Assembly: GCF_944324995.1 (NCBI RefSeq)
Contig: NZ_CALUYL010000011.1
Location: 16,032-80,031 of the forward strand
Source: an uncultured Mailhella sp.
GTDB lineage: Bacteria > Desulfobacterota > Desulfovibrionia > Desulfovibrionales > Desulfovibrionaceae
DNA: 64,000 bases
Direction of reading: 5' to 3'
Position numbers and translations under genes: made by a program. Below, in pieces: positions 1 to 64,000 of this stretch. The notes below the pieces were generated by a model. The model saw only the letters and a list, made by a program, of their open reading frames with translations. It did not search any database and was not told the origin of the DNA. Position 1 is the first letter of the stretch, and the number at the start of each line of letters is the position of its first letter.

Positions 1-790
1 CTTCCTGATCCGGCGAGGCGGAATATTCCACGCGGCCGTAGGCGGCATCGAGCGCCAGCGTGACGGGATCGAAGGGTTTCCACTCCAGGCCCGCGCCGAA
101 TATCGCCATGTCGGCCCGGCCCGAACCGCTGAGGTTGCCCTGCTCGGTCATGATGTCGGGATTGTAGCGCGCGCCCTCTTCGTTCACGAAATCGCCGCGC
201 GTGCCGTAGATCGCCCAGGGCGACGCCGTGAAGCTGTCGAACTTCGCCGTGCCCACGAGTCCGAAAAGATCGTACTTCGGCGCGTTGACTTCCGATTTTT
301 CGCCGCGTCCATTGGCTTCGCGCGCAAGTCTGGTCCAGAAGCCGGTCACGTTGTAGCGTTCGCCGAGCGGCACGGACGCCACAATGCCGTCGCCCACGAG
401 ATCGGCGATCATGGTCGAGGTGCTCGCGTAGGCGGGCAGATCGAAGGCGTGACGGCCCATGCGGATGGTCACCTCGGTGCCGGGCACGACCCAGTCGATG
501 TAGGCCTGACGCATGAACACGCCTTCGTTGTTTCCGGTGGTGTCGGAACCCCAGTCGTGCTCGCCGACCTGAAGCTGAAAATACCCGGAAAGCTGTTCCG
601 AGGCGGTCAGGGTCATGCCGAGGCGCAGGCGCTGCACGGCATAGTCGGTGTTGCGGCCGCGGAACCCTTCGGAACCGCTCTGGAATTGAAAGAGATATTC
701 GCCGTCCATTTTGAGGTCGACGGCGGACGCGGGACTGGTGGCGGCCGTGACGAGTCCGGCGGCCAGGACAAGAGTGATGAGTTTTTTCAT
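1..790 (-). CDS. Outer-membrane porin, paralogue 1 (3' end beyond window)
   Basis: The reading frame is open from an ATG at 790 to the window edge, so the C-terminal part is missing. The protein starts with a classic signal peptide (MKK, hydrophobic core, ASA cleavage region) followed by a beta-rich sequence. It is closely related along its visible length to the complete porin at 1931-3241: shared stretches include NTDYA, WGSDTTGN, MRQAYIDW and WKPFDPVTLALDAAYG. The Desulfovibrio-type homotrimeric porin family forms general diffusion channels in the outer membrane. Both paralogues are minus-strand and about 1.1 kb apart, which suggests tandem duplication. A short leader motif just upstream (GTTTGACCGCG followed by CATGCGG) is shared with the second porin. 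Confidence 0.85.
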   Translation of the reverse strand, partial: MKKLITLVLAAGLVTAATSPASAVDLKMDGEYLFQFQSGSEGFRGRNTDYAVQRLRLGMTLTASEQLSGYFQLQVGEHDWGSDTTGNNEGVFMRQAYIDWVVPGTEVTIRMGRHAFDLPAYASTSTMIADLVGDGIVASVPLGERYNVTGFWTRLAREANGRGEKSEVNAPKYDLFGLVGTAKFDSFTASPWAIYGTRGDFVNEEGARYNPDIMTEQGNLSGSGRADMAIFGAGLEWKPFDPVTLALDAAYGRVEYSASPDQE

Positions 791-1858
791 TCGCGCATTC
801 CCGAATGTTTGACCGCGGCATGCGGTCTTGCCTGCGCCGCTTCGCAGGAACGGTCTCCGGTCCCCAACCTTTGCTCTCGCCCGACCCTGATGCGAAGCGT
901 CCAAACGCAGGGCAAAAATTGCGCAAAATAGTACGCCTGTCAAGTTAATTGAAAAAGAAATTCATTTTTATTAAATACCTTGAACGCGCATGGCTTCTGA
1001 CTGCGCGCACGGCGACTGCCGACGATTTTCGTCAAACGGGGCTCGGGGCCCGGCGCGAAAGACGAAGGACGAGGGAAAGGCAGCGGGCAAGGATGGGCGG
1101 GGCATGCGGGGATGAGCACGCGGCGCGACGGGGCGCAGGGGCGGGAAAACCGCGTGAGAGGCAAAGCCGGTCGCAGAAAGAGAGACCGCGGCAAGGACCA
1201 TCGGGCAAAGCGGAGGCCTGCGGGAAAAACGGGGAGCGAGGGGGGAAAGGCAGGCAGGACAACCTGGGGCCGAGGCGGAACGGCGCGGGGCGGGAAAAAC
1301 AGGGCACAGAGCGAGGCACAAGGCGACGCAGGCGCGGGGGGATGAAAAAGCGAGACAAAGCCCGGGAAGTTGCGGAGGGCCTTCGGCGCAGAGAATCCTG
1401 CGGGGAGACTCGGGAAAGATTCGGAGGCTTCCCGGAACGCCCGGCGCGGAGGAAAAGGCGAGGCGCGGGGAAAGAGGTGGCGGGCGCAAGAGGGGGAGGC
1501 GTGGACGGAAATCCGCTTTTGCCCCGGCCTGTCCACGGCTTCTGCGATGCTCCGGCGACGAGGTTCCGCAGGTCATCGCCCGCAAGGCGCTCCCCATTTT
1601 CCCGTCGGCTTCCGCTCCGGCCCGCTTCCCCGGATGTTCCGCAACGCGACGGCCGTTCGCCGAACGTTGCCCGCAAGGGACTCACGTTCATGCCCCCGCT
1701 TTCCGCAGGGGCGCAAGCCCCCGCCTCCTCCCCCGCCCCGCGCTCGCTCCTCCGCTTTTTCCTCTTCCTTCACATTTCCCCACACTTCGCCCCGGACTCT
1801 TCCGCTCCCCCCTTCCCCCGCTCGCCTGCCCGCCGTTTTCTCTCCCCCCGCCTGCCCA
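791..1858. other. Purine-rich intergenic region upstream of porin 1
   Basis: About 1.1 kb without a convincing gene. The plus strand is strongly purine-biased (long AG-rich runs from about 1040 to 1500), which opens long but unlikely reading frames on both strands. Several segments recur in the region upstream of porin 2. The segment around 1168-1235 matches about 3532-3600 (both have GGTCGCAGAA, then CCGCGGCA and ATCGGGCAAAG). The segment around 1295-1340 matches about 3806-3862 (both have CAGAGCGAGGCACAAGG). The porin gene and its long upstream region therefore look duplicated together. Confidence 0.6.
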
Positions 1859-1889
1859 CGAAAAAACGCGCGGAGTTTCCCCCGCGCGT
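1859..1889 (-). terminator. Rho-independent terminator of porin 2
   Basis: An 8-bp perfect stem (ACGCGCGG / CCGCGCGT) with an 8-nt loop is followed on the minus strand by a run of six T. It lies about 40 bp past the porin 2 stop codon at 1931. Confidence 0.85.
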
Positions 1890-1930
1890 TTGCTCATGCG
1901 GCCCGGACGCCGCAACCGTTCATCGGCGAA

Positions 1931-3241
1931 TTAGAACTTGTATTCAAAATGAAGCGCGGCGCGCCAGTCGTCCTTGAAATCCTCATTGCCGCGTCCGTGC
2001 GCGGGATTGGTATCGAAATCCTCAATGATGTACGCAAGTTCCAGCGCCGCGTGCAGATTCTTGTAGATCTCGTACGTCGAGAGCAGATCGAATTCCACGG
2101 CGGAATCCTCGGTGGTGAGGTAGTCGTAGCCGCTGCCGTAGCCGCCGTTGTACTTGTTGTTCGTGCCCGCAAAGTAGGTCACGCTGAAATCGTGGGTCAG
2201 CCCGTCGATGAAGGACATGCCGTTCATCTGCGCGCTCACGCCCCAGGTGCCGCCGAAGCTGTAACGATGGCCGCCCACGGGACCGAAGGTGTTGTCGAAG
2301 TAGGTGCTCGTGCCGTTGAAGTCGCCGTAGATGATGGGAATCTGACCGGAATTCTCGTCGCGGCCCCGGTTGTCGCCGGAAGCGTACCAGGCCAGAAGAG
2401 TGGGTTCGCCGAAGCTCGTGGCGTAGGCGGCCTTGCCCACGGCGTACCAGCCTTCCTGATCGTCGGATTCGTCGTACTTCACGAAACCGTAGGCGGCATC
2501 GAGCGCCAGAGTGACGGGATCAAAGGGTTTCCACTCGAAGCCCGCGCCGAAAATCGCGATGTCGGCCCGGCCCTGTCCGCTGATGTTGCCCTGATCGGTC
2601 AGATTGGACGGGCTGAAATGCGTGCCGTCCGCGTAGGTGGCGTCGCCCTTGGCTCCGTAGATCGCCCACGGGGACACGGTAAGGCCGTCGAAGGACGCGT
2701 TGCCCACCAGACCGAACAGATCATACTTCGGCGCGTTGACGTCGGTCACGTCGCCCTCGCCGTTGACGTCTCTCGCCATGCGGGTCCAGAAGCCGGTCAC
2801 GTTGTAGCGGTCGGCAAAGGGCACGGAAACCACCACGCCGTCGGCCACGAGGTCGGCAATCATGGACGAAACGCTCGCGTAGGCGGGCAGATCAAAGGCG
2901 TGACGGCCCATGCGCACCTTGATGTCGGTGCTCGGCACGGTCCAGTCGATGTAGGCCTGACGCATGGTTACGTCCACGCTGTTGCCGGTGGTGTCGGAGC
3001 CCCAGTCGTAGGTTCCGGCCTGAAGCTGGAAATAGCCGGAAAGGTTCTCGCTGGCAATGAAGGTCAGACCAAGACGCACGCGCTGGAGCGCATAGTCGGT
3101 ATTCTGTCCGTGGAAGCCTTCGGAACCGGTCTGAAACTGGAACTGATAGCGGCCGTCCACTTTGACGTCGACGGCGGAAGCGGGAGAGGCGGCGGTGGCC
3201 GTCAGGCCCGCCGCGAGAAGGAGAGTAGTCAGTTTTTTCAT
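1931..3241 (-). CDS. Outer-membrane porin, paralogue 2
   Basis: A complete 436-residue porin. The start at 3241 is chosen because it gives a signal peptide (MKKLTTLLLAAGL, cleavage near ASA at about residue 23) and has a GAAGAG ribosome-binding site just upstream; the frame extends further 5' but without signal-peptide sense. The mature part is rich in aromatic/Gly/Asn beta-strand patterns and ends in a C-terminal Phe (HFEYKF), the outer-membrane-protein targeting signature. The family is the homotrimeric porin common in Desulfovibrio. A terminator follows at 1859-1889, so it is probably monocistronic. Substrate preference cannot be read from the sequence. Confidence 0.92.
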   Translation of the reverse strand: MKKLTTLLLAAGLTATAASPASAVDVKVDGRYQFQFQTGSEGFHGQNTDYALQRVRLGLTFIASENLSGYFQLQAGTYDWGSDTTGNSVDVTMRQAYIDWTVPSTDIKVRMGRHAFDLPAYASVSSMIADLVADGVVVSVPFADRYNVTGFWTRMARDVNGEGDVTDVNAPKYDLFGLVGNASFDGLTVSPWAIYGAKGDATYADGTHFSPSNLTDQGNISGQGRADIAIFGAGFEWKPFDPVTLALDAAYGFVKYDESDDQEGWYAVGKAAYATSFGEPTLLAWYASGDNRGRDENSGQIPIIYGDFNGTSTYFDNTFGPVGGHRYSFGGTWGVSAQMNGMSFIDGLTHDFSVTYFAGTNNKYNGGYGSGYDYLTTEDSAVEFDLLSTYEIYKNLHAALELAYIIEDFDTNPAHGRGNEDFKDDWRAALHFEYKF

Positions 3242-4046
3242 GCTCTTCTTTCCAAAAGTTTGACCGCGCATGCGGCTGGTTCGACGCCGCTCCGCCTTTC
3301 GGCCCGAAAGCCGTCCCCATGGCGAAGCGTACACAATGCGCCAGCATGAACGATACATTCGTGTTCTGTCAAGCAGGACGTCAAAAAAGGCGCTGCTCCG
3401 ACATAAAAATCACAACGTCGGCGCGGGGGCGAGGGGGCGCAGGACGACGGGAGGGAAATGGTGCAAGGGGGGCAAGGCACTGGAAAGACGGAGCGCGAGG
3501 CGGGGCGGGAAGAGAATGGGAGAGGCAGCGCCGGTCGCAGAAGGAGACGCCGCGGCAGGGACAATCGGGCAAAGAGGATGCCTGCGGGGGATAACGGAGA
3601 GCTCGGGAAAACGCGAGGCAGCCCCCCCATGCGGAGAACGGGAAAACAGGGTGAGGTGTGGCAGCGCCGACAGGAAAAAAGAAGGAAGAAGGCAACGAAA
3701 GCAAGAATCCGGGCAGGCGGTACGGCTCAGGCGATGGGAAAGGAAACGGAGCAAGGCGCGACGCGGCGAGGGCGCGCGAGGCAGGCGGAACGGCGCGCCG
3801 GGGATGGAAGAAAAACAGGGCGCAGAGCGAGGCACAAGGGCGAGGCTCAGGCGGCGCGGGGGGAAAGTCGGCGGAGAGGCAAGGCACAAGGGCCCGAACG
3901 AAGGAGAAAATGAAGCAGGACGCAGGAAGAGGCAGGAAAGGGCCGCAGGCAGGGAAGCCCGCCGCCCGTCTCTCCCCGCCCCGCCCTGCCGCAATCAACG
4001 TCATGCCCCGGCTGCGCCGCGGGCGACGGGCGTTTCCGCCAGCGGC
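3242..4046. other. Purine-rich intergenic region upstream of porin 2
   Basis: About 800 bp without a convincing gene, purine-rich on the plus strand. It contains segments paralogous to 1168-1340 upstream of porin 1, and the same leader motif (GTTTGACCGCG plus CATGCGG) immediately before the porin start. Long overlapping frames on both strands are explained by GC and purine bias; none has a good start signal. Confidence 0.55.
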
Positions 4047-4098
4047 AAAAAAAACACCGGCGCGGAAGCCCGCTTTTGCCTGCGGGAACCGCGCCGGT
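4047..4098 (-). terminator. Terminator at the left end of the prophage late operon
   Basis: A 10-bp perfect outer stem (ACCGGCGCGG 4056-4065 / CCGCGCCGGT 4089-4098) encloses a second GC stem and is followed on the minus strand by G and eight T. It lies about 90 bp past the last minus-strand phage gene. A separate 9-bp inverted repeat (4138-4146 / 4172-4180) lies between and lacks a T-run. Confidence 0.85.
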
Positions 4099-4189
4099 CG
4101 CATCGGCACTTCACCACTTGCCGTTTTCCAAAGTCATCGGGAAGGCACAGTCAGCGAGTCCGCAGCAGGACGCCTTCCCGCACGCCGCA

Positions 4190-4813
4190 TTACCCCTGCG
4201 GCCCCTCTTCCCTCTGCTTGCGCTGCTTCGGAGAAAGAACGACCTCGCCCTTCTGATTCATCAGCGGCGTGACGAGCCCCGTGCGCTTGTCCACCATGCC
4301 CAGGCCGTTCACGTATCGAAGATGCGGCGCGTTTCCGGCGTCAAGTTTCGCCCTGTACCCTGCAAGCGTCATGGCGTTGCGCAAAGACTGCTCCGCCTGC
4401 TGCTTTTTCTGCTCGTTCTTCCACCAGGCCAGCGGATCCAGCGCCTTGAGCGCCGTTTCGTCTCCAGCGGCGAAGCGCTGCTGAAGGTCGCGGCGTCTGT
4501 TCTGCTCGTCCAGCCCGGCCTGCATTTCCTGTATCTGCATGTCGCGGTACTGAGACCTCTCGGCGTCCCGCGCTTCCTGCCGTTCCTGCGCCTGCCGCTG
4601 CGCCTCCATGCTTCCCAGCCCTGCCAGGGTATCGAAGCCCGCGCGCCCCGCAAGCTGCCCGAAACTCCGGCTCCCGTCGTTGTTCGTGAGCAGGGAAAGC
4701 CCGGCAATCAGCGCGGCGGAACCGGGATCGTTCCGTATCGCGTTCCACGCCGCATTTCTGTCCTCGGTCTGCCGGTTCGCCTGCGCGAACGGAGACGTCC
4801 ACCCTTCAAACAT
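4190..4813 (-). CDS. Phage virion/ejection-like protein, 207 aa
   Basis: Last gene of the phage block in transcription order. The protein is charged and alanine/glutamine-rich, with a long predicted helical/coiled-coil middle (about residues 70-140, many Q, E, R and A) and a basic C-terminus. An early Gly/Ala/Leu segment (SAALIAGLSLL) is mildly hydrophobic. It follows the Gly-rich virion gene at 4822-5730 with an 8-bp gap, and position and composition suit an internal or ejected virion protein of a short-tailed phage. No domain was recognised, and the function is inferred from context only. Confidence 0.6.
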   Translation of the reverse strand: MFEGWTSPFAQANRQTEDRNAAWNAIRNDPGSAALIAGLSLLTNNDGSRSFGQLAGRAGFDTLAGLGSMEAQRQAQERQEARDAERSQYRDMQIQEMQAGLDEQNRRRDLQQRFAAGDETALKALDPLAWWKNEQKKQQAEQSLRNAMTLAGYRAKLDAGNAPHLRYVNGLGMVDKRTGLVTPLMNQKGEVVLSPKQRKQREEGPQG

Positions 4814-4821
4814 ACTCCCTC

Positions 4822-5730
4822 CTAGAACAGACCGAGAAGGCCGCCGGCGATGGCACCGATGCCGGCCCCCACGGGCCCGCCGATCATGCTGCCTATGCCC
4901 GCGCCGGACAGGCCGCCGCCGAGCACGTTCCCCACCGTGCTCCCGCCGCTCTGCTGCCCCGTCGTGGTGCTGGTGCCGCCGTAATTGCCCTGAATCAGAT
5001 TGTTGTAGTTCTGGAGCGCAAGCAGCGCCTGCTGCTGTTCATAGTTGTAACGGTCGATGTCGGCATTGATGAGCTGCTGATTGTAGTCGTCCATCATGCC
5101 CCCGGCCTCGGAAAGCGCCGCCGCGTCGGTGTACGCCTGATTGGCAAGCTGCTGCCCCGTCTGAGACGCCACCACCTGCTGACCCACGCCCGTGTTGTAG
5201 AGCTGACCGGCCTGCGCGGCCGCGTCCGCCCGCTTGTCCCACAAGCTGGAATACATCTGCGCGGCGAGATTGTTGGCCGCATCGGCGGCCGCCGCCTCAT
5301 GCGCCCCGGAACCGTAACGCCCCGCACGGTTGAAATTGCCGTCGAGATCGGCCTGCACCTGACTGTTCGCCCGGTTGTACAGCTCATCGACATAGGGGTT
5401 GTCCTCCTGCGAGAGCTGGTTCAGCGTATTCAGCCCCTGATTGTCCGCAAGCGCCTGCCCCGTCGTGATGTTGTTCATCGCGTTCGAGGCGTTGTCTATG
5501 AGCGGGCTGCCGTTCTGCGCCCTGTCGGCCTGCATCTTGAGCGCATCCTGCGTCCACTGCGACTGCCCGGCCACGGTCTGCCCCGGATAGTAGTCGGGAG
5601 CCAGACCGCCGTTGTTGTAAAGCTTTTGCGCCTCCTGAAAAATATCCGTGAGATAGGGCTGCTGCCCTTCCCAGGGATCGGCCTTCTGCACCGTCGTGGT
5701 GGAACTGCCACCGCCTTTTCCGCCGCCCAT
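4822..5730 (-). CDS. Phage virion protein with C-terminal glycine zipper, 302 aa
   Basis: The N-terminus is MGGGKGGGSSTTT, followed by a long Asn/Gln/Ala-rich helical region (residues about 30-245) with many NxxxA-type repeats. The C-terminal about 50 residues form a glycine zipper (repeated GxxxG: GAGIGSMIGG, GAGIGAIAGG) ending in GGLLGLF. Such Gly-zipper proteins are typical membrane-active ejection or internal virion proteins of podoviruses; that role is inferred. The terminal GGLLG motif recurs at the ends of other proteins of this module. The gene lies 8 bp from each neighbour. Confidence 0.65.
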   Translation of the reverse strand: MGGGKGGGSSTTTVQKADPWEGQQPYLTDIFQEAQKLYNNGGLAPDYYPGQTVAGQSQWTQDALKMQADRAQNGSPLIDNASNAMNNITTGQALADNQGLNTLNQLSQEDNPYVDELYNRANSQVQADLDGNFNRAGRYGSGAHEAAAADAANNLAAQMYSSLWDKRADAAAQAGQLYNTGVGQQVVASQTGQQLANQAYTDAAALSEAGGMMDDYNQQLINADIDRYNYEQQQALLALQNYNNLIQGNYGGTSTTTGQQSGGSTVGNVLGGGLSGAGIGSMIGGPVGAGIGAIAGGLLGLF

Positions 5731-5738
5731 ACCGCCTC

Positions 5739-6293
5739 CTACAGCGTTGCGTTTTCCGCGGGCACGGTGTCCCGCGTGTACATGGTGAGCAGGGCGTCGG
5801 CGTTGTGCCCCGTGGCCTGATTGAACACCGCGCCCGGAAGCACGGCTATGTCCATGGCCCCCACCCTGTGAATGAATCTCACGGCCGCCCGGTTGTACAG
5901 CGGCGTGATGCCGTAACAGCGATCCAGCAGGTACCGGCCTTCCTCATCCTTCGCGTGCAGCGCCATGCCGAGAGCGTACAGCCCGAAGCCCTGCGCCACG
6001 GGAAGCCTTCCCGCCGTTCTTTTCGTGCCCTGCGGCAGCGTGGCGAAATGACACTTCGCCGTTCTGCCTTCCTGATCCGTCAGCCAGAACAGGCCGCACG
6101 GCTCCCCGCGGAACAGGATGATCCACGGATGCACGTTCGAAGAACGCGCCCAGGCGGCAAAATCCCGCTCCTCCATGCGCGGAACGTTGTAGAACGTGGC
6201 CGTGTCGCGCCCGCTGGCGCGCATGCGGGACCAGAAGCGCATGAGCTGCCCGTCGGAAAGCTCCGTCCTGTAGATGCCGGAAAATTCGCCCAT
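5739..6293 (-). CDS. GNAT-like acyltransferase in the virion module, 184 aa
   Basis: The sequence resembles the GNAT N-acetyltransferase fold: a beta-strand segment (WIILFRGEPCGLFWL), a central strand/helix with CHFAT, and a C-terminal pattern (ITPLYNRAAVRFIHRVGA) reminiscent of the 'N..A....ekvGF' end of GNAT proteins. The canonical acetyl-CoA loop (Q/R-x-x-G-x-G/A) is not clear, so catalytic activity is uncertain. It sits between virion proteins with gaps of 2-8 bp and should be expressed with the late genes. Similar GNAT-like genes occur among podovirus structural genes; a substrate cannot be named. Confidence 0.5.
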   Translation of the reverse strand: MGEFSGIYRTELSDGQLMRFWSRMRASGRDTATFYNVPRMEERDFAAWARSSNVHPWIILFRGEPCGLFWLTDQEGRTAKCHFATLPQGTKRTAGRLPVAQGFGLYALGMALHAKDEEGRYLLDRCYGITPLYNRAAVRFIHRVGAMDIAVLPGAVFNQATGHNADALLTMYTRDTVPAENATL

Positions 6294-6295
6294 GC

Positions 6296-6781
6296 TTAGC
6301 CTCCGAAATTGAACGATCCGAGAAGTCCGCCGAGTTTGGACGGGTCAAAGTTGAGATTCATGCCGGAAGCGGCGCTGCCGATGTTCCCGCCCGTTGCAGG
6401 AGTGCCGGGGCCGAAGTTCCCCGCCAGGGTCGGCTGAGGAAGGTTTGCCGCCGCGCCTGCCGCCATGTTGGACGCCACGTCCACATTGCTTCCCTGCATC
6501 ATGGCCGCCGTGTTCTTCGCCTGCGAAGTCACCGGAGAGGCCATCGACTGACCGACGCCGGGCATGACGCCCTCATTGAACACGCCTTCCCCCTGACCGC
6601 TCTGCCCCTTGCCCAGCATGCCGAGAAGGCCGCCGAGCTTTGCGGCGTCCATGCCCTGACTCTGACGCTGCAAAAGCCCCGCGCCCCGGGGAACGGCTCC
6701 GCCCGAGCCCCGGGAAGCGTCCACACGCATGCCGGGACTGGAAAGATTCGGCGTCACGCCGCGCTGATAAAGTCCTGCCAT
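6296..6781 (-). CDS. Small virion-module protein with two GGLLG motifs, 161 aa
   Basis: A low-complexity protein rich in Gly, Ala, Asn, Ser and Met, with no recognised domain. It carries AKLGGLLGMLG near residue 47 and ends in SKLGGLLGSFNFGG, the same kind of motif found at the termini of the candidate effector genes at 10212-11297 and 25781-26671. It is encoded 2 bp from the GNAT-like gene. A role as a structural or ejected protein is inferred from context and from the shared motif. Confidence 0.6.
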   Translation of the reverse strand: MAGLYQRGVTPNLSSPGMRVDASRGSGGAVPRGAGLLQRQSQGMDAAKLGGLLGMLGKGQSGQGEGVFNEGVMPGVGQSMASPVTSQAKNTAAMMQGSNVDVASNMAAGAAANLPQPTLAGNFGPGTPATGGNIGSAASGMNLNFDPSKLGGLLGSFNFGG

Positions 6782-6790
6782 ATTTTTCTC

Positions 6791-7111
6791 CTACTGTCCG
6801 CCGTCGCCGATGAGCGCCCAGCCGAAGGAACACTCGCCCGGAGCCGCGGCAAAACGGAACGTCATGCTGTCGCGGGTCATCTCCGAAAGCCACCACACCG
6901 CCGAAGCGGCCGCCGCATCCAGCGGAATGAGCATGGCAAGACGCCCCGCACGACAACGTTTGTCCTTCACCGTAACGCTTGTCTCTCCCGCGGCACACGT
7001 CACGCGCCCGATGTTTGCCGTGTCGCCGCGGAGGGCGGCGTTCACGCCCACGGCAAGCGCTATCATCTGCGCAGGCGTCGAGGCCGACACCTGCGGAACA
7101 AAGTTCGCCAT
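6791..7111 (-). CDS. Small phage virion protein, 106 aa
   Basis: Begins MANFVPQVSASTPAQM and has a compact beta-rich composition with no membrane segment. The stop of the upstream stabilisation-like gene overlaps its start by 1 nt (TAATG), which indicates translational coupling. Products of this size beside the stabilisation gene are usually minor virion or tail-tip components. No family is assigned with confidence. Confidence 0.65.
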   Translation of the reverse strand: MANFVPQVSASTPAQMIALAVGVNAALRGDTANIGRVTCAAGETSVTVKDKRCRAGRLAMLIPLDAAAASAVWWLSEMTRDSMTFRFAAAPGECSFGWALIGDGGQ

Positions 7112-8583
7112 TACATGCCTCCTTCCGCTTCAATCAGCGCTTCCACGCCCACGGCATGACGCCAGTTCTCCCCCGCCGGTACCATGACCCGCGCCGCAAG
7201 ATACACAGTGGAAAGATGCTGATAACACACGCCGTCGCGCTGCTGCTTCGTGTATCTGCCGAATCTTCGCACGTCCATTTCCCGGCTGCGGAACACCGGC
7301 AGCGCCTGCGCCCCGCCGCAGTCCACCAGAGGGCGGAAGCCGTGCACCATCATTCTGTCCCCGCCCTGCTCCGCCGTGTCCATGACCGCTTCCAGCGTCG
7401 ATCCGTTGAAGTTGGCCAGCCCGTGCGACGTGTCGAAACTCGATATCACGCTCATGTCGCCGTTCTTGAAGATGCCGAGGTCAAGGCTCGTGAAGGGCAG
7501 GCTGTCCAGCGGGCCGTATTCGTCCAGTTCTTCCAGCGTCATGCCGCCGCGCGTGTAGTCCTGAAACAGCGTTTCCGTGTCGATCACGCCGTAGGACCAG
7601 CGATCGAGAATGTAGTTGTAGATGAGCAGCCGGTCATGAATTCCCGCCGGGGCGTCCGGCGTGGGAAAGCTCCACATGGCCACGCGGTTGCGGTTGTCGT
7701 GCACGCCGCGCACCTCGCTCAGTCTTTCGATGGACACCTGATCGAAAAACCATTCGTCCACGCGCTCCACGCCTATGGATTTCACGCTTGCGCCGTCGGT
7801 CATGCGCCAGCCGTCTTCCGCAAGATACACGCAGGCGTTGCCGCATATCACGGGAGAATACGGCGACGCGCAGCCGTGTTCCCTGTCCACCGGGTCGAAC
7901 TGGAATATGTACGGCGTGCCCACATACGTCGCCCGCTGTATGCCCCGTTCCAGAAAAATCAGCCCGTCCACGCCGCCCACGCCCCCGACTATGGCCTGCA
8001 CCTGACCGCCCACGGGAAACACCTGCGTGTCCGACTGTATGTACTGCGCGTCGTTGCTGCCCGGTTCCGGCCATTCGTCCGGCCTGTCCAGCCCCGACCA
8101 GCGTATGGCGTTCCTGCCGTCAACCAGCTTGCCCATGACAAGAAAGTCGCGTATCACGCCGAACACTTCCCCGGCAGGCGCGCCTTCCACGGCCTCGAAG
8201 TTCTGCGCCACCCCGGCCACGGAACTTTTCAGCAGCGTGGAGCCGAACAGCGCATACACCGCGTTGCCGTATTCCGTGAACGCCCGCACGTTTGAGGCCG
8301 TGGTTCCGGCATACTTTGGCGCCCACGTCTTGCCTTCAAGGGTGTAGATTCCTTCCGCCGTGGCCGCGAACGTGGTGTTCGTGCCGTACAGATCCCGCTG
8401 GGAATAGGCCGCCTTCGCCTGCGAGGGCAGCGCGTCGTACGCAAGCGCAACGCTGCCGCAAAGCGGCCGGTAGCCGCGCCTTGCCGGTATCACGTTGCGC
8501 GCTTCGGGAGTCTGCTCCCCGTTCAACAGCGCCGCGTCCGGCTCCCACGCGCCGAAGTCGAGCCGCGTTTTCTTCATTGCCAT
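7111..8583 (-). CDS. Phage stabilisation-like protein (P22 gp10 type), 490 aa
   Basis: A 490-residue beta-rich protein starting MAMKKTRLDFGAWEPD. The start at 8583 is preferred over the longer frame because GGAG lies 7 nt upstream. The opening 'lineage of measured values' style (NGEQTPEARNVIPARRGYRP) followed by many short beta-strand repeats with WxxGxD and YxYILDRWS motifs is typical of the P22 gp10-like tail hub/stabilisation family, which closes the portal after DNA packaging. It overlaps the end of the next upstream gene by 10 bp. The functional call rests on pattern and position. Confidence 0.65.
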   Translation of the reverse strand: MAMKKTRLDFGAWEPDAALLNGEQTPEARNVIPARRGYRPLCGSVALAYDALPSQAKAAYSQRDLYGTNTTFAATAEGIYTLEGKTWAPKYAGTTASNVRAFTEYGNAVYALFGSTLLKSSVAGVAQNFEAVEGAPAGEVFGVIRDFLVMGKLVDGRNAIRWSGLDRPDEWPEPGSNDAQYIQSDTQVFPVGGQVQAIVGGVGGVDGLIFLERGIQRATYVGTPYIFQFDPVDREHGCASPYSPVICGNACVYLAEDGWRMTDGASVKSIGVERVDEWFFDQVSIERLSEVRGVHDNRNRVAMWSFPTPDAPAGIHDRLLIYNYILDRWSYGVIDTETLFQDYTRGGMTLEELDEYGPLDSLPFTSLDLGIFKNGDMSVISSFDTSHGLANFNGSTLEAVMDTAEQGGDRMMVHGFRPLVDCGGAQALPVFRSREMDVRRFGRYTKQQRDGVCYQHLSTVYLAARVMVPAGENWRHAVGVEALIEAEGGM

Positions 8584-9194
8584 TGCACCACTCCTCTCCA
8601 CAGGCCCTCACGCCGCGCAAGCTCCGTCCAGCCCCAGCCCTTGTATTCCGGAACAATCGTCTCTTCGCCTGCCGCCGCGGAAGGGGCGCACGTCACGCCT
8701 CGGACGCGGTTCGGCTCCTCGTGCTCCGACGTTTGCGCCGCAAGCCCGGAAAGCTCCGTCATGCGGACGCGATACGGCAGAAAACCGCTTTCGACCAAAG
8801 CCTCCGCGCCCCCGCCGCCATGCTGCAGGCGGAGCATGAAGCAGGCTTCGCCGCTCGCGGCGGAGGCCGGAGAGGCGGGAATCCCCACGGTGACGCCGCC
8901 TATCTGTTCCCCCTCCAGCAGGGCCGCGCCGCTCCCCGTGAGAGACAGCACGGCATGCCCCTGCATGGTTCCGCCGCCCCCGGCGCTCCCCCGCAGCTCC
9001 GCGCTCCGGATGCGCACGGCCGAAACTTCCTCTCCGGATTCGCCCGGGCCGACCGCCTGTTCCAGGGCGTACAACCCGGCGCTGTTCCAGATGTCGGAAT
9101 CCAGAGACCAGAGCAGCTCATCCAGGCTCCCCCAGTCGTCCAGACTGTCCAGATTCTGAGGCGGCGCCTTTATTGTGGAAAACAGCGCGCCCAT
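8574..9194 (-). CDS. Phage virion protein of unknown function, 206 aa
   Basis: The protein contains Gly/Ser/Glu-rich linkers and a central beta-rich section, and no domain was recognised. Its 3' end overlaps the start of the stabilisation-like gene by 10 bp, and 4 bp separate it from the upstream gene at 9199-9564, so it is part of the late operon. The translation start is weakly supported because the Shine-Dalgarno signal is poor; an alternative start downstream is possible. Confidence 0.6.
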   Translation of the reverse strand: MGALFSTIKAPPQNLDSLDDWGSLDELLWSLDSDIWNSAGLYALEQAVGPGESGEEVSAVRIRSAELRGSAGGGGTMQGHAVLSLTGSGAALLEGEQIGGVTVGIPASPASAASGEACFMLRLQHGGGGAEALVESGFLPYRVRMTELSGLAAQTSEHEEPNRVRGVTCAPSAAAGEETIVPEYKGWGWTELARREGLWRGVVQWQ

Positions 9195-9198
9195 GCCG

Positions 9199-9564
9199 TC
9201 AGTCCATGGTCAGGGTGAGGTTGCCGGTATTGATCCGGTAAATGTCGCCGGCCAGAAGCTCCTTGGGCGTGGTTATCTCACCGTACCAGACAAGATTTCC
9301 GCCGCTCGCCGCGTCGAACAGCCCCCACGAAACCGCCGTTCCCCAGTCCGCCGTGGCCGTGGGAAACTCTATGGCCGCGCTGTTCTTCATGGTTCCGTCG
9401 GCAGGTTCCCCGAACGCGACAAGCTGCCTCGCATAGGCCCCGCCGGTCACTTCCGTGCCGCCCCCCGTTTCGCCCGGGGCCGCCGTGAACAGCGCGAGAT
9501 AGTACGAGCCGTCGTTCTTGAACAGCGTGAGCAGCTTGTCTTCTCCATGATTGGTCAAACTCAT
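9199..9564 (-). CDS. Small phage tail/virion protein, 121 aa
   Basis: Starts MSLTNHGEDKLL and contains YYLALFTAAPGETGGGTEV, then WGLFDAASGGNLVWYGEI. This pattern ('ALFTAxPGE…TGGxYAR…WGTAxxxGLFD') is common in small proteins of podovirus/siphovirus tail regions, usually annotated as tail-fibre or structural proteins. It abuts the adaptor gene, whose stop (9566-9568) lies 1 bp from its start codon (9564), so the two are coupled. The exact virion location is unknown. Confidence 0.65.
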   Translation of the reverse strand: MSLTNHGEDKLLTLFKNDGSYYLALFTAAPGETGGGTEVTGGAYARQLVAFGEPADGTMKNSAAIEFPTATADWGTAVSWGLFDAASGGNLVWYGEITTPKELLAGDIYRINTGNLTLTMD

Positions 9565-9565
9565 G

Positions 9566-10210
9566 TCATATCCTCCTTACCGGGCGCATGGTGATGTTCG
9601 CCGTGAACCGCGCCCGCTGTTCACCCGCTTCCGCCTTCTGCCTCGCCGCGGCGTAATACTGCGTCCATGTCTCCAGCGGCACGCTCCCCCGCGTGAACGG
9701 CCCGCTTTCCACCAGCGCCCCGTACAGGTACAGATCCGGAAACGTGAGCAGCACGGGATTGTCCGGCTGATTCTCCCCGAGCGGCTCAATCTCCGCGTAA
9801 TAGGTGAGGTACAGCGTTCCCGCGCCGTCCGGCACGGGCATCAGAAACAGGTCGCGCCCGATGATCGTGTACTCCCGCGGCCTGCCCGGCGCCCTCTTCT
9901 GCCCGTACGTGTCCGGCGGCGAATAGGTAAGGTTCACCGTCCGGCCGTCCGCATCCGCCCAGGTGAGGTCGCGCATCTCCATGAACACGTCCCAGTTCCC
10001 CGGCTGCCTGCGCCACGGCAGCGGCACCGCGCTCTGCCCGGCAAGAACGGACGTTTCCGACCGCCTCTCCATCACCCGAAGCCGCAGTTCACGGTTCATG
10101 CGCCGCTCCGCAAGCGCAATGAACGTGGGTATGCGCTCCGTCATGTCGTCACGGCCCAGATAGTCCGCCACGGCTTCGCAAAGCCCCGTGTAGCTGGTAA
10201 GATCGGCCAT
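9566..10210 (-). CDS. Head-tail adaptor-like protein, 214 aa
   Basis: The start at 10210 (MADLTSYTGLCEAV) is chosen over the longer frame because it sits 1 bp from the upstream stop at 10212. N-terminal helices contain 'LAERRMNRELRLRVMERR', the typical opening of podovirus adaptor proteins (P22 gp4 / T7 gp11 type) that attach under the portal. The sequence continues with a beta-rich region (EYTIIGRDLFLMPVP, LYLTYYAEIEPL). The C-terminal part (YLYGALVES…WTQYYAAARQKAE) also matches that family pattern. Good contextual support. Confidence 0.7.
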   Translation of the reverse strand: MADLTSYTGLCEAVADYLGRDDMTERIPTFIALAERRMNRELRLRVMERRSETSVLAGQSAVPLPWRRQPGNWDVFMEMRDLTWADADGRTVNLTYSPPDTYGQKRAPGRPREYTIIGRDLFLMPVPDGAGTLYLTYYAEIEPLGENQPDNPVLLTFPDLYLYGALVESGPFTRGSVPLETWTQYYAAARQKAEAGEQRARFTANITMRPVRRI

Positions 10211-10211
10211 A

Positions 10212-11297
10212 TCAGTCCCCTCCGAGGAAACTTCCGAGCAATCCGCCCAGGGCAATATCCCGCCCGGGCGTGGCAAAAAGCTCCCTTCCGACGCCGCGAG
10301 TCACAGGCGAGGCGGCCATCTTTGCCATGGCCCCGCCGCCAATGATCATCGGAACGGCCTCGGCGGCTCCGCCTTCAAAAAGCGCCATCCTTTTTTCCAG
10401 AGCCGTTTCAGGAACAGGAAGGCCGAAAAAGTCCGATATCGTCTTTCCCGGATCGGAAAGGCCCAGCGTCGCCCCGCGGCCCAGGCCTTCAAGCACGTTG
10501 CGCGTGCCGAGGCCGAGGCCGCGCGTCATCTCATCCATGACGTTCCGCCATGAAGAACCACCGTCCCGAGCGTCGTTTGTCTGAGCAGCCTGTGCTTCGC
10601 CCGGAGCGAGCGCGGCGGCCGTTCCACCGGCAAAAAGCGGCAGCATCCCCTTGCGGAGCGCGTCAATTTCTGGTATGTTGGATTCAGTGGAAACGCCGTC
10701 AGCAGAGAGCGCTTGCTGCGTGGCCCCTCCCTCCGGGGAGTGTGAGGTATGAGGATGGAAGGCGGAACCATCCGGCGTTTCCCAGGAACGGCTCTTCATC
10801 TTGAGGAGCCGTTTGTTGTCTACGGGATTCACCTGATGCAGATAGGTAAATTCTTCAGAAGGACGCAAAGAACCTCTCACTCCTGTTCTGCTCCCTAAAG
10901 CTCCAATGCTTTCAGCATAGGGTTTATTTGCCCGCACATAGAATCTGCCCTTACCGGTAGTTAGAGACTCAACAAGATCTTCTATCTCTTCATTGGACAT
11001 GTGCCCGTGTCTGGCATCCCAATAGTGTTGAATATTATTCCTGCTAGCGGCCAAATTTCGAGTATGGAAGGCACCATTCTCTTCCCTTGCTGCCTTGAAG
11101 ACGTCTTTCGGCAATCGTTCCTGAAACTCGAACACCGGCTCATTAATGGGCAACGCGCCTTTTGACGCCTTTTCAAAAAGGTTCAGCAAGCGCCGCCCAT
11201 CCTTGGAATAGACCGCCGCTTCCGCGTCATCCGGGGCGAGGGCCGCCCATCCTGCCATCAGCCCCAGAAGACCGCCGAGCTTTTTCCCATCCACCAT
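10212..11297 (-). CDS. Candidate virion-delivered effector, intact member of the cargo array, 361 aa
   Basis: The start at 11297 forms TGATG with the stop of the preceding small gene. N-terminal residues 5-16 are KKLGGLLGLMAG, followed by a hydrophobic stretch ending APDDAEA. Residues about 45-180 form a compact domain with H and E/D-rich motifs (NNIQHYWDARHG, GRFYVRANKPYAES, FTYLHQVN) that could be a small nuclease or other toxin fold; the family was not identified. A linker present in all truncated cassettes follows (about 180-240), then a WRNVMDEMTRG block with SDPGKTISDFFGLP, and the C-terminus IALGGLLGSFLGGD. Local GC in the middle domain is lower than in its neighbours, which suggests acquisition. 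Delivery and toxicity are inferred. Confidence 0.65.
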   Translation of the reverse strand: MVDGKKLGGLLGLMAGWAALAPDDAEAAVYSKDGRRLLNLFEKASKGALPINEPVFEFQERLPKDVFKAAREENGAFHTRNLAASRNNIQHYWDARHGHMSNEEIEDLVESLTTGKGRFYVRANKPYAESIGALGSRTGVRGSLRPSEEFTYLHQVNPVDNKRLLKMKSRSWETPDGSAFHPHTSHSPEGGATQQALSADGVSTESNIPEIDALRKGMLPLFAGGTAAALAPGEAQAAQTNDARDGGSSWRNVMDEMTRGLGLGTRNVLEGLGRGATLGLSDPGKTISDFFGLPVPETALEKRMALFEGGAAEAVPMIIGGGAMAKMAASPVTRGVGRELFATPGRDIALGGLLGSFLGGD

Positions 11298-11617
11298 CAC
11301 ACTCTCTCCAACGTCGTGCGGAAGGCACGGTTGTCAGGATCATTCAAAAATTTCCGCATAGCCTCGGGGTCGTTCAGAATATCCAGGCCCTGAGCGGCGG
11401 CGATGTCCACCACAGTCACGGGAATGGACGCCACCTTGCGGAACGTGGGAGCCTTCTGGAAACCGCATCTCTGAATGTTCTGCTCCGCCCTGTTCTGCCG
11501 GATGATCTCCGTCACGTCCTGAGCGCGGGAAATGATTCCCTCTTCCGTCACGAAGTCGGAAACGCCGTCCGCGTAAGCAAAGCGCACGCCGCGCACTCCC
11601 TGCGAAAGTTCAAGCAT
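11297..11617 (-). CDS. Array small protein, copy 1 (ends TTLERV), 106 aa
   Basis: Starts MLELSQGVRGV after a good AAAGGAGG site and ends RAFRTTLERV, with its stop overlapping the start of the effector gene (TGATG). A near-identical copy at 15346-15666 is similarly coupled to the next effector gene, and a third 3' remnant is fused to the end of the mosaic pseudogene at 13559-15346. A Cys (QRCGFQ or QKCGFQ) and FLNDPDNRAFRTT are conserved between copies. No family was recognised. It could be a virion adaptor or loading protein, a chaperone, or an immunity factor; the coupling suggests it works with the effector. Confidence 0.7.
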   Translation of the reverse strand: MLELSQGVRGVRFAYADGVSDFVTEEGIISRAQDVTEIIRQNRAEQNIQRCGFQKAPTFRKVASIPVTVVDIAAAQGLDILNDPEAMRKFLNDPDNRAFRTTLERV

Positions 11618-11692
11618 GAAAACCTCCTTTTTTCCGAAGCGTAGCAGAGCCCGGCCGCGCGGCACACGGGACATATTCTTAAAGGCACGACG

Positions 11693-11728
11693 CAAAAAAA
11701 ATGGGCGCGGAAACCATGTTCTGCGCCC
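11693..11728 (-). terminator. Terminator upstream of array small gene 1
   Basis: A GGGCGC/GCGCCC stem (11723-11728 / 11703-11708), then A and at least seven T on the minus strand. A near-identical copy lies at 15743-15778 in the same position relative to the second array small gene, so transcription of each effector unit probably starts afresh in the about 80 bp between terminator and gene. Confidence 0.75.
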
Positions 11729-11779
11729 GCTCTCAACGCACCTTCGTCCAGCTCTCTCCTCCCGCCTCTTTGTCCCGCC

Positions 11780-12360
11780 CGCAGGGCCCGCAAAAAAAAA
11801 TGGCGGCAGCCCCTTGCGGAGCGCGTCAATTTCTGGTATGTTGGACTCAATGGAAACGCCGTCAGCAGAGAGCGCTTGCTGCGTGGCCCCTCCCTCCGGG
11901 GAGTGTGAGGTATTAGGGTGGAAGGCGGAACCATCCGGCGTTTCCCAGAAACGGCTCTTCATCTTGAGGAGCCGTTTATTGTTTACGGGATGCACCTGGT
12001 GGAGACACGTTATTTCCTCTGATGGGAAGCCCCAATCCCCCGAAATACTTCCCCATGTGCCCACGCTTTCAGCACATGTTTCATTCGCACGCCCATAAAC
12101 ATTCCGCCCGCCTTGATGCGTCGCCCGCAGCCCCCGCCAAAAAAACGGCGGCAGCCCCTTGCGGAGCGCGTCAATCTCTGGTATGTTGGACTCAGTGGAA
12201 ACGCCGTCAGCAGAGAGCGCTCGCTGCGTGGCCCCTCCCTCCGGGGAGTGTGAGGTATGAGGATGGAAGGCGGAACCATCCGGCGTTTCCCAGAAACGGC
12301 TCTTCATCTTGAGGAGCCGTTTATTGTTTATGAGGTTCACCAGACTCGGCGGCTAAGTCC
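11780..12360 (-). pseudogene. Two truncated effector cassettes
   Basis: Two head-to-tail copies (about 11790-12110 and 12130-12345) of the segment that in the intact gene 10212-11297 covers the end of the central domain and the linker. Translated, they contain MKSRFWETPDGSAFHP, SHSPEGGATQ and ESNIPEIDALRKG, matching the intact protein. The first copy also retains a diverged form of GRFYVRAN…AES…FPSEE…LHQV. They lack the N-terminal half of the domain and have no start signals. Both read in one long minus-strand frame (11297-12340), which is a by-product of the repeats. They look like orphan C-terminal cassettes left by recombination. Confidence 0.7.
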
Positions 12361-12400
12361 GCCACGTCCACCAGCGGCGTTTCCAGCCCTGGTTCGCGAT

Positions 12401-13559
12401 TCACATGGCCGGCTCATTGACGGGAAAACGATACTGGTCGGCAGGCACGGAAGCGGAAGCTTCACCCGGAGCGAGCGCTGCGGTCGTTCCTGCCCCGCCC
12501 GCAGCCCACGGCAATGTTCTGTAAATATTCGGATCGTCTGGGTTGAATGTGCCGCGATTCTGGACTGACTTGATCTGGTTCGGCTCTTTGACCATCCAAT
12601 AGCCTTTATCAGGCACATGGACATAATCCAGTTCCTGAACCGGCTGCCCGGCACGACGCGCCGCACGTTTTTCCGGCAGTCCATACGTTCCTTTCAGATA
12701 GACATCCATCTGATGCGGGCTGTAAGGCGCGGGCTTTTCGGCAAAATAAAAGCCTTCGCCATAAACGCCCAGACTGTTTATCTTGTCTTTGGAAAAAAAC
12801 ATCAAAAACGGCGTCTGTATTGTGGTGAACGACAAGAGGTCTGCCTTCATCATCAACCACTTTGGAAGAGCGCTTGACATCATCAAGCTTTTGCCCCCAA
12901 AGTAATCGTGAGGCTTGGGGTGCGCTGCCGTTGGCAGTCTTGAACGCATCTTCGAGCCTCTTTTTATTTTCCACCTCATGCAGATAAACTCCCTGCCTGT
13001 CTTTACCGCTTTTTACAACAACTTCCCCGGCGTAATCCGTATCGCCGATACGCATGGGCGCGGATATCACCGACGTGTCGTACTCTCTCCCTTTCCAGTT
13101 GCTTTGCCGGTCAAACACCGTTCCTTTTCTGATGATATCCGGCACGGCAGCGAACGCGGCCGACTTTTCCCTGCCTATACCGTGCCCCATCGAATCTTTG
13201 ACGCCTTCAAGGTCAAGGCTCACGTCTCCAGGCTCCGGACTTCGCACCGCCCCTCGGAACATCTCGTCATACCATGCTGGAACTTTTTCCGTCAGCGGCA
13301 CTCCATCCTTCTGAAATTCTTTTCCGGTCAACGTCACTACCGGTCTCCCGGATACGGCTTCATTACAGGCTCTTGCCGCAGGCCAGTTCCCAAACCAGGC
13401 CTTGAAAAACGGGCTTTCCGTGCCCATATCGCGGTACAGTTCCCCGGCCGCTTCCACTATCTCGGGATTATCCGCCCACCCTTTGGGCAAATCGTTGTAG
13501 TCGAGGCTGTCGGCAAACTTTCCGAGCAGCCCCATGAAGTTCTGCGGTATCTTCGCCAT
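12401..13559 (-). pseudogene. LPD3/ADP-ribosyltransferase-type effector, copy 2, frameshifted
   Basis: Starts at 13559 (MAKIPQNFMGLLGKF), forming TGATG with the upstream stop. The N-terminal part has a 'large polyvalent protein' pattern (FFKAWFGNW…, then KDSMGHGIGREK…SAPMRIGDTDYAGEVVVK…GVYLHEVENKKR, like LPD3). An ADP-ribosyltransferase-like segment follows (VVDDEGRPLVVHHNTDAVFDVF). The frame breaks at a run of seven T on the coding strand (12793-12799). The rest (FSKDKINSLGVYGEGFYFAEKP…YSPHQMDVYLKG…) continues in the +1 frame to a stop at 12401. Removing one T restores a full ART-like domain ending in QNRGTFNPDDPNIY. Either a pseudogene, a phase-variable gene or a frameshifting gene. Confidence 0.65.
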
Positions 13560-15346
13560 CACACCCTCTCCAGCGTCGTGCGGAAGGCACGGTTGTCAGG
13601 ATCATTCAGGAACCTGCGCATGGCCTCGGGGTCGTTCAGAATGTCCAGTCCCTGCGCGGCGGCAATGTCCCTCCGAGGAGTCGAAGCAAGTTCCCTGTCC
13701 ACGCCCCGCGTCCCAGCCCTTCCAGCATGTTGCGCGTCCGAGGCCGCGCTTGAACTCGTCCCAGGACGACGGTTCTTCAGGGCAGAATCCATGCCTTCTG
13801 CTCTGCCAGAGTCGAACAAAGGCAACATGCCCCCGCCACCTGTGACCAGCATTTTATTCTTGCGCCATGCGTCAAGGCCGCGTATAGTATTCTCAAAAGA
13901 CGGGTTATTGACAGCAGAAAGGGTCCCGCTGCCAATGCTCTTCGAGCGCTCCCCCAATGAGGGAGTAAAGATGGAGGAAGTCGACCCGCCCTCCCAATAG
14001 CCCTTGTCTTTCAAAAGTCTTTCGACTTTAGAGGCTTCAGGATTATACAGCGTTATACTCTTGAAGCCTTTTTTGTCAGGAAGGCCGAAAAAGTCCGATA
14101 TCGTCTTTCCCGGATCGGAAAGGCCCAGCGTCGCCCCGCGTCCCAGCCCTTCCAGCATGTTGCGCGTGCCGGGGCCGCGCGTCATCTCATCCATGACGTT
14201 CCGCCACGGTGCACCATCACCGAATTCACCCTTCTGCGCCGCCTGCGCCTCACCCGGGGCAAACGCCGCAGCGGTTCCTGCTCCTCCCATAGCCCTTGGG
14301 AGCGCCTTATAAATATTCGGATCGTCAGGGTTGAATGTGCCGCGATTCTGGACGGACTTGATCTGGTTCGGCTCTTTTACCATCCAATAGCCTTCGTCAG
14401 GCACATGGACATAATCCAGTTCCTGAGCCGGCTGCCCGGCACGACGCGCCGCACGTTTTTCCGGCAGTCCATACGTTCCTTTCAGATAGACATCCATCTG
14501 ATGCGGGCTGTAAGGCGCGGGCTTTTCGGCAAAATAAAAGCCTTCGCCATAAACGCCCAGACTGTTTATCTTGTCTTTGGAAAAAAACATCAAAAACGGC
14601 GTCTGTATTGTGGTGAACGACAAGAGGTCTGCCTTCATCATCAACCACTTTGGAAGAGCGCTTGACATCATCAAGCTTTTGCCCCCAAAGTAATCGTGAG
14701 GCTTGGGGTGCGCTGCCGTTGGCAGTCTTGAACGCATCTTCGAGCCTCTTTTTATTTTCCACCTCATGCAGATAAACTCCCTGCCTGTCTTTACCGCTTT
14801 TTACAACAACTTCCCCGGCGTAATCCGTATCGCCGATACGCATGGGCGCGGATATCACCGACGTGTCGTACCCTCTCCCTTTCCAGTTGCTTTGCCGGTC
14901 AAACACCGTTCCTCTTCTGATGATATCCGGCACGGCAGCGAACGCGGCCGACTTTTCCCTGCCTATACCGTGCCCCATCGAGTCTTTGACGCCTTCAAAG
15001 TCAAGGCTCACGTCTCCAGGCTCCGGGCTTCGCACCGCCCCCCGGAACATCTCGTCATACCATGCCGGAACTTTTTCCGTCAGCGGCATTCCATCCTTCT
15101 GAAATTCTTTTCCGGTCAACGTCACTACCGGCTCCCCGAATACTGCTTCATTACAGGCTTTTGCCGCAGGCCAGTTCCCAAAACAGGCCTTGAAAAACGG
15201 ACTTCCCGTGCCCATATCGCGGTACAGTTCCCCGGCCGCTTCCACTATCTCGGGATTATCCGCCCATCCTTTGGGCAAATCGTTGCAGTCGAGGCTGTCG
15301 GCAAACTTTCCGAGCAGCCCATAAGTTTCTGCGGTATCTTCGCCAT
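13559..15346 (-). pseudogene. LPD3/ADP-ribosyltransferase effector copy 1, frameshifted mosaic
   Basis: Very close to copy 2 over about 950 bp. It starts at 15346 (TGATG with the small gene) but has a 1-nt loss in a G-run at about codon 10 as well as the same frame break at seven T (14581-14587). Downstream, the +1 frame runs to 13559 and is a mosaic: the ART C-terminal half, an APGEAQA linker, the WRNVMDEMTRG…SDPGKTISDFFGLP block, and the C-terminal half of the domain found in the gene at 25781-26671 (YNPEASKVERLLKDKGYWEGG). A decayed second WRN-like block and the last about 35 codons of the array small gene (…RAFRTTLERV) follow. Two frame disruptions make a functional full-length product unlikely. 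Confidence 0.65.
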
Positions 15347-15666
15347 CACACCCTCTCCAGCGTCGTGCGGAAGGCACGGTTGTCAGGATCGTTCAGGAAC
15401 CTGCGCATGGCGTCCGGGTCATTGAGAATGTCCAGTCCCTGCGCGGCGGCAATGTCCACCACGGCCACGGGTATGGACGCAACCTTGCGGAACGTAGGCG
15501 CTTTTTGAAAGCCGCACTTCTGTGCGTTCTGCTCCGCCCTGTTCTGCCGAATGATCTCCGTCACGTCCTGAGCGCGGGAAATGATTCCCTCTTCCGTCAC
15601 GAAGTCGGAAACACCGTCCGCGCAGGCAAAGCGCACACCGCGCACGCCCTGCGAAAGTTCAAGCAT
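15346..15666 (-). CDS. Array small protein, copy 2 (ends TTLERV), 106 aa
   Basis: Differs from copy 1 (11297-11617) at only a handful of residues over its whole length, and has the same AAAGGAGG-type ribosome-binding site, the same upstream terminator and the same TGATG coupling to a downstream effector gene. It is an intact frame although the effector gene behind it is broken. Function unknown; see copy 1. Confidence 0.7.
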   Translation of the reverse strand: MLELSQGVRGVRFACADGVSDFVTEEGIISRAQDVTEIIRQNRAEQNAQKCGFQKAPTFRKVASIPVAVVDIAAAQGLDILNDPDAMRRFLNDPDNRAFRTTLERV

Positions 15667-15742
15667 GAAAGCCTCCTTTTTCCCGAAGCGTAGCAGAGCC
15701 CGGCCGCGCGGCACACGGGACACATTCCCAAAGGCACGGCGC

Positions 15743-15778
15743 AAAAAAAACGGGCGCGGAAACCATGTTCTGCGCCCG
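15743..15778 (-). terminator. Terminator upstream of array small gene 2
   Basis: Stem CGGGCGC/GCGCCCG (15751-15757 / 15772-15778) followed on the minus strand by eight T. It is a near-identical copy of the terminator at 11693-11728. Confidence 0.75.
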
Positions 15779-15844
15779 CTCTCAACGCCCCCTTCGTCCA
15801 GATCTCTCCTCCCGCCTCTTTGTACCGCCCGCAGGGCCCGCCAA

Positions 15845-16050
15845 AAACAGCGGCAGCCCCTTGCGGAGCGCGTCAATCTCTGGTATGTTGGACTCAATGG
15901 AAACGCCGTCAGCAGAGACACGCTCGCTGCGTATTCCGTGCACATTTTGTGTATCGGTCAAAGGATGGAAGGCGGAACCATCCGGCGTTTCCCAGGAACG
16001 GCTCTTCATCTTGAGGAGCCGTTTATTGTTTATGGGGTTCACCAGACTCG
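15845..16050 (-). pseudogene. Truncated effector cassette (linker copy)
   Basis: A further copy of the linker segment (SRSWETPDGSAFHP, ERVSADGVSIESNIPEIDALRKG). The SHSPEGGATQ part is replaced by a different short sequence (TDTQNVHGIRS). No start signal and no N-terminal domain. It is flanked on the left by the remnant at 16106-16440 and on the right by the terminator at 15743-15778. Confidence 0.65.
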
Positions 16051-16105
16051 GCGGCCATGTCCGCCACGACTTTCTGCCGATCTTTTCAGCTTGTCGCGTC
16101 AGTCA

Positions 16106-16440
16106 TCATTCCTCCCATCCGAAGTATCCGAAAAGGCCGCCAAGCCTGTCACCCAACCAGTTGCCCGCTTTGTCCATGCCATAGGAGATGAACGGCTCAG
16201 CGATCACAGAAGCCGCGCGGCCCGCCGCCGTGGCCGCGCCTACGGGAGCCGTCAGCATGTCGACGGGATCAAAAACGGGCGTTACCAGCCCCGGTTCGCG
16301 GTTCACATAGCCCGGAGCATTCGCAGACTAGGGATATTCATCCGCAGGGATGGCGCGGACGCGGTAGTCCTGCACGGGCACAAACGCCCGTGCTTCGCCC
16401 GGAGAAAGCGCGGCGGCCGTTCCACCGGCAAAAGCGGTAA
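16106..16440 (-). pseudogene. Remnant 3' end of an effector gene
   Basis: In one minus-strand frame the sequence reads AGGTAAALSPGEARAFVPV, an in-frame TAG near 16328-16330, then APGYVNREPGLVTPVFDPVDMLTAP and the C-terminus RLGGLFGYFGWEE. This matches the C-terminal part of the gene at 25781-26671 (PGYVNTEPGLETPLFDPVDMLTAP, KLGGLLDYFMGEKE). The stop codon and the frameshift toward the upstream cassette show that the gene is dead. Only the last 66 residues from a Met at 16306 form an open frame. Confidence 0.65.
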
Positions 16441-17130
16441 CATCCCCTTGTATATCGTATCAATCGCGGGTATATTGGAGTCATCAGAAACGCCGTCAGC
16501 AGAGATGTGCTCGCTGCGTAAACCGGTCTTTTCGACCGAGTTAGACGATGGTATAGACGGTTCTTCCGTATTGCTGCGCCATCCGGCGTTTCCCATAAAC
16601 GGCTCTTCATCCTGAGGAGCCGTTTATTGTTTACGGGATGCACCTGGTGGAGACTCGTTATTTCCTCTGATGGGAAGCCCCAATCCCCCGAAGTACTTCC
16701 CCATGTGCCCACGCTTTCAGCACATGTTTCATTCGCACGCTCATAAACATTCCGCCCGCCTTGAAGGTCGCCCGCAGAACCAGCCGAAAAACGGCGGCAG
16801 CCCCTTGCGGAGCGCGTCAATTTCTGGTATGTTGGACTCAATGGAAACGCCGTCAGCAGAGAGCGCTCGCTGCGTGGCCCCTCCCTCCGGGGAGTGTGAG
16901 GTATTAGGATGGAAGGCGGAACCATCCGGCGTTTCCCAGAAACGGCTCTTCATCCTGAGGAGCCGTTTATTATTTACGGGATGCACTGGTGGAGACACGT
17001 TATTTCCTCTGATGGGAAGCCCCAATCCCCCGAAGTACTTCCCCATGTGCCCACGCTTTCAGCACATGTTTCATTCGCACGCTCATAAACATTCCGCCCG
17101 CCTTGAAGGTCGCCCGCAGAAACCGCCGAA
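16430..17130 (-). pseudogene. Two further truncated effector cassettes
   Basis: Two copies (about 16440-16785 and 16795-17125) of the extended cassette. Each carries a diverged C-terminal half of the toxin-like domain (GRNVYERANETCAESVGTWG, then GFPSEE and HPVNNKRLLRMKSR) plus all or part of the linker. The left copy has a diverged linker (SADGVSDDSNIPAIDTIYKG) and leads into the remnant at 16106-16440. The right copy ends where the radical-SAM operon terminator begins. No Shine-Dalgarno site or credible start. Confidence 0.65.
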
Positions 17131-17175
17131 AACGGCGGCAGTCATGGCGGCTTTGGTCATCCGCCACATGGATAG

Positions 17176-17215
17176 ACAACAAAGCCCCCAGGGGAACTGC
17201 CATTCTCCTGGGGGC
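17176..17215 (-). terminator. Terminator of the tail-fibre/radical-SAM operon
   Basis: A 9-bp perfect stem (GCCCCCAGG 17184-17192 / CCTGGGGGC 17207-17215) with a 14-nt loop, followed on the minus strand by TTTGTTGT. It lies about 75 bp past the stop of the last operon gene (17291), separating it from the effector array. Confidence 0.85.
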
Positions 17216-17290
17216 GAAACCTGGATCACTCAATCCGGGAACGAGCCCGCATCCGGGGAGGATTGTGTCGGCAACACTTTCCTTCCCTTC

Positions 17291-18232
17291 CTAATGCGCA
17301 CTTTTCAGGGAAGCGTCGAGAATCGGCCGCCATGCCTTCCACGCCATGCCGAGAATCAGCAGCGCGAACGCCACGCGGAACACGCCCGCCCTGCTCCACA
17401 GCTCGATGATGCCGATATGGGCGAACACGCCCCAAAAGGAGCAGATCAGAAGCGCGACCACGGTTCCGACCTTCCTGTTGCTGATTTCGTGCAGGGCCAC
17501 GGCAATGGAATCTATGGTGGAGCTCGTCACGCAGAGCACCGCGACAAGCAGAACAAGATTCATGCCCGTGGTGAACTGCAGCTGCGCCATGACGAGCACG
17601 AGCAGCATGTACAGCCCGAAAAAGAAGCTCCCCCAGAAGAACGCCGTGCCGCGTCCCGTCACTTCCGCCCGCTGCCAGTGCTGCACGTCGCCTATCGGCC
17701 CCGAAAGCAGTATGCACGCGCTCCACAGGCCCCAGAGCATGTCGTCGGAGGAACTTTCGGGAAACGCGATGCGCGGAACATCCTGCCACAGCCCCATGCC
17801 GATGATGACCACAATGGCCAGCATGGTCATGCCCCACTGCCAGCAGTCCGTCCAGATGGACGCGGAGAGGCCGTGCCGGTACATGGCAAGGGTGAACGCC
17901 CAGCCCACGGCCGCGGCGGCAAGAGAGGCTCCGCCTTCCGGAACGCCCATGTCCCTGAGCACCATGAACAGGATGTTCATCTGAATGACGAGGCAGAAGC
18001 ACTGGATGACCAGCGCCATGACTTTTATCCCGGGGCGGTCGAAGACATGCCGCCCGAGAAGGCCGCAGCGGGCAAGCAGGCCGAAAAACGCCAGCGTGAG
18101 CGTGTTGGCCGCGGCCCAGACGGCCCAGGCTCCAAGACCTTTCTGCTGCGCTATCTGCATGCCCACGATGAGCGAGGTTCCCCACGCCCACGAGGCGGCA
18201 ATGGAGGCTCCTGTTTTTACATCTCTCTGCAT
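17291..18232 (-). CDS. Multi-pass permease (sodium/solute symporter-like), 313 aa
   Basis: The start at 18232 (MQRDVKTGASIAASW) has a perfect AGGAGG site that overlaps the stop of the upstream gene; the longer frame lacks one. The protein has about nine to ten hydrophobic segments. Segments such as SLIVGMQIAQQKGLGAWAVW, SGPIGDVQHWQRAE (like the 'GD.Q.WQR' region of sodium/solute symporters) and TSSTIDSIAVALHEI suggest an APC/SSS-type transporter shorter than usual. It is the last gene of the operon before the terminator. The substrate is unknown; import of a precursor used by the upstream enzymes is possible but unproven. Confidence 0.65.
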   Translation of the reverse strand: MQRDVKTGASIAASWAWGTSLIVGMQIAQQKGLGAWAVWAAANTLTLAFFGLLARCGLLGRHVFDRPGIKVMALVIQCFCLVIQMNILFMVLRDMGVPEGGASLAAAAVGWAFTLAMYRHGLSASIWTDCWQWGMTMLAIVVIIGMGLWQDVPRIAFPESSSDDMLWGLWSACILLSGPIGDVQHWQRAEVTGRGTAFFWGSFFFGLYMLLVLVMAQLQFTTGMNLVLLVAVLCVTSSTIDSIAVALHEISNRKVGTVVALLICSFWGVFAHIGIIELWSRAGVFRVAFALLILGMAWKAWRPILDASLKSAH

Positions 18233-18242
18233 GGCTGCCTCC

Positions 18243-18938
18243 TCAAACCTTGAGTGAAAACGGATTGTAGGACACGTCGGTGTCATAGGCATCCGCGCCT
18301 TCTTTCTGCTTCACCCAGCGCACCAGTCTGGAAGAAACGGGAAGCGTCATGGTTTCCACCGCCGTTTGAATGAGATAGGTGGTGCAGGCAAAGCCGACGG
18401 CTTCCTTCAGGCTGAGAATGCCGTAGAAGGCGATGACATGAAACACCAGCGCATCCAGCGCCCGCCCGAACACGGAAGAAATGAACGCCCGGCTTTTGAA
18501 GTACCTGCCCCGGCTCAGCAGCTTGAGCCGGGACATGATCCAGGAATTGACCGTGGAACAGGCGACATAGCCGCACAAAATGGCGACGAGTATGCGCGGC
18601 CCCATGCTGAACGCCCTGTCGTACGCCTCCGCCATGCTGCCCATGCAGGAGGCCGCCGGAAGCGCCACGCTCAGCTGAAAAATCCCCACCACGAGAATCG
18701 CCAGAAAAAACGTTATCCACATGACGAAGCGGGCTCTGGCATAGCCGTAAAGCTCGGTGAGGCAGTCGTCGATCACATAGGTGACGATGAACGTGAAAAT
18801 GCCCGTGGTCACATTCAGGCCGAAAGCGTTGACGACTTTTATTTCCAGAAACAGATCAATGATGAAGAAGGTCACGAAGACCGCACAGAAAACCGTATAG
18901 CAGACGGATGTTTTCTGTTCGCAACTGCGCATTTCCAT
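18243..18938 (-). CDS. Queuosine-precursor-transporter (VUT/YhhQ) family membrane protein, 231 aa
   Basis: The start at 18938 is supported by AGGAG 11 nt upstream, inside the end of the preceding gene. The protein has about six membrane helices. The segment VIDDCLTELYGYARARFVMW matches the conserved 'D.ltE.yG...ar..v' signature of the YhhQ/VUT family, whose studied members import queuosine precursors. The family is normally chromosomal. Here it lies between a radical SAM gene and a permease in a prophage operon, with gaps of 8 and 10 bp. Its substrate in this setting is not established; it may take up a precursor for the neighbouring enzymes. Confidence 0.8.
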   Translation of the reverse strand: MEMRSCEQKTSVCYTVFCAVFVTFFIIDLFLEIKVVNAFGLNVTTGIFTFIVTYVIDDCLTELYGYARARFVMWITFFLAILVVGIFQLSVALPAASCMGSMAEAYDRAFSMGPRILVAILCGYVACSTVNSWIMSRLKLLSRGRYFKSRAFISSVFGRALDALVFHVIAFYGILSLKEAVGFACTTYLIQTAVETMTLPVSSRLVRWVKQKEGADAYDTDVSYNPFSLKV

Positions 18939-18946
18939 GAGAACGG

Positions 18947-20002
18947 CTACTCCTGAACCAGATATTCCGTGAGAAGAGCGTGAATCCTGCAATGGGCGGG
19001 ATCCTTGGGCATGCCGTTCCATTCGGAAAGGTCGGAGGTCATGGTGCGCCACGGAATGACGCGGCAGAGATTGTTGCACGTCATGCATCCCTCGGGAATG
19101 CCCTTGGGAAGCTTTGCCAGCAGCGCCGCCCTGTTCTGCTGGATGCTTTCAAAGTCGTCGTCGATGCTGCCGAACTTCAGCAGGTCGGCAACGGCCTTGT
19201 CTTCGAGCGCGGTTTCATAGCCGGGGTACAGGGAGCCGTCATAGTACATGGCCAGATAGACCACGGAATAAAACGTGTCGCTCACACCTTCGCGGCGCAT
19301 TCTTCCCGGCCCGTCGTTGAAGAAGAACGCGTTTTTCAGTTCGGGATGCTCCTGCATGTGCGCCTGTATTCTGGCAAGGGACGCCCGCACCGCGTCTTCG
19401 TCGATGTCGGTGAAGAACGCGCCGAAGCGGTCGATGTTGAACACGGCCATGAGGTCGGGAAGATCCTTGCGGAGTTCGAGGAAGTCAAAAAAGACTTCAT
19501 CCATGCGATGAATGTTCTTCGCGCTGAACACCGATATGGTTTTGTTGGTGAATCCGTTCTTGTACAAAAAGCGGATGTTGTTTCTCACGGTTTCATAGGA
19601 GTCGGCCTTGCGCGTTTCATTCTGAAAGGCGTAGTCGTACGAGACCACGATATAAATCTGACACTGGTTGTCGCTTCTCATTCTGCTGAGAATGTCGATA
19701 TTCTCCTGAGCGAGCGAGCCGTTGGTGATGATATGCACCCGCAGGAGGCAGGGATCGGCCGCGTGCACGAATTCGGCGATGTCGTTCAGGCGCATGAAGG
19801 GTTCGCCGCCGAATATCACCACGACGATGTCCTCTTCGGGCATGACGCTGGTCTTGAGCCATCTGATATACTCCGCAAGGCGGGAAAGATGTTCCACGGA
19901 CACCCTGGTGACTTCCCTGTTCACGGAGGGTTCGCCGTTTTCAAAGCAGTACGAACACTGATAGTTGCAGTAGCTTCCGACATTCACTTCTATCTTTATC
20001 AT
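18947..20002 (-). CDS. Radical SAM protein 2 of the tail-fibre operon, 351 aa
   Basis: The start at 20002 overlaps the upstream stop by 4 bp (ATGA). Cys12, Cys16 and Cys19 form the CxxxCxxC radical SAM motif (CNYQCSYC), followed by the GGEP motif (VIFGGEPFM). The C-terminal region has a cysteine cluster (CMTCNNLC … HCRIHAL) consistent with a reduced SPASM-type auxiliary Fe-S domain. SPASM radical SAM enzymes usually modify peptides (thioether or carbon-carbon crosslinks, epimerisation and related reactions). It differs from the first radical SAM protein, so the two are not a recent duplication. The proposed substrate is the Cys-rich tail-fibre tip, by context. Confidence 0.85.
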   Translation of the reverse strand: MIKIEVNVGSYCNYQCSYCFENGEPSVNREVTRVSVEHLSRLAEYIRWLKTSVMPEEDIVVVIFGGEPFMRLNDIAEFVHAADPCLLRVHIITNGSLAQENIDILSRMRSDNQCQIYIVVSYDYAFQNETRKADSYETVRNNIRFLYKNGFTNKTISVFSAKNIHRMDEVFFDFLELRKDLPDLMAVFNIDRFGAFFTDIDEDAVRASLARIQAHMQEHPELKNAFFFNDGPGRMRREGVSDTFYSVVYLAMYYDGSLYPGYETALEDKAVADLLKFGSIDDDFESIQQNRAALLAKLPKGIPEGCMTCNNLCRVIPWRTMTSDLSEWNGMPKDPAHCRIHALLTEYLVQE

Positions 20003-21120
20003 GCTTGCCTCCGGGCATCGGTTCTCTGATAATCCGAGAGCAGACGTTTCATCATGGCTTCGCGAAGACGCGCGGCCTTCTCGTCATCCTCCGGAAGTTC
20101 CACGCCGGCGGATTCCACGCGCACGCGTTCCGGGCTCTCCATGGCAATGACGCTCACGGGATAGGTCCAAAGCTCCCGGGCGTCTCCCTCGCGCTTCATG
20201 GGCCACGACGCCTGCTTGCCCTTGTGCAGGCGATAGGCCCTGTCGCCGTTGTACGCAAAAATGTAGTCTTTGAGCTGCGCCTTGTAGTGTTCCGTATCCT
20301 GCTGAGGATACTGATGAAGCACGTCAAAATTGGAAACGCTCCAGGCGTTGAATTCGGGAGTGTCGTAAAAGGAAAGCATCCGGCCCGTGAGACGCCCGGT
20401 AAGCATGACGTCGGTGTACTTCACGAAGTCGTACTTGCAGGAGAAATTCATGAACCACAGAAACTCTCCGAGCGTCCGCACCGGAAGTCCATAGTGCCGG
20501 AAGGCCTCCTCGAACTGCCCCACGGCGTCGTCGAAGCCTATCCAGTCGCGCCAGTCGCGGAAATACCAGTCGGGATAATTGTGGTTGATCAGGCTGCCGA
20601 AGAGCTGATCGGCACACCAGCCGGTCAGGGCGTATCCTTTTTCCATCGCCTGCTGCTGCGCCTTGTCCAGAGCCCGCCCCGGAAGCACGAAATGCATGGC
20701 GACGCCCGAGGCGCGCAGATGCTCGAAGAACGCCGGATACTCTTCCACGGAATACTTGGTATAGACGACGTGCAGGCCGCGAAGGCTGCCGCCCGCGTTT
20801 TTCAGCATGGCTATGGTCATGGCCGTGCTGTCCACGCCGCCGGAGCAGAAAAGGTACAGGTCCCGGCCTTCACGGCGGGATTTGTTCCAAAGTTCCGCGG
20901 CCCGCTCGTCCATGACATCCCTGAGGGGCTTCGAGAAGGTCGCCTCGTACATGTTCAGGTGCGGCTCGTACAGGTTGTACGGAGAAAAGCGGTTCAGAAA
21001 GCCGAAACGGTCCCGCAGCGCGTAATATCCCGTTTTGCCCGCAAACACGGAAAGCGCGTCCGTGTGACCGTCGGGCCACGCGAGCATGTGATGAGAAGAA
21101 AGAAGAAAGAGCGTCCGCAT
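19999..21120 (-). CDS. Asparagine-synthetase-like PP-loop ATPase/ligase, 373 aa
   Basis: The start at 21120 (MRTLFLLSSHH) is 2 bp from the upstream stop, with GGAGGC overlapping that gene's end. The PP-loop SGGVDS is at residues 93-98. The segment GYALTGWCADQLFGS resembles the 'GEGADELFGGY' region of AsnB, and FYDTPEFNAW falls where AsnB-like ligases have their substrate-side motif. This points to the adenylating synthetase domain of the asparagine synthetase, beta-lactam synthetase and lasso-cyclase superfamily rather than QueC, whose zinc-binding cysteine cluster is absent. No N-terminal Cys2 glutaminase is evident. It probably activates a carboxylate by adenylation to form an amide; the substrate is unknown. 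Confidence 0.75.
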   Translation of the reverse strand: MRTLFLLSSHHMLAWPDGHTDALSVFAGKTGYYALRDRFGFLNRFSPYNLYEPHLNMYEATFSKPLRDVMDERAAELWNKSRREGRDLYLFCSGGVDSTAMTIAMLKNAGGSLRGLHVVYTKYSVEEYPAFFEHLRASGVAMHFVLPGRALDKAQQQAMEKGYALTGWCADQLFGSLINHNYPDWYFRDWRDWIGFDDAVGQFEEAFRHYGLPVRTLGEFLWFMNFSCKYDFVKYTDVMLTGRLTGRMLSFYDTPEFNAWSVSNFDVLHQYPQQDTEHYKAQLKDYIFAYNGDRAYRLHKGKQASWPMKREGDARELWTYPVSVIAMESPERVRVESAGVELPEDDEKAARLREAMMKRLLSDYQRTDARRQA

Positions 21121-21122
21121 GG

Positions 21123-22337
21123 TCACGCCTCCAGCCTTTTCACGCCAAGAAGCTGGCCGCCCGTGAGCATGTTCACGGCCATGGAAAGCGCAGGGAACCA
21201 CTTGTGCCACTGAATGCGGCAGTTCACCTCGTCGTACTTCTCCGGCGTGCCGAGGCATCCGCCGCCGCAGAACATGCGCATCACGCAGTCCATGCAGGCG
21301 CGCTCGCGCCGACTCTCCAGCACCGCGAGCTTCACGGGCACGCGCGGCCCCTCAAGCGTTCCCATATGCAGATTGCCGCCCCTCTCATCCTCATGTTTTC
21401 CGGCAAAGGAATGACAGGCCCAGACGTTGCCGGTGATGTCCACATTCAAAGAAAGTGCGCCGGGCTGAGCGTTCTGACAGCCGCCGAATCCGCCGGTCCG
21501 CCCCAGGCTTCGGAGAAAACTCTTTGCGGCCTGAACATAGGCATGGGCGAAGCGCCGTCCTCTTCCGATGAAGAGCTCGCGGCAGCAGTCCAGCGAAAAG
21601 GCGTACAGCTCCTTTTCCGAAAGCGCCCACGCGGCGCTCGCCTCATCGCCGACCATGAGCATCTGCACGTCGCCGATGGCCCACTCTTCCGAGCCGAGGC
21701 GCTCATCCATGAAGTCGATGAAGCGGGAGACAAGCGGATTTTTCCTGTGGAACACCGGATTCACCGACCAGTGATGACGGGCCACGCCGTCCTTCAGCGC
21801 CTCAAGCGCAAAGGAACCGGGAGCGAGCACATCGCTTTCGTCTCTCGCACTCTGCCCCGACCCGTCGTAGGAAAAGCCCACGCCGACATGATTGTCGTGC
21901 AGCCAGGCGAGATTTTCCTCGTTGAGCAGCGCGCCGTTCGAGCAGATGCCCAGGAGTGTGCGGGGCTTCACGTCTCTGAGACCGGCGGCGAGTTCCTTCA
22001 TCATGTCGAAATACAAAAGAGGCTCCCCGCCCCAGAACAGGACGCGCGCCGCGTCCACATGGCAAAAATGCCTGTCGCAGTAGTCGCGCACGCCTCTGAC
22101 GAAGGCATCCAGACGGAGCGGAGAGAAGATTTCCTTTTTCATGTCGGCCTGACAGCAGTAGCCGCATCTGTAGTTGCACGCCGTGCCCATGACGATGTTG
22201 ATTCTGAGCTCCTCGCCGTCCCGCTGACCCATGATGAAGTTCGGCGGAACCCCGGCTCCGTCAAGGGTGTTGAGTCTGCTGTCGTAGGCGAGTCTGAGCG
22301 TTCCGGACGCATGTCCGACTTCAAAGACATATTTCAT
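21123..22337 (-). CDS. Radical SAM/SPASM protein 1 of the tail-fibre operon, 404 aa
   Basis: Starts at 22337, 10 bp after the Cys-rich fibre gene stop, with a GAGAAG ribosome-binding site formed from that stop region. Cys54, Cys58 and Cys61 form CNYRCGYC, followed by WGGEP. The C-terminal SPASM domain is complete: Cys in VWACHSF, the CMDCVMRMFCGGGC cluster and a last Cys in VNCRIQ, expected to bind two auxiliary [4Fe-4S] clusters. This is the architecture of peptide maturases such as those for sactipeptides, ranthipeptides and PQQ. Its position directly behind the Cys-rich fibre gene makes the fibre tail the obvious candidate substrate. Confidence 0.88.
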   Translation of the reverse strand: MKYVFEVGHASGTLRLAYDSRLNTLDGAGVPPNFIMGQRDGEELRINIVMGTACNYRCGYCCQADMKKEIFSPLRLDAFVRGVRDYCDRHFCHVDAARVLFWGGEPLLYFDMMKELAAGLRDVKPRTLLGICSNGALLNEENLAWLHDNHVGVGFSYDGSGQSARDESDVLAPGSFALEALKDGVARHHWSVNPVFHRKNPLVSRFIDFMDERLGSEEWAIGDVQMLMVGDEASAAWALSEKELYAFSLDCCRELFIGRGRRFAHAYVQAAKSFLRSLGRTGGFGGCQNAQPGALSLNVDITGNVWACHSFAGKHEDERGGNLHMGTLEGPRVPVKLAVLESRRERACMDCVMRMFCGGGCLGTPEKYDEVNCRIQWHKWFPALSMAVNMLTGGQLLGVKRLEA

Positions 22338-22347
22338 GTTTCACTTC

Positions 22348-22842
22348 TCAACAGTTGCAGTTGCAGTTGGAGGAGGTGCAGCGGCAGTTGCAATACGTGC
22401 AGTAGGAGCAGTAGGTGCACCAGCCGCTGCAATGGGTGCAGTAGGTGCAGTGCGTGTTGGCATCCCCGGGAAGTGTAATATTTCGCGTTGCGGCGGACGT
22501 CACTCTTCCTTTGGCGTCCACGGTAAAGTACGGCACGGTGAAGGTTCCGCCGTGCGCCGGGCTCGCGTTGCCGGTCGGGCCATAGTTTCCGGCGGTCACG
22601 CCGCTTGCGGAGACGCCCGTATTCGCCGTGCTCTGGGCCGCCTGGGCCGCACTTGCGGCTTCATCCGCCGCGCTCTGGGCCGAGCTCACGTCTTTCTGCA
22701 GGGCGTCGCTTTCCGCCTTCACGTCCGCCATGAGCTGACGAAGGGCGTTGTTGAGGCCGGAAGGCGGGCAGCCCTCGGCAATGTTGATGCCCGAAATCGT
22801 GGTGTTCAGATCCGGGTTGGTATTGTAGCTGGATACGGCCAT
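22348..22842 (-). CDS. Short tail fibre with 12-Cys C-terminal tail, candidate modified precursor B, 164 aa
   Basis: Residues 1-47 (MAVSSYNTNPDLNTTISGIN…EGCPP…) form a virion-attachment head of the short tail-fibre type, followed by an Ala/Ser heptad linker (about 48-80) and a shaft segment (FTVPYFTVDAKGRVTSAATR). After ITLPGDANT the usual receptor-binding tip is replaced by a 34-residue tail with 12 Cys (132, 135, 138, 142, 145, 148, 151, 153, 155, 160, 162, 164). It opens HCTYCTHCSGWCTYCSYC and ends NCNCNC. The stop and the following radical SAM start are 10 bp apart. The N-terminal 130 residues are mostly shared with the paralogue at 22856. RiPP-like modification is inferred, not shown. 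Confidence 0.85.
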   Translation of the reverse strand: MAVSSYNTNPDLNTTISGINIAEGCPPSGLNNALRQLMADVKAESDALQKDVSSAQSAADEAASAAQAAQSTANTGVSASGVTAGNYGPTGNASPAHGGTFTVPYFTVDAKGRVTSAATRNITLPGDANTHCTYCTHCSGWCTYCSYCTYCNCRCTSSNCNCNC

Positions 22843-22855
22843 GCCTTAATCTCCT

Positions 22856-23326
22856 TCACAGGCAATACGAAGTGCAGTGCGTGCAGTAGGTGCAGTGCGC
22901 ACACCAGCCGCTGCAATGGGTGCAATAGGTGCAGTGCGTGTTGGCGTCGGCAGGAAGCGTTACGGTTCTTGTTGCGGCAGCCGTTATCCTGCCTTTCGCA
23001 TTCACGGTAAAAAAAGGAACCTGAAAGGACTGCTGATGCCCCGGAGAGACGTTGCCGGGCGGGCCATAGCTTCCGGCGGCCACGCCGCTTGCGGCAACTG
23101 ACGCATCGGCCGTGCTCTGGGCCGCCCGGGCCGCGCTTGCGGCTTCCTCCGCCGAGGTCTTTGCCAGACTCAGCTTTTCCCGCAGAGCGTCGCTTTCGGC
23201 CTTCACGTCCGCCATGAGCTGACGGACGGCGTTGTTCACGCCCGCCGGCGGACAGCCCTCGGCGATGTTGATGCCCGAAATCGTGGTGTTCAGATCCGGG
23301 TTGGCATTGTAGTTTGATACGGCCAT
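22856..23326 (-). CDS. Short tail fibre with 8-Cys C-terminal tail, candidate modified precursor A, 156 aa
   Basis: The start at 23326 follows AGGAGGG; a longer frame to 23656 runs into the terminator region and is not used. Same plan as paralogue B: attachment head, helical linker, shaft (FQVPFFTVNAKGRITAAATR). Its tail has eight Cys at 132, 135, 138, 142, 145, 148, 151 and 155 (HCTYCTHCSGWCAHCTYC, then THCTSYCL). The first about 17 tail residues are almost identical to paralogue B and the rest diverges. It is the first gene of the operon, 13 bp before B, and is separated from the capsid gene by a terminator at 23531-23559. Without enzymes such a tail would be expected to bind metal or form disulfides; with them, thioether crosslinks are plausible. 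Confidence 0.85.
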   Translation of the reverse strand: MAVSNYNANPDLNTTISGINIAEGCPPAGVNNAVRQLMADVKAESDALREKLSLAKTSAEEAASAARAAQSTADASVAASGVAAGSYGPPGNVSPGHQQSFQVPFFTVNAKGRITAAATRTVTLPADANTHCTYCTHCSGWCAHCTYCTHCTSYCL

Positions 23327-23530
23327 GAACCCTCCTTTTTCACGAACATGACACAGGCGCAGAGCGCGGCACAGAAAAAGCGGGGAATGGCGCGGCCCGG
23401 GACGGACGCGACAGGAAAGCACGCAGGAAGGAAGCGGCGCGGAACCGGCGCGGCAAGGAAACGGCCCGGCGGGAAGCCGGAGCCGCAGGAAAAGCCGACG
23501 CCCGGCCCCGCCGCCCCGGAAGCACAGCGC

Positions 23531-23559
23531 AAAAAAAGAGCGGCGGGTTTCCCCGCCGC
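23531..23559 (-). terminator. Terminator after the major capsid gene
   Basis: An 8-bp stem (GCGGCGGG/CCCGCCGC) with a 4-nt loop, followed on the minus strand by a C and seven T. It separates the capsid gene from the tail-fibre operon. The about 200 bp between it and 23326 are purine-rich and must hold any promoter for the fibre operon; none is obvious. Confidence 0.8.
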
Positions 23560-23579
23560 CCACATGGAAAAGGACGCCG

Positions 23580-24536
23580 TTACGCCGACTTGAGATCGGC
23601 CAGCACGCCGGAAGAGGCGTCGTTTCTGGCTTCGAGCGTGCATTCCACAAGCACATGGCCCTTCAGGCTGTCGCCGGTGACGGCGAGACGCTCCTCGCGG
23701 AAGCCGCGCAGATACGCCACCTTCCAGTACTGAGGATCGAGCACGAAGGCGCAGGTCTTGGAGAAGGACTCGAAGGCCTGCACGCGGTTCGGCACGAGCT
23801 TGAGGGAACCGAAGTCGGAAACGTACACGTCGATGACCGCGGTCGCCTTCTTTCTTTCGGCCTTTTCAATCTTGGTCGCGCCGCCGGAAAGCACCTCGCT
23901 CATCTTCACGCGGATGTCGGGCGCCATCATGATGCGGTCGGGGTTGCCGCCCGCGTTGTACACGGCCGTGAGCAGATTCTTGAGCATGGCTTCCGTGGGA
24001 ACGCGCGCCGTGCCAGCCGTACACGCTTCCGAAGTCGTGGCCTTTGCGCCGCTGTCGCCCCCTGCGTAGTTGGTCTGCATCCAGCAGGGAAGGCCGGTCA
24101 TGAGGCGGCCTTCACTGGAGCCGTTGTCCGCGCGGGCAAGCTTGTTCTGCAAAAGCGCGTATTCCACGTCCTTCTTGAGTTCCTTGGTGCGAAGGGCCAT
24201 CTGATAGGCGTACTGCCTGTTCACGCCCGCCTGCTTCACGGCCTGCGCCGTGCCGGAAACGTTGATGGCCTTCTTGAGAATCTGCGTCTTGTTGGAAAGT
24301 TCCGTGGTGCTGCTTTCGGAAAACGTCGTGGTATCCGCGCCTTCGAGCACGGAATTCTCGGCCGGACTCGCCAGCGTGTCGGTCTGCCACTCGTGCAGCG
24401 TCTGGCTCGCCTCGCTTTTCCCGCACATGGAGAGAAAAGGCGTGTCCGTAGGGGCAACGTTGAAAATGGTGTTCATCAGATCGCGGGGCTTGCCCTTGAT
24501 GCCCGCGTCCTTGAGCTGACCGGAAACGGTAGCCAT
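23580..24536 (-). CDS. Major capsid protein (SU10/DUF5309-like), 318 aa
   Basis: The start at 24536 (MATVSGQLKDAGIKGKPRDL) follows an AGGAGG-type site. The N-terminal segment 'NTIFNVAPTDTPFLSMCG' is the hallmark of the SU10-type major capsid family (HK97 fold), and later 'AVKQAGVNRQYAYQMALRTKELKKDVEYALL' fits the long spine helix. 'MAPDIRVKMSEVL' and 'VIDVYVSDFGSLKLVPNRV' match the C-terminal part of such proteins. It follows the scaffold-like gene by 10 bp. A terminator follows at 23531-23559. Confidence 0.85.
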   Translation of the reverse strand: MATVSGQLKDAGIKGKPRDLMNTIFNVAPTDTPFLSMCGKSEASQTLHEWQTDTLASPAENSVLEGADTTTFSESSTTELSNKTQILKKAINVSGTAQAVKQAGVNRQYAYQMALRTKELKKDVEYALLQNKLARADNGSSEGRLMTGLPCWMQTNYAGGDSGAKATTSEACTAGTARVPTEAMLKNLLTAVYNAGGNPDRIMMAPDIRVKMSEVLSGGATKIEKAERKKATAVIDVYVSDFGSLKLVPNRVQAFESFSKTCAFVLDPQYWKVAYLRGFREERLAVTGDSLKGHVLVECTLEARNDASSGVLADLKSA

Positions 24537-24546
24537 AACAACCTCC

Positions 24547-25512
24547 TTACATTTCTGCTTCGAACAGGGCCGCGAGCGCGTCCGTGCTGTTCGGGTTCCT
24601 GGAAAGCAGGGCGCGCGCCCTTTTCGCCCTGTCGCCGGCGTCGGCCTGCGCCGCGCCCCGCGGGCTCTGCACCCGGGGCGCTTCCGCCACCTTTTTCGCG
24701 GCGCTGGCGCGCCTGGCCTGCATTCTGTCGTAGAGCATGGCCTTGGCGACAAACTTCACCTCATAGCCCCGGGACAGCCCGTTGACCACCTCGGGCGGGC
24801 ATCCCTGCTCCTGCATGTATTTCGCCACGTCGGAAGCAAAGGTTCTGCTGTCGAATCCGGCGCCCATGAGCGCCCTGATTTCCGGCTGCACCTGCGCAAA
24901 CTCGGAAGCCATCCTGTGCTGCGCTTCCTGCGCCCTCTGCGCTTCATAGAGATTCGCGGCCTGCGCAACACCCTGCTGCACCCGCTGAATGGCTCCCATG
25001 CGCGCGTTGTACGCCTGCTGGAGCTTGATGCAGGTTGCAGGATCGCTCTGCGCAAGGCCGTTCCAGTCCACGCCGCCGTACTCGCCTTCCACGATCTGCT
25101 TCATGGTTGCGAGCGCCTGCTGAATCTGCGCGTTCGCGGCCACGGCAAAACGCTCCTGCTGCTGCCGGGCGGCCTGCCGTTCCTGCTCCGCCTGCGCCGC
25201 GGCCTGCGCATGCGCTTCTTCCCGCGCGTGCACGGCGCTGCGAACTTCCGGCGTCATGCCCTGCCACAGGGCCTCTTCAAAGCCTTCCGGCCTGGGAATG
25301 TCGGACGCGGTGTCCTGTTCTCCTTCGTCCGGCGCCTCAGACTGCGGCCCCGCAGGCTCCTCACCTTCCTCGCCTTCATCCCAAGGCTGATTCCCGCCGT
25401 CTTCGGCAGCTTCCTCCTCCGCGAACATTTCGGCGACGGAATCCACATCGTACACGCCTTCTTCGGCGCTCCCGCCGACGTCTCCGCCGAGTTCTCTGGG
25501 TTCTTCGTTCAT
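24547..25512 (-). CDS. Scaffold-like protein, 321 aa
   Basis: The N-terminal about 75 residues are very acidic (many E and D). The middle (about 95-215) is Ala/Gln-rich and highly helical. The C-terminus is basic (RAKRARALLSRNPNSTDAL). This acidic-helical-basic plan immediately upstream of the major capsid gene is typical of podovirus scaffolding proteins, which guide procapsid assembly. The start at 25512 overlaps the preceding stop by 4 bp (ATGA). The function is a contextual call. Confidence 0.75.
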   Translation of the reverse strand: MNEEPRELGGDVGGSAEEGVYDVDSVAEMFAEEEAAEDGGNQPWDEGEEGEEPAGPQSEAPDEGEQDTASDIPRPEGFEEALWQGMTPEVRSAVHAREEAHAQAAAQAEQERQAARQQQERFAVAANAQIQQALATMKQIVEGEYGGVDWNGLAQSDPATCIKLQQAYNARMGAIQRVQQGVAQAANLYEAQRAQEAQHRMASEFAQVQPEIRALMGAGFDSRTFASDVAKYMQEQGCPPEVVNGLSRGYEVKFVAKAMLYDRMQARRASAAKKVAEAPRVQSPRGAAQADAGDRAKRARALLSRNPNSTDALAALFEAEM

Positions 25513-25784
25513 TTCTTCCCCTTTGCGGCTTCCAGCGCCGCGTTCAATACCTCATCCTTACCCTGCTCACGAAGCGCGGCACACTGCAATGCGTCGAAAA
25601 GTTCCTTCTTCACGGCGGCAAGCGCCCGCTGCATGTGCCACCACTCCTCACGCTTCACACTGTCCGCACAGGCGCGCCACGCCTGCACATACCTTGCGTC
25701 CAGACGGGCAAAGGCCTGCCGGAACACCCGGCTTTGCAGAACGCGTCCGGCTTCCAGCGCGTCCATTCGTTCCTCATGCGTCAC
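25509..25784 (-). CDS. Small helical phage protein, 91 aa
   Basis: Charged and helical throughout (MTHEERMDALEAGRVLQ … EEWWHMQRALAAVKKELFDALQ). It overlaps both neighbours by 4 bp (ATGA junctions), a strong sign that it is translated. Small helical proteins here often assist assembly. No family is assigned. Confidence 0.65.
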   Translation of the reverse strand: MTHEERMDALEAGRVLQSRVFRQAFARLDARYVQAWRACADSVKREEWWHMQRALAAVKKELFDALQCAALREQGKDEVLNAALEAAKGKK

Positions 25785-26671
25785 TCTTTTTCTCCCATGA
25801 AGTAGTCAAGCAGGCCTCCCAGCTTGTCCACGCCGCAGGAAACCGCAGGCGCAAGCAGGGCCGCGGCCGCCTTCCCCGCTTTTGTCGGCACGCCGATTGG
25901 AGCCGTCAGCATATCGACGGGATCAAAAAGCGGCGTTTCCAGACCCGGCTCCGTGTTCACATATCCCGGAGCATCGGCAGGCCATAAGGCCAGCCCTGCA
26001 CCTGTACCCGCGCCCGCTATGGCGGGTGCTTGCAGCTTGAGCTTTTTTAACTGTTCCTGTAAGGTATGTTCAAAAGGGGTGCTGACAGCAGAAATGGGAC
26101 CGCTGCCAACCTGCACCGCAGGCATCTTCATCAGTGAAGGTGAGAATATGGAGGAGTTCGGCCCGCCCTCCCAGTACCCTCTTTTCTTCAACAAATTCTC
26201 CACCTTTGAGGTTTTCGGATCGTACATGGTAACGGTTTGAAAACCTTTTTTGTATGGCAAAATAGGCATATACCATGACCTATCCTGCTTGCCCGCAGGA
26301 TTCCACAACGCCTCTTTTGCTATCGGATTTTTTCCAAGAACATTTGGAATAAGTACCGTATCCGGTGAATCGTAAATCCCCCGATATCCTTCAGCTATCT
26401 GTTCCGACGTCCAATTATCTTTCTTAACACGCTGGATAAGCCCATGATTATTGAAATAGCCATAGTTTCCGCCATATTCGGCCGAATTTTTCAAAGCAGT
26501 TGCCGCATTCGGACTTTCCAGTGTTCCTGCTTTGCTTCCTCCATATTTTCGGCCTGCAATGGCCTTTTTTACTACGTCCAGAATATCCGGTCTTACTGCG
26601 CCTTCCGCATCATCCGGCTGTGAAGAAGCGGCAATAAGCCCCAGCAGGCCGCCGAGCGCCTTCCTATCCAT
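25781..26671 (-). CDS. Candidate virion-delivered effector between portal and scaffold genes, 296 aa
   Basis: The start at 26671 (MDRKALGGLLGLIAASS) gives TGATG with the portal stop and suitable spacing to AGGGGG. Residues 4-13 carry the GGLLG motif, followed by PDDAEGAV as in the array effector. The central domain (about 40-190; NYGYFNNHGLIQRV, DNWTSEQIAEGYRGIY, FQTVTMYDPKTSKVENLLKKRGYWEGG) is unidentified and markedly AT-richer than the flanking genes (about 26180-26640), which suggests recent acquisition. The C-terminus (PGYVNTEPGLETPLFDPVDM … KLGGLLDYFMG) matches the remnant at 16106-16440. Part of the same domain reappears truncated in the mosaic pseudogene at 13559-15346. Toxin or effector function is inferred. 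Confidence 0.6.
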   Translation of the reverse strand: MDRKALGGLLGLIAASSQPDDAEGAVRPDILDVVKKAIAGRKYGGSKAGTLESPNAATALKNSAEYGGNYGYFNNHGLIQRVKKDNWTSEQIAEGYRGIYDSPDTVLIPNVLGKNPIAKEALWNPAGKQDRSWYMPILPYKKGFQTVTMYDPKTSKVENLLKKRGYWEGGPNSSIFSPSLMKMPAVQVGSGPISAVSTPFEHTLQEQLKKLKLQAPAIAGAGTGAGLALWPADAPGYVNTEPGLETPLFDPVDMLTAPIGVPTKAGKAAAALLAPAVSCGVDKLGGLLDYFMGEKE

Positions 26672-28746
26672 CACCATCCCCCTACGCCCTTGATCTTCGT
26701 GAGCCCGCTGCCCTTCTCGCCCATCCTGAGGCGCGTCTCATCGAGATCCCTTTCCATGCTCATTCCCATGGCTTTCAGCGCGAGCTCGCCTTCCGTCTTC
26801 TGCCTGGCAAGCGCTATCTTGCTCTGCGTCTCAAAGGCCTTGCGCTGCGCGTCCGTCTGCGCCTTCCACGCGTCGGCCTGCTGTTTGGCCTTCGCCTTCT
26901 GCTCTTCAAGCCTGAGCTTCTGCTCTTCCGGCGACGGCTGCGCGGGCGCGTTCAGCATGGCCTCTTCCGCGCGTCTGGCATCCTCTTCCGTGCCGAAGAA
27001 GCGTTCCGGCGCTTCCAGTCCGGCGGCCTCGCACATTTTGTGACAGGTGTACACCACGTTCGAGAGGCGCACCGGAGAGTTCTTTCCCATCTGCGCGAGA
27101 AACTGCTGCTGTATCTGCAAAATCTGCCGATACGCCGCGAGCAGCTTGCTCCGGTTGCCGGTGCCGAGGCCCACGGCCACGGAAATATCCATGTCGGGAT
27201 CCCACCTGCGCGGATCGAACGCCATGAATCTTCCCTTGAGTCGGAGCTGAATCTCCTTGTCCTGATACCTGTGCAGAAGATGCAGAACATAGCGGCCGAG
27301 CGGCTTGAAAAACGTTTCGGCATAGACGCGGGCAATCAGTTCCAGGCGCTGATTGATCGCCTCCTCCATGATGGACGCCCCCGTGGCCGTGTTCTGGAGC
27401 GCGTCGGCCTGAAGGCTCTGCGTGCGGCTCGATATGCCTGTTCGGCGTTCGATGAGCTCGGAACTCATGCTGAGCCCCTGCAGCGCATCCCCGGCCGCCG
27501 TGGCCACCGGAAGAGGCGTGATGCTCGCATCCCCCTGTATTCTGTGAACGGCCCCGGCCTCGCGGGCGAGCAGACTGTCGTATTCCACATGGCCGCTCAT
27601 GCCCTCGTTGACCACAAGCTCGCCCTGATTGGAAAGCATGAGATTGTCGAGATACTGACGCGTCATTTCCGTGCGCAGATCCTGCAGATCGGTGACGAGG
27701 TCGGCCAGACAGAGCCCCACCGCCTGATGCGGCATGGGCACCGAACAGGCCGCAAACAGCGGAGCGCGGTACAGCGGCCATTCCTCGAACCGCAGCACCC
27801 GGCACGACTCGGCGTCGCCGCAGAACGTGACCTTGACCTTCTCCGCCACGCCGTCGCCGTCCATGTCGAAGTCGAACCACGCCTCATACACCTTGTATTC
27901 CCGCGTGGCGCGGCTCTGACCGTCCCTGTCCGCGCCGTTCGCATCGTTGACGGCGCGCCCGACCTCCGTTTCCGGCATGACGTCGTCGTCTTCGAGCGGC
28001 GGCAGCTCGTCGATGAGAGACTGCGCATAGCCTTCCTTGCGCAGATCCGAAGCCGTCTTCACTTCCCAGTGCGCGATGAAGCGCGCCTTCTCCACGTCCG
28101 CGGCGTCCGAAGAAATCACCACGTTTTCCGAAGGCACGGGATCAATGCGGATATCCCGCGTCTTCACGGTGCGGTGCACGGTGAGGTCATACCGGGGCCC
28201 CAGCGGCGAATCATACCGTTCCACGCGCACCGCGCCCGGCGTTTCCATGTCGAGCGCCGGATCCATGAGCAGCGCCACGGCCTCCTGCTGCGAAAGCCCG
28301 GCGTACTGGAACACGCGCCGCTCCGTCTTTTCCGGGCAGTGAACAAGGCACCAGCCCACGCGCTGATACAATCCGTCGGCGAGCACGTCGTGAACCAGCG
28401 AAAACATGCGCCTGCCGAACACCACCTGATTGACGTACAAGGTGGCGTCCTTGGCCGCCTGTTCCTGCGCGGGCGTGCGCGGATCAAAACGGATGATCTC
28501 GTCGCCGCAGAACACGCGCATGAGGCCGGGCTTGGCCCATTCCACGGTTTCCAGCACGGTGCGGTCCACGTACACGGAAAAGCCGCGACGCGCCCGGTCG
28601 TCGTCCACGGCATAGCCGCAGCCGAGATATCGCCTCTTGAGCATCGAACGCTCATCCGAGAGCCTGGAGCCTTCCGTGCCCATGCACTGCTCCATTTCCC
28701 TCACGATGACGCGGCGAAGCCCGTCCTTTGTCTCTTTTCTGTCCAT
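26671..28746 (-). CDS. Portal protein, 691 aa
   Basis: Large portal-type protein with the start at 28746 (MDRKETKDGLRR) overlapping the terminase stop (TGATG). The core includes 'FCGDEIIRFDPRTP', 'VHRTVKTRDIRIDPVPSENVVIS', 'MPHQAVGLCLADLVTDLQDLRTEM' and 'RTGISSRTQSLQADALQNTATGAS', typical of podovirus portals of the P22/SU10 kind. It ends with a long charged helical tail (about 590-675) rich in K, E, Q and A, the barrel region. Twelve copies would form the DNA channel and docking site for terminase. Length and order (terS-terL-portal) fit. Confidence 0.88.
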   Translation of the reverse strand: MDRKETKDGLRRVIVREMEQCMGTEGSRLSDERSMLKRRYLGCGYAVDDDRARRGFSVYVDRTVLETVEWAKPGLMRVFCGDEIIRFDPRTPAQEQAAKDATLYVNQVVFGRRMFSLVHDVLADGLYQRVGWCLVHCPEKTERRVFQYAGLSQQEAVALLMDPALDMETPGAVRVERYDSPLGPRYDLTVHRTVKTRDIRIDPVPSENVVISSDAADVEKARFIAHWEVKTASDLRKEGYAQSLIDELPPLEDDDVMPETEVGRAVNDANGADRDGQSRATREYKVYEAWFDFDMDGDGVAEKVKVTFCGDAESCRVLRFEEWPLYRAPLFAACSVPMPHQAVGLCLADLVTDLQDLRTEMTRQYLDNLMLSNQGELVVNEGMSGHVEYDSLLAREAGAVHRIQGDASITPLPVATAAGDALQGLSMSSELIERRTGISSRTQSLQADALQNTATGASIMEEAINQRLELIARVYAETFFKPLGRYVLHLLHRYQDKEIQLRLKGRFMAFDPRRWDPDMDISVAVGLGTGNRSKLLAAYRQILQIQQQFLAQMGKNSPVRLSNVVYTCHKMCEAAGLEAPERFFGTEEDARRAEEAMLNAPAQPSPEEQKLRLEEQKAKAKQQADAWKAQTDAQRKAFETQSKIALARQKTEGELALKAMGMSMERDLDETRLRMGEKGSGLTKIKGVGGW

Positions 28747-30002
28747 CAGCACACCCGCAGATGCTTGCGCGGCGGAAGCCTGGCAAAGCCCCGGCCCGCG
28801 ACGTTGTCTATTCCCATGGCCAGATACCGGAAGGCGTCGGCTCCGTGACTTGTCCAGTCGTGCAGCGGCCGGGCGCGGAAGTCCTGCGCCTTTTCATCCC
28901 ATTCCCGCTGATACAGCCGCAGGGCTTCCAGCCCCTGCGCGCAGCGCCGCTCGTCGAACCAGCAGCGCGGCAGCAGCAGGCGGACCGCGTTGATGCCGTC
29001 ATCCACCCGCGTCATCGGCAGCACCCGGCCTCGTATGTTGAGGCGGCGCAGGGTTTCCAGGCGCGTCGTGCCCGTGCCGAGCTCCGAAACGCCCGCATCG
29101 TGGGGCAGAAGGTGCTCGCCGTACACGTACCCCTTGTCCTGCAGCACCTTGACGTAGTGATCCAGCCCGACGCCGGAAGCCTGATAGTAATCAATGATGT
29201 GCGCTTCCCGGCCCACAAGCTGCGCGAACCAGATGGCCGTGGAATCGGAAAAGCCCAGGTCCCACGCCGTCACCACGGGCACGCCCGGCCGATACGGTAC
29301 GTTCGTGATCCGCCCTTCCCGGTCGAGCTGCTCCATGAGCCTGCCGTAATACGCGCCCAGCACCGCGGCGGTGAAGGAACATTCGTATTCCTGCTCGTAT
29401 TCCGCCTCGCTCGTCTCGCGCCGCGCCACGGCAAGATCCTCTTCGCTCAGAATGCCGGTTTCCGAGGCGCGATACATGAGCGCCGCCCATTCCTCACTGT
29501 GCAGACGCGCGTTCTCCCACACCTTCCAGAGCGCGTTCTTGCCCTTCGGCGTGCCCAGAAAAAGCGCCCGGCCGTGCGTGGCCAGAATCATGGGAAGCAC
29601 GATTTCCGACCACATGGAATACGGCATCTGCGCCACTTCATCGAACACCACGTCGCAGAGGTTCAGGCCGCGCAGCGAGTCGGGATTCTCCGCGCCGTAG
29701 AGCCGGATGCGCGCCCCGTTCCGAAAGTCCGCGCGAAGCTCGCCTTCGTTCACCCTGGCCCCGGTCGCCGCGGCAATTTTTTTCAGATAATCCCAGGCCA
29801 CATCCTTCGCCTGCCGGTAGGTGGGCGCAATGTACGCCCCGCGGTACGACTCCCCGCCCGCTGTCGCGTTCCGGCACAGGCGCGACACCGCGAGCACCGT
29901 TTTGCCGAATCGCCTATGACAGATGAGCACCCCGAACCTCCGGGAATCGAGCGTCTCCAGCGCCTTTTCCTGCAAAGGCCTGAGCCTGATGCGCACTTCC
30001 AT
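28746..30002 (-). CDS. Terminase large subunit, 418 aa
   Basis: The ATPase part has Walker A CHRRFGKT (about 29-36) and Walker B LCDVVFDEV (about 115-123). The nuclease part has TAWDLGFSDSTAI and a late HDWTSHGADAFRYLAMG supplying the second acidic cluster of the RNase H-like fold. It is shorter than average but contains all core motifs. The start at 30002 overlaps the small-subunit stop (TGATG); a GTG at 30005 is an alternative. It packages DNA through the portal encoded next. Confidence 0.92.
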   Translation of the reverse strand: MEVRIRLRPLQEKALETLDSRRFGVLICHRRFGKTVLAVSRLCRNATAGGESYRGAYIAPTYRQAKDVAWDYLKKIAAATGARVNEGELRADFRNGARIRLYGAENPDSLRGLNLCDVVFDEVAQMPYSMWSEIVLPMILATHGRALFLGTPKGKNALWKVWENARLHSEEWAALMYRASETGILSEEDLAVARRETSEAEYEQEYECSFTAAVLGAYYGRLMEQLDREGRITNVPYRPGVPVVTAWDLGFSDSTAIWFAQLVGREAHIIDYYQASGVGLDHYVKVLQDKGYVYGEHLLPHDAGVSELGTGTTRLETLRRLNIRGRVLPMTRVDDGINAVRLLLPRCWFDERRCAQGLEALRLYQREWDEKAQDFRARPLHDWTSHGADAFRYLAMGIDNVAGRGFARLPPRKHLRVC

Positions 30003-30388
30003 CACTCGCCCCCGAAGAGCACGACCTTCACATCCTGCTTCACGTCGGCCTGCACCTTGTCGGTGTACAGGCCCGCAGCCTTGCCCCGGCTGATTTCGGC
30101 GCTGACGGCGGCGGAAAGCTTGCCCTGTTCCACGGCAAGGTCGCGCAGACGCCTGAGCGCTTCCAGATGCTCTTCAAGCGAGAGCAGCGCCTGCTGCGCT
30201 TCGGCAAGCTGAAGTTCCCGAATCCGCACCGCCACCTTGCCGGTGTTTATCAGCGCCGTCGCCTTTATCCGAATGGTTCCCGGATTGATCTTTTCAACGT
30301 CATAGGCGCGACGGTAGGCTTCCGCAGCGTTCCCGCACGTCACGTACTCGGTGCAGAACTTTTCCTGCTTTGCCGTCAGTTTCGCCAT
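30002..30388 (-). CDS. Terminase small subunit, 128 aa
   Basis: The N-terminal 'LTAKQEKFCTEYVTCGNAAEAYRRAY' is the helix-turn-helix opening of the Terminase_2 small-subunit family. An oligomerisation helix (LQLAEAQQALLSLEEHLEALRRL) follows. The start at 30388 uses AGGTG and lies 1 bp from the upstream stop. It recognises the packaging site and is coupled to the large subunit. Confidence 0.88.
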   Translation of the reverse strand: MAKLTAKQEKFCTEYVTCGNAAEAYRRAYDVEKINPGTIRIKATALINTGKVAVRIRELQLAEAQQALLSLEEHLEALRRLRDLAVEQGKLSAAVSAEISRGKAAGLYTDKVQADVKQDVKVVLFGGE

Positions 30389-30389
30389 G

Positions 30390-30854
30390 TCACCTTTTCT
30401 CCTCCGCACACTCGTCTTCCCGGAACGGGCACTGCGCCGCGTGCTTCTTCCGCGTTTCCGGGTCCATGGTTCTTCGTATGTCGTTGATGTCGTCCGGGTT
30501 CATGAGATCCACCACGGAAAGGCCGAGCTTGCGCAGAATCCACTGCTTCACCGTTTCCCCGCCTATCCCGGCCAGAATGACGGCCACGGCCACCTGCATT
30601 TCCGGCGTCGCGTCGGGAACGGCAAGCGGCAGAAGAAGAACGCAGCCGACGGCAAGGGACGTCGTCAGCACGGCGTTGAGCAAAACCGTGGCGACCTGCT
30701 GCGCGCATGTTCTCTGCTTGTAGCCGCGCCTAAGCTGCCTGACGGCGGAAGCCATGGCCACACCGCCCGCAAGCAGCACCAGCGGCCAGGTGCCCTTCAC
30801 CACGCCGATGTATTCCGCCGCATGTTCGGCGCCGTCTCTGCCCAGATCGTTCAC
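30390..30854 (-). CDS. Membrane protein of the lysis cassette, 154 aa
   Basis: Has three to four hydrophobic segments (about 20-36, 60-78, 85-100) and a Cys-containing hydrophilic C-terminus (CPFREDECAEEKR). It overlaps the holin gene by 4 bp (ATGA) and lies 1 bp before terminase. Position and topology suggest a second holin or antiholin. No family was recognised. Confidence 0.6.
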   Translation of the reverse strand: MNDLGRDGAEHAAEYIGVVKGTWPLVLLAGGVAMASAVRQLRRGYKQRTCAQQVATVLLNAVLTTSLAVGCVLLLPLAVPDATPEMQVAVAVILAGIGGETVKQWILRKLGLSVVDLMNPDDINDIRRTMDPETRKKHAAQCPFREDECAEEKR

Positions 30855-31243
30855 CGAGTCTTCCTTGTCTTTTCAAAGGTTCTCAGGCCGGAGAGGCCCA
30901 GCATGCCCGCCATGAGCTCCCACAGGTTGTCGGATATGAGGGAAGGAAACACCGGCACGCCCGGATACCAGCCGGAAAGCCAGACCATGACGGGACGCAG
31001 CACGAAGTCGGAAAAAATGGCCAGCGCGCACACCCAGCCGATGGCCGGCCGCCACCCCGCCACAAAAAGCGATTCGTGGGCGGCCTCGGCCTTGTTCACG
31101 TCAAGCTGCGCCATGACCTGCGCCTGCGCGTTGTCCGCCTGCTTGAGCAGCAGTTCCGCCTCGCGCTTCCTGTCCCCGTCGAAAACGTCGAGCGCCGAGC
31201 CCAGCAGCTCGGCGGCTGCGCCTATCCATCCCACGGCGCTCAT
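30851..31243 (-). CDS. Holin-like protein (3TM type), 130 aa
   Basis: The start at 31243 (MSAVGWIGAAAELLGSALD) forms ATGA with the lysozyme stop and has a strong AGGAGGG. It comprises an amphipathic N-terminus, a charged helical region (REAELLLKQADNAQAQVMAQ) and then two or three membrane segments (VAGWRPAIGWVCALAIFSDFV…). It matches the '3TM holin' type known from gene-transfer agents and phages, in which the WRPAIGW-like segment is conserved. It works with the adjacent lysozyme. Confidence 0.82.
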   Translation of the reverse strand: MSAVGWIGAAAELLGSALDVFDGDRKREAELLLKQADNAQAQVMAQLDVNKAEAAHESLFVAGWRPAIGWVCALAIFSDFVLRPVMVWLSGWYPGVPVFPSLISDNLWELMAGMLGLSGLRTFEKTRKTR

Positions 31244-31707
31244 GCCCCCTCCTGCCATGCTCCGGTCTTCATCTGGGCTGCAAGCTCAAGAGCCCGGCCC
31301 TTCACGTCGCTCTTCCACTTCGAGTCCAGCATTTCTTCCGACGCGCGGGCGTAGTTCTCCGACTCCAGGGCCGACCACATCTTCCTGAACTTCGCAAGCT
31401 TCGTCAGGCCCAGGTTGAAGCACATGTTGAGAAGCACGGCCTGCCGCGGCTCGGCAAGCCTTCGCCACCAGGGAAAGGCTCCGTCCAGTTCCTGACCGCA
31501 GCTGCGGACGTCGAGTTCCAGCAGCTTCAACGCTTCCATCCTGCTTATCCTGTCGCCCTCCTCGCCGACGTTCGGCACGGGATGCTGATCGAGATTGTGC
31601 CCGTAACCGATGGTCAGGGCTCCGGCCGGACAGCGGTATGCTTCCAGGCGGAGCCCCTCGTGCCTCTTGAGCTGATCCAGAAATCTCGGATGATGTTCGA
31701 TACGCAT
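31240..31707 (-). CDS. Phage lysozyme (GH24, T4/R21 type), 155 aa
   Basis: The start at 31707 gives MRIEHHPRFLDQLKRHEG. The catalytic pattern is Glu17, then Cys26 where many have Asp, then Thr32 in TIGYGHN. An E-(8)-C-(5)-T arrangement is known in active phage lysozymes. The core 'QAVLLNMCFNLG…KFRKMW' is typical of GH24. No N-terminal membrane anchor or signal is present, so release would need the holin. First gene of the operon in transcription order. Confidence 0.92.
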   Translation of the reverse strand: MRIEHHPRFLDQLKRHEGLRLEAYRCPAGALTIGYGHNLDQHPVPNVGEEGDRISRMEALKLLELDVRSCGQELDGAFPWWRRLAEPRQAVLLNMCFNLGLTKLAKFRKMWSALESENYARASEEMLDSKWKSDVKGRALELAAQMKTGAWQEGA

Positions 31708-32090
31708 AAAAAAAACGCCCCCTTTTTCAGAGAGCGTAAAAAGAAAAATCCGCGCGGCACAGCGCTCTGCCATTGCAGCCGAGTCTTTTCCGGCACGGAT
31801 TCCGGCCGGGCGGGCCTGCGTCATGACCTGCGCCCTCCGGCACACGGAAAGACGCGTCCGATGCCCGGCAACCGGGCGTTCCAAAGCCCCGAAGGATGTC
31901 ACGACAAACTTCCCGCAGACTCGCGACAGTCTTCCGGCGGACGCGACGGACGTGACGCCGACCGCGCCTCCCCTCAAGGGGCGCGAAGTCGACGCGGCAC
32001 GACGATGCCGACATGCCTGCAAGGCAAAAGGGGGAGAAAGGAGACGGGAGAAGCCTGCCGGACATCGCGCAGTATGCCCGGGAGAACATG
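31708..32090. other. Intergenic region between phage lysis genes and tRNA-Lys
   Basis: About 380 bp without a supported gene. It must contain the promoter of the phage late operon, but no clear -35/-10 pair or att repeat was seen. Some short frames exist on both strands without ribosome-binding sites. Confidence 0.5.
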
Positions 32091-32130
32091 CAAAAAAAGA
32101 AGGGGCTACGCTTTATCAGCATAACCCCTT
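32091..32130 (-). terminator. Terminator of tRNA-Lys
   Basis: A 12-bp stem with two G-T pairs (32100-32111 / 32119-32130), 7-nt loop, then on the minus strand C and seven T. It ends the tRNA transcript and would also insulate the tRNA from the phage block. Confidence 0.9.
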
Positions 32131-32138
32131 GAAATTCA

Positions 32139-32214
32139 TGGTGGGTCGTGCGCGATTCGAACGCGCGACTCTCTGCTTAAAAGGCAGGTACTCTACCTAC
32201 TGAGTTAACGACCC
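32139..32214 (-). tRNA. tRNA-Lys (anticodon UUU)
   Basis: A 76-nt cloverleaf with CCA encoded (32139-32141). The acceptor pairs GGGTCGT with ACGACCC, the anticodon loop is CTTTTAA, and the T-loop GTTCGAATC is standard. Its 3' end faces the prophage, and tRNA 3' ends are common integration sites; however, no second att copy was found at the far side. Confidence 0.97.
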
Positions 32215-32313
32215 TTCCGGTCGAAAAGACATAGCGCTATCGAGAGCCGGAGTCAAGAGAAAAATATGACGCCGTGCCCAAAAGCGCCCGAACGCGCTCT
32301 CCAGCGGCAAACG

Positions 32314-32703
32314 TCAGTCCACGCGGCGCAAGGTCAGCGGAATGACGTGCAGCGCGCGGGAAATTTCGTCGGTGCTGCCGAGATTCCATTCCCAGGAGCC
32401 GTCCGGCCAGCCCGCGCGACGGGCCAGTTCCGCGGTCACGCCCTTGATGTTGATGACGGGATGCCGCAGAAACACCGCAGGCAGTCCGTGCGTCAGATTG
32501 CAGGCCAGGCACGCGTCGCCGCGCTGATGCAGCTCGAACAGAAAATCGAGCTTCCTGTCCGACCCCGAAAGAAGCGACATGCGGATGTCGTACGCGCCTT
32601 CTTCCGGATCTCCGAACAGCGCCTCGAAAAACTGATCGGTGCGTTCGGGAGGAAAAACCTCGTTCAGGCATTCAGGGGTGAAGATTTCTTCATAGCTCGG
32701 CAT
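32314..32703 (-). CDS. Conserved hypothetical protein, 129 aa
   Basis: The start at 32703 (MPSYEEIFTPECLNEVFP) follows GGAGAGG. The protein is soluble and compact, with DQFFEALFGDPEEGAYDIR and an N-terminal acidic region. Two cysteines in ACLACNLTHG form a CxxC. Proteins of this kind occur in Desulfovibrio genomes without known function. It is monocistronic, between tRNA-Lys and pst genes. Confidence 0.75.
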   Translation of the reverse strand: MPSYEEIFTPECLNEVFPPERTDQFFEALFGDPEEGAYDIRMSLLSGSDRKLDFLFELHQRGDACLACNLTHGLPAVFLRHPVINIKGVTAELARRAGWPDGSWEWNLGSTDEISRALHVIPLTLRRVD

Positions 32704-32998
32704 GGGCCTCTCCTTCAATGTTCAACGTGACGCGCCACACGCGCGTTTCCAGGATACTATCCTCCCGCCGCGCAAACGGCAAGGAGGTTCCGCGGGCGGA
32801 TGCACCGTCTCCGATGCGGATGCCGTGCTCCGCCCCTCCGCTTCCGCCGGGGAGCGGCAATCATCGCGCCGCAGACGCAAACGCCGACGGCTTCGCGCTC
32901 CTCCGCCGCGCCGGACAAGGGGCTCGGCAAACAAAACGCCGCGAGCCCGCACAGAAGCTCTCTTCGTTCCCGCGCCCGGCATCAAGAGCCGCGGCCCG

Positions 32999-33787
32999 CT
33001 AGCCTTCCGAGGCCTCGTCGAGCATGGCTTCCAGATCGGCTTCCGAAAGGCCCGCGGGGTTCTCCACCACGCGCAGCACGCGCCCCCCTTCCATGACCGC
33101 CAGAAACGACGCAAGCCGCAGGCTCTGACGCAGGCCGTGCGACACCATGACCACCGGCAGATTTTCCGAAAGGCCGAGGAGCAGATCTTCCACATGCCGC
33201 GCCGAACGCACGTCCAGCGAGGCCGTCGGCTCGTCGAGCAGCAGCATTTCCGGTTCCAGCGCCAGAGCCCGCGCGAGGCACAGCCGCTGCTGCTGCCCCC
33301 CGGAAAGGCGTTCCGCGCTCATGTCGAGGCGGCCTTCCACCTCGCTCCAGAGATCGGCGCGCACAAGCGCGCTCCGAACGCGGTCGTCGAGCTCCGAACG
33401 CGGACAGTTCATGGTCACGCTGAGCGGCGCGGCAATGTTGCGGTACACGCTTGCCGGAAATACCTGCGGCGTCTGAAACACCATGCCCACGCGCCGCCGA
33501 AGCTGCTCCAGCGGCACGGCGTCCGGCCCGGCGCCGGGAAGCACGTCCACCTCACCCCCGGCAAGGCGAAGCGTCACCCGCCCCGAGGCGCGGCAGCCCG
33601 GCACCTCGTCGTTGAGACGGTTCACCGCCCGAAGAAGCGTGGTCTTGCCCGATCCGGAACGCCCCACCAACACCGCTATGCCGCCCTGCGGCACCGACAA
33701 ATTCACGTCGCAAAGCACGGTGCGATCAAAGAACGACACCGACAGTCCGCCAATTTCCAGCACGGGTTCATGCCGCATCTTGTCCAT
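32999..33787 (-). CDS. pstB: Phosphate ABC transporter ATP-binding protein
   Basis: A 262-residue ABC ATPase with Walker A GRSGSGKT (about 41-48), signature LSGGQQQR, Walker B MLLLDEPTASLD and switch His in MVSHGLRQ. 'AVNRLNDEVPGCRASGRV' is the PstB-type region after Walker A. Last gene of the pstSCAB operon, 6 bp after pstA. No phoU follows. Couples ATP hydrolysis to phosphate import with the membrane proteins encoded upstream. Confidence 0.88.
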   Translation of the reverse strand: MDKMRHEPVLEIGGLSVSFFDRTVLCDVNLSVPQGGIAVLVGRSGSGKTTLLRAVNRLNDEVPGCRASGRVTLRLAGGEVDVLPGAGPDAVPLEQLRRRVGMVFQTPQVFPASVYRNIAAPLSVTMNCPRSELDDRVRSALVRADLWSEVEGRLDMSAERLSGGQQQRLCLARALALEPEMLLLDEPTASLDVRSARHVEDLLLGLSENLPVVMVSHGLRQSLRLASFLAVMEGGRVLRVVENPAGLSEADLEAMLDEASEG

Positions 33788-33793
33788 GAAACG

Positions 33794-34678
33794 CTACGCC
33801 CTCCCCTGCCACGTTCTGCGAAAGCTCCTCTCCAGCGCACGCGCCGCCGCCAGAAGCAGGCAGGACACGATGAGCAGAAACGCCGCCGCGCCGAAACCGC
33901 GCAGAAGCTCCTGCTGATCCTGATACTGGGAGGAAATGTAATAAATATCGAAAGACAAGGCTTCAAACTTGCCGAAAAGCCCGGAAGGCAGGCCCGCATT
34001 GGCCACCACGCCGGTGAAGAGAATGACGGCGGTATCTTCCGCGGCGCGCCCCACCGCGAGCACCACGCCGCCCAGAACGCCGCGCGCCGAGGCCGGAAGA
34101 AAAAGATGAAACACCGCCTGCGCATGGGAAAATCCGCTGGCCGCGGCCGCAAGCTTCAGCGACGGCGGCACGGCCGAAAGAGCCTCGCGCGCCGAAGCCG
34201 CCAGCACCGGCAGCACCAGCAGCGACAGGCAGCACGCCGCGAGCAGCAGCGAGGTATTGGCCTCGGGCAGCACCGTGCGCCGCAGAAGCAGAATGAGCAT
34301 GAAGCCGAACAGCCCCATCACGATGGACGGCATGCCCGCAAGCACGTCCACGGCCGCGCCGAGCACGCGCTTTTGCCGGGGCGAGGCGAATTCGGCCAGA
34401 TACACGCCGCAGCCCACCCCGGGAAACAGCGCCAGCGCCATGGTGAGCGCCACCAGCCAGAACGTACCCACGCACGCCGGCCAGAGGCCGTCCCACACGG
34501 GCGCGCGGCCGAACACGGCGTCGAGCGGCGGCGTGCTGCCGAACAGAAGTTCCGGCCCGAGCACGGGCAGCGCGCGCCAGAAAAGATATCCCATGAGCGC
34601 GAACACCACGGCCGGAACCGCCACGGACGAGATCAGCGCCAGCGCGCGGAAACAGAGAAAAGAAACCGAATGTCTCAT
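33794..34678 (-). CDS. pstA: Phosphate ABC transporter permease PstA
   Basis: The start at 34678 overlaps pstC by 4 bp (ATGA); a longer frame has no such support. 294 residues with six membrane segments. The cytoplasmic coupling loop shows AAAASGFSHAQAVFHLFLPAS, the EAA motif region of binding-protein-dependent permeases, and 'RAAEDTAVILFTG' matches the PstA pattern near the last helices. Forms the channel with PstC. Confidence 0.87.
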   Translation of the reverse strand: MRHSVSFLCFRALALISSVAVPAVVFALMGYLFWRALPVLGPELLFGSTPPLDAVFGRAPVWDGLWPACVGTFWLVALTMALALFPGVGCGVYLAEFASPRQKRVLGAAVDVLAGMPSIVMGLFGFMLILLLRRTVLPEANTSLLLAACCLSLLVLPVLAASAREALSAVPPSLKLAAAASGFSHAQAVFHLFLPASARGVLGGVVLAVGRAAEDTAVILFTGVVANAGLPSGLFGKFEALSFDIYYISSQYQDQQELLRGFGAAAFLLIVSCLLLAAARALERSFRRTWQGRA

Positions 34679-35553
34679 GACTTCGCCCCCAGACGCCGGA
34701 TGCCGAGACTGACCAGCGCATTGACCGCCAGCAGCAGAAGTCCGGCCATGAACAGCGAATCGTAGGCCGCGCCGCCCACTTCGTTGGACGTGACGAGCGC
34801 CATGTGCGCCGTGAGCGTGCGCAGGCTCGAAAGCATGGATTCGGGAGCCACGGGCGCGTTGCCCGCCAGCATGAGCGGAAGCATGGTGTCGCCCACGGCC
34901 CGGCCGAAGGCCAGCACCGCCGCGGAAAGCAGGGTGGCGCGCGAGGCGGGCAGCACCAGATGCCACATGATTTCCATGCGCGACATGCCGAGCGCCGCGC
35001 CGGGCAGGGCCGCTCTCTCCAGCCGTTCGCGAAGCCCGGCCTGGAGCACCAGCACCACCGTGGGCAGAATGAGCACGCTCAGCATGAGCGACGCCGTAAG
35101 CCACGAGAAGCCGGAACCGCCGAAGCCCCGCCGGATGGCCGGAGCCAGCAGAAACACTGCGGCAAAGCCATACACCACGGTGGGCACGGCCGTCATGACG
35201 CGCACAAGGCCGCCCACCACGACGCGCCAGCAGCCGGGGCGACCGCCGCACGGCGGACACAAAAGCCAGCAGCACAGGCACACTCCCATGAGCCATCCGG
35301 GAATTACAGCGGAAAAGCCCACGGCCAGCGATCCCACCGCCATGGGCAGAATGCCGAATTCTCCCTTTCCCGGAGCCCACGACCACGAAAACGGGCCGCC
35401 GCCTCCGCCCGAAACAAAGGCGGGCAGGGCGAAGGCGACGACCATGAGAAACAGCAGCGCCATGGCCGTTGCGGCCAGCGCCACGGAAATGCGCAGGAGC
35501 ACCAGGCCCGCATCCCGGCTTCCCCGGCTGCGGCAAGACGCGGCGTTTCTCAT
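34675..35553 (-). CDS. pstC: Phosphate ABC transporter permease PstC
   Basis: 292 residues, first membrane helix at about 20-45, six helices in all. The EAA loop is AALPGAALGMSRMEIMWHLVLPAS, and 'AFGRAVGDTMLPLMLAGN' is the PstC/PstA-type motif. 6 bp separate it from pstS. The N-terminus is short and Arg-rich. Works with PstA as the membrane pore. Confidence 0.87.
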   Translation of the reverse strand: MRNAASCRSRGSRDAGLVLLRISVALAATAMALLFLMVVAFALPAFVSGGGGGPFSWSWAPGKGEFGILPMAVGSLAVGFSAVIPGWLMGVCLCCWLLCPPCGGRPGCWRVVVGGLVRVMTAVPTVVYGFAAVFLLAPAIRRGFGGSGFSWLTASLMLSVLILPTVVLVLQAGLRERLERAALPGAALGMSRMEIMWHLVLPASRATLLSAAVLAFGRAVGDTMLPLMLAGNAPVAPESMLSSLRTLTAHMALVTSNEVGGAAYDSLFMAGLLLLAVNALVSLGIRRLGAKS

Positions 35554-35559
35554 GACGGC

Positions 35560-36384
35560 CTACTTCCTGTCCAGCGGAATGTAGCCGGAAGAGCTGATGA
35601 AGCCCTTGCCGTCTTCGGAATAGATGTAGTCGATGAACAGCGCGGTGAGGCCCTGCGGCTTGCCCTTGGTGTTCATGTACAGAAGACGCGTGATCTTGTA
35701 GGTGCCGTTCGCGGCGTTTTCCTGCGAGGGAACCATACCGTCCACCGTGACGCCGCGGATGGAGGAATCCAGATGACCGATGCCCACATAGCCGATGGCG
35801 TTGGGATCCTGAGCAATGGCGGTCTTCATGGCGCCGTTGGAATTCACCACGTTCGCGCTCTGCACCGAGGTGCCCTTGTCGAGGGCGCGTTCTTCAAAGG
35901 TTTCGCGGGTGCCGCTGCCGTCTTCGCGCACGTAGAGCGAAATGGGAGCGTCCTTGCCGCCGAGTTCCTTCCAGTTGGTGATCTTGCCGGCAAACACGTC
36001 CTTGACCTGCGCCTTGGTCAGCGAGGTCACGGCATTGGCCGGATTCACGGCCACGGCCACGCCGTCGATGGCGAAGGGGAAGGTTTCCAGACCATACTTG
36101 GTCACTTCGCTTTCCTTGAGGGCGCGACCGGTGTTGCCGATCTGCACGAGACCCTCGCCCACCTTCTGCACGCCCACGCCGGAACCGCCGCCGGCCACCG
36201 TGATGCGGATGTCGCCGTTGGCGCTCATGATGGCCTGCGCGGCCTTCTTCATCACCGGAATGTGCGCCGTGCCGCCGGCGATATCAAGCGTGCCCTTCTG
36301 GCCCTTGAAGGAATCCAGAGGAGCGGCCACGGCCAGAGACGCGCTGAGCAGCACCAGCGCGAACGCGGAAAGAATACGATTCAT
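35560..36384 (-). CDS. pstS: Phosphate-binding periplasmic protein
   Basis: 274 residues with a signal peptide (MNRILSAFALVLLSASLAVA). Phosphate-binding-type motifs are AGGGSGVGVQKV (where PstS has GSG/S/T-G), IGNTGRALKESE, VREDGSGTRETF and GAMKTAIAQDPNAIGYVG. The start at 36384 is chosen for the signal peptide and GAGG site; a longer frame runs upstream without support. First gene of the pst operon. Probably induced by phosphate limitation, though no clear Pho box was seen. Confidence 0.88.
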   Translation of the reverse strand: MNRILSAFALVLLSASLAVAAPLDSFKGQKGTLDIAGGTAHIPVMKKAAQAIMSANGDIRITVAGGGSGVGVQKVGEGLVQIGNTGRALKESEVTKYGLETFPFAIDGVAVAVNPANAVTSLTKAQVKDVFAGKITNWKELGGKDAPISLYVREDGSGTRETFEERALDKGTSVQSANVVNSNGAMKTAIAQDPNAIGYVGIGHLDSSIRGVTVDGMVPSQENAANGTYKITRLLYMNTKGKPQGLTALFIDYIYSEDGKGFISSSGYIPLDRK

Positions 36385-36790
36385 GCTCACCTCACGCAGG
36401 AGGCGGCACCTTTCGGGAACAGTGAAGCATCGCAGAGATCGGCGCAGAACGCCACTACGAAAAACCGGCAAGACACACCTTGTCTCTGCGTATGAATGCG
36501 TCAGGTGTTCCTGAAAAACATGCCGGCCTCTCGTTGAAAAAAATGACAAACGGCGCGACCTTCGCGCCCTTACCTTGATTTTTTGCCTCACCGGAGGGGG
36601 AAAGTCAAGCCGCGCGCCAAGTTGCGTTTTCCGGGCGCGGGGCGAAAGACACGCCGAAGACGATTCCTGCGGGCGATGGCTGCCCGCTCCCCCAAAAAGC
36701 CCCGGACGCGGGTGGTCCCGCCCACAAAACTCCCCGGGCGTCGCGCAAACGGCGCGCGCCCCTCTTTGCCTGCGCGACGGCGCGGCAACG
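36385..36790. other. Intergenic region upstream of pstS
   Basis: About 400 bp between pstS and the gmhB stop. The part near 36530-36590 is AT-richer and is the likely promoter region for pstS. A TTTGTCATTTTTT sequence on the minus strand is a weak half Pho-box-like element only. The left half is GC-rich, and no gene is supported. Confidence 0.45.
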
Positions 36791-37417
36791 TCACGCTTCC
36801 GGCAGGGAGAGCGTGAGCAGACCATCCACCGCGGCGCGCACGTCCGGCGCGGCAAAAAGACGCGTTCCGGCGCGCCGGGCTCCGGGCAGTTCGGCCTCGA
36901 CGGGCACAAATCCCCGCTGCACAATCCCGTCGACATCCAGCCCGAGCTTCCGCGCGCTCGCCTCGCCCTTGCCGGTGAGCACCAGCACGGCCGCGGCCAG
37001 TCCGGCGTTCGCGCCGAAAAGAAGATCCTCCACCTTGTCGCCCACCATGGCGCACCGCCCCTCGTCCAGACCGCGCGCAGCCTTCAAACTCTCCCACATG
37101 CCGACATCCGGCTTGCGGCACGAACACGACTGCTCCGGCGCGTGCGGACAGAACCGTTCGTCGTCCAGACCGGCCCCGAACGGCGCAAGCAGCTCCCCGA
37201 GACGCTTCTCGCACGCGTGCCAGCCCGATTCCGGGAAATATCCGCGCCCGATGCCGGACTGATTGCTTATCACCACCGTTTTCACACCCCGCCGGCGCAG
37301 GCGTCCCAGCGCCTCGCCCGTGCCGGGTATGAGCTCCACGCCCGCGGGATCCCCAAGATAATGCTTGTCCACAATGAGCGTTCCGTCGCGATCAAAAAGC
37401 ACTGCCGACCATTCCAT
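36791..37417 (-). CDS. gmhB: D-glycero-D-manno-heptose-1,7-bisphosphate 7-phosphatase
   Basis: 208-residue HAD-IIIA phosphatase. It has the nucleophile motif DRDGT near the N-terminus, SNQSGIGRGYF as motif II, a zinc-binding cysteine set (CPHAPEQSCSCRKP) and MVGDKVEDLLFGANAG as motif IV, typical of GmhB/HisB-N. The start at 37417 has GGAGGG. It makes heptose 1-phosphate for the LPS inner core. It lies apart from other heptose genes here. Confidence 0.85.
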   Translation of the reverse strand: MEWSAVLFDRDGTLIVDKHYLGDPAGVELIPGTGEALGRLRRRGVKTVVISNQSGIGRGYFPESGWHACEKRLGELLAPFGAGLDDERFCPHAPEQSCSCRKPDVGMWESLKAARGLDEGRCAMVGDKVEDLLFGANAGLAAAVLVLTGKGEASARKLGLDVDGIVQRGFVPVEAELPGARRAGTRLFAAPDVRAAVDGLLTLSLPEA

Positions 37418-37599
37418 CCGGTCTTTCCCTCCAATATTCCAACATCCATGTTTCCCCTCTGCCTCAGAGCTCCCCCACCCATCGCCCTCCCCGTCATTTC
37501 TCCCCCCCCGCCGAACAACAACGCCCTCGGCGGAATCAGGGGCTGTGGGCCGTGAAAGCGGGAATCCCCGCCGAACGGCGAAGCCGGAGGCGAAATCAG

Positions 37600-37668
37600 G
37601 GGGGCCGGGGGGGAATTATTTCCCCCGGCGGGGTCCGGGGCGGCGCCCCGGTGCTCCGGTCTGTCCCC
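37600..37668. repeat. Palindromic intergenic element, copy 1
   Basis: Contains the GGGGGGGAATTATTTCCCCC palindrome and a second hairpin (CCGGGGCGGCGCCCCGG) next to the gluQ stop. Related copies lie at 44675, 46806, 59650 and 60446. Upstream of it (37500-37600) a short direct repeat (CCCGCCGAAC … AATCAGGGG) occurs twice. Confidence 0.65.
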
Positions 37669-37675
37669 TTCCTCT

Positions 37676-38689
37676 CTATTTCCAGCGCTGCGGGGCGCTC
37701 CCGGGGACGACGATGGGGCCGCGGGGCAGGCTGCGCCAGGGGAAGGGGCCTTCGTGCATGATTCTGTCGGCGAGGCGTTTCGGAGACGTGGGAGCGCTTG
37801 TTTCCTGGAGTCCGGCGATGCGGGCGAACTCGCCCACGATGGCCTGCGGGCTGCATCCCTGTTCGCGCAGGGCCGCGAGGCTCAGGCTGGCGTGGCGCTT
37901 GGCAAGGCGTTCTCCCTGCTCGTCGCAGAGCAGCGGAATATGCGCAAAGGCCGGAGGCGTGCCCCCGAGCAGGCGATAGAGCAGAAGCTGACGCGGCGTG
38001 GAAAGCAGAATGTCTTCCCCGCGCACCACCTGCGTGACGCCCATGCGCATGTCGTCCACCACCACGGCAAGCTGATAGGCCCACACCCCGTCGGAACGGC
38101 GCAGGGCAAAGTCGCCGCCGCAGCTTTTCAGCGAAATTTCCTGACGGCCGAGCACCAGGTCGTCAAACACTTCCACGTCGTCGTCCGGGCAGAGCAGGCG
38201 CAGCGACGGACGCCTGCCTTCGGCTTCCTTTTCGGCGCGCTCCTCCGCCGTGAGGTGACGGCAGGTTCCGGGATAGGCCGCGCCCGCATCGCCGAGCCCG
38301 TCGGACGCTCCGTGCGGCGCGCCCGCCAGAACCCGCAGTTCCTTGCGCGTGCAGTAGCACGGATACACCAGCCCGTGCCTGCTCAGCCTGTCCACCGCTC
38401 TGTCGTACAAGCCGCGGCACAGGCTCTGATGATACGGCCCGTGCGGCCCGTGGTTGGGGCCTTCATCCCAGTCCAGGCCGAGCCACGTCAGATCCCGCTC
38501 GATGGCGTCCATCCACGACTGGCGGGAACGGTCGGGATCAATGTCCTCGTGGCGCAGAATCACGCGGCCTCCCGACGTGCGCGCCCCCATCCACGCCAGA
38601 AAAAACGACCACGCGTTGCCCAAATGCAAAAGACCCGTGGGACTCGGCGCAAAACGCCCCACCACGCCCCCAGAACCTGCGTCGTTCAT
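37676..38689 (-). CDS. gluQ: Glutamyl-Q tRNA(Asp) synthetase
   Basis: 337 residues, shorter than glutamyl-tRNA synthetase because it lacks the anticodon-binding part. The ATP motif is PTGLLHLGNAWS (HIGH type) and the KMSKS-like motif is ERLAKRHASLS. A zinc site is formed by YPCYCTRKE and YPGTCRHL. Members attach glutamate to the queuosine of tRNA-Asp, so this host probably uses queuosine. The start at 38689 overlaps hemW by 4 bp. Confidence 0.88.
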   Translation of the reverse strand: MNDAGSGGVVGRFAPSPTGLLHLGNAWSFFLAWMGARTSGGRVILRHEDIDPDRSRQSWMDAIERDLTWLGLDWDEGPNHGPHGPYHQSLCRGLYDRAVDRLSRHGLVYPCYCTRKELRVLAGAPHGASDGLGDAGAAYPGTCRHLTAEERAEKEAEGRRPSLRLLCPDDDVEVFDDLVLGRQEISLKSCGGDFALRRSDGVWAYQLAVVVDDMRMGVTQVVRGEDILLSTPRQLLLYRLLGGTPPAFAHIPLLCDEQGERLAKRHASLSLAALREQGCSPQAIVGEFARIAGLQETSAPTSPKRLADRIMHEGPFPWRSLPRGPIVVPGSAPQRWK

Positions 38690-39837
38690 GCCTTCCCCTC
38701 CGGTTTCGGCGGAATGTGCTCAAAGCACTGTTCAATCACGGCGTTGGATACCAGCATCCCGCGCCGGGTAAGAAAAAATCGTCCGTCCGCAAGCACGGCC
38801 ATGTTCCACCGCTCCAGCTCCTCAATCAGCGCCCGGTTGTCCGAAACAAAATCCCGGCCCGTCAGACGCGCGTACTCCGAAAGCGCGAGCCCCGCCGACG
38901 TGCGCAGACGCAGCATCACCAGCTCTTCCGCGCGCTCGGCAAAGCTCAGGCGCTCCGTCTCTCCGGCGTTGCGCCCTTCCCGCACCGCCGCAAGCCACGT
39001 TTTGAAATCCGCAGGCTCGCTGATGCGGCATCCGTCAAGAAAGCTCACCGCCGCAGGCCCCAGACCGAGATATTCCTCCCCGCGCCAGTAACCCATGTTG
39101 TGACGGCATTCCCGCCCCGGCCGCGCATAGTTGGATATCTCATACTGCCCGTAGCCCGCCGCTTCCAGAAGCGCGCCCCCTTCCTCGTACATGGCGGCCG
39201 CCTCGTCCTCGCCGGGCAGGCGCAGCGAGGCGCGCTCCCGAAACATGGGCGTGCCCTCCTCCAGCGTGAGCCCGTAGCAGGAAAGATGCTCCGGCGACAG
39301 TTCCGCCGCTTCGCAAAGCTGTGCCTTCCAGGCTTCCGGCGTTTCGCCCGGAAGCCCCCAGATGAAATCAAGGCCCACGTTGTCGAACTTTGCGCGGCGC
39401 AGCGCCTCAAACGCCCGGAGTGCTCCGGCCCGGTCGTGAACGCGGCCTATGGCCGCAAGCAGCGCGTCGTCAAGCGCCTGCACTCCCAGCGACACCCGAT
39501 TCACCCCCGCCGCGCGAAAACCCGCCGCGCGGGACGCGTCCACGGAGTCGGGATTCGCCTCCATGCTGATTTCCGCATCGCCGTCCAGAGAAAAGCAGTC
39601 CGCGGCCGCGTCCAGAATGCGGCCCAGCACCGGGGGCGGAATCAGGCTCGGCGTGCCGCCGCCGAAAAACACCGTGCTCACCCGCGGGCGACCAAGAGTC
39701 GCCGCCCGGCGGCGCATGTCCGCCACCAGAGCGCGGGCCCACAGCGACAGCCCTTCGCCCGAGCCCACCGGCTCGGAATAAAACGCGCAGTAACGACATT
39801 TGCGGCGACAAAACGGAACATGAATATAGAGCAACAT
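38686..39837 (-). CDS. hemW: HemW-like radical SAM heme chaperone
   Basis: 383 residues. The start at 39837 (MLLYIHVPFCRRKCRYCAFYS) places CRRKCRYC at the N-terminus as in HemW/HemN proteins, with a fourth-position Cys-x-Phe/Ala-Phe pattern (CAFYS). GGGTPS, EANPD and GLPGET motifs follow, and the C-terminal HemN domain is present (ELVMLRLRTSAGL). HemW-type proteins lack the coproporphyrinogen oxidase N-terminal extension and act as heme chaperones. Upstream, the frame is open far to the right but has no starts of value. Confidence 0.85.
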   Translation of the reverse strand: MLLYIHVPFCRRKCRYCAFYSEPVGSGEGLSLWARALVADMRRRAATLGRPRVSTVFFGGGTPSLIPPPVLGRILDAAADCFSLDGDAEISMEANPDSVDASRAAGFRAAGVNRVSLGVQALDDALLAAIGRVHDRAGALRAFEALRRAKFDNVGLDFIWGLPGETPEAWKAQLCEAAELSPEHLSCYGLTLEEGTPMFRERASLRLPGEDEAAAMYEEGGALLEAAGYGQYEISNYARPGRECRHNMGYWRGEEYLGLGPAAVSFLDGCRISEPADFKTWLAAVREGRNAGETERLSFAERAEELVMLRLRTSAGLALSEYARLTGRDFVSDNRALIEELERWNMAVLADGRFFLTRRGMLVSNAVIEQCFEHIPPKPEGKA

Positions 39838-40893
39838 CTTTTCAGAATGAAAAAATCCCGTCACCCCGTCAAGCCCCGGGGCCGCCGCGAGGAACGGAGA
39901 GAAGCAAGAACGCGGGGCGAAGCTGGACAGGGCGGAAGCGATGCCGGGTCGAAGCATGGCAAAGCACGGAGGAGCGCAAGAAGAGAGCGGCTCCGGGAAG
40001 GCCCTCGGGCAAAGGGAAAAGACAAGGCACAGGGACTGCGGCGGGCAGGCCTCGACGTAACACACCGCATGGGGGGGGGCAGGCCCCCTGCCGGACGTTC
40101 CGCAAGGCGCAGCAAAAAAGCGACACGGCGTCGCCCGGAGCAGACGGGAAAAAAAGACGAAAACGACGCCGGACAGAGGACAAAGAAAAAAAGACGGGCC
40201 CGGCGATGCCGGAGGGGCCTTGCCGATGACAGGCCGGGGCTCGGAAACAACGCAAGCGCCGCCTTCTCGCGCGCAGGTACGCGCGCTCCACAAAAATAAG
40301 CTGCGCCCCGTTTTCCCCTGCGGCAGCGCCTGTGAACGCAAAACGGGGAAAGGAGGGAGGGATGGGAATATGAGCAGAGGGCAAGAAAAAACGACGCAAA
40401 GGCACAGCGGACAAGGCTCCATGTTCCCCGACGAAGTTCCCCGATGTCTGCCGCTCGATGCAGAAAAAATCCGCTCCTTATGCATAACATTTTTCTATCT
40501 GTCAAACAAAATCTTTACCGTACCTGAAAAAATCTTTTACCGATCATTCAATACAAAAAAAATGTTGCTTCAAAAAAATTTTTTTTGCCATAAAAAAAGT
40601 TTATCACTGCATCATCAAGTTTACCTGTAAACCTTTCTCCCGCACCATTTCTTTCCATTTTTTAACGATAAATAAAATTTTCTTGCAAAGTGCAACACCT
40701 CCATTTTTTCTGCTGGCGTTAACTATAACTCTATGCTATCCGCTATTTTCCCAAACCCGAACTTTTATCGTCACACCTGTGCCGAACCCGTTTGTTCTCG
40801 AAAAATACTCCGGAAGCATCACCCGTCCGGGTTCGGAAAAGCATCGGCGAGCGACGCCGCTTCCGAGGAAAACAACATGGAGGCCTCTTCATC
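39838..40893. other. Intergenic region upstream of the autotransporter
   Basis: About 1 kb. 39850-40300 is purine-rich like the porin leaders and codes for nothing convincing. A 9-bp inverted repeat (CCCCGTTTT … AAAACGGGG) lies at about 40304-40350. 40470-40780 is strikingly AT-rich with poly-A and poly-T tracts, unlike the rest of the window, and is the likely promoter region. The last about 110 bp lead into the autotransporter start at 40894. Confidence 0.6.
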
Positions 40894-43800
40894 ATGACGA
40901 CCAAAGGCGCTCTCGGCAATCTCATCAACCGCTACGCCGCGGTGCTGAAGAAATGCCGCATCATCAACACGTTCGGCTCCCTCGCCGCGGCCGCCCTGCT
41001 CCTTGCCGGCATCGCCGCCCCGGCCATGGCCGTGGAAAGCATGTTCGACGACTTCATCCCCGCCGATCCCGACTTCGTGGTCAGCAGCGGCGCCGACGTC
41101 GGCCCGCCCAAAACCACCCACAACCTCGCCGAAGATCAGACCGGCATTTCCTGGGGCGTGGCTTCCGGCGGCGATACTCCCCCCGTCGTCTATGCCGACG
41201 CCAACAATCCCAACGCCGAAAACCACGGCTACGTCTGGGTGAAATCCTCCGAAAACGGCGGCTACGCCGAAGGCATGGGCGGCAAAACCGGCACCAGCTT
41301 CACCCTCACCAACTACGGCAGCATCTTCGTGGACGGCACTTCCGCCTCCGCCACCAAGGGCATGGGCGTCAATCCCGACGGCAAGGCCGTCAACGAGGGC
41401 CTCATCGCCGTGCGCAAGGGCAGCGCCATGACCGACAATTCCGGTTCCAGCAGCAAGACCCTTGTGAACAAAAACGTTATCTCCGTGGAAGACGCCGGCG
41501 GCGTCGGCATCTTCTACCGCAAGGAAAACATCACCTCCGGCGAAGTCACCAATCAGGGCGACATCCACGCCCGCAACGGCGGCGTCGGCGTCGCCATCAC
41601 CAGCGACAGGAACGAAGAAGCCTACCACAACAAGTTCTTTACCAACTCCGGCCGCATCATGGCCGACGAAAACAGCGTCGCCATCCTCGTTTACGGAACC
41701 GACAACGCCACCGTCAGCCTCGAAGGCAACAGCCGCGTGGACGGCCTCATCAGCCTCCAGGGCAAGAACAACAACCTCATGATCGACGGCGTGGGCTCCA
41801 AAAGCGCGGAAAATCTCTACGTCAAGGGCACCTTCGGGGGCGAAATCAGCAATCACAGCAACATCATCTTCACCGACAATTCCCAAATTTTCCTGGACGA
41901 CTCCCTCATCATCGACAACACTTCCGGCGTCACCCTCGCCAATACCAGCCTCGTCCGGGGCCAGCACGCGCCCGATTCCGCCCTCTTCCTCGTCAACAAC
42001 GAAAAAACCGCCGTCAACGGCGGCATGAGCACCCGCGGCACCGCATCCGTCGAACGCATGGAAAGCAGAGACGGTCACGTTTCCCTCAAGGGCGCCGTCG
42101 TCGGCGACAACGCCTTCGTCGCCCAAAACGAAGGTCAGCCCGTCGGCGTCGTTTCCGCCTCCCTCGCGGACGGCCGTTCCCTCGACATCAGCCGTTCCCT
42201 CTTCTCCGGCAACTCGATCACCGCTTCCGCCGGCGTCTCCTCCCTCGGCGGCGCGGCCGTTGCCGTGTCCGGTTCCGAAAAAAGCCGCGTGTCCATCGCC
42301 CATTCCGACTTCGTCGGCAACACCGTCAGCGCCTCCGAAGGCCGCGGCGGCGCCATCTTCAACAACGGAGCCGCGCTGTCCATCACCGACAGCTCCTTTA
42401 AGAACAACCACGCCTCCTCCAACGGCGGCGCCATCTTCAACGACAAGGGCGGCAGTCTCACGTTCAACGGCATGAACGTCTTCTCCGGAAACACCGCCTC
42501 CACTGCCTACAACGACATCCACAACGAAGGCTCCGTCACCGTGGCCGGCGGCGTCACCAAGCTCGCCGGTGGCTACACCCAGCAGGGCGCGCAGTCTTCG
42601 CTCCGCGTGGCAAGCGGCGCTTCCCTCATCATAGGCATGCCCGACTCAGGCGGCGTGGAACCCGCTTCCGGCGAAGCCCTGCTCGCCCTCGGTCGTCCTC
42701 TCGATCTCGGCGGCGGCAGCCTCCACGTCGGCGATTCCCCCGCGCGCAGCGCCTCCAACGTCACCTTCGGCAAAAACTCCCTGCTCGTAGTCGACGGTCT
42801 CGCCGCCAAGTCCGGCCCCGTGCTCTCCGGTTCCGGCTCCATCGCCGTGGACGAAGGCTCCAAGCTCTACATCGCCAACGCCCGCTCCGGTGAATCCTAC
42901 ACCGTGACCTCCGGCCTCGCTTCCGATTCCGGCGACTACTGGAAAAGCGCCAATCTCCTCGCCGGTCGCCTCATCGAGGCCGAAATCTCCACCGACGGCG
43001 GCGTGGTCAAGGTTCACACCCAGGCCCAGGACGCAGGCCGCACCCTGCCCGGCGTGATTCCCGTCAACGCCCTCAACGCCATGATGAGCGGCGGCCTCAA
43101 CAACACCGACGCCGAATCCATGGGCATCCGCTTCCTGAGCCGCGCCATGGACAACGCCCAGTTCATCGCCGACGATCACACCGCCACGGCGCTCGTCAAC
43201 GAAACCTCCCGCGCCGCCGTCACCGCGGGCGTGCAGAACACCGCCCTGCGCGTGGCCGACGCCGGGGTCGATCAGCTCACGCATCACCTGTCGCTGAGCT
43301 TCTTCGGCCAGGAAAACAACATCCACAAGGACGGCGTGGACGTCTGGGCCACTCCCATGTACGGCAACACCTACACCCACGGCATGAGCGCTTCCGGCGC
43401 TTCCGTGCGCGGCAACTATGGCGGCCTCATTCTGGGCGCAGACACCGAAGTCGGCGAAATTCTCGGCGGCAAGGTGCGCGCAGGCGCGGCCGTCAACGGC
43501 GGCGGCGGCAAGTCCCAAAGCGGCGGCACGGCAAGTTCTGTGAGCAATTCCTACAACTTCGGCGGCGTCAACCTCTACGCCGGATGGAGACTCGGCGACT
43601 TCAACCTCATCTCCAGCGTAGGCTACTCCATCGGCACCCACGACGTGAGCCTGAACATGCCCGCCGCCATGGGCATGGGTCAGGCCCGGGCCGACGTGGA
43701 CACCACCGCCTTCGTCGCCGACATGCGTGCCGAATACCGGATAACCACCCCCGTCGCCGACTTCGTGCCGCACGCCGGCGTGCGCTACACCTCCCTCAAC

Positions 43801-44178
43801 ACCGACAAGCACGATCTGAAGGTCAACGGCTCCACCCTGAACTCCGTGGCTTCCGACACGAAGAACATCGTGCAGTTCCCCGTGGGCGTCACCGTGTCCA
43901 AGGACATCGACGTCTCCGGCTGGAACATCAAGCCCCTCGCCGACGTCTCCGTGATTCCCGCCGCCGGCGACAAGAAAAGCACCACCAAGGTGTCCTATGC
44001 AGGCATCGGCGCGCTCGACAGCGTGAACACCCGCATCATGGATTCCACGAGCTTTGCGGGCACCCTCGGCGTGCAGGCCGAAAAGGGCAATCTCGCCCTC
44101 GGCCTCAACTACGGCGTGCAGACCTCCCGCCACGAAACCGATCAGAACGTGAGCCTCGGCATCAGCTGGAAGTTCTAA
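40894..44178 (+). CDS. Large autotransporter (type Va) with beta-helix-like passenger, 1094 aa
   Basis: The start at 40894 is preferred: GGAGG at 40879 and an extended signal peptide of the autotransporter kind (MTTKGALGNLINRYAAV … TFGSLAAAALLLAGIAAPAMA). The longer frame from 40792 lacks a ribosome-binding site. The passenger is Gly/Asn/Ser-rich and repetitive (for example GGAIFNNGAALSITDSSFKN), matching a parallel beta-helix. The last about 280 residues form a 12-strand barrel ending in VSLGISWKF with a terminal Phe. The AT-rich promoter region may make it variably expressed. It probably acts as a surface adhesin or a secreted passenger; no catalytic motif was seen. Confidence 0.87.
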   Translation: MTTKGALGNLINRYAAVLKKCRIINTFGSLAAAALLLAGIAAPAMAVESMFDDFIPADPDFVVSSGADVGPPKTTHNLAEDQTGISWGVASGGDTPPVVYADANNPNAENHGYVWVKSSENGGYAEGMGGKTGTSFTLTNYGSIFVDGTSASATKGMGVNPDGKAVNEGLIAVRKGSAMTDNSGSSSKTLVNKNVISVEDAGGVGIFYRKENITSGEVTNQGDIHARNGGVGVAITSDRNEEAYHNKFFTNSGRIMADENSVAILVYGTDNATVSLEGNSRVDGLISLQGKNNNLMIDGVGSKSAENLYVKGTFGGEISNHSNIIFTDNSQIFLDDSLIIDNTSGVTLANTSLVRGQHAPDSALFLVNNEKTAVNGGMSTRGTASVERMESRDGHVSLKGAVVGDNAFVAQNEGQPVGVVSASLADGRSLDISRSLFSGNSITASAGVSSLGGAAVAVSGSEKSRVSIAHSDFVGNTVSASEGRGGAIFNNGAALSITDSSFKNNHASSNGGAIFNDKGGSLTFNGMNVFSGNTASTAYNDIHNEGSVTVAGGVTKLAGGYTQQGAQSSLRVASGASLIIGMPDSGGVEPASGEALLALGRPLDLGGGSLHVGDSPARSASNVTFGKNSLLVVDGLAAKSGPVLSGSGSIAVDEGSKLYIANARSGESYTVTSGLASDSGDYWKSANLLAGRLIEAEISTDGGVVKVHTQAQDAGRTLPGVIPVNALNAMMSGGLNNTDAESMGIRFLSRAMDNAQFIADDHTATALVNETSRAAVTAGVQNTALRVADAGVDQLTHHLSLSFFGQENNIHKDGVDVWATPMYGNTYTHGMSASGASVRGNYGGLILGADTEVGEILGGKVRAGAAVNGGGGKSQSGGTASSVSNSYNFGGVNLYAGWRLGDFNLISSVGYSIGTHDVSLNMPAAMGMGQARADVDTTAFVADMRAEYRITTPVADFVPHAGVRYTSLNTDKHDLKVNGSTLNSVASDTKNIVQFPVGVTVSKDIDVSGWNIKPLADVSVIPAAGDKKSTTKVSYAGIGALDSVNTRIMDSTSFAGTLGVQAEKGNLALGLNYGVQTSRHETDQNVSLGISWKF

Positions 44179-44310
44179 AACCTCAACGTCGAACCGCGCC
44201 CGGCAAACGCTGACCCCTTATTCAGCAGGAACCGAGCGCCGTTCGGCAAAACGCGCCTATTCAGCAACACTCTGAAACCATTCGGAAAAAGCTGAATATC
44301 CGTTCGGCAA

Positions 44311-44348
44311 AAAAGAAGACCGGGCCTCTCTCCCGGTCTTCTTCTTTT
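44311..44348. terminator. Bidirectional terminator after the autotransporter
   Basis: A 12-bp perfect stem AAGAAGACCGGG / CCCGGTCTTCTT with a 7-nt loop (44313-44343), T-rich on one side and A-rich on the other, 130 bp past the stop. Between them (44179-44310) GTTCGGCAAAA is repeated. The 44350-44670 stretch up to the repeat at 44675 holds no gene. Confidence 0.9.
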
Positions 44349-44674
44349 AATTTGACGCTCTCCGTCGATATTTTTTCATCCGGCGCTGCCTTTCGGCGCG
44401 ACTCTCCGGCTCTTCCCACTGACGCTTCCCTCGGGCGCTTCCCTCGGGCGCTTTCCATCCGGCACGCCTGCACAAAAACGCCTGAGCCCTGTGCCCAACC
44501 GCCTGAGTTCCGAGACTTCCGTCCTGATCCCCGGCAGACCGTCCCACGCTCTCCAGACCTTTCCGCGCAAGATCTCCCCTGTTTTCCACAAACAAGAGCC
44601 ATCAGCGCACCTGACCAGGCAACGCCATCGCCCTCCCCCATCCGCGGACGGGCGCGACAGCGCACGTCCGCAAA

Positions 44675-44745
44675 CATGGGGGCGCGGGGGAGATTATCTC
44701 CCCCGCTGCCTTTTCTGCCTTTCCTGCCTTTTCTGCCTTTCCTCT
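44675..44745. repeat. Palindromic intergenic element, copy 2
   Basis: Palindrome GGGGGAGATTATCTCCCCC (core near 44686-44704) followed by repeats of CTGCCTTTT/CTGCCTTTC. It sits just past the nadD stop, as other copies sit next to gene ends. Confidence 0.7.
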
Positions 44746-44746
44746 C

Positions 44747-45436
44747 TCACCGCACGCGGGCGGTGGCCCAGCAGGCGGAGACTTCGGCGGCGCGGGCGTT
44801 GAGGGCGCGAAGTTCGGCTTCGGGGAGGAGACCGGCGAGGCTGCGGCCGGCGCGCCAGCGGGCGCGGATGAAGGTTGAGCTGATATCGAGTCTGGGCACG
44901 GGGAGAAAGGTGCAGCATCCGCCGCCCGTGAGGGGCACGGTTTCGCGGCCCAGGGGCACGTCGCTGTCGTCGGGGAGGCTGCCGGGCCAGAAGGTTCGGA
45001 TGCTTTCATGGAACACGCTTCCGTCGTCGCCGTTGCGCGGCACCATGACAAGGTGCGCGAAGTGCGGGAGTTCCAGGCCGTGCTTCCAGGTGTCGAGCGC
45101 GGCGAAGGATTCCGCCCCCATCATGAAATAGGGCAGCTCTTCGCCTTCGTGGCGTCGGGCCCATTCGCGGAGCGTGCGCCAGGTGTACGAAGGGCCCTCG
45201 AGTTCGCCTTCCAGAGTTTCCACGCCGAGAAACGGAATGTCGCGGACCGCGGCGCGCAGAAGTTCCACCCGAATGTCAAAGGGCAGCAGTCCGGCGCTTT
45301 CCTTGTGCGGAGGCGTGGCGCAGGGCATGAGCAGCACGCGCTCAAGGCCCAGCGCTTCCGCCACTTCTATGGCGTGGCGCACATGTCCGTTGTGAACAGG
45401 GTTGAACGTGCCGCCGAGTATGCCCGTAGCGCCCAT
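44747..45436 (-). CDS. nadD: Nicotinate-nucleotide adenylyltransferase
   Basis: 229 residues. The nucleotidyltransferase motif is GGTFNPVHNGHVRHA at the N-terminus and the C-terminal motif is DISSTFIRAR. MPCATPPHK is also typical of NadD. It is 4 bp from proA and transcribed with it. Converts NaMN to NaAD in NAD biosynthesis. The C-terminus is longer than in many homologues. Confidence 0.9.
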   Translation of the reverse strand: MGATGILGGTFNPVHNGHVRHAIEVAEALGLERVLLMPCATPPHKESAGLLPFDIRVELLRAAVRDIPFLGVETLEGELEGPSYTWRTLREWARRHEGEELPYFMMGAESFAALDTWKHGLELPHFAHLVMVPRNGDDGSVFHESIRTFWPGSLPDDSDVPLGRETVPLTGGGCCTFLPVPRLDISSTFIRARWRAGRSLAGLLPEAELRALNARAAEVSACWATARVR

Positions 45437-45440
45437 GAAG

Positions 45441-46709
45441 CTATTTCCTCACCTGCCCCTGACCGAACACCACGAACTTGGTGGTGGTGAGTTCCTTCAC
45501 GCCCATGGGGCCGTAGGCGTGGAGCTTCGACGTGCTGATGCCTATTTCCGCGCCGAGGCCGAGCTGTCCGCCGTCGTTGAAGCGGCTGGACGCGTTCACC
45601 GCCACCATGGAGGCGTCGGCTTCGCGCAGGAAACGCATGGCGTTCAGGTGATTCGTAGTGCAGATGATCTCCGTGTGATTGGAGCCGTAGGCCGCAATGT
45701 GGGCCAGCGCTTCATCCATGTTGCGCACCACGCGCACCGCAAGAATGAGATCGTGAAACTCGCATCCGAAGTCGTCGGGAGCGGCGGGAACGGCCGAAGG
45801 CCCGAGCAGCGGCAGCGAAGAGGCGTCGGCACGGAAGCTCACCCCCGCGCCGCCGAGCTTTTCCGCCACCATGGGCAGGAACGCGTCGGCCACGGCCTCA
45901 TGCACCAGCAGACATTCCAGCGCGTTGCACACGCCCGGACGCTGCACCTTGCCGTTGTACACGATGTCGAGCGCCTGCGGCAGATCGGCGCTCTCGTCGA
46001 TGAAGGCATGGCACACGCCCTTGTAGTGCTTGAGCACGGGCATGGTGGCCTGACTCGTCACCGCGCGCACCAGCGATTCGCCGCCGCGCGGAATGAGCAC
46101 ATCGACAAATTCGTCAAGACGGCACAGCTCGGAAACCGCGTCGTGCGACGTGATGTCGATGAACTGCACCGCGTCGCCGGGAAGATCCGCCGAGCTCAGC
46201 GCCTCGTGCAGCACCGACGCCAGCGCCACGTTGGAATGAAGAGCCTCGGAACCGCCGCGCAATATCACCGCATTGCCCGCCTTGAGGCAGAGAATGGAAG
46301 CGTCCACCGTCACGTTGGGCCGGGCCTCGTACACCATGGCCACCACCCCGAGCGGCACGCGCATGCGCCCCACCAGCAGCCCGTTGGGCCGCTGCCACTG
46401 GGAATCCATGGCCCCCACGGGATCCGGCAGCGACGCCACATAGCGGCACGCCCCGGCCATGTCGGCCAGAATGGCGGGCGTCAGACGCAGCCTGTCCATG
46501 CGCGGCGCATCCAGCCCCGCAAGCCGGGCCGCTTCAAGATCCCTGCCGTTGGCCGCCAGAAGCTCCCCTTCCCGCTCCTCCAGCAGCGAGGCCAGCGTCT
46601 CCAGAAAACGCACCTTCGACGCAGAACTCGCCGCCGCCATCCGGCGGGAGGCTTCCTTCGCCTTTCTGCCGGCAAGACGCACGGCTTCACGGATGTCTCT
46701 TTCTTCCAT
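45441..46709 (-). CDS. proA: Gamma-glutamyl phosphate reductase (ProA)
   Basis: 422 residues, the usual ProA length. The start at 46709 (MEERDIREAVRLAGRKAKEAS) has AAGGAGT; a longer frame lacks one. Key motifs are VYEARPNVTVDA, a catalytic Cys region (RPGVCNALECLLVH), GGSEALHSN, and the C-terminal GLGAEIGISTSKLHAYGPMG. Reduces gamma-glutamyl phosphate to glutamate semialdehyde for proline synthesis. Confidence 0.92.
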   Translation of the reverse strand: MEERDIREAVRLAGRKAKEASRRMAAASSASKVRFLETLASLLEEREGELLAANGRDLEAARLAGLDAPRMDRLRLTPAILADMAGACRYVASLPDPVGAMDSQWQRPNGLLVGRMRVPLGVVAMVYEARPNVTVDASILCLKAGNAVILRGGSEALHSNVALASVLHEALSSADLPGDAVQFIDITSHDAVSELCRLDEFVDVLIPRGGESLVRAVTSQATMPVLKHYKGVCHAFIDESADLPQALDIVYNGKVQRPGVCNALECLLVHEAVADAFLPMVAEKLGGAGVSFRADASSLPLLGPSAVPAAPDDFGCEFHDLILAVRVVRNMDEALAHIAAYGSNHTEIICTTNHLNAMRFLREADASMVAVNASSRFNDGGQLGLGAEIGISTSKLHAYGPMGVKELTTTKFVVFGQGQVRK

Positions 46710-46805
46710 TGCCAACTCCTTAGAAAAACATGCGCCAAGCATACGGTCCCCCGCCCCCCGAGTCAAAGACAATTTCGGCAATTGAGAGGAAGGGAACCAG
46801 ATCGG

Positions 46806-46895
46806 AGCACCGGGGCGCTGCCCCGGAAAGGCAGAAAAGGCAGGAAAGGCATGCGGGGGAAATAATTCCCCCCGCGCCCCCCTGTTTCCGCCTCA
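46806..46895. repeat. Palindromic intergenic element, copy 3
   Basis: Combines CACCGGGGCGCTGCCCCGG, GGCAGAAAAGGCAGGAAAGG repeats and GCGGGGGAAATAATTCCCCCC in one element, then GCGCCCCCCTGTTTC. It carries all modules seen separately in copies 1, 2, 4 and 5. Confidence 0.75.
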
Positions 46896-46959
46896 GGCTT
46901 CGCCCTCGGCGGGGCGGGAGCGTGCAGGCAAAGCGCGTTGCCGAAAACAGGCGGGAGCT

Positions 46960-47525
46960 TGGAAAGACTGGGACTGCGAGGGGGTGGTGTGCCTGGCGGG
47001 CGCTGTTCGGTCTGCGGACTCAGTGCAGGTGTGCGCTGCTGCGCCCACCTGCGGTGGCCGACTCCTGTCCGACAAAAAGTCGGACAGTCGTGTCAAAGGA
47101 GAGGATTTCCAGATGTTTTTTGGGAGAACATCGAGGACAGTTTCGTAAATGCAGACCAGAAAGTATTCTCTCCCCCCTCAGCCCCGGCGATATGGGGAGT
47201 CTGCCAGATATGTTGGAGGGAACACCAAAGTCAGGGCCACAGGTAAATCGGAAGTCGTTTTTTCAACGCTCGGGGGAACGCGGGCAACATGGAATTTCCA
47301 AATATTTTTGGGAGGAAGAAACATCTAAGGCTGACAATGCAGACCGAAAAGCGTTCTCTCAACGCTCTGGGGCCCGCGACCTGCCTTCAGGCGGTCGCGC
47401 CGACGGCAGGCAAGTAGCCGGAATTCACTTCCGGCGTTAAACGCAGCCGCCGTCGTGCAAGTTCCGCAGACCGTACAGTGTGTCCTGCGCAAACGGGCCT
47501 GCGTACTCTCCGAACGCTGTTCTTT
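46960..47525. repeat. Mosaic intergenic repeat, copy 1 (46.7-47.9 kb gap)
   Basis: This 1.2-kb gap holds no gene. A block at about 46960-47105 (GGACTGCGAGGGGG, GCGCTGTTCGGTCTGCGGAC, CACCTGCGGTGGCCGACTCC, GTCGGACAGTCGTG) matches the reverse complement of about 60040-60180. A second block at about 47355-47520 (CTCTCAACGC, GCAGCCGCCGTCGTGCAAG, GCGCAAACGGGCCTGCGT) matches the reverse complement of 60180-60350, but the order of the two blocks is swapped. Within the copy, GGRATTTCCARAT plus TTTTTGGGAG occurs twice (47107 and 47290). The rest of the gap (47525-47800) is unremarkable. Confidence 0.65.
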
Positions 47526-47833
47526 AATTAAAGGATGCATCGGAGGAGGAAGAGGTGCCGCTCAGAAGATGAATGCCGCGAGAGAAAACGCGGCCCGGAA
47601 GAGGCATGTGAAGAAACGATGGAAGACGCTCCCGCCCCGACGCATCAAAAAAGCCCTTTCCGACTTCGTCGAACCCGTTCTGCGCGAGGCGACACAGGCA
47701 AGTTCCTCCCCCGGAAGCTGCGCGCAACCCGCCCGCACAGGAGCCTGACCGCAGCTCGGCCGCCGCCGCTCTGACGAAATCCGCAAATCCCTTATGGACA
47801 TCAGAAAAACCGCGCCGTTTCTGCGTCTGTGTT

Positions 47834-47847
47834 TGACATTTATGTCA
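47834..47847. promoter_or_regulatory. Dyad operator-like site upstream of the yfgM-like gene
   Basis: Sequence TGACATTTATGTCA is a dyad with 6-bp arms and a 2-nt spacer, about 80 bp upstream of the start at 47930, and includes a TTGACA -35-like hexamer. A -10 in the next 20 bp is weak. It resembles the size of CRP/FNR-family operators but no regulator can be named. Confidence 0.4.
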
Positions 47848-47929
47848 GTCTCTACTAGCGTGCTTCCATGCGCCGGAAAGTCATCCGGCCTTTCCTTTTG
47901 TCCTCTTCTCCCCATTCAAGGAGTCATAC

Positions 47930-48661
47930 ATGGCACAGCGTCCCACCATTCAGAAACCTACGCCTCTGTCCCAGCCCGCCTTCCGCAAGGGCGCCGATCC
48001 CGTCATGGGCGGCGTGAACCTTCCCAATTTCAGCGCCGAAATGCAGGCCGAAGTCAGCCCCGAAGCCGCTCCCCTCTGGAACTTCGTGCTCACTCACGCC
48101 CGCAAAATCGCCGCCGGCGTGGTGGTCGTGGTGCTCATCATTCTCGGCGTGGCCGGCTGGCAGTGGTATCGCGAAGAACAGGTGAAGGACGCCCGTCAGG
48201 CCCTCGGCCGCGTCATTTCCATTCAGGATCCGGCGCGCCGCGTCGCCGCTCTCGAAACCTTCCTCAAGGACGCGCCTTCCGCCGTGCGCGCCGCCGCCGA
48301 TCTCGAACTCGCCGCCTCCGCCGTGCAGACCGGCGACTGGGACAAGGCCGCTTCCGCCTACGCCCGCGTGGCCGAAGCCGACGGCGACACCCCTCTCGCC
48401 TTTGCCGCCCGCCTCAACTACGCTCAGGTGCTCATGCACAAGGGCGATTTTGCCGCCGCCCGCGATGAATTCAAGAAACTCGCCGCTTCCGCTCCCTCCG
48501 ACGCCGTGCCCGTGATCCGCCAGCAGGAAGCCGAAGCCGCCGTCGCCGCCGGCGACAAGGCCGGAGCCGTGGCCGCCTACGAAGCCGCCGTCGCCGCCCT
48601 GCCCCCCACCGATCAGGAGTCTGCCGCGTTCTTCCGTTCCCGCATTGCTTCTCTCAAATAA
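47930..48661 (+). CDS. YfgM/TPR-like inner-membrane protein, 243 aa
   Basis: Has a cytoplasmic N-terminus of about 57 residues, one membrane helix (about 58-80, KIAAGVVVVVLIILGVAGWQW) and a periplasmic helical-repeat domain rich in Ala. The layout matches YfgM and tetratricopeptide-like ancillary proteins of SecYEG. The start at 47930 has AAGGAGT. It lies 27 bp before the NtrC-type regulator and may be cotranscribed. It may assist translocation or periplasmic folding. Confidence 0.72.
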   Translation: MAQRPTIQKPTPLSQPAFRKGADPVMGGVNLPNFSAEMQAEVSPEAAPLWNFVLTHARKIAAGVVVVVLIILGVAGWQWYREEQVKDARQALGRVISIQDPARRVAALETFLKDAPSAVRAAADLELAASAVQTGDWDKAASAYARVAEADGDTPLAFAARLNYAQVLMHKGDFAAARDEFKKLAASAPSDAVPVIRQQEAEAAVAAGDKAGAVAAYEAAVAALPPTDQESAAFFRSRIASLK

Positions 48662-48688
48662 CGCCGTTCCGACTGTCGGAGTGCTTTC

Positions 48689-50275
48689 ATGCTGCATCAT
48701 TCCAATAACGCTGCCAATCAGGATGTCAGCCCCTGGCTGGAAACCCTGCGCCTCATGGCCAGCGAAATGGGCCCCAAACGCCCCTTCCAGACCAGTCTGA
48801 CCTCGCTGCTGCGCAAGCTTTCCGAACGTCACGGTTTTCTGCGTCCGCACCTCGTGCTCTTCGATCCCGAAACCGGCATGCTGCGCCTCAGCCTCGCCGA
48901 TACCCAGCCCAGAGCCAATCACGCCAACTACGCGCCCGGGGTGGGCGTCACCGGACAGGTCTTTGCCACCGGTCGCTCCGTGATCGTGGAAAAACTCAAG
49001 GGCGATTCCCTCTTCCTCAGCCTGCTCTTCGAGCGCACCGACGAGGAAATGGAACGCCTCTCCTTCATTTCCGTGCCCATCCTTGCGCCTGCGGGCGACG
49101 GTCCGCTTTCGGCGCGCGAGGTCATCGGCACCCTCAACGCCGACACCGAATTCATCTCCCGCGAAGATCTCGAAAAACGCCGCGTCTTCATGGAAGTGGT
49201 GGCCGCGCTCATTGCCAACGAAGCCGCCTACCTGCAGGAAGAACTCAGCCGTCAGCGCCGCCTTCCCGGACGCATCGCCAACGATCTCGCCAGCGAAGAC
49301 GCCCGTTCCGATTCCGCGTTCATCGCGCAGTCGAAGGTCATGCGCAACATTCTGGAACAGGCCGCCCACATCGCGCCGGGACGCGCGCCCGTGCTGCTGT
49401 GCGGCGAGCCCGGCGTGGGCAAGGAACGTCTTGCCACGCGCATTCACGCCTTCAGTCCGCGCAGCGACGTGCCGCTTGTCGTGTGCCACTGCGCGGCCCT
49501 TCCGCCGGAACGGCTTCAGATTGAGCTGTGCGGCTATCAGAAGGGAGCGTTTCTTGGGGCCATGCAGACACAGAAAGGTCTCTTTGAACAGGCCAACACG
49601 GGCACCATCTTCCTCGACGCCGTGGAAGCCCTCACGCCCGCCGCGCAGGAAAGTCTGCTGCGGCTGCTCAAGGAGCACACCGTGCTGCGTCAGGGCGGCG
49701 AAGATCCCGTGCCCGTGGACGTGCGCGTCATTGCGGCCACGAGCGCCCAGCTCGACACGCTGGTGGAACAGGGACGCTTTTCCGCAGAACTGTACGCCCG
49801 GCTCAACATGTGCTCGCTGCACATTCCGCCGCTGCGCGAGCGCCGCGAAGACATCGTGCCGCTGGTGGAGCATCTGCTGCTGCGCAACGCCGACTATCAC
49901 ACGGAAAAAATCAAGCGCATTTCCTATCCGGCGCTGGAACTGCTCACCCGGTACTTCTGGCCGGGCAACGTTTCGGAGCTCACGAGCTGCCTTCAGCGCG
50001 CGGCCCAGTACTGCGAAGACGGCGTGATCCGCGCCGGCGACCTGCCGCCCTCGCTCCAGACCGCCGAAAGCACGGCCACCGAAGCCGGACTCTCCCTCGG
50101 CGACGCCGTGACGCGCTTTGAAAAGGAACTGCTTGTGGACGCGCTCATCAAGGCCGGAGGCAACATGCTGAAGGCGGCGCGCGACCTCAAGTCGAGCTAC
50201 CGCATCGTGAACTACAAGGTGAAGAAATACGGCATTGATCCGCACCAGTTCGTCTATCGCAACAAGAACATGTAG
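48689..50275 (+). CDS. Degenerate NtrC/NifA-type regulator with GAF-like N-terminus, 528 aa
   Basis: A GAF-like domain (about 20-185) is followed by an AAA+ domain (about 210-455) and a C-terminal Fis-type helix-turn-helix (about 482-516, ALIKAGGNMLKAARDL, YKVKKYGID). Walker A GEPGVGKE at 239-246 is intact. The sigma54-contact loop reads GAFLGA (286-291) instead of GAFTGA. Walker B reads FLDA (308-311) rather than FLDE, and the sensor-II region has GNVSEL (426-431) where GNVREL is usual. The family normally hydrolyses ATP to open sigma54 promoters. These three changes suggest loss of ATP hydrolysis and sigma54 activation, with DNA binding possibly retained. It lies 27 bp after the TPR gene. 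Confidence 0.85.
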   Translation: MLHHSNNAANQDVSPWLETLRLMASEMGPKRPFQTSLTSLLRKLSERHGFLRPHLVLFDPETGMLRLSLADTQPRANHANYAPGVGVTGQVFATGRSVIVEKLKGDSLFLSLLFERTDEEMERLSFISVPILAPAGDGPLSAREVIGTLNADTEFISREDLEKRRVFMEVVAALIANEAAYLQEELSRQRRLPGRIANDLASEDARSDSAFIAQSKVMRNILEQAAHIAPGRAPVLLCGEPGVGKERLATRIHAFSPRSDVPLVVCHCAALPPERLQIELCGYQKGAFLGAMQTQKGLFEQANTGTIFLDAVEALTPAAQESLLRLLKEHTVLRQGGEDPVPVDVRVIAATSAQLDTLVEQGRFSAELYARLNMCSLHIPPLRERREDIVPLVEHLLLRNADYHTEKIKRISYPALELLTRYFWPGNVSELTSCLQRAAQYCEDGVIRAGDLPPSLQTAESTATEAGLSLGDAVTRFEKELLVDALIKAGGNMLKAARDLKSSYRIVNYKVKKYGIDPHQFVYRNKNM

Positions 50276-50291
50276 CGGATGAAAAAACATG

Positions 50292-50328
50292 AATCCCTCC
50301 CCGGTATCCGGCGGAGGGATTTTTTTTG
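50292..50328 (+). terminator. Terminator after the NtrC-type regulator
   Basis: Stem AATCCCTCC / GGAGGGATT (50292-50300 / 50313-50321) with an inner CCGG hairpin and eight T, 17 bp past the stop. Confidence 0.9.
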
Positions 50329-50344
50329 AGAAAAAACGCGGCCG

Positions 50345-50940
50345 CAGAAACGCAGCCGGAGGACTTTTTGCGGCGCGGTGCAAACCGGGATGAAGTTTAT
50401 CGCAACGCAGAGCCGCGGCGACGGGAACACTCCGCAGCGCGGCGGAAACGGCGGAGGGATTTTTTGCTGAACACGGCAGCCGGAGGACTTTTTCCCGCGC
50501 ATCGCCGCCGAACGACGTTTTCCCCCAACGCCGCGGAGGGAGGATTCCTGCGGCACGGACTGCCGGAGCTTTTTGAGCGCCGACAGCAAAGAGATTTCGT
50601 GTCGCGTCTGCCGAAGTGGTTGTGCCCTGCCACGGCGGGAATTTTTGCCCGACACCGGGGAAGGCGTCTTTTCACGGCGCAACGCAGAATCGGAGAGATT
50701 CTTTACCGCGCGCCCCGTTGAAGAACGTGCTTTTCTGAAGCAGCGGGAGGCTGCCTTGCGTGATGCCGCGCAGCCGCCTATGAAAAATTTTTGCCGCGCG
50801 TCGCAAACCGGGATGAAGTTTATCGCAACGCAGGGCAGCGGCCGCGGGAATTTTTTGCGGCGCGGCGGAAACGGCGAAGAGAATTTTTTATTTTAATGGG
50901 CAAGGCAGCCGGAGGACTTTTTGCCGCGCATCACCTCCGA
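50345..50940. repeat. Iterated G-rich/T5 repeat region
   Basis: About 600 bp of degenerate repeats. About a dozen copies of a motif resembling GCCGGAGGACTTTTTGC occur at 20-90 bp spacing (near 50355, 50448, 50475, 50562, 50632, 50690, 50780, 50848, 50875 and 50908), often followed by GCGCG. A 31-bp segment starting GCAAACCGGGATGAAG occurs twice (about 50379 and 50808). No gene: frames on both strands repeat the same peptides. The motif looks like the terminator at 50292 multiplied. 50941-51466 is plain GC-rich sequence with nothing recognised. Confidence 0.6.
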
Positions 50941-51466
50941 ACGGCGTTTTCCCCGGTCAGTACACAAACGCCCGAGCCCTCAAAAGAAAGGGCGATACCG
51001 GTCAGCCGTGTCTCTGCACGCCTTACGCCGCTGACTCGCAGCATGCCGCGGCGCAGAGCCTGCGCGTCAAAAAGCCTGTGCATCATCTGTGCTCTCGGAA
51101 GCCGACCGCAGCGGAGCTTCCGTCGCAACGGCATCCGCCCGACGCTCCGCTCCATGCCGGAGTTCTGTCCCGCACGACTCCATCGCTGACCTGTGCCGCA
51201 TCCGAGTCCATCCCCGCAGAAAATCCACGTCGCCCGGCGCGGCGACGGCACCAGCGCTGCACGGCGTCCGTGCCCGGCACTCTGCCGCTCCGGGGAAAAA
51301 CTGGCGCGGCTTCGCCCGGCGCAGCGCAAGGCGTCCGCCAAGCCCGCCGAATCCCGGCGTGCCTTCTCTGAACGAGGAGGCGTTGCGCTCCCGACCAAGG
51401 CCCGCGAAGGCATCCGCAAGCGTCACCTGCCCTGCCGAACCGTAAGCACAGAGCACTCCGCGCAGG

Positions 51467-51694
51467 CTACTGGAGCAGCGACAGCACTTCCATGCGGCGC
51501 ACCGCGGCGGCGGGCGCAGCGCGGCGACGGGGAGAACGGCGAACGGCCAGGGGCGTGTTCTCCAGCGCTTCGGCCTGCTCGGCCAGGGCTTCGAGATTGC
51601 TGCAGGCCAGGGCCACCAGCGAGGGACTGAAAGTTTCGACATTCAGAGAACCAAGGAAGGAACGCACGCTGCGGATATCGTCACTCATGGCCAT
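51467..51694 (-). CDS. Small protein divergent from the S24 repressor, 75 aa
   Basis: Starts MAMSDDIRSVRSFLGSLN with AAGGAGA 7 nt upstream. Its N-terminal part is a helical sequence, followed by a basic Arg/Pro/Ala tail (RRSPRRRAAPAAAVRR). No family was recognised. The 160-bp AT-rich gap to 51856 could carry operators for both genes. It might be a regulated partner of the repressor. Confidence 0.6.
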   Translation of the reverse strand: MAMSDDIRSVRSFLGSLNVETFSPSLVALACSNLEALAEQAEALENTPLAVRRSPRRRAAPAAAVRRMEVLSLLQ

Positions 51695-51819
51695 AGGAAG
51701 GTCTCCTTGAAAAATCTCATTGATTTTTTGTGGTGAACACGACTCTCTTTTGCCAGTTTTATTTATTTTGTCAACTAAAAATTTACATTTTGAACTTTTT
51801 GCATTTTTTCAACTTTCAA

Positions 51820-51848
51820 TTGACTTTTTTGTTCTCTTCCTTTAAATA
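51820..51848 (+). promoter_or_regulatory. Promoter of the S24 repressor, implying a leaderless mRNA
   Basis: -35 TTGACT (51820-51825), 17-bp spacer, -10 TAAATA (51843-51848). The start codon at 51856 lies 8 bp past the -10 and no Shine-Dalgarno site precedes it, so transcription would begin at or next to the A of ATG, as for lambda cI. Repeated TTCAA/TTGAA sequences upstream (51770-51820) may be operators. Confidence 0.6.
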
Positions 51849-51855
51849 TTGATTC

Positions 51856-52608
51856 ATGAACAGCGCAACACCTGAAACTCTCGATCGCCTCCTCCAGGGA
51901 GCCGGACTTCGGCGCGACAGCCAGCTTGCCGAGCTTCTCGGCGTGTCTCCGCAGGCCGTGAGTCAGGCCCGTCGCAAGGGGCGCATTCCCGACGGCTGGG
52001 TTTTGAAAGTGGCCGCTCAGTTCGGGCTGTCCACGGACTGGATATTTTTCGGCAGAGAGCCCGGAACGGGCGTCGTGCCCGCGTCGGAGTCCCATGCCGC
52101 CGCGGCCGAACAGGAGGACGACGCCATGCGGGAACGCCGCGCCAAGGGCGAAAGCTTTTTCGGCGAAGTGGGCTCCGGGCAGGACGCCATCGGCCTGGTG
52201 ATGGTGCCGCTGGTGGCCGCGCGCCTTGCCGCGGGCAAGGGCAGTCTGGAAACCGACGGCGACGTGCTTTCGTACTTCTCCTTCCGGCAGGACTGGCTGT
52301 GCCGCAAGGGCAACCCGGACAAGATGGTGCTCATGAAGGTGTGCGGCGACAGCATGGAACCGGACATCCGACACGGCGACATGGTGCTTGTCGATCAGAG
52401 CAAGTGCCAGATTTACGGGCACGCCATCTACGCCATGGGCATCAACGAGGAAATCTACATCAAGCAGGTGGAAACGCTGCCCGGCGGACAGCTGGTGCTC
52501 CGGAGCCGCAATCCCGAATATTCGCCCATCAGCGTGGATCTGCACGGCGATCTTGCCGACAGCGTACGCGTCATCGGCCGCGTCATCTGGTGCTGCCGGG
52601 AAATCTAG
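51856..52608 (+). CDS. S24-family repressor (LexA/CI type), 250 aa
   Basis: N-terminal helix-turn-helix (about 20-50, AELLGVSPQAVSQARR) as in CI/XRE-type repressors, a linker of about 80 residues, then a LexA-like peptidase S24 domain with Ser166 in CGDSMEPDI and Lys203 in EEIYIKQVE, the usual Ser-Lys dyad. Expected to bind operators near 51700-51850 and self-cleave on RecA activation. No cognate lytic genes are adjacent, and the prophage at 4-31 kb lacks a repressor. It may control the small divergent gene or the nearby mcrBC region, but this is untested. Confidence 0.85.
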   Translation: MNSATPETLDRLLQGAGLRRDSQLAELLGVSPQAVSQARRKGRIPDGWVLKVAAQFGLSTDWIFFGREPGTGVVPASESHAAAAEQEDDAMRERRAKGESFFGEVGSGQDAIGLVMVPLVAARLAAGKGSLETDGDVLSYFSFRQDWLCRKGNPDKMVLMKVCGDSMEPDIRHGDMVLVDQSKCQIYGHAIYAMGINEEIYIKQVETLPGGQLVLRSRNPEYSPISVDLHGDLADSVRVIGRVIWCCREI

Positions 52609-53121
52609 GGACTCTTCTGACCGGGCGCGGAGCAGAGTGCGCTTGCCGCAGCATGCCCTGCAACGCGACAAGCCGGACAAACAAACCGGACAAAACGGCA
52701 CGCTGGGAGAACGCCGACGACCGGGAGAACGCATCGGCGCGCTGGCGAGTCCGTCGAAACTTCGAGGACGCCGTCAAAGGCCGCTTGCGGAAACACGCCG
52801 AAAACGCTCCACGCATGGGGCGAGCACAAGCACCCCCTGCCGCCGAAGTCACTCAAAATCCGCGCGCTGCCTCTTCATCGAAGCCGGTCGGAAATCCGAG
52901 CATTCCCTCAGAGCCGAAGTTAATCGACAAGCTGCGCGCTTCATCGCAGCTGAAATCCGATCGGAAGTCCGAACGCGGACTTACTTGTCACCCCGTCTCT
53001 GACTGCGCGCCCATGTCGGCGGAAAAAACGCACAACTCGGAGGTAAATCTCACCGTACGCCGTGCGGACCGGACCGAAAACAGGGTATTTCCGCCCTTCT
53101 CCTGTATGTTTTCCTCTGCTT
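52609..53121. other. Intergenic region between the repressor and mcrC
   Basis: About 500 bp of GC-rich sequence, with frames on both strands but no ribosome-binding sites. GAAATCCGA-type sequences recur near 52890-52990. No gene, terminator or repeat family could be assigned. Confidence 0.45.
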
Positions 53122-54375
53122 TCACTGAGCCAGCCAAGGAAAATTCTCCTCTTCATCCAGGCCGCAGCGCAGCCTGTCGTCATTCAGGTCAAATGTCGTG
53201 ACGAGAAGACGCATTTCCTCTCCCATGAACTGAAACGGCCTCTGCGGATGGGGAAATTTTTCATGCTCCGGGTACACCAGTGCCACGTCACCCGTTCCGT
53301 GCGTCCACTGTCGGCCGTAAACATAAAGCTGGTATACATCGTGATTGTCCACGTCGGAGCTCTTTTCAATTCTTTTCCACTTGGTATCCAGCACCCACGT
53401 CCGCCCGTCGCAGCACACAACAATATCAGGCCTGAGCTTAAAGCAGGCGTGTCCGCTGCGCGAGCAGAGCCAGCCTTCAGACTGAGCCTCCAGCACAGAT
53501 CCCGGCATAAGCTTTCCACGCAATGTCTGGGCAACGTACCGCTCGAAAAGAACATCCATGGAAAACAGCATGCTCATGCCCTCATGACTGTGGGAAACGG
53601 CATAAGGCATGTCTTTTCCCAAAACAAGTTCACACCACGGACGAATCGCAGCATAGGAAGCCATCAGCCTGTCGCGGCGCCACTGCGAAAAGTCGCCCTG
53701 AACATCCCGGCTCAAAGGCACGGGCTGCATGAGCTTGCACAAGGAAGCGGCAAGCCGCCAGTTTTCCGCCAGACGCACACATGCTCTCACCCGTTCCAGC
53801 GCACTGCGCAGAAGACGATTTTCCGGTCTGTCCTCAAGAAAGACATCATGCCGGACATGAAAAACATGCCGCCTGTGCGGAGGCTGCTGCATCTGCCTGT
53901 GCACGTCCAGCTGCCCGCGCAGAAAGGAAGACACTTCTTCCACTCTTTTGTAGTCACAGCGAAGGCCGTGCTTCATCAGCTCATGCAGGCGAAGAAGGAA
54001 CTGCCGGGCCACCCATTCCGTCAGAGGGCGCTCAAACAGACTGATGTCCGCAGTGCTGAAGCTGCGGCAATCTGCGTCTATCAGCTTCGTCAGCATCCGT
54101 ATGAGCTGACGACGGCCCTCCGAAGCCCTGTCGGCATCATGCTGCGTTTTCGGAAGCATCTCCAGCTGAACACCACATGGCGTGGTCAACACGCCGACAA
54201 GGCTCTTCAACTGAAGCTCGGTTCGACTGCGAAGCTCGCCCAGCATGGCGTCCTTTCCGCAAAGTTCCGCCAGCCAGTCAAAGGCCGATGCCGGTATCTG
54301 CACCCGGTCAAGCGAGGGCAGCGACACGGCATCCGTCGTCAGGCGGGCATATTCACGAACGGTATACTGCTTCAT
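53122..54375 (-). CDS. mcrC: McrC-like restriction nuclease subunit, 417 aa
   Basis: Starts at 54375 and overlaps mcrB by 4 bp (ATGA). The N-terminal beta-rich part is followed by a C-terminal PD-(D/E)xK nuclease: KLRPDIVVCC, WVLDTKWKRI and the QLYVYGRQW helix, as in McrC. McrC is the nuclease partner that stimulates the McrB GTPase and cleaves modified DNA. Part of a two-gene type IV restriction system; no methylase or specificity gene is nearby. Confidence 0.87.
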   Translation of the reverse strand: MKQYTVREYARLTTDAVSLPSLDRVQIPASAFDWLAELCGKDAMLGELRSRTELQLKSLVGVLTTPCGVQLEMLPKTQHDADRASEGRRQLIRMLTKLIDADCRSFSTADISLFERPLTEWVARQFLLRLHELMKHGLRCDYKRVEEVSSFLRGQLDVHRQMQQPPHRRHVFHVRHDVFLEDRPENRLLRSALERVRACVRLAENWRLAASLCKLMQPVPLSRDVQGDFSQWRRDRLMASYAAIRPWCELVLGKDMPYAVSHSHEGMSMLFSMDVLFERYVAQTLRGKLMPGSVLEAQSEGWLCSRSGHACFKLRPDIVVCCDGRTWVLDTKWKRIEKSSDVDNHDVYQLYVYGRQWTHGTGDVALVYPEHEKFPHPQRPFQFMGEEMRLLVTTFDLNDDRLRCGLDEEENFPWLAQ

Positions 54376-56897
54376 GGCTGAGGCTTATGCTCCTTCAGCC
54401 ATCGGATAAGCTGCGCGCCCATGTGCTGCGTATTGCCCGTAAGTGTTATGCCGAGCTCTGCGGCTATCTGCCGCAGAACCTTGCGCACCTTTCCGCTTTC
54501 TACATCCGGTCCGTTTTTTCTCCGTATGCGGATGGGAAAGTTGTTGTTGTACCTGTATCGCTCAATGATGAAGTCATCATATTCCTCAAAATCGTCGCGC
54601 TTCATGCCTGCATTGTCTTCAGGCGAGACGTTATCCTCCGTCTCTTCGGAGGTCTCTTCCTGAACGTCCATGTCCGGCACGTCCTCAGGCTCGACTGCGG
54701 CATCGGAAATCTGAATATAGGAGGCCAGGTTCTGAAAGGCCGGCTCACTCCATTCCCATATCTCACAAGGCCTGCCGAGGGAAACCGAATCTCCGAACAG
54801 CGATGCCTTCGACTGAACGACATGCAGGAACCTGTTCTTGTCCTTTTTTCTGTGATCGTTGAGAACCCACTGAATTTTCTGCCAGTCTTCAAAGAAGTAC
54901 TCTTCGAGCAAGGGAACTGTCTGCCGCCGGAATATCTCCGCAAGGGCACGCATGAAACGCCCCTTTTCATGCTCGTCGTTCAGGGAAAATCCGTTCAGAA
55001 GGCGCATGAACGGCGCATGCCCGATGCGGTGATCCCGATCCAGCAGCACGGAAATGCGCTGGTTCATGTCGCTGAGTATTTTGCCGAGGGAAATTCCAGA
55101 CGCCTCATCCAGAACCAGACTCTCCAGAAGCTGAGGCTGCGGCGGCACCTCCTCAAAGAAAAAGCGACGGCGGAGGGCAATGTCGAGTCCCGTCAGCGAC
55201 CGGTCAGCCGTGTTCATGGTACCTATGATGTATACGTTCTCCGGCACGGTGAACTTGTCCCGAGAATAGGGAAGATGCACCCAGAGCGTTTCTCTCTTTG
55301 CGCTGCTACCCGGCAGGACTTCCCTTCTTGAATCTTCAATGAGCGTGATGAGTTCGCCGAATATGCGCGCGATGTTGCCCCGGTTTATCTCATCAATGAT
55401 CAAGACATAGGGAAGTGCTTCGTCTCCCCCGGACTCTCTTCCCTGAAGCAGCATTTCCAGTCTTTCTGGATCAAGAACGTCGGTGCCGAGCTCATACAGC
55501 GTGATCTGACTGAAGTTCTTAGTCATGACGTCCTCGACGGGACGCGAGGGTGAAAACGTGCAGAGCCATCTGACGTTGCGGCACTGCCCGTAGGAGTCCC
55601 CCTCTCTCTGCATGACCCTGTACCCGCCCGTAATTTCACCGACGGCCCTGAACTTGCGGTTGCCGTCGGAAACGACCACGATATCGCCCACCTTCATTCT
55701 GCGGCAGAACTTGTTCACCACGCCGACGGCATAATCGTTGTTCCCGATCTGTTCGGGAAGAGCGCTCTTAAACTTTTCATGGATCTCCCGTTCCGTCCGG
55801 CAGGACGAAAAGTCCACGCAGCCGCCATATCCCAGAAGAACATAGCTGTTCTTCAGGCACTCGTCATAGATGTAGGCATCCTCGCCCTGCGTGTTCCCAA
55901 GGGACATTTTCCATATTCGCCGCCCGCTCAGCTCGACCTTGTCCGTTCCGATGCGATGAATGCGGCTGCGCGCGGTATTGCACAGCTCCTTAAAAATGCC
56001 GTCCTCCACGGCATAGCCGACGTTGCCGTTCTCTCCTGCAAAAGCGCGTATCCCTTCCACGAAATCTTCATAGCTGAAGCTTTGATGAAAGGTCACAAAG
56101 CGTATGTGTCCCTTGGCCGCCAGACGGTCAAAGCACTGCTTCTTTTCCTCTCTGGTCTGACCGATCCCCTTCATTCCCGAGGCTGCAAATATCTCCAGAG
56201 CTCTGTCCACCGTGGCATAGGTCTTGCCCGTGCCGGGAGGGCCATACAAAATCTGATTCAGGGGAATGCTTCTCTTCAAGGCAGGCGTCAACGCTTCAAC
56301 TTCCGTCTTCCGACTCCATATCTGCTCACTGTAGGCGAACAGGTTTCTTTCTCCACGCCGATCCATGAGTCGGCGATACAGCTCTGCAGTGCTCAGACTC
56401 GACGATTCGGCATCGCCAAGAGCCGTCGTCAGTCTCTCGCGCCTGTATACGCAGACAAGCTGCGGATTCTGCCGGTCCTGATAGAGAAAGGCGATTTTCC
56501 ATGCCACCATGGGCCAGAGCGCATCGGCAGTGACGGCATCCAGATTCCGGGCCTGCACGGCCTCAATAATGCTCAGAACATTTTTTTTGACGACCGCAAA
56601 GGCTTCCTCTGGAGAATTTCCCAGGCATGAGCGCCAGGCATATTTCTCCCCGTAGATGAACCCGCGGGACTTCTTTTCCGATACTTCGGTATTTCCCCGC
56701 TGATAAATGCCGAACTTGAAGGCATTGCCACCCCAGATGGAGCCCAGCTTGTCCGTCATGCTTTCAAGGCAACGCACAAAACTGCTCTGATCGCTCAGTG
56801 TATGATACTGCGGCAACGTCATGCCCCGCACCTTCTCCACAGGCCAGAGTTCAAGAAACTTCGTCCAGATGGAATCACATTGACTGATGTCGATCAT
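54372..56897 (-). CDS. mcrB: McrB-like AAA+ GTPase with inserted EVE-like domain, 841 aa
   Basis: An N-terminal domain of about 190 residues of unclear type is followed by the AAA+ domain with Walker A GPPGTGKT (219-226), the HQSFSYEDFVEG motif, Walker B LIIDEINR (about 499-506) and the McrB hallmark GTMNTADRSLTG (about 559-570). Between Walker A and Walker B lies an insert of about 120 residues (about 328-446; IWKMSLGN … YVLLGYGG … MKVGDIVVVSDGNRKFRAVGEITG) that looks like an EVE/PUA-type base-reading fold. A C-terminal tail (about 745-841) contains a small helical domain. Such placement would put modified-base reading inside the motor core. Operon with mcrC. Confidence 0.83.
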   Translation of the reverse strand: MIDISQCDSIWTKFLELWPVEKVRGMTLPQYHTLSDQSSFVRCLESMTDKLGSIWGGNAFKFGIYQRGNTEVSEKKSRGFIYGEKYAWRSCLGNSPEEAFAVVKKNVLSIIEAVQARNLDAVTADALWPMVAWKIAFLYQDRQNPQLVCVYRRERLTTALGDAESSSLSTAELYRRLMDRRGERNLFAYSEQIWSRKTEVEALTPALKRSIPLNQILYGPPGTGKTYATVDRALEIFAASGMKGIGQTREEKKQCFDRLAAKGHIRFVTFHQSFSYEDFVEGIRAFAGENGNVGYAVEDGIFKELCNTARSRIHRIGTDKVELSGRRIWKMSLGNTQGEDAYIYDECLKNSYVLLGYGGCVDFSSCRTEREIHEKFKSALPEQIGNNDYAVGVVNKFCRRMKVGDIVVVSDGNRKFRAVGEITGGYRVMQREGDSYGQCRNVRWLCTFSPSRPVEDVMTKNFSQITLYELGTDVLDPERLEMLLQGRESGGDEALPYVLIIDEINRGNIARIFGELITLIEDSRREVLPGSSAKRETLWVHLPYSRDKFTVPENVYIIGTMNTADRSLTGLDIALRRRFFFEEVPPQPQLLESLVLDEASGISLGKILSDMNQRISVLLDRDHRIGHAPFMRLLNGFSLNDEHEKGRFMRALAEIFRRQTVPLLEEYFFEDWQKIQWVLNDHRKKDKNRFLHVVQSKASLFGDSVSLGRPCEIWEWSEPAFQNLASYIQISDAAVEPEDVPDMDVQEETSEETEDNVSPEDNAGMKRDDFEEYDDFIIERYRYNNNFPIRIRRKNGPDVESGKVRKVLRQIAAELGITLTGNTQHMGAQLIRWLKEHKPQP

Positions 56898-57548
56898 AAC
56901 TTACCACCTTAAAAAAATACAGGCCGGTCTCTTTTTACAGGTCGTACGGCTGACGATTCCTGAAAACATGCTGTTCAGCATACCCAAAGCACGGTGTCTT
57001 TACAACATCCCAGGCATTCTTGTCACACCTCGAGCAATGTTTTCAGGCTCTCTCGGGGAATCCCCCTCTCCCCGACCGTCTAGTTTCTGTGCGTCGACTT
57101 TTCGGTGAAAGCACGCAAGCCGTGAATCGGAACATGCTGCCTCGCGCCGGACACGGCACGATGTCTTCGGACTCGAACGTCCTTTCCCTCTTGCAGCATG
57201 ACCGCAAGGCGCCGTGAGCAGGTTCGCGTCCTGCTCACGGCGTGCATCGTCTCTTCCCCTGCTCTTCTCCCGCGCTTTTCCCGCATTTGCCCGTTGCGGA
57301 ATCGCAGGTCCGCAGGCATGCGCCGCTTTTCGCGCCCTGCCTAGCATCCAAAAACGACGCGCCGATTTCGCGGAATGAAGGGCCGTCTGTAGCGCTCTGA
57401 ACGTTCGGCAGGGGGAGCTGCCCTTTTCCGGTGCCCGGATTGTCGGGCCGATGCCGAAAAGAGAACCGTGCTCCCGCCTCGTCCGCGCTTTTCATCGACG
57501 CCATGCCGGCGCCGGCACGGGCCTGTCGCCCTTCGACGAAAATCGGGC
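56898..57548. other. Intergenic region between mcrB and dnaA
   Basis: About 650 bp without a supported gene. The AT-richer 56898-57050 part is the likely mcrB promoter region; the rest is GC-rich with only short, signal-less frames. Confidence 0.45.
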
Positions 57549-57571
57549 AAAAAAAAAGCCCCGCTCGGGGC
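57549..57571 (-). terminator. Terminator of dnaA
   Basis: Stem GCCCCG/CGGGGC with a short loop (57558-57571) followed on the minus strand by nine T, 20 bp past the dnaA stop. Confidence 0.9.
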
Positions 57572-57590
57572 AGGGCAAGAATGAAAAGCT

Positions 57591-59063
57591 CTAGGCCAGC
57601 ATGGCCGAACGTTCAATCATGGAAACCGTGTGCTCAATCTGGCCGCCGAGAGAAGAATGACGGCTCATTTCGCGTTCCACGGCGGTGATTCCCTTGATGA
57701 CCGTGGAATGCTTGCGGTTGAAACGTTCGCCTATCTGCTCCAGCGTGAGATCGGTGTGCTTGCGCAGCAGGAAGAACGCCGTGTTGCGCGCCAGAACAAG
57801 ATTCTGACGGCGAGACTTGGAACTCAGCTGCGCGGGCGTCAGATCGAAACTGCGGCAGATGAGCTCCACCACGTCTTCCAGACTCAGGCTGGGACTCGTG
57901 CGCGCCACGTTGCGGATGACGTCGATGGCCATCTCTTCCGTGACCGTGTGCCCCGTGAACTGCGACTGAAGCATGAGATTGTGCAGGCAGCTCTCCAAGA
58001 GACGCACGTCTCCGGTGATGCGGTCGGCCAGAAGATCGGCCACCGCCGAAGGCAGCACCATGCACTGACGGCGCGCCTTTTCCTGAAGAATGTGCAGACG
58101 CGTGTCGCGGTTCGGCCGCTCCATGCTCGCCACAAAGCCCGAACAGAACCGGGACACCAGCTGCGAATCCACACCCGCCAGATCGCGCGGCGCAAACGAA
58201 CTCGTGAGCACCACGCGGCCGCCGTGATCCTGAAGATTCTTAATCGTGGAAAGCAGTTCTTCCTGCGTGCGATCCTTGCCGCGCAGAAAATGCACGTCTT
58301 CCAGAAGCAGCATGTCCAGCTGACGGAAACGTTCCTTGAACTGGTCGATGGTCTTGTACTTCATGGCCTGCACGAACTGCGAGGTGAATTCCTCGGCCGT
58401 GAGATACTCCATGCGCACCTGACGCTTGTCGGCTTCCAGACTGAGCGCGCGTCCCACCGCCTGCGTGAGATGCGTCTTGCCGAGCCCCGCTCCCGCACAC
58501 AGAAACACCATGTCCACCGGAGCGCTCGCTTCCAGAATGTTGCTCGCCGCCGCATAGGCTATCTGATTGCACGGACCGACCACAAAATCTTCAAAGGAGT
58601 GCTTCCACCCCTTCATCATGGCCGGATTGAAGGTGCGCACCCGGGGCAGCGGCATGGGCAGATCAAGCTGCTTGTCGGCCATGAGCACGGTCGGCGCCGT
58701 GGACGGAATGGAAGCCGCCAGCTGCTCAAGACTCGTCGGACGCGGCAACTCCGCCTTCTTGCGCGACGAAGACGCCCGCACCGTCACCTTCACGCGGCTG
58801 CCGAGCTGCGAAGACGCCACTTCCGCAATGGCCTGAGAAAACTGATCGCGCACCTGAGCCGCCATAAAATCATTCATGGCGGTCAGGCGAACTTCCCATT
58901 CGCAGGCTCCGACAGGTTCAATAAGAAGCCCCTGGCCGCCGGAACGGTCAGTGCGCGACAATTTGACCACATCACCCTTGAGAGGCTCAAGAAAAACCTT
59001 GAACTTCCCCTCGGGGAGTCTGCTGCGAAGTTCGTTAAGTATAGAAGACCAGATTTCTTTCAT
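57591..59063 (-). CDS. dnaA: Chromosomal replication initiator DnaA
   Basis: 490 residues. Domain I is at 1-90 (IWSSILNELRSRLPEGKF). The AAA+ domain has a Walker A-type AGAGLGKTHL and Walker B-type MLLLEDVHFL, where the usual DD is ED. Domain IV carries the DnaA signature-type helix (RKHSTVIKGI, in place of DHTTVLHA) and the HTH region. The Met at 59063 is the only good start. Upstream is an AT-rich region with DnaA-box-like sites. dnaN and gyrB are not adjacent here. The replacements in the Walker B and signature motifs are modest and probably lineage-specific. Confidence 0.9.
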   Translation of the reverse strand: MKEIWSSILNELRSRLPEGKFKVFLEPLKGDVVKLSRTDRSGGQGLLIEPVGACEWEVRLTAMNDFMAAQVRDQFSQAIAEVASSQLGSRVKVTVRASSSRKKAELPRPTSLEQLAASIPSTAPTVLMADKQLDLPMPLPRVRTFNPAMMKGWKHSFEDFVVGPCNQIAYAAASNILEASAPVDMVFLCAGAGLGKTHLTQAVGRALSLEADKRQVRMEYLTAEEFTSQFVQAMKYKTIDQFKERFRQLDMLLLEDVHFLRGKDRTQEELLSTIKNLQDHGGRVVLTSSFAPRDLAGVDSQLVSRFCSGFVASMERPNRDTRLHILQEKARRQCMVLPSAVADLLADRITGDVRLLESCLHNLMLQSQFTGHTVTEEMAIDVIRNVARTSPSLSLEDVVELICRSFDLTPAQLSSKSRRQNLVLARNTAFFLLRKHTDLTLEQIGERFNRKHSTVIKGITAVEREMSRHSSLGGQIEHTVSMIERSAMLA

Positions 59064-59100
59064 AACAGAGAATCTTTACAGAAGGGCAAAGGAAAATACC

Positions 59101-59480
59101 ATCGGCATGAATCAAAAATCCGCACTATGCCGCAAGTGCGTTTTCCACAACGTCTCGAACTAATAACTCATTATCATAGTTGAAAAAATTTTCAACTCCT
59201 CCATTATCGGGCTTTTTATATTAATCCCTTGATAACACTTGAAATTTCTCCGATAACAAAAAAATTCCACAAAGTTTTCCACTTTTTCTTCCACAACTTG
59301 CTTTTCGTTTTTCTCAAATTTTCTCAATTTTTCTCCATTTTTCATGTTTTTCCTTTGTTTCTCCCCGCCCTCCGATCCCCCCTGCTCCGCAAAGAAAATC
59401 ACCCCGCTCATTCTTTTTTTGTTCTTCTTTTCCCCCCACTCCCGCAGCCGCCCATAAAAAATTTCTCAACTCCCCTCACT
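59101..59480. other. Candidate origin of replication (oriC)
   Basis: AT-rich region immediately upstream of dnaA with DnaA-box-like sequences: TTTTCCACA at 59141-59149, AATTCCACA at 59263-59271, TTTTCCACT at 59275-59283 and TCTTCCACA at 59287-59295, plus several TTATC-type half-sites (59168-59260). T-rich stretches at 59300-59360 could be unwinding elements. The gene-strand bias changes here. No perfect TTATCCACA was found. A second AT-rich patch extends to 59510. Confidence 0.6.
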
Positions 59481-59649
59481 TCCTGACTTTTTTCTCAAAG
59501 TCAAAAATTGTCGACATTGGACATCCCCATCCATGCCTCGCCGAATGCGGCCGTCCCACCCCAAACACCGCCGCTTCGCACCCCAACAGCCAATATCGCA
59601 CCCCCAAAAATCCCGGATAATCCAGCTCTGCACAAATCACAAAAACACA

Positions 59650-59750
59650 GGAAAGACAGGGGAGAGAAAGGCAGAAAAGGCAAAAAGACAGAAAAGACAA
59701 AAGGCAGAAAAGGCATCGGGGGAGATAATCTCCCCCGAACCCCCATAATT
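59650..59750. repeat. Palindromic intergenic element, copy 4
   Basis: GGCAGAAAAGGCAAAAAGAC-type repeats followed by GGGGGAGATAATCTCCCCC and ACCCCCATAATT. It lies between the origin and the mosaic repeat. 59760-59890 is unremarkable. Confidence 0.7.
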
Positions 59751-59889
59751 TGCGGGACGAACCCTGTCGGGCACGTCCCGCAGCTTTTGGGGGGAGCGGT
59801 GAACATCCTCCTCGTCTTCCCTGCTGGTTCTCTGCCTGGTTCCCCCTCCTGCGTCCGCATCGCCTTCTAAGCTCCAAAACACGCTGTGT

Positions 59890-60400
59890 TTCCCTCAATT
59901 CATCGGAAAATCGTTGCCTTTGACATGCCCGCCCCGCGAGCCTGTCATCAGAAACGAATGCCGCGGCACACGCCCCGATAAACCTCGACACCGTTTCTCC
60001 AATCCGGAGAATCACCTCCCCCAATAATCTGGAAATCCCTTCCTTACTCACGACTGTCCGGCGCAGGCCGGACAGGAGTCGGCCACCGCAGGTGGATCCG
60101 ACAGGACACACCTGCACTGAGTCCGCAGACCGAACAGCGCCTGCCAAGCACACCACCCCTCGCAGTCCCAGCCTTTCCACCCTCCCGCCTCCCGAAGAAC
60201 ACGCAGGCCCGTTTGCGCAAGACACGCTGTACGGCCTGCATGACTTGCACGACGGCGGCTGCGTTCAACGGCGGGAGTGAATCCCGCCTACTTATGCCCG
60301 TCGGCCGGGCTCCTGACGTCGCCCGGGGCCCCAGTGCGTTGAGAGACGGCCTTCCGGCCTTCCACTCCCCCCTTCGCCCACAGATTCGGCCATAATCTTC
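59890..60400. repeat. Mosaic intergenic repeat, copy 2 (inverted)
   Basis: In reverse complement this carries the same two blocks as 46960-47525 in the opposite order: the CTCTCAACGC … GCAGCCGCCGTCGTGCAAG block (about 60180-60350) and then the GGACTGCGAGGGG … CGGTGGCCGACTCCTGTCC … GACAGTCGTG block (about 60040-60180), followed by GGGATTTCCAGAT near 60020. No gene is supported. Confidence 0.65.
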
Positions 60401-60445
60401 CCGTTTACCCTGTCCTGCCGAAGCAGCGTTAGCTGCGAGGCAGAA

Positions 60446-60542
60446 ACAGGGGGGCGCGGGGGGAATTATTTCCCCCGCATGCCTTTCCTGTCTTTCCTGC
60501 CTTTTCTGCCTTTTCTGCCTTTTCTGCCTTTTCTGCCTTTCC
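60446..60542. repeat. Palindromic intergenic element, copy 5
   Basis: GGGGGGCGCGGGGGGAATTA plus TTTCCCCCGC palindrome followed by six to seven copies of TTTTCTGCC. Same orientation as copy 2 at 44675 and opposite to copies 3 and 4. Confidence 0.75.
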
Positions 60543-60557
60543 GCATTACGGAGGGGG

Positions 60558-60585
60558 TTGACGCGGGGATTTTTCTGATTATGCT
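60558..60585 (+). promoter_or_regulatory. Possible promoter of the Fe-S/NifX operon
   Basis: -35 TTGACG (60558-60563), 16-bp spacer, -10 TATGCT (60580-60585), about 48 bp before the start at 60633, with AGGAAGGAAG as a ribosome-binding site. Confidence 0.45.
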
Positions 60586-60632
60586 CATTTGTGCAAAACG
60601 AACATTGATTTTCAGGTTCGGAAGGAAGGAAG

Positions 60633-61310
60633 ATGCCGCGTCCCAGACAATGTCGATATGTAAGTTCTGCGCCCTCGGTGACGTATTTCAAGCCGCGCGG
60701 GATACCGCTGCGCGAGCTTCAGGAAGCGTGTTTGAGCGTGGACGAGCTGGAGGCGTTGCGTCTGGCGGATGCGGAGGGGCTCACGGCGCAGGAAGCGTCG
60801 CAGCACATGCGGGTATCGCGTCACACGTTCGGGCGAACGCTGGCGTCGGCGCGGCGCACGGTAGCGCTGGCGCTCACGCAGGGGATGGCGTTGCGCATTG
60901 AAGGCGGCACGTACGCCGTGGTTTCCGATTCCTGTTCCGGGCACAAGGAGCACACCATGCAGAAGATTGCAGTTTCGAGTGAAGGACCCACGCTTGACGA
61001 CATGGTAGATCCGCGTTTCGGCCGGGCCGGCGGATTTGTTGTTGTCACGCTTCCGGAGAAGAGCGTGGAATACATCGACAACGGAGCCTCGCAGACCATG
61101 AGCATGGGCGCGGGCATAGAGACGGCCGAGCGCATGGCGCGCGCGGGCGTGGACGTGGTCATCAGCGGTTATGTGGGGCCCAAGGCCTTTGAAGCGCTGA
61201 AGGCGGCGGGCATCAAGGTTTGTCAGGACGTGGAAAACGTGAGCGTGCGCGAGGCGGTGGAACGCTTTGAAAGCGGCTCCCTTCCCTTTGCCGAAGCCTC
61301 GAACAAGTAG
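60633..61310 (+). CDS. DUF134-type HTH fused to a NifX/NifB-like domain, 225 aa
   Basis: The N-terminal part (about 1-100, with CLSVDELEALRLADAEGLTAQEAS and a helix-turn-helix) is DUF134-like, a probable DNA-binding module. The C-terminal part (about 107-215) is a dinitrogenase iron-molybdenum cofactor-binding (NifX/NafY) domain (IAVSSEGPTLDDMVDPRFGRAGGFVVV). The fusion makes it a likely regulator sensing a metal-sulfur cluster. It precedes the MinD-like genes by 10 bp. Some SRB homologues have the two domains as separate proteins. Confidence 0.83.
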   Translation: MPRPRQCRYVSSAPSVTYFKPRGIPLRELQEACLSVDELEALRLADAEGLTAQEASQHMRVSRHTFGRTLASARRTVALALTQGMALRIEGGTYAVVSDSCSGHKEHTMQKIAVSSEGPTLDDMVDPRFGRAGGFVVVTLPEKSVEYIDNGASQTMSMGAGIETAERMARAGVDVVISGYVGPKAFEALKAAGIKVCQDVENVSVREAVERFESGSLPFAEASNK

Positions 61311-61320
61311 CGGAGGAATC

Positions 61321-62220
61321 ATGCGGGTAGTCATTGCCAGCGGCAAGGGCGGCGCGGGAAAGACCTGCGTGACGGCCTCGCTTGCCGACGTGTGGCGCGG
61401 GCCGCTCGTGGCCGTGGACACCGACGCCGAAGCGCCGAATCTGCATCTTTTTCTTCCGCCGCGGATTACGGAAACGACGACGGCCTGGCTCGACGTGCCG
61501 AACATGGATCCGGAAAAGTGCATTCACTGCGAGAAGTGCCGGAACATCTGCACGTACAAGGCCATTGCGTCGTTTGCGGGGCGGATCACGCTTTTTCCCG
61601 ACATGTGCCACGGCTGCGGCGGATGCTTTGCCGTGTGTCCTTCGGGCGCGCTCGTTCACGGAAAGCGCGAGCTCGGCGTGCTTGAGAGCGGCGACGTGCT
61701 GAACGGTTCGGCGAGATATCTTGCGGGCCGCACGCGCATCGGGGAATCCATGACGCCGCCGCTGCTGCGTCAGGAGCTGCGCCGGCTCTCCGCCATGCTC
61801 GAAGAACGTTCCGCCGACGCCCTCATCGATTCCCCTCCCGGGGTGAGCTGTCCGGCCGTGACCGTCGCCCGCGAAGCCGACGTGATTCTGCTGGTGGCGG
61901 ATCCCACGCCGTTCGGCTTTCACGATTTTCGTCTGGCGCATCAGGCGTTTCTGCCCATGGAGCTGCCCGTGGCGGCGGTGATCAACCGTGCCGGGGCGGA
62001 AGGCAACGCCGAGGGCGACGAAGCCGTGCGCGCCTACTGCCGCGAGCACGACGTGCCCGTGCTTGCCGAGCTTCCCTTTGAACGCGAAGCCGCCGAACAG
62101 TACGCGTCGGGCCGTCTGCTGGCAGAGCTCTCCCCCGCCTGGCGCGAACGCTTTGAACATTTGAGGGACGCGCTTGTCGAATTCGGGGCGAAGCGGGCCC
62201 GGGAGGCGCATCATGCGTGA
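61321..62220 (+). CDS. MinD-like P-loop ATPase with ferredoxin insert, 1
   Basis: 299 residues. P-loop GKGGAGKTCVTASL at the N-terminus and a deviant Walker region DTDAEAPNLHL. A two-[4Fe-4S] ferredoxin-type insert follows (CIHCEKCRNICTYKA and CHGCGGCFAVCPSGA, about residues 68-125). The family is the MinD-superfamily ATPase with inserted ferredoxin domain. The start at 61321 has GGAGG. It overlaps the next gene by 8 bp (62213-62220). Probably acts in Fe-S or metal-cluster delivery, or in the cell-division-related orange-protein complex as in Desulfovibrio vulgaris, by analogy. Confidence 0.87.
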   Translation: MRVVIASGKGGAGKTCVTASLADVWRGPLVAVDTDAEAPNLHLFLPPRITETTTAWLDVPNMDPEKCIHCEKCRNICTYKAIASFAGRITLFPDMCHGCGGCFAVCPSGALVHGKRELGVLESGDVLNGSARYLAGRTRIGESMTPPLLRQELRRLSAMLEERSADALIDSPPGVSCPAVTVAREADVILLVADPTPFGFHDFRLAHQAFLPMELPVAAVINRAGAEGNAEGDEAVRAYCREHDVPVLAELPFEREAAEQYASGRLLAELSPAWRERFEHLRDALVEFGAKRAREAHHA

Positions 62221-63085
62221 AATCGTCGTCATCAGCGGCAAGGGCGGCACGGGAAAAACCACCGTGAGCGCAGCGTTTGCGCATCTGGCCGAAAACAAGG
62301 TGATCTGCGATCTGGACGTCGATGCTCCCGATCTGCACATTCTGCTTGATCCCAGCCCGCAGGAAACTCACGCCTTCGTCTCCGGCCACAAGGCCGTCAT
62401 CCGGCGCGACGCCTGCCTCGGCTGCGGCAAATGCGCCGCTCTGTGCGCCTTCGACGCCATTGCCCTGCACAAAGAGGGCTATGCCGTCGATCCGCTGCGC
62501 TGCGAAGGCTGCGGCGTGTGCGCGCATCTGTGCCCGGCCGGGGCCATTGATCTGGAAGAGCCCCACTGCGGCGACTGGTACAAAAGCGACACCCGTTTCG
62601 GGCCCATGGTTCACGCGCTGCTCTTCCCCGGTCAGGAGAACTCCGGCAAGCTCGTGAGCCTGCTCAAGGCCGAAGCCCGCGCCCTCGCCCGTGAACAGAA
62701 CCTCGATACCATTCTTTGCGACGGCTCGCCCGGCGTGGGCTGCCCTGTCATATCCTCGCTGTCGGGCGCAAGTCTGGCCGTGGGCGTGGTGGAACCCACC
62801 CCCTCCGGACGTCACGACTTTCTGCGCGTGGCGGATCTGTGCCGTCATTTCCGCGTGCCGGTGGCCGTGATCATCAACAAGGCGGATCTCAATCCGGAAG
62901 AGGCCGACGCCATCGCCAGAGAATGCGAACAGCGCGGCGACGTCCTTCTCGGACGCCTCCCCTTCGATCCCGTGGTCACGCGGGCCATGGTGGCCCGCAA
63001 GGCTCTCACGGAATTCGACAATCCTGTGGGAAACAGACTGAAGGACATGTGGTCGGCCCTTCAGAAGCTGAACGTGCGCCGCTGA
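62213..63085 (+). CDS. MinD-like P-loop ATPase with ferredoxin insert, 2
   Basis: 290 residues, paralogous to the previous gene. P-loop GKGGTGKTTVSAAF and DLDVDAPDLHILL, then ferredoxin motifs CLGCGKCAALCAFDAI and CEGCGVCAHLCPAGAI. The start at 62213 lies inside the end of the preceding gene, indicating coupling. The two ATPases probably form a heterodimer. Confidence 0.88.
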   Translation: MREIVVISGKGGTGKTTVSAAFAHLAENKVICDLDVDAPDLHILLDPSPQETHAFVSGHKAVIRRDACLGCGKCAALCAFDAIALHKEGYAVDPLRCEGCGVCAHLCPAGAIDLEEPHCGDWYKSDTRFGPMVHALLFPGQENSGKLVSLLKAEARALAREQNLDTILCDGSPGVGCPVISSLSGASLAVGVVEPTPSGRHDFLRVADLCRHFRVPVAVIINKADLNPEEADAIARECEQRGDVLLGRLPFDPVVTRAMVARKALTEFDNPVGNRLKDMWSALQKLNVRR

Positions 63086-63119
63086 AAGGCGCCTCTACGA
63101 CCGTTTTCAGGAGTCTTAC

Positions 63120-63500
63120 ATGAGCACTATTGTTGCCGTTCCTTCCGCCATGCCCGGCGGCCTCGACGCCCAGATGGGCATGCACTTCGGCCATTGCGAC
63201 ATCTACACCATCGTGGAAATCGAGGACAACAAGATCAAGTCCGTCTCCACGCTGGAAAACGTGCCTCATCAGCAGGGCGGCTGCCTCGCTCCCGTGCAGC
63301 ACCTCGCCTCGCACAACGTCAACGTGCTGCTCGCCGGCGGCATGGGCATGCGTCCGCTCATGGGCTTCCAGCAGGTGGGCGTGCAGGTGTTCTTTGCCGG
63401 CAATCAGCTCACCGTGGGCAGCGCCGTCAACGCCTACATCGCCGGACAGCTCCAGCCCTTCAGCCTTGAATTCACCTGCGGCGGCGGTCACGCCCATTGA
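63120..63500 (+). CDS. NifX/MTH1175-like protein (orange-protein type), 126 aa
   Basis: A single-domain dinitrogenase Fe-Mo cofactor-binding family member (VPSAMPGGLDAQMGMHFGHCD … GGMGMRPLMGFQQVGVQVFF) with a Gly/His-rich C-terminus (CGGGHAH). The Desulfovibrio orange protein of this family binds a Mo-Cu sulfide cluster. Same operon as the two MinD-like ATPases. Confidence 0.85.
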   Translation: MSTIVAVPSAMPGGLDAQMGMHFGHCDIYTIVEIEDNKIKSVSTLENVPHQQGGCLAPVQHLASHNVNVLLAGGMGMRPLMGFQQVGVQVFFAGNQLTVGSAVNAYIAGQLQPFSLEFTCGGGHAH

Positions 63501-63877
63501 TGCCCTGCACCATGGATATCCTCGTCGTCTCGCCCCGCGCCGAACTCTGGCAGAGCCTCCGGCCGCAGTTTGAAAAACACGGCGCCGTCCTGAGCCTCGC
63601 CTGCAACATGGACGACGCCCTCAACTCCTTGAACCGGCGCCTGCCCGCCCTCGTCGTGCTCGACATCAACGCCGACAACGCCGCCCTGCGCCACGCCGTG
63701 TTCCAGGTGCTCTCCGTCAACGCCATGATCCATACCGCCGCCGTCACAAGCATGACCCCCGAATCCTTCCACGACGCCATGGAAGGCCTCGGCATGCTCG
63801 CCGGCCTCCCCTCCACCCCCACCCCCGCCGACATCGACGCCCTCATGGACGCCCTCGCCAAACTGGAAGGAAAGTAG
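63500..63877 (+). CDS. Receiver-like protein, 125 aa
   Basis: Starts at 63500 (ATG overlapping the previous stop, TGATG) or at 63512. The sequence has a receiver-type Rossmann order (ILVVSP, a helix, LVVLDIN with the Asp position, SVNAMIHTAAVTSM) and no output domain. Clusters of this type in sulfate reducers often include a response-regulator-like gene. Phosphoacceptor geometry is uncertain because the usual N-terminal acidic pair is not evident. Confidence 0.7.
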   Translation: MPCTMDILVVSPRAELWQSLRPQFEKHGAVLSLACNMDDALNSLNRRLPALVVLDINADNAALRHAVFQVLSVNAMIHTAAVTSMTPESFHDAMEGLGMLAGLPSTPTPADIDALMDALAKLEGK

Positions 63878-63910
63878 GGAGAGGGAGGAAGAGAGAGGAG
63901 AGAAGAGATT

Positions 63911-63961
63911 GCGGGGAAAGAGGGACACCCTTTTGAAAAAGGGCTGTCCCCCTTTCCCCGC
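63911..63961. repeat. 51-bp palindrome at the operon end
   Basis: Outer stem GCGGGGAAAG / CTTTCCCCGC (63911-63920 / 63952-63961) enclosing GGGACACCCTTTT / AAAAGGGCTGTCCC with one unpaired base. It forms a near-perfect hairpin followed by CCCCCATCCCCC without a T-run. Could be a REP-like element acting as a terminator. Confidence 0.6.
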
Positions 63962-64000
63962 ACCCCCATCCCCCTTCCTAAAACTTTTATTTTTGGGGGA

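What the first reader, a model, noticed from the sequence alone, without database searches (positions are those of the whole stretch)
17291..23326. Tail-fibre tips as possible RiPP-type substrates: Cys-rich phage fibres coupled to two radical SAM/SPASM enzymes
Seen directly: two short tail-fibre genes whose C-terminal 25-34 residues are Cys/His/Tyr/Trp-rich (8 and 12 Cys), directly followed on the same strand by a complete SPASM radical SAM protein, an AsnB-like PP-loop protein, a second radical SAM protein, a VUT-family transporter and a permease. Junctions are 2-13 bp gaps or 4-bp overlaps, with ribosome-binding sites inside the preceding genes, and terminators lie on both sides (23531-23559 and 17176-17215). 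Known: SPASM radical SAM enzymes mature Cys-containing peptides. Inference: the enzymes crosslink or otherwise modify the fibre tips, so a virion surface would carry RiPP-like structures, perhaps for receptor binding, envelope penetration or metal binding. I know of no described phage with this arrangement.
Basis: partly seen in the sequence, partly recalled or inferred. Interest (0 to 1): 0.95.

Follow-up and report, generated by a model that had tools for sequence, protein, structure and literature searches.

The report
Enzyme-modified Cys tips on phage fibres
A bacterial prophage carries tail-fibre proteins that end in dense cysteine runs beside a radical-SAM enzyme that likely cross-links those runs, and the same pairing recurs in many unrelated phages, so these viruses would carry chemically hardened fibre tips.

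Summary
Two prophage fibre genes end in 8- and 12-Cys tips; a complete SPASM radical SAM gene (rSAM1) starts 10 bp after the second. All four rSAM1 relatives found in the host's phylum, at the limits used, sit beside a Cys-tipped fibre. A tip-first scan of viral contigs found the rSAM family in 85 of 120 stretches against 0 of 118 controls. Where the tip was terminal and at least 5 kb lay downstream, it was 39 of 39, same strand. Tips sit at the C-terminus or just before a Hint-like or Peptidase S74 domain. An undescribed accessory protein recurs in 113 of 199 loci (0 of 118 controls), though not in the window. The nearest solved structure to rSAM1 is the thioether-forming enzyme CteB. Most likely the enzyme installs thioether cross-links in the fibre tip; the chemistry is inferred, not shown. 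The PP-loop protein and second radical SAM protein look like a second fibre-linked module; VUT and the permease remain unassigned. Ten literature searches showed no description of this. Verdict: real, recurrent and very interesting.

The parts
22856..23326 (-). fibre 1, 156 aa, Cys-tipped tail-fibre protein
22859..22939 (-). tip 1, last 27 residues, 8 Cys mostly in CxxC spacing with Tyr/His/Trp before Cys
22348..22842 (-). fibre 2, 164 aa, 72% identical to fibre 1
22351..22455 (-). tip 2, last 35 residues, 12 Cys: a CxxC run, then an NCNCNC end
21123..22337 (-). rSAM1, 404 aa radical SAM/SPASM protein (matches phrog_1802), predicted fibre-tip maturase
22155..22178 (-). CX3CX2C radical SAM motif of rSAM1 (Cys 54, 58, 61; kept in 127 of 127 aligned sequences)
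21219..21479 (-). SPASM seven-Cys region of rSAM1 (Cys 287, 308, 348, 351, 357, 361, 373)
19999..21120 (-). PP-loop (AsnB-like) protein of an orphan family, SGGVDS motif
18947..20002 (-). rSAM2, 351 aa, radical SAM with four C-terminal Cys kept in 3 of 3 aligned
18243..18938 (-). VUT/QueT-like transporter (TIGR00697, PF02592); role here unknown
17291..18232 (-). permease-like membrane protein; role here unknown
23538..23561 (-). terminator-like site between the major head gene and the fibre operon
17183..17198 (-). weak terminator-like site after the permease

Best explanation
The cysteine run at the end of each tail-fibre protein is likely the substrate of the SPASM radical SAM enzyme encoded directly downstream, which is predicted to tie it with thioether cross-links before the fibre is built into the virion. 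Shown: the anatomy, the conserved enzyme, and the coupling of tip and enzyme in many phages. Inferred: the fibre body works like a RiPP leader and the C-terminal tip like a core; the enzyme pulls a hydrogen from a residue next to a Cys (Asn or Asp in the common NC-type tips, Thr/Ser/Tyr/His in the window's CxxC tips) and the Cys sulfur closes on that carbon, giving a small rigid knob at the distal end of the fibre. In relatives, Hint or Peptidase S74 domains just after the tip would cut themselves off and leave the tip at the exact C-terminus. The knob would serve receptor contact or stability outside the cell. The PP-loop protein (likely carboxylate-activating, by a weak fold match) and rSAM2 would add a second modification to fibre tips.
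For: Own family: 3 of 199 genomes have an rSAM1 relative at E<=1e-20, and all three lie beside Cys-tipped fibres: the window, G191 (fibre with NCNCNCDC then a Hint-like domain) and G146 (unrelated fibre body, CxxC tip). A phylum search of 395 genomes gave 3 at E<=1e-40; its one new genome, G434, has tip, accessory and rSAM in a row. Tip-first: 85 of 120 stretches with an NCNCxCNCxC pattern hold the rSAM, control 0 of 118. Of 100 in-frame terminal or Hint tips, 80 have it, and 39 of 39 with at least 5 kb downstream, same strand; these are 33, 22 and 11 rSAM clusters at 90, 70 and 50% identity. rSAM-first: 52 of 55 loci with at least 4 kb upstream have a tip by a loose rule, 40 of 55 strict. All ten catalytic and SPASM Cys are kept in 126-127 of 127. 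Closest solved enzyme by sequence and fold is CteB (8.6e-18 and 5e-14); closest curated model is PapB, a ranthipeptide maturase, for 4 of the 5 phage rSAMs tested. Tips: the residue between Cys in CxC is Asn 53%, Asp 14% of 430, and Asn is a known ranthipeptide acceptor (NxxcA; passage of PMC8326336). Of 120 fibre homologues held, 9 have terminal Cys tips, among them the eight closest; they keep dense Cys while other tip letters change.
Against: No chemistry is shown by any search. Similarity to CteB and PapB is far below curated cut-offs (73.1 against 340 bits for PapB), and anSME, a formylglycine enzyme, is almost as close in fold (4e-11). The rSAM1 model has only an N-terminal beta hairpin, no full leader-binding RRE domain. 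The CxxC-pattern scan found the rSAM in only 3 of 120 stretches; most in-frame matches look like repeat DNA. 15 of 55 rSAM loci fail the strict tip rule and 3 of 55 the loose one. Among the 39 tip-first loci at least four (L237, L239, L244, L315) match the rSAM profile only at 106-162 bits. One internal, repeat-like NCNC frame with over 5 kb downstream (L254) has no rSAM. The NC pattern was chosen after seeing tips in enzyme-first loci. Campylobacter phage CP220 has a distant relative whose next-upstream gene ends without a Cys run. The window lacks the accessory protein found in 113 of 199 loci.
Confidence: 0.62

Rival explanations
1. The radical SAM enzyme acts on the tip but with other chemistry: Cys to formylglycine (as anSME), epimerisation, or carbon-carbon cyclophanes with the Tyr/His/Trp residues.
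For: anSME structures are the second-best fold group (4e-11) and anSME is among the best solved sequence matches (7e-12); in an eight-tip set of window-like CxxC tips, Tyr or His stands before Cys at 46 of 51 positions.
Against: Most positions inside the viral CxC runs are Asn, Asp or Ala, not aromatic. What is conserved is Cys density and spacing, which suits repeated sulfur bridges. CteB and PapB rank above anSME.
Confidence: 0.2
2. The Cys run binds metal (Fe, Zn or an Fe-S cluster) in the trimeric fibre tip, like the HxH iron sites of T4 gp37, and the radical SAM enzyme does something else.
For: CxC and CxxC are classic metal ligands (recalled); HxH iron-binding motifs in phage tail fibres are in print (passages of PMC11705849).
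Against: Metal binding alone would not need an enzyme, yet terminal NC-type tips were not seen without it where at least 5 kb downstream was held (39 of 39). A mixed case, modified tips that also bind metal, is not excluded.
Confidence: 0.1
3. The enzymes are auxiliary metabolic genes that merely sit in the hypervariable host-recognition region of phage genomes.
For: Published readings: radical SAM cassettes in a pelagimyophage host-recognition cluster (passages of PMC7029224) and 11-12 radical SAM proteins in two Campylobacter phages read as metabolic (passages of PMC2853527).
Against: The coupling is to one peptide motif, not to the region: 85 of 120 against 0 of 118, same strand 39 of 39, with a recurrent accessory gene. 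The controls were not restricted to host-recognition regions.
Confidence: 0.04
4. PP-loop, rSAM2 and VUT form a 7-deazaguanine (queuosine-like) uptake or DNA-modification set unrelated to the tips.
For: VUT passes the queuosine-precursor transporter model; the PP-loop protein has weak QueC matches (PADLOC 1.3e-4; PHROG QueC-like 7.5e-6 for its L025 relative).
Against: Pfam QueC is below cut-off (12.9 against 22). The PP-loop fold is nearest carbapenam and asparagine synthetases (weak, 3e-4). In G127 the PP-loop and rSAM2 genes are duplicated, each set beside fibre genes, one without VUT. PP-loop relatives occur in 4 of 196 tip/rSAM loci and 0 of 118 controls.
Confidence: 0.2

Closest known systems
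Ranthipeptide/SCIFF maturases PapB and CteB (SPASM radical SAM)
   Same: radical SAM core plus full SPASM seven-Cys pattern; Cys-dense C-terminal substrate encoded next door; best curated-model, fold and solved-sequence neighbours
   Different: substrate would be a phage tail fibre, not a small peptide; no clear RRE domain; scores far below the family cut-offs
Sactipeptides with CxxC-spaced Cys (thurincin H)
   Same: several Cys with three-residue spacing in one short segment (the thurincin H spacing is recalled, not from a call)
   Different: fused to a fibre rather than a secreted peptide; no acceptor segment outside the run has been identified
QhpD maturation of quinohemoprotein amine dehydrogenase
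   Same: radical SAM enzyme that puts thioether links into a protein that is not a RiPP (passage of PMC8326336); TIGR03906 matches rSAM1 at 8e-17
   Different: substrate is an enzyme subunit, not a virion part; below cut-off (61 against 453)
T4 gp37 and HxH iron-binding fibre tips
   Same: chemically special part of a phage fibre (PMC11705849 passages)
   Different: His and metal rather than Cys and a modifying enzyme
Peptidase S74 and Hint self-cleaving fibre domains
   Same: found directly after the tip in relatives
   Different: known for fibre folding or splicing (recalled); not known to expose an enzyme-modified tip; absent from the window's fibres

Membership tests
Radical SAM/SPASM proteins (TIGR04085) | CX3CX2C plus seven-Cys SPASM motif (CX9-15GX4C...CX2CX5CX3C...C; pattern recalled) | tested here: met
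   31.0 against 27 bits; Cys 54, 58, 61, 287, 308, 348, 351, 357, 361, 373 kept in 126-127 of 127
PapB ranthipeptide maturase (NF047865) | score above curated cut-off 340 | tested here: not met
   73.1 bits
SCIFF maturase CteB (TIGR03974) | score above cut-off 425 | tested here: not met
   49.5 bits, though CteB is the nearest solved structure
SCIFF maturase CteB (TIGR03974) | N-terminal RRE domain binding the leader | tested here: inconclusive
   model shows only strands 3-9, 12-19, 24-26 and a short helix before the core
RiPP | ribosomal precursor with leader and core encoded beside its maturase | tested here: inconclusive
   tips are encoded beside the rSAM gene in the window and relatives; that the fibre body acts as leader is inferred
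RiPP | post-translational modification of the core demonstrated | not testable with these tools
   needs mass spectrometry
Phage tail fibre | sequence homology to fibre/collar proteins in a phage structural gene cluster | tested here: met
   of 9 other tip proteins scanned, 5 match tail or tail-fibre PHROGs, and L101 has Mtd_N
Phage tail fibre | present in the virion | not testable with these tools
   needs virion proteomics
Anaerobic sulfatase maturase (TIGR03942) | score above cut-off 349 | tested here: not met
   41 bits
QueC/QueE deazaguanine pathway | PP-loop protein scores as QueC (PF06508, cut-off 22) | tested here: not met
   12.9 bits
Asparagine-synthetase-like PP-loop (PF00733) | score above cut-off 21 | tested here: not met
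   13.5 bits; fold nearest carbapenam/asparagine synthetase at 3e-4
VUT/queuosine precursor transporter (TIGR00697) | score above cut-off 50.95 | tested here: met
   90.9 bits; substrate here unknown

The most novel reading that the evidence does not exclude
A widespread, undescribed phage system: tail fibres of unrelated phages end in a Cys-run core that a dedicated SPASM radical SAM enzyme converts into a thioether-laced, RiPP-like knob, in most loci with a conserved accessory protein. Hint or S74 domains cut themselves away to expose it, and in some phages a PP-loop enzyme and a second radical SAM enzyme add a further tip chemistry. Virion surfaces would carry enzyme-made RiPP-like chemistry for host attachment.
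Probability: 0.6. Interest if true: 0.96.

Novelty: categorically new. Interest (0 to 1): 0.92.

Why it matters
Receptor-binding tips decide which bacterium a phage infects. If tips carry radical-SAM-made cross-links, predictions of fibre structure and receptor binding from sequence alone would be wrong for these phages. Radical SAM genes now read as metabolic cargo (phrog_1802 among them) would be virion-maturation genes, and a large natural set of modified peptides displayed on virions would open for chemistry. The claim is directly testable by mass spectrometry on a cultured phage (Achromobacter phage 2-1, whose fibre, Hint domain and rSAM are).

Tried and rejected
Search of viral contigs with rSAM1 alone found no relative; an alignment was needed. 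The CxxC DNA pattern is a poor probe: of 120 stretches 3 had the rSAM, most in-frame matches looking like repeat DNA. In-frame CxxC runs within 5 residues of an ORF end numbered 5 (L087, L095, L101, L102, L142), of which 2 had the rSAM (L101, L142); the other three look like simple repeats. In the NC-pattern set, 8 of 120 stretches had no in-frame NCNC run, and 12 of 112 in-frame runs were neither terminal nor before a Hint-like domain by the rule and were left out of the 100; of these 12, three had at least 5 kb downstream and two of the three had the rSAM (L251, L289; not L254). PP-loop searches of viral contigs and named phages gave none; the profile later found it in 4 of 196 loci already held, one of which (L032) has only a weak tip. 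rSAM2 is not specially close to the second rSAM proteins of other phages: scores are alike. The genome-contig scan gave 14 weak loci; of the eight inspected (L452-L459), two had tips (L452, L454); six were not inspected. Prophages with the same major head protein: G070 has structural genes after the head gene and no tip, rSAM, PP-loop or accessory; G115, G138 and G177 also have none in the DNA held (one 48-aa frame in G138 met the loose motif, judged spurious), but may be remnants; G199's stretch (1.8 kb) was fetched but not scanned. Defence role: PADLOC matches are only generic viperin-like radical SAM hits and a weak QueC hit. Count flaw: the control range wrongly took in L439, a piece of the window's own genome, so the 13 and 17 of 119 there may each be one too high. 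Loci of the two viral scans overlap in a few contigs (for example L009/L233, L010/L274, L024/L280), and p-values treat loci as independent, which they are not.
Full report
OBSERVATION. The window holds a prophage (terminase, portal, scaffold, major head protein, virion structural and ejection proteins, holin). Between the major head gene and the next structural genes lies a seven-gene operon on the - strand: two short fibre genes, rSAM1, a PP-loop protein, rSAM2, a VUT transporter and a permease-like protein, with gaps of 2-13 bp and one 4-bp overlap. Fibre 1 ends in 27 residues with 8 Cys and fibre 2 in 35 residues with 12 Cys. The two fibres are 72% identical to each other, and fibre 2 is 62% identical to the fibre of a related prophage, G191. 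The N-terminus is shared with many fibre/collar-like proteins.

THE ENZYME. rSAM1 has the CX3CX2C motif and a complete SPASM pattern. Ten Cys are kept in 126 or 127 of 127 distinct sequences (146 before exact duplicates were dropped). It matches PHROG 1802, a phage radical SAM family of category 'other' (1.5e-33). No NCBIfam equivalog cut-off is reached; the closest model is PapB (73.1 against 340 bits), and PapB is also closest for 3 of 4 further phage rSAMs. The nearest solved structures are CteB by sequence (8.6e-18) and by fold (5e-14), then anSME among others. CteB and PapB make thioethers; anSME makes formylglycine (named in the PDB and NCBIfam titles, and established knowledge).

RELATIVES IN THE HOST PHYLUM. 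In 199 genomes of the family, 3 have an rSAM1 relative at E<=1e-20; in 395 genomes of the phylum, 3 at E<=1e-40, one of them new. All four loci carry the tip: the window; G191 (same fibre body, but the end is NCNCNCDC followed by a Hint-like domain, recognised by eye, no Pfam match); G146 (unrelated fibre body beside tail-like genes of another phage type, with a tip like the window's); G434 (short tip QCTQCQCDCNG). In G191, G146 and G434 a 244-300 aa accessory gene stands between fibre and enzyme.

SAME SPECIES, OTHER CLUSTER. G127 carries a fibre cluster with a distant SPASM enzyme (21% identical), two small Cys-tip proteins ending NCNC and CNCDC, three PP-loop genes, two rSAM2 genes, VUT and the permease. 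G155 has fibres, a PP-loop gene and the permease, with no Cys tip seen in the DNA held and no rSAM1 relative at E<=1e-20. In both clusters a fibre in the same gene run as a PP-loop gene ends FSNGTQIWVA or FSNNAELWVS, an ending that recurs among fibre homologues. So the PP-loop/rSAM2 set looks like a second fibre-linked module with its own possible tip type. Equal contig lengths suggest that 5 of the 8 closest rSAM1 relatives (a 99% copy apart) share a contig with a PP-loop relative, two of them also with a Cys-tipped fibre (inferred from equal lengths only).

TEST FROM THE ENZYME SIDE. A scan of viral contigs with four rSAMs gave 72 loci; 71 have an rSAM frame of at least 200 aa, and 55 of these have at least 4 kb upstream. 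A tip is present in 40 of 55 by a strict rule and 52 of 55 by a loose one, against 13 and 17 of 119 control loci (one control was a mistake, see Tried and rejected). 13 of the 52 tips stand before a Hint-like domain by that rule. In Achromobacter phage 2-1 the Hint match passes Pfam's cut-off (46.6 against 32.1); in the five other viral fibres scanned (L012, L020, L026, L046, L048) it is below.

TEST FROM THE TIP SIDE. A DNA pattern for NCNCxCNCxC, chosen after seeing such tips but blind to the enzyme, gave 120 stretches (80 listed). The rSAM profile is present in 85 of 120 (57 of the 80 listed), against 0 of 118 for a matched Asn pattern. Of 112 in-frame runs, 100 are C-terminal or before a Hint-like domain by the rule; 80 of these have the rSAM. 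In 76 of the 80 it begins after the fibre stop, 10-5386 bp away; in 4 it begins before. All 39 with at least 5 kb downstream have it, on the same strand; at least four of them match only at 106-162 bits. The 39 form 33, 22 and 11 clusters at 90, 70 and 50% rSAM identity. By the rule, 100 of the 112 are C-terminal, 5 stand before a Peptidase S74-like sequence, 2 before Hint and 5 before something else; S74 passes its cut-off in both examples tested (22.5 and 32.1 against 22). Three architectures thus share one feature: the Cys run is, or after self-cleavage would be, at the extreme C-terminus. Of 9 tip proteins scanned against PHROGs, 5 match tail or tail-fibre families, one a head-decoration family and three nothing; in L216 and L304 much of the match is the S74 part. 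L101's tip protein has the Mtd receptor-binding N-domain.

A THIRD COMPONENT. A profile seeded from five accessory proteins finds the family in 113 of 199 tip/rSAM loci (the five seed loci included), 0 of 118 controls, and on the rSAM's strand in 99 of 99. It has no PHROG match in five members tested, and no Pfam match above cut-off in any of five tested, one having a weak Ig-like Big_1 match. The window lacks it. PP-loop relatives turn up in 4 of 196 such loci and 0 of 118 controls, in L025 beside a DctP-like protein. A second radical SAM gene is present in 31 of 159 loci.

MECHANISM. The coupling to one peptide motif, across unrelated fibre bodies, argues that the tip is the substrate. CxC tips have Asn 53%, Asp 14% and Ala 14% between Cys (430 positions, 88 unique tips); the window-like CxxC tips have Thr or Ser (42 of 51) then Tyr or His (46 of 51) (eight tips). 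Asn is a known acceptor in the ranthipeptide NxxcA (passage of PMC8326336), so thioethers are my choice, at moderate confidence. Formylglycine, epimerisation, cyclophanes and metal binding remain open.

LITERATURE. Ten full-text searches, seen as listings, showed no paper on radical SAM modification of phage fibres; three listings were capped (15 of 69, 12 of 24, 8 of 9). Passages of PMC7029224 report radical SAM cassettes in the host-recognition cluster of pelagimyophages, and passages of PMC2853527 report 11-12 radical SAM proteins in two Campylobacter phages, read as metabolic. Passages of PMC10783043 mention a radical SAM protein without a fibre link. The radical SAM RiPP review PMC8326336 has no occurrence of a word beginning 'phage'. 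Subscription papers and preprints are not covered.

VERDICT. What the tip becomes is not shown.

Noticed in passing
window 10212-15945: Several ORFs with shared endings (LNDPDNRAFRTTLERV) and shared stretches (LPKGWADNPEIVEAAGELYRDMGT) between the fibre operon and the next structural genes, apparently a decayed repeat array.
   Followed up: no
L448:13663-14463 and L451:2375-3232: Fibres ending in FSNGTQIWVA / FSNNAELWVS in the same gene run as PP-loop genes; the same ending recurs in fibre homologues and may be the substrate motif of the PP-loop/rSAM2 module.
   Followed up: partly
L053:3344-3547, also L060, L062, L068, L075, L076: A 67-71 aa protein ending in CECQCQCACSRGT-like runs, followed by three radical SAM genes; looks like a free-standing viral Cys-run peptide rather than a fibre.
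   Followed up: no
L025:9633-10577, L253:4513-5460: A TRAP-type DctP solute-binding-like protein (PF03480, 150.8 bits in L025) sits inside the tip/rSAM/PP-loop cassette; a protein that looks alike is at L253.
   Followed up: no
L006:11624-12460, L007:13215-14117, L480:2675-3409: Undescribed accessory protein family between fibre and rSAM, found in 113 of 199 tip/rSAM loci.
   Followed up: partly
L101:4275-4637, L142:4009-4371: Cys-tipped 120-aa proteins beside paired rSAM genes; L101 carries the Mtd (major tropism determinant) N-terminal domain (54.5 against 26.3 bits); L142 was not scanned.
   Followed up: partly
window 17291-18232, L448:17861-18847, L450:7857-8978: The permease looks by eye much more alike among three prophages than the neighbouring PP-loop proteins (42-58% identical), which hints at recent exchange of this gene.
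   Followed up: no
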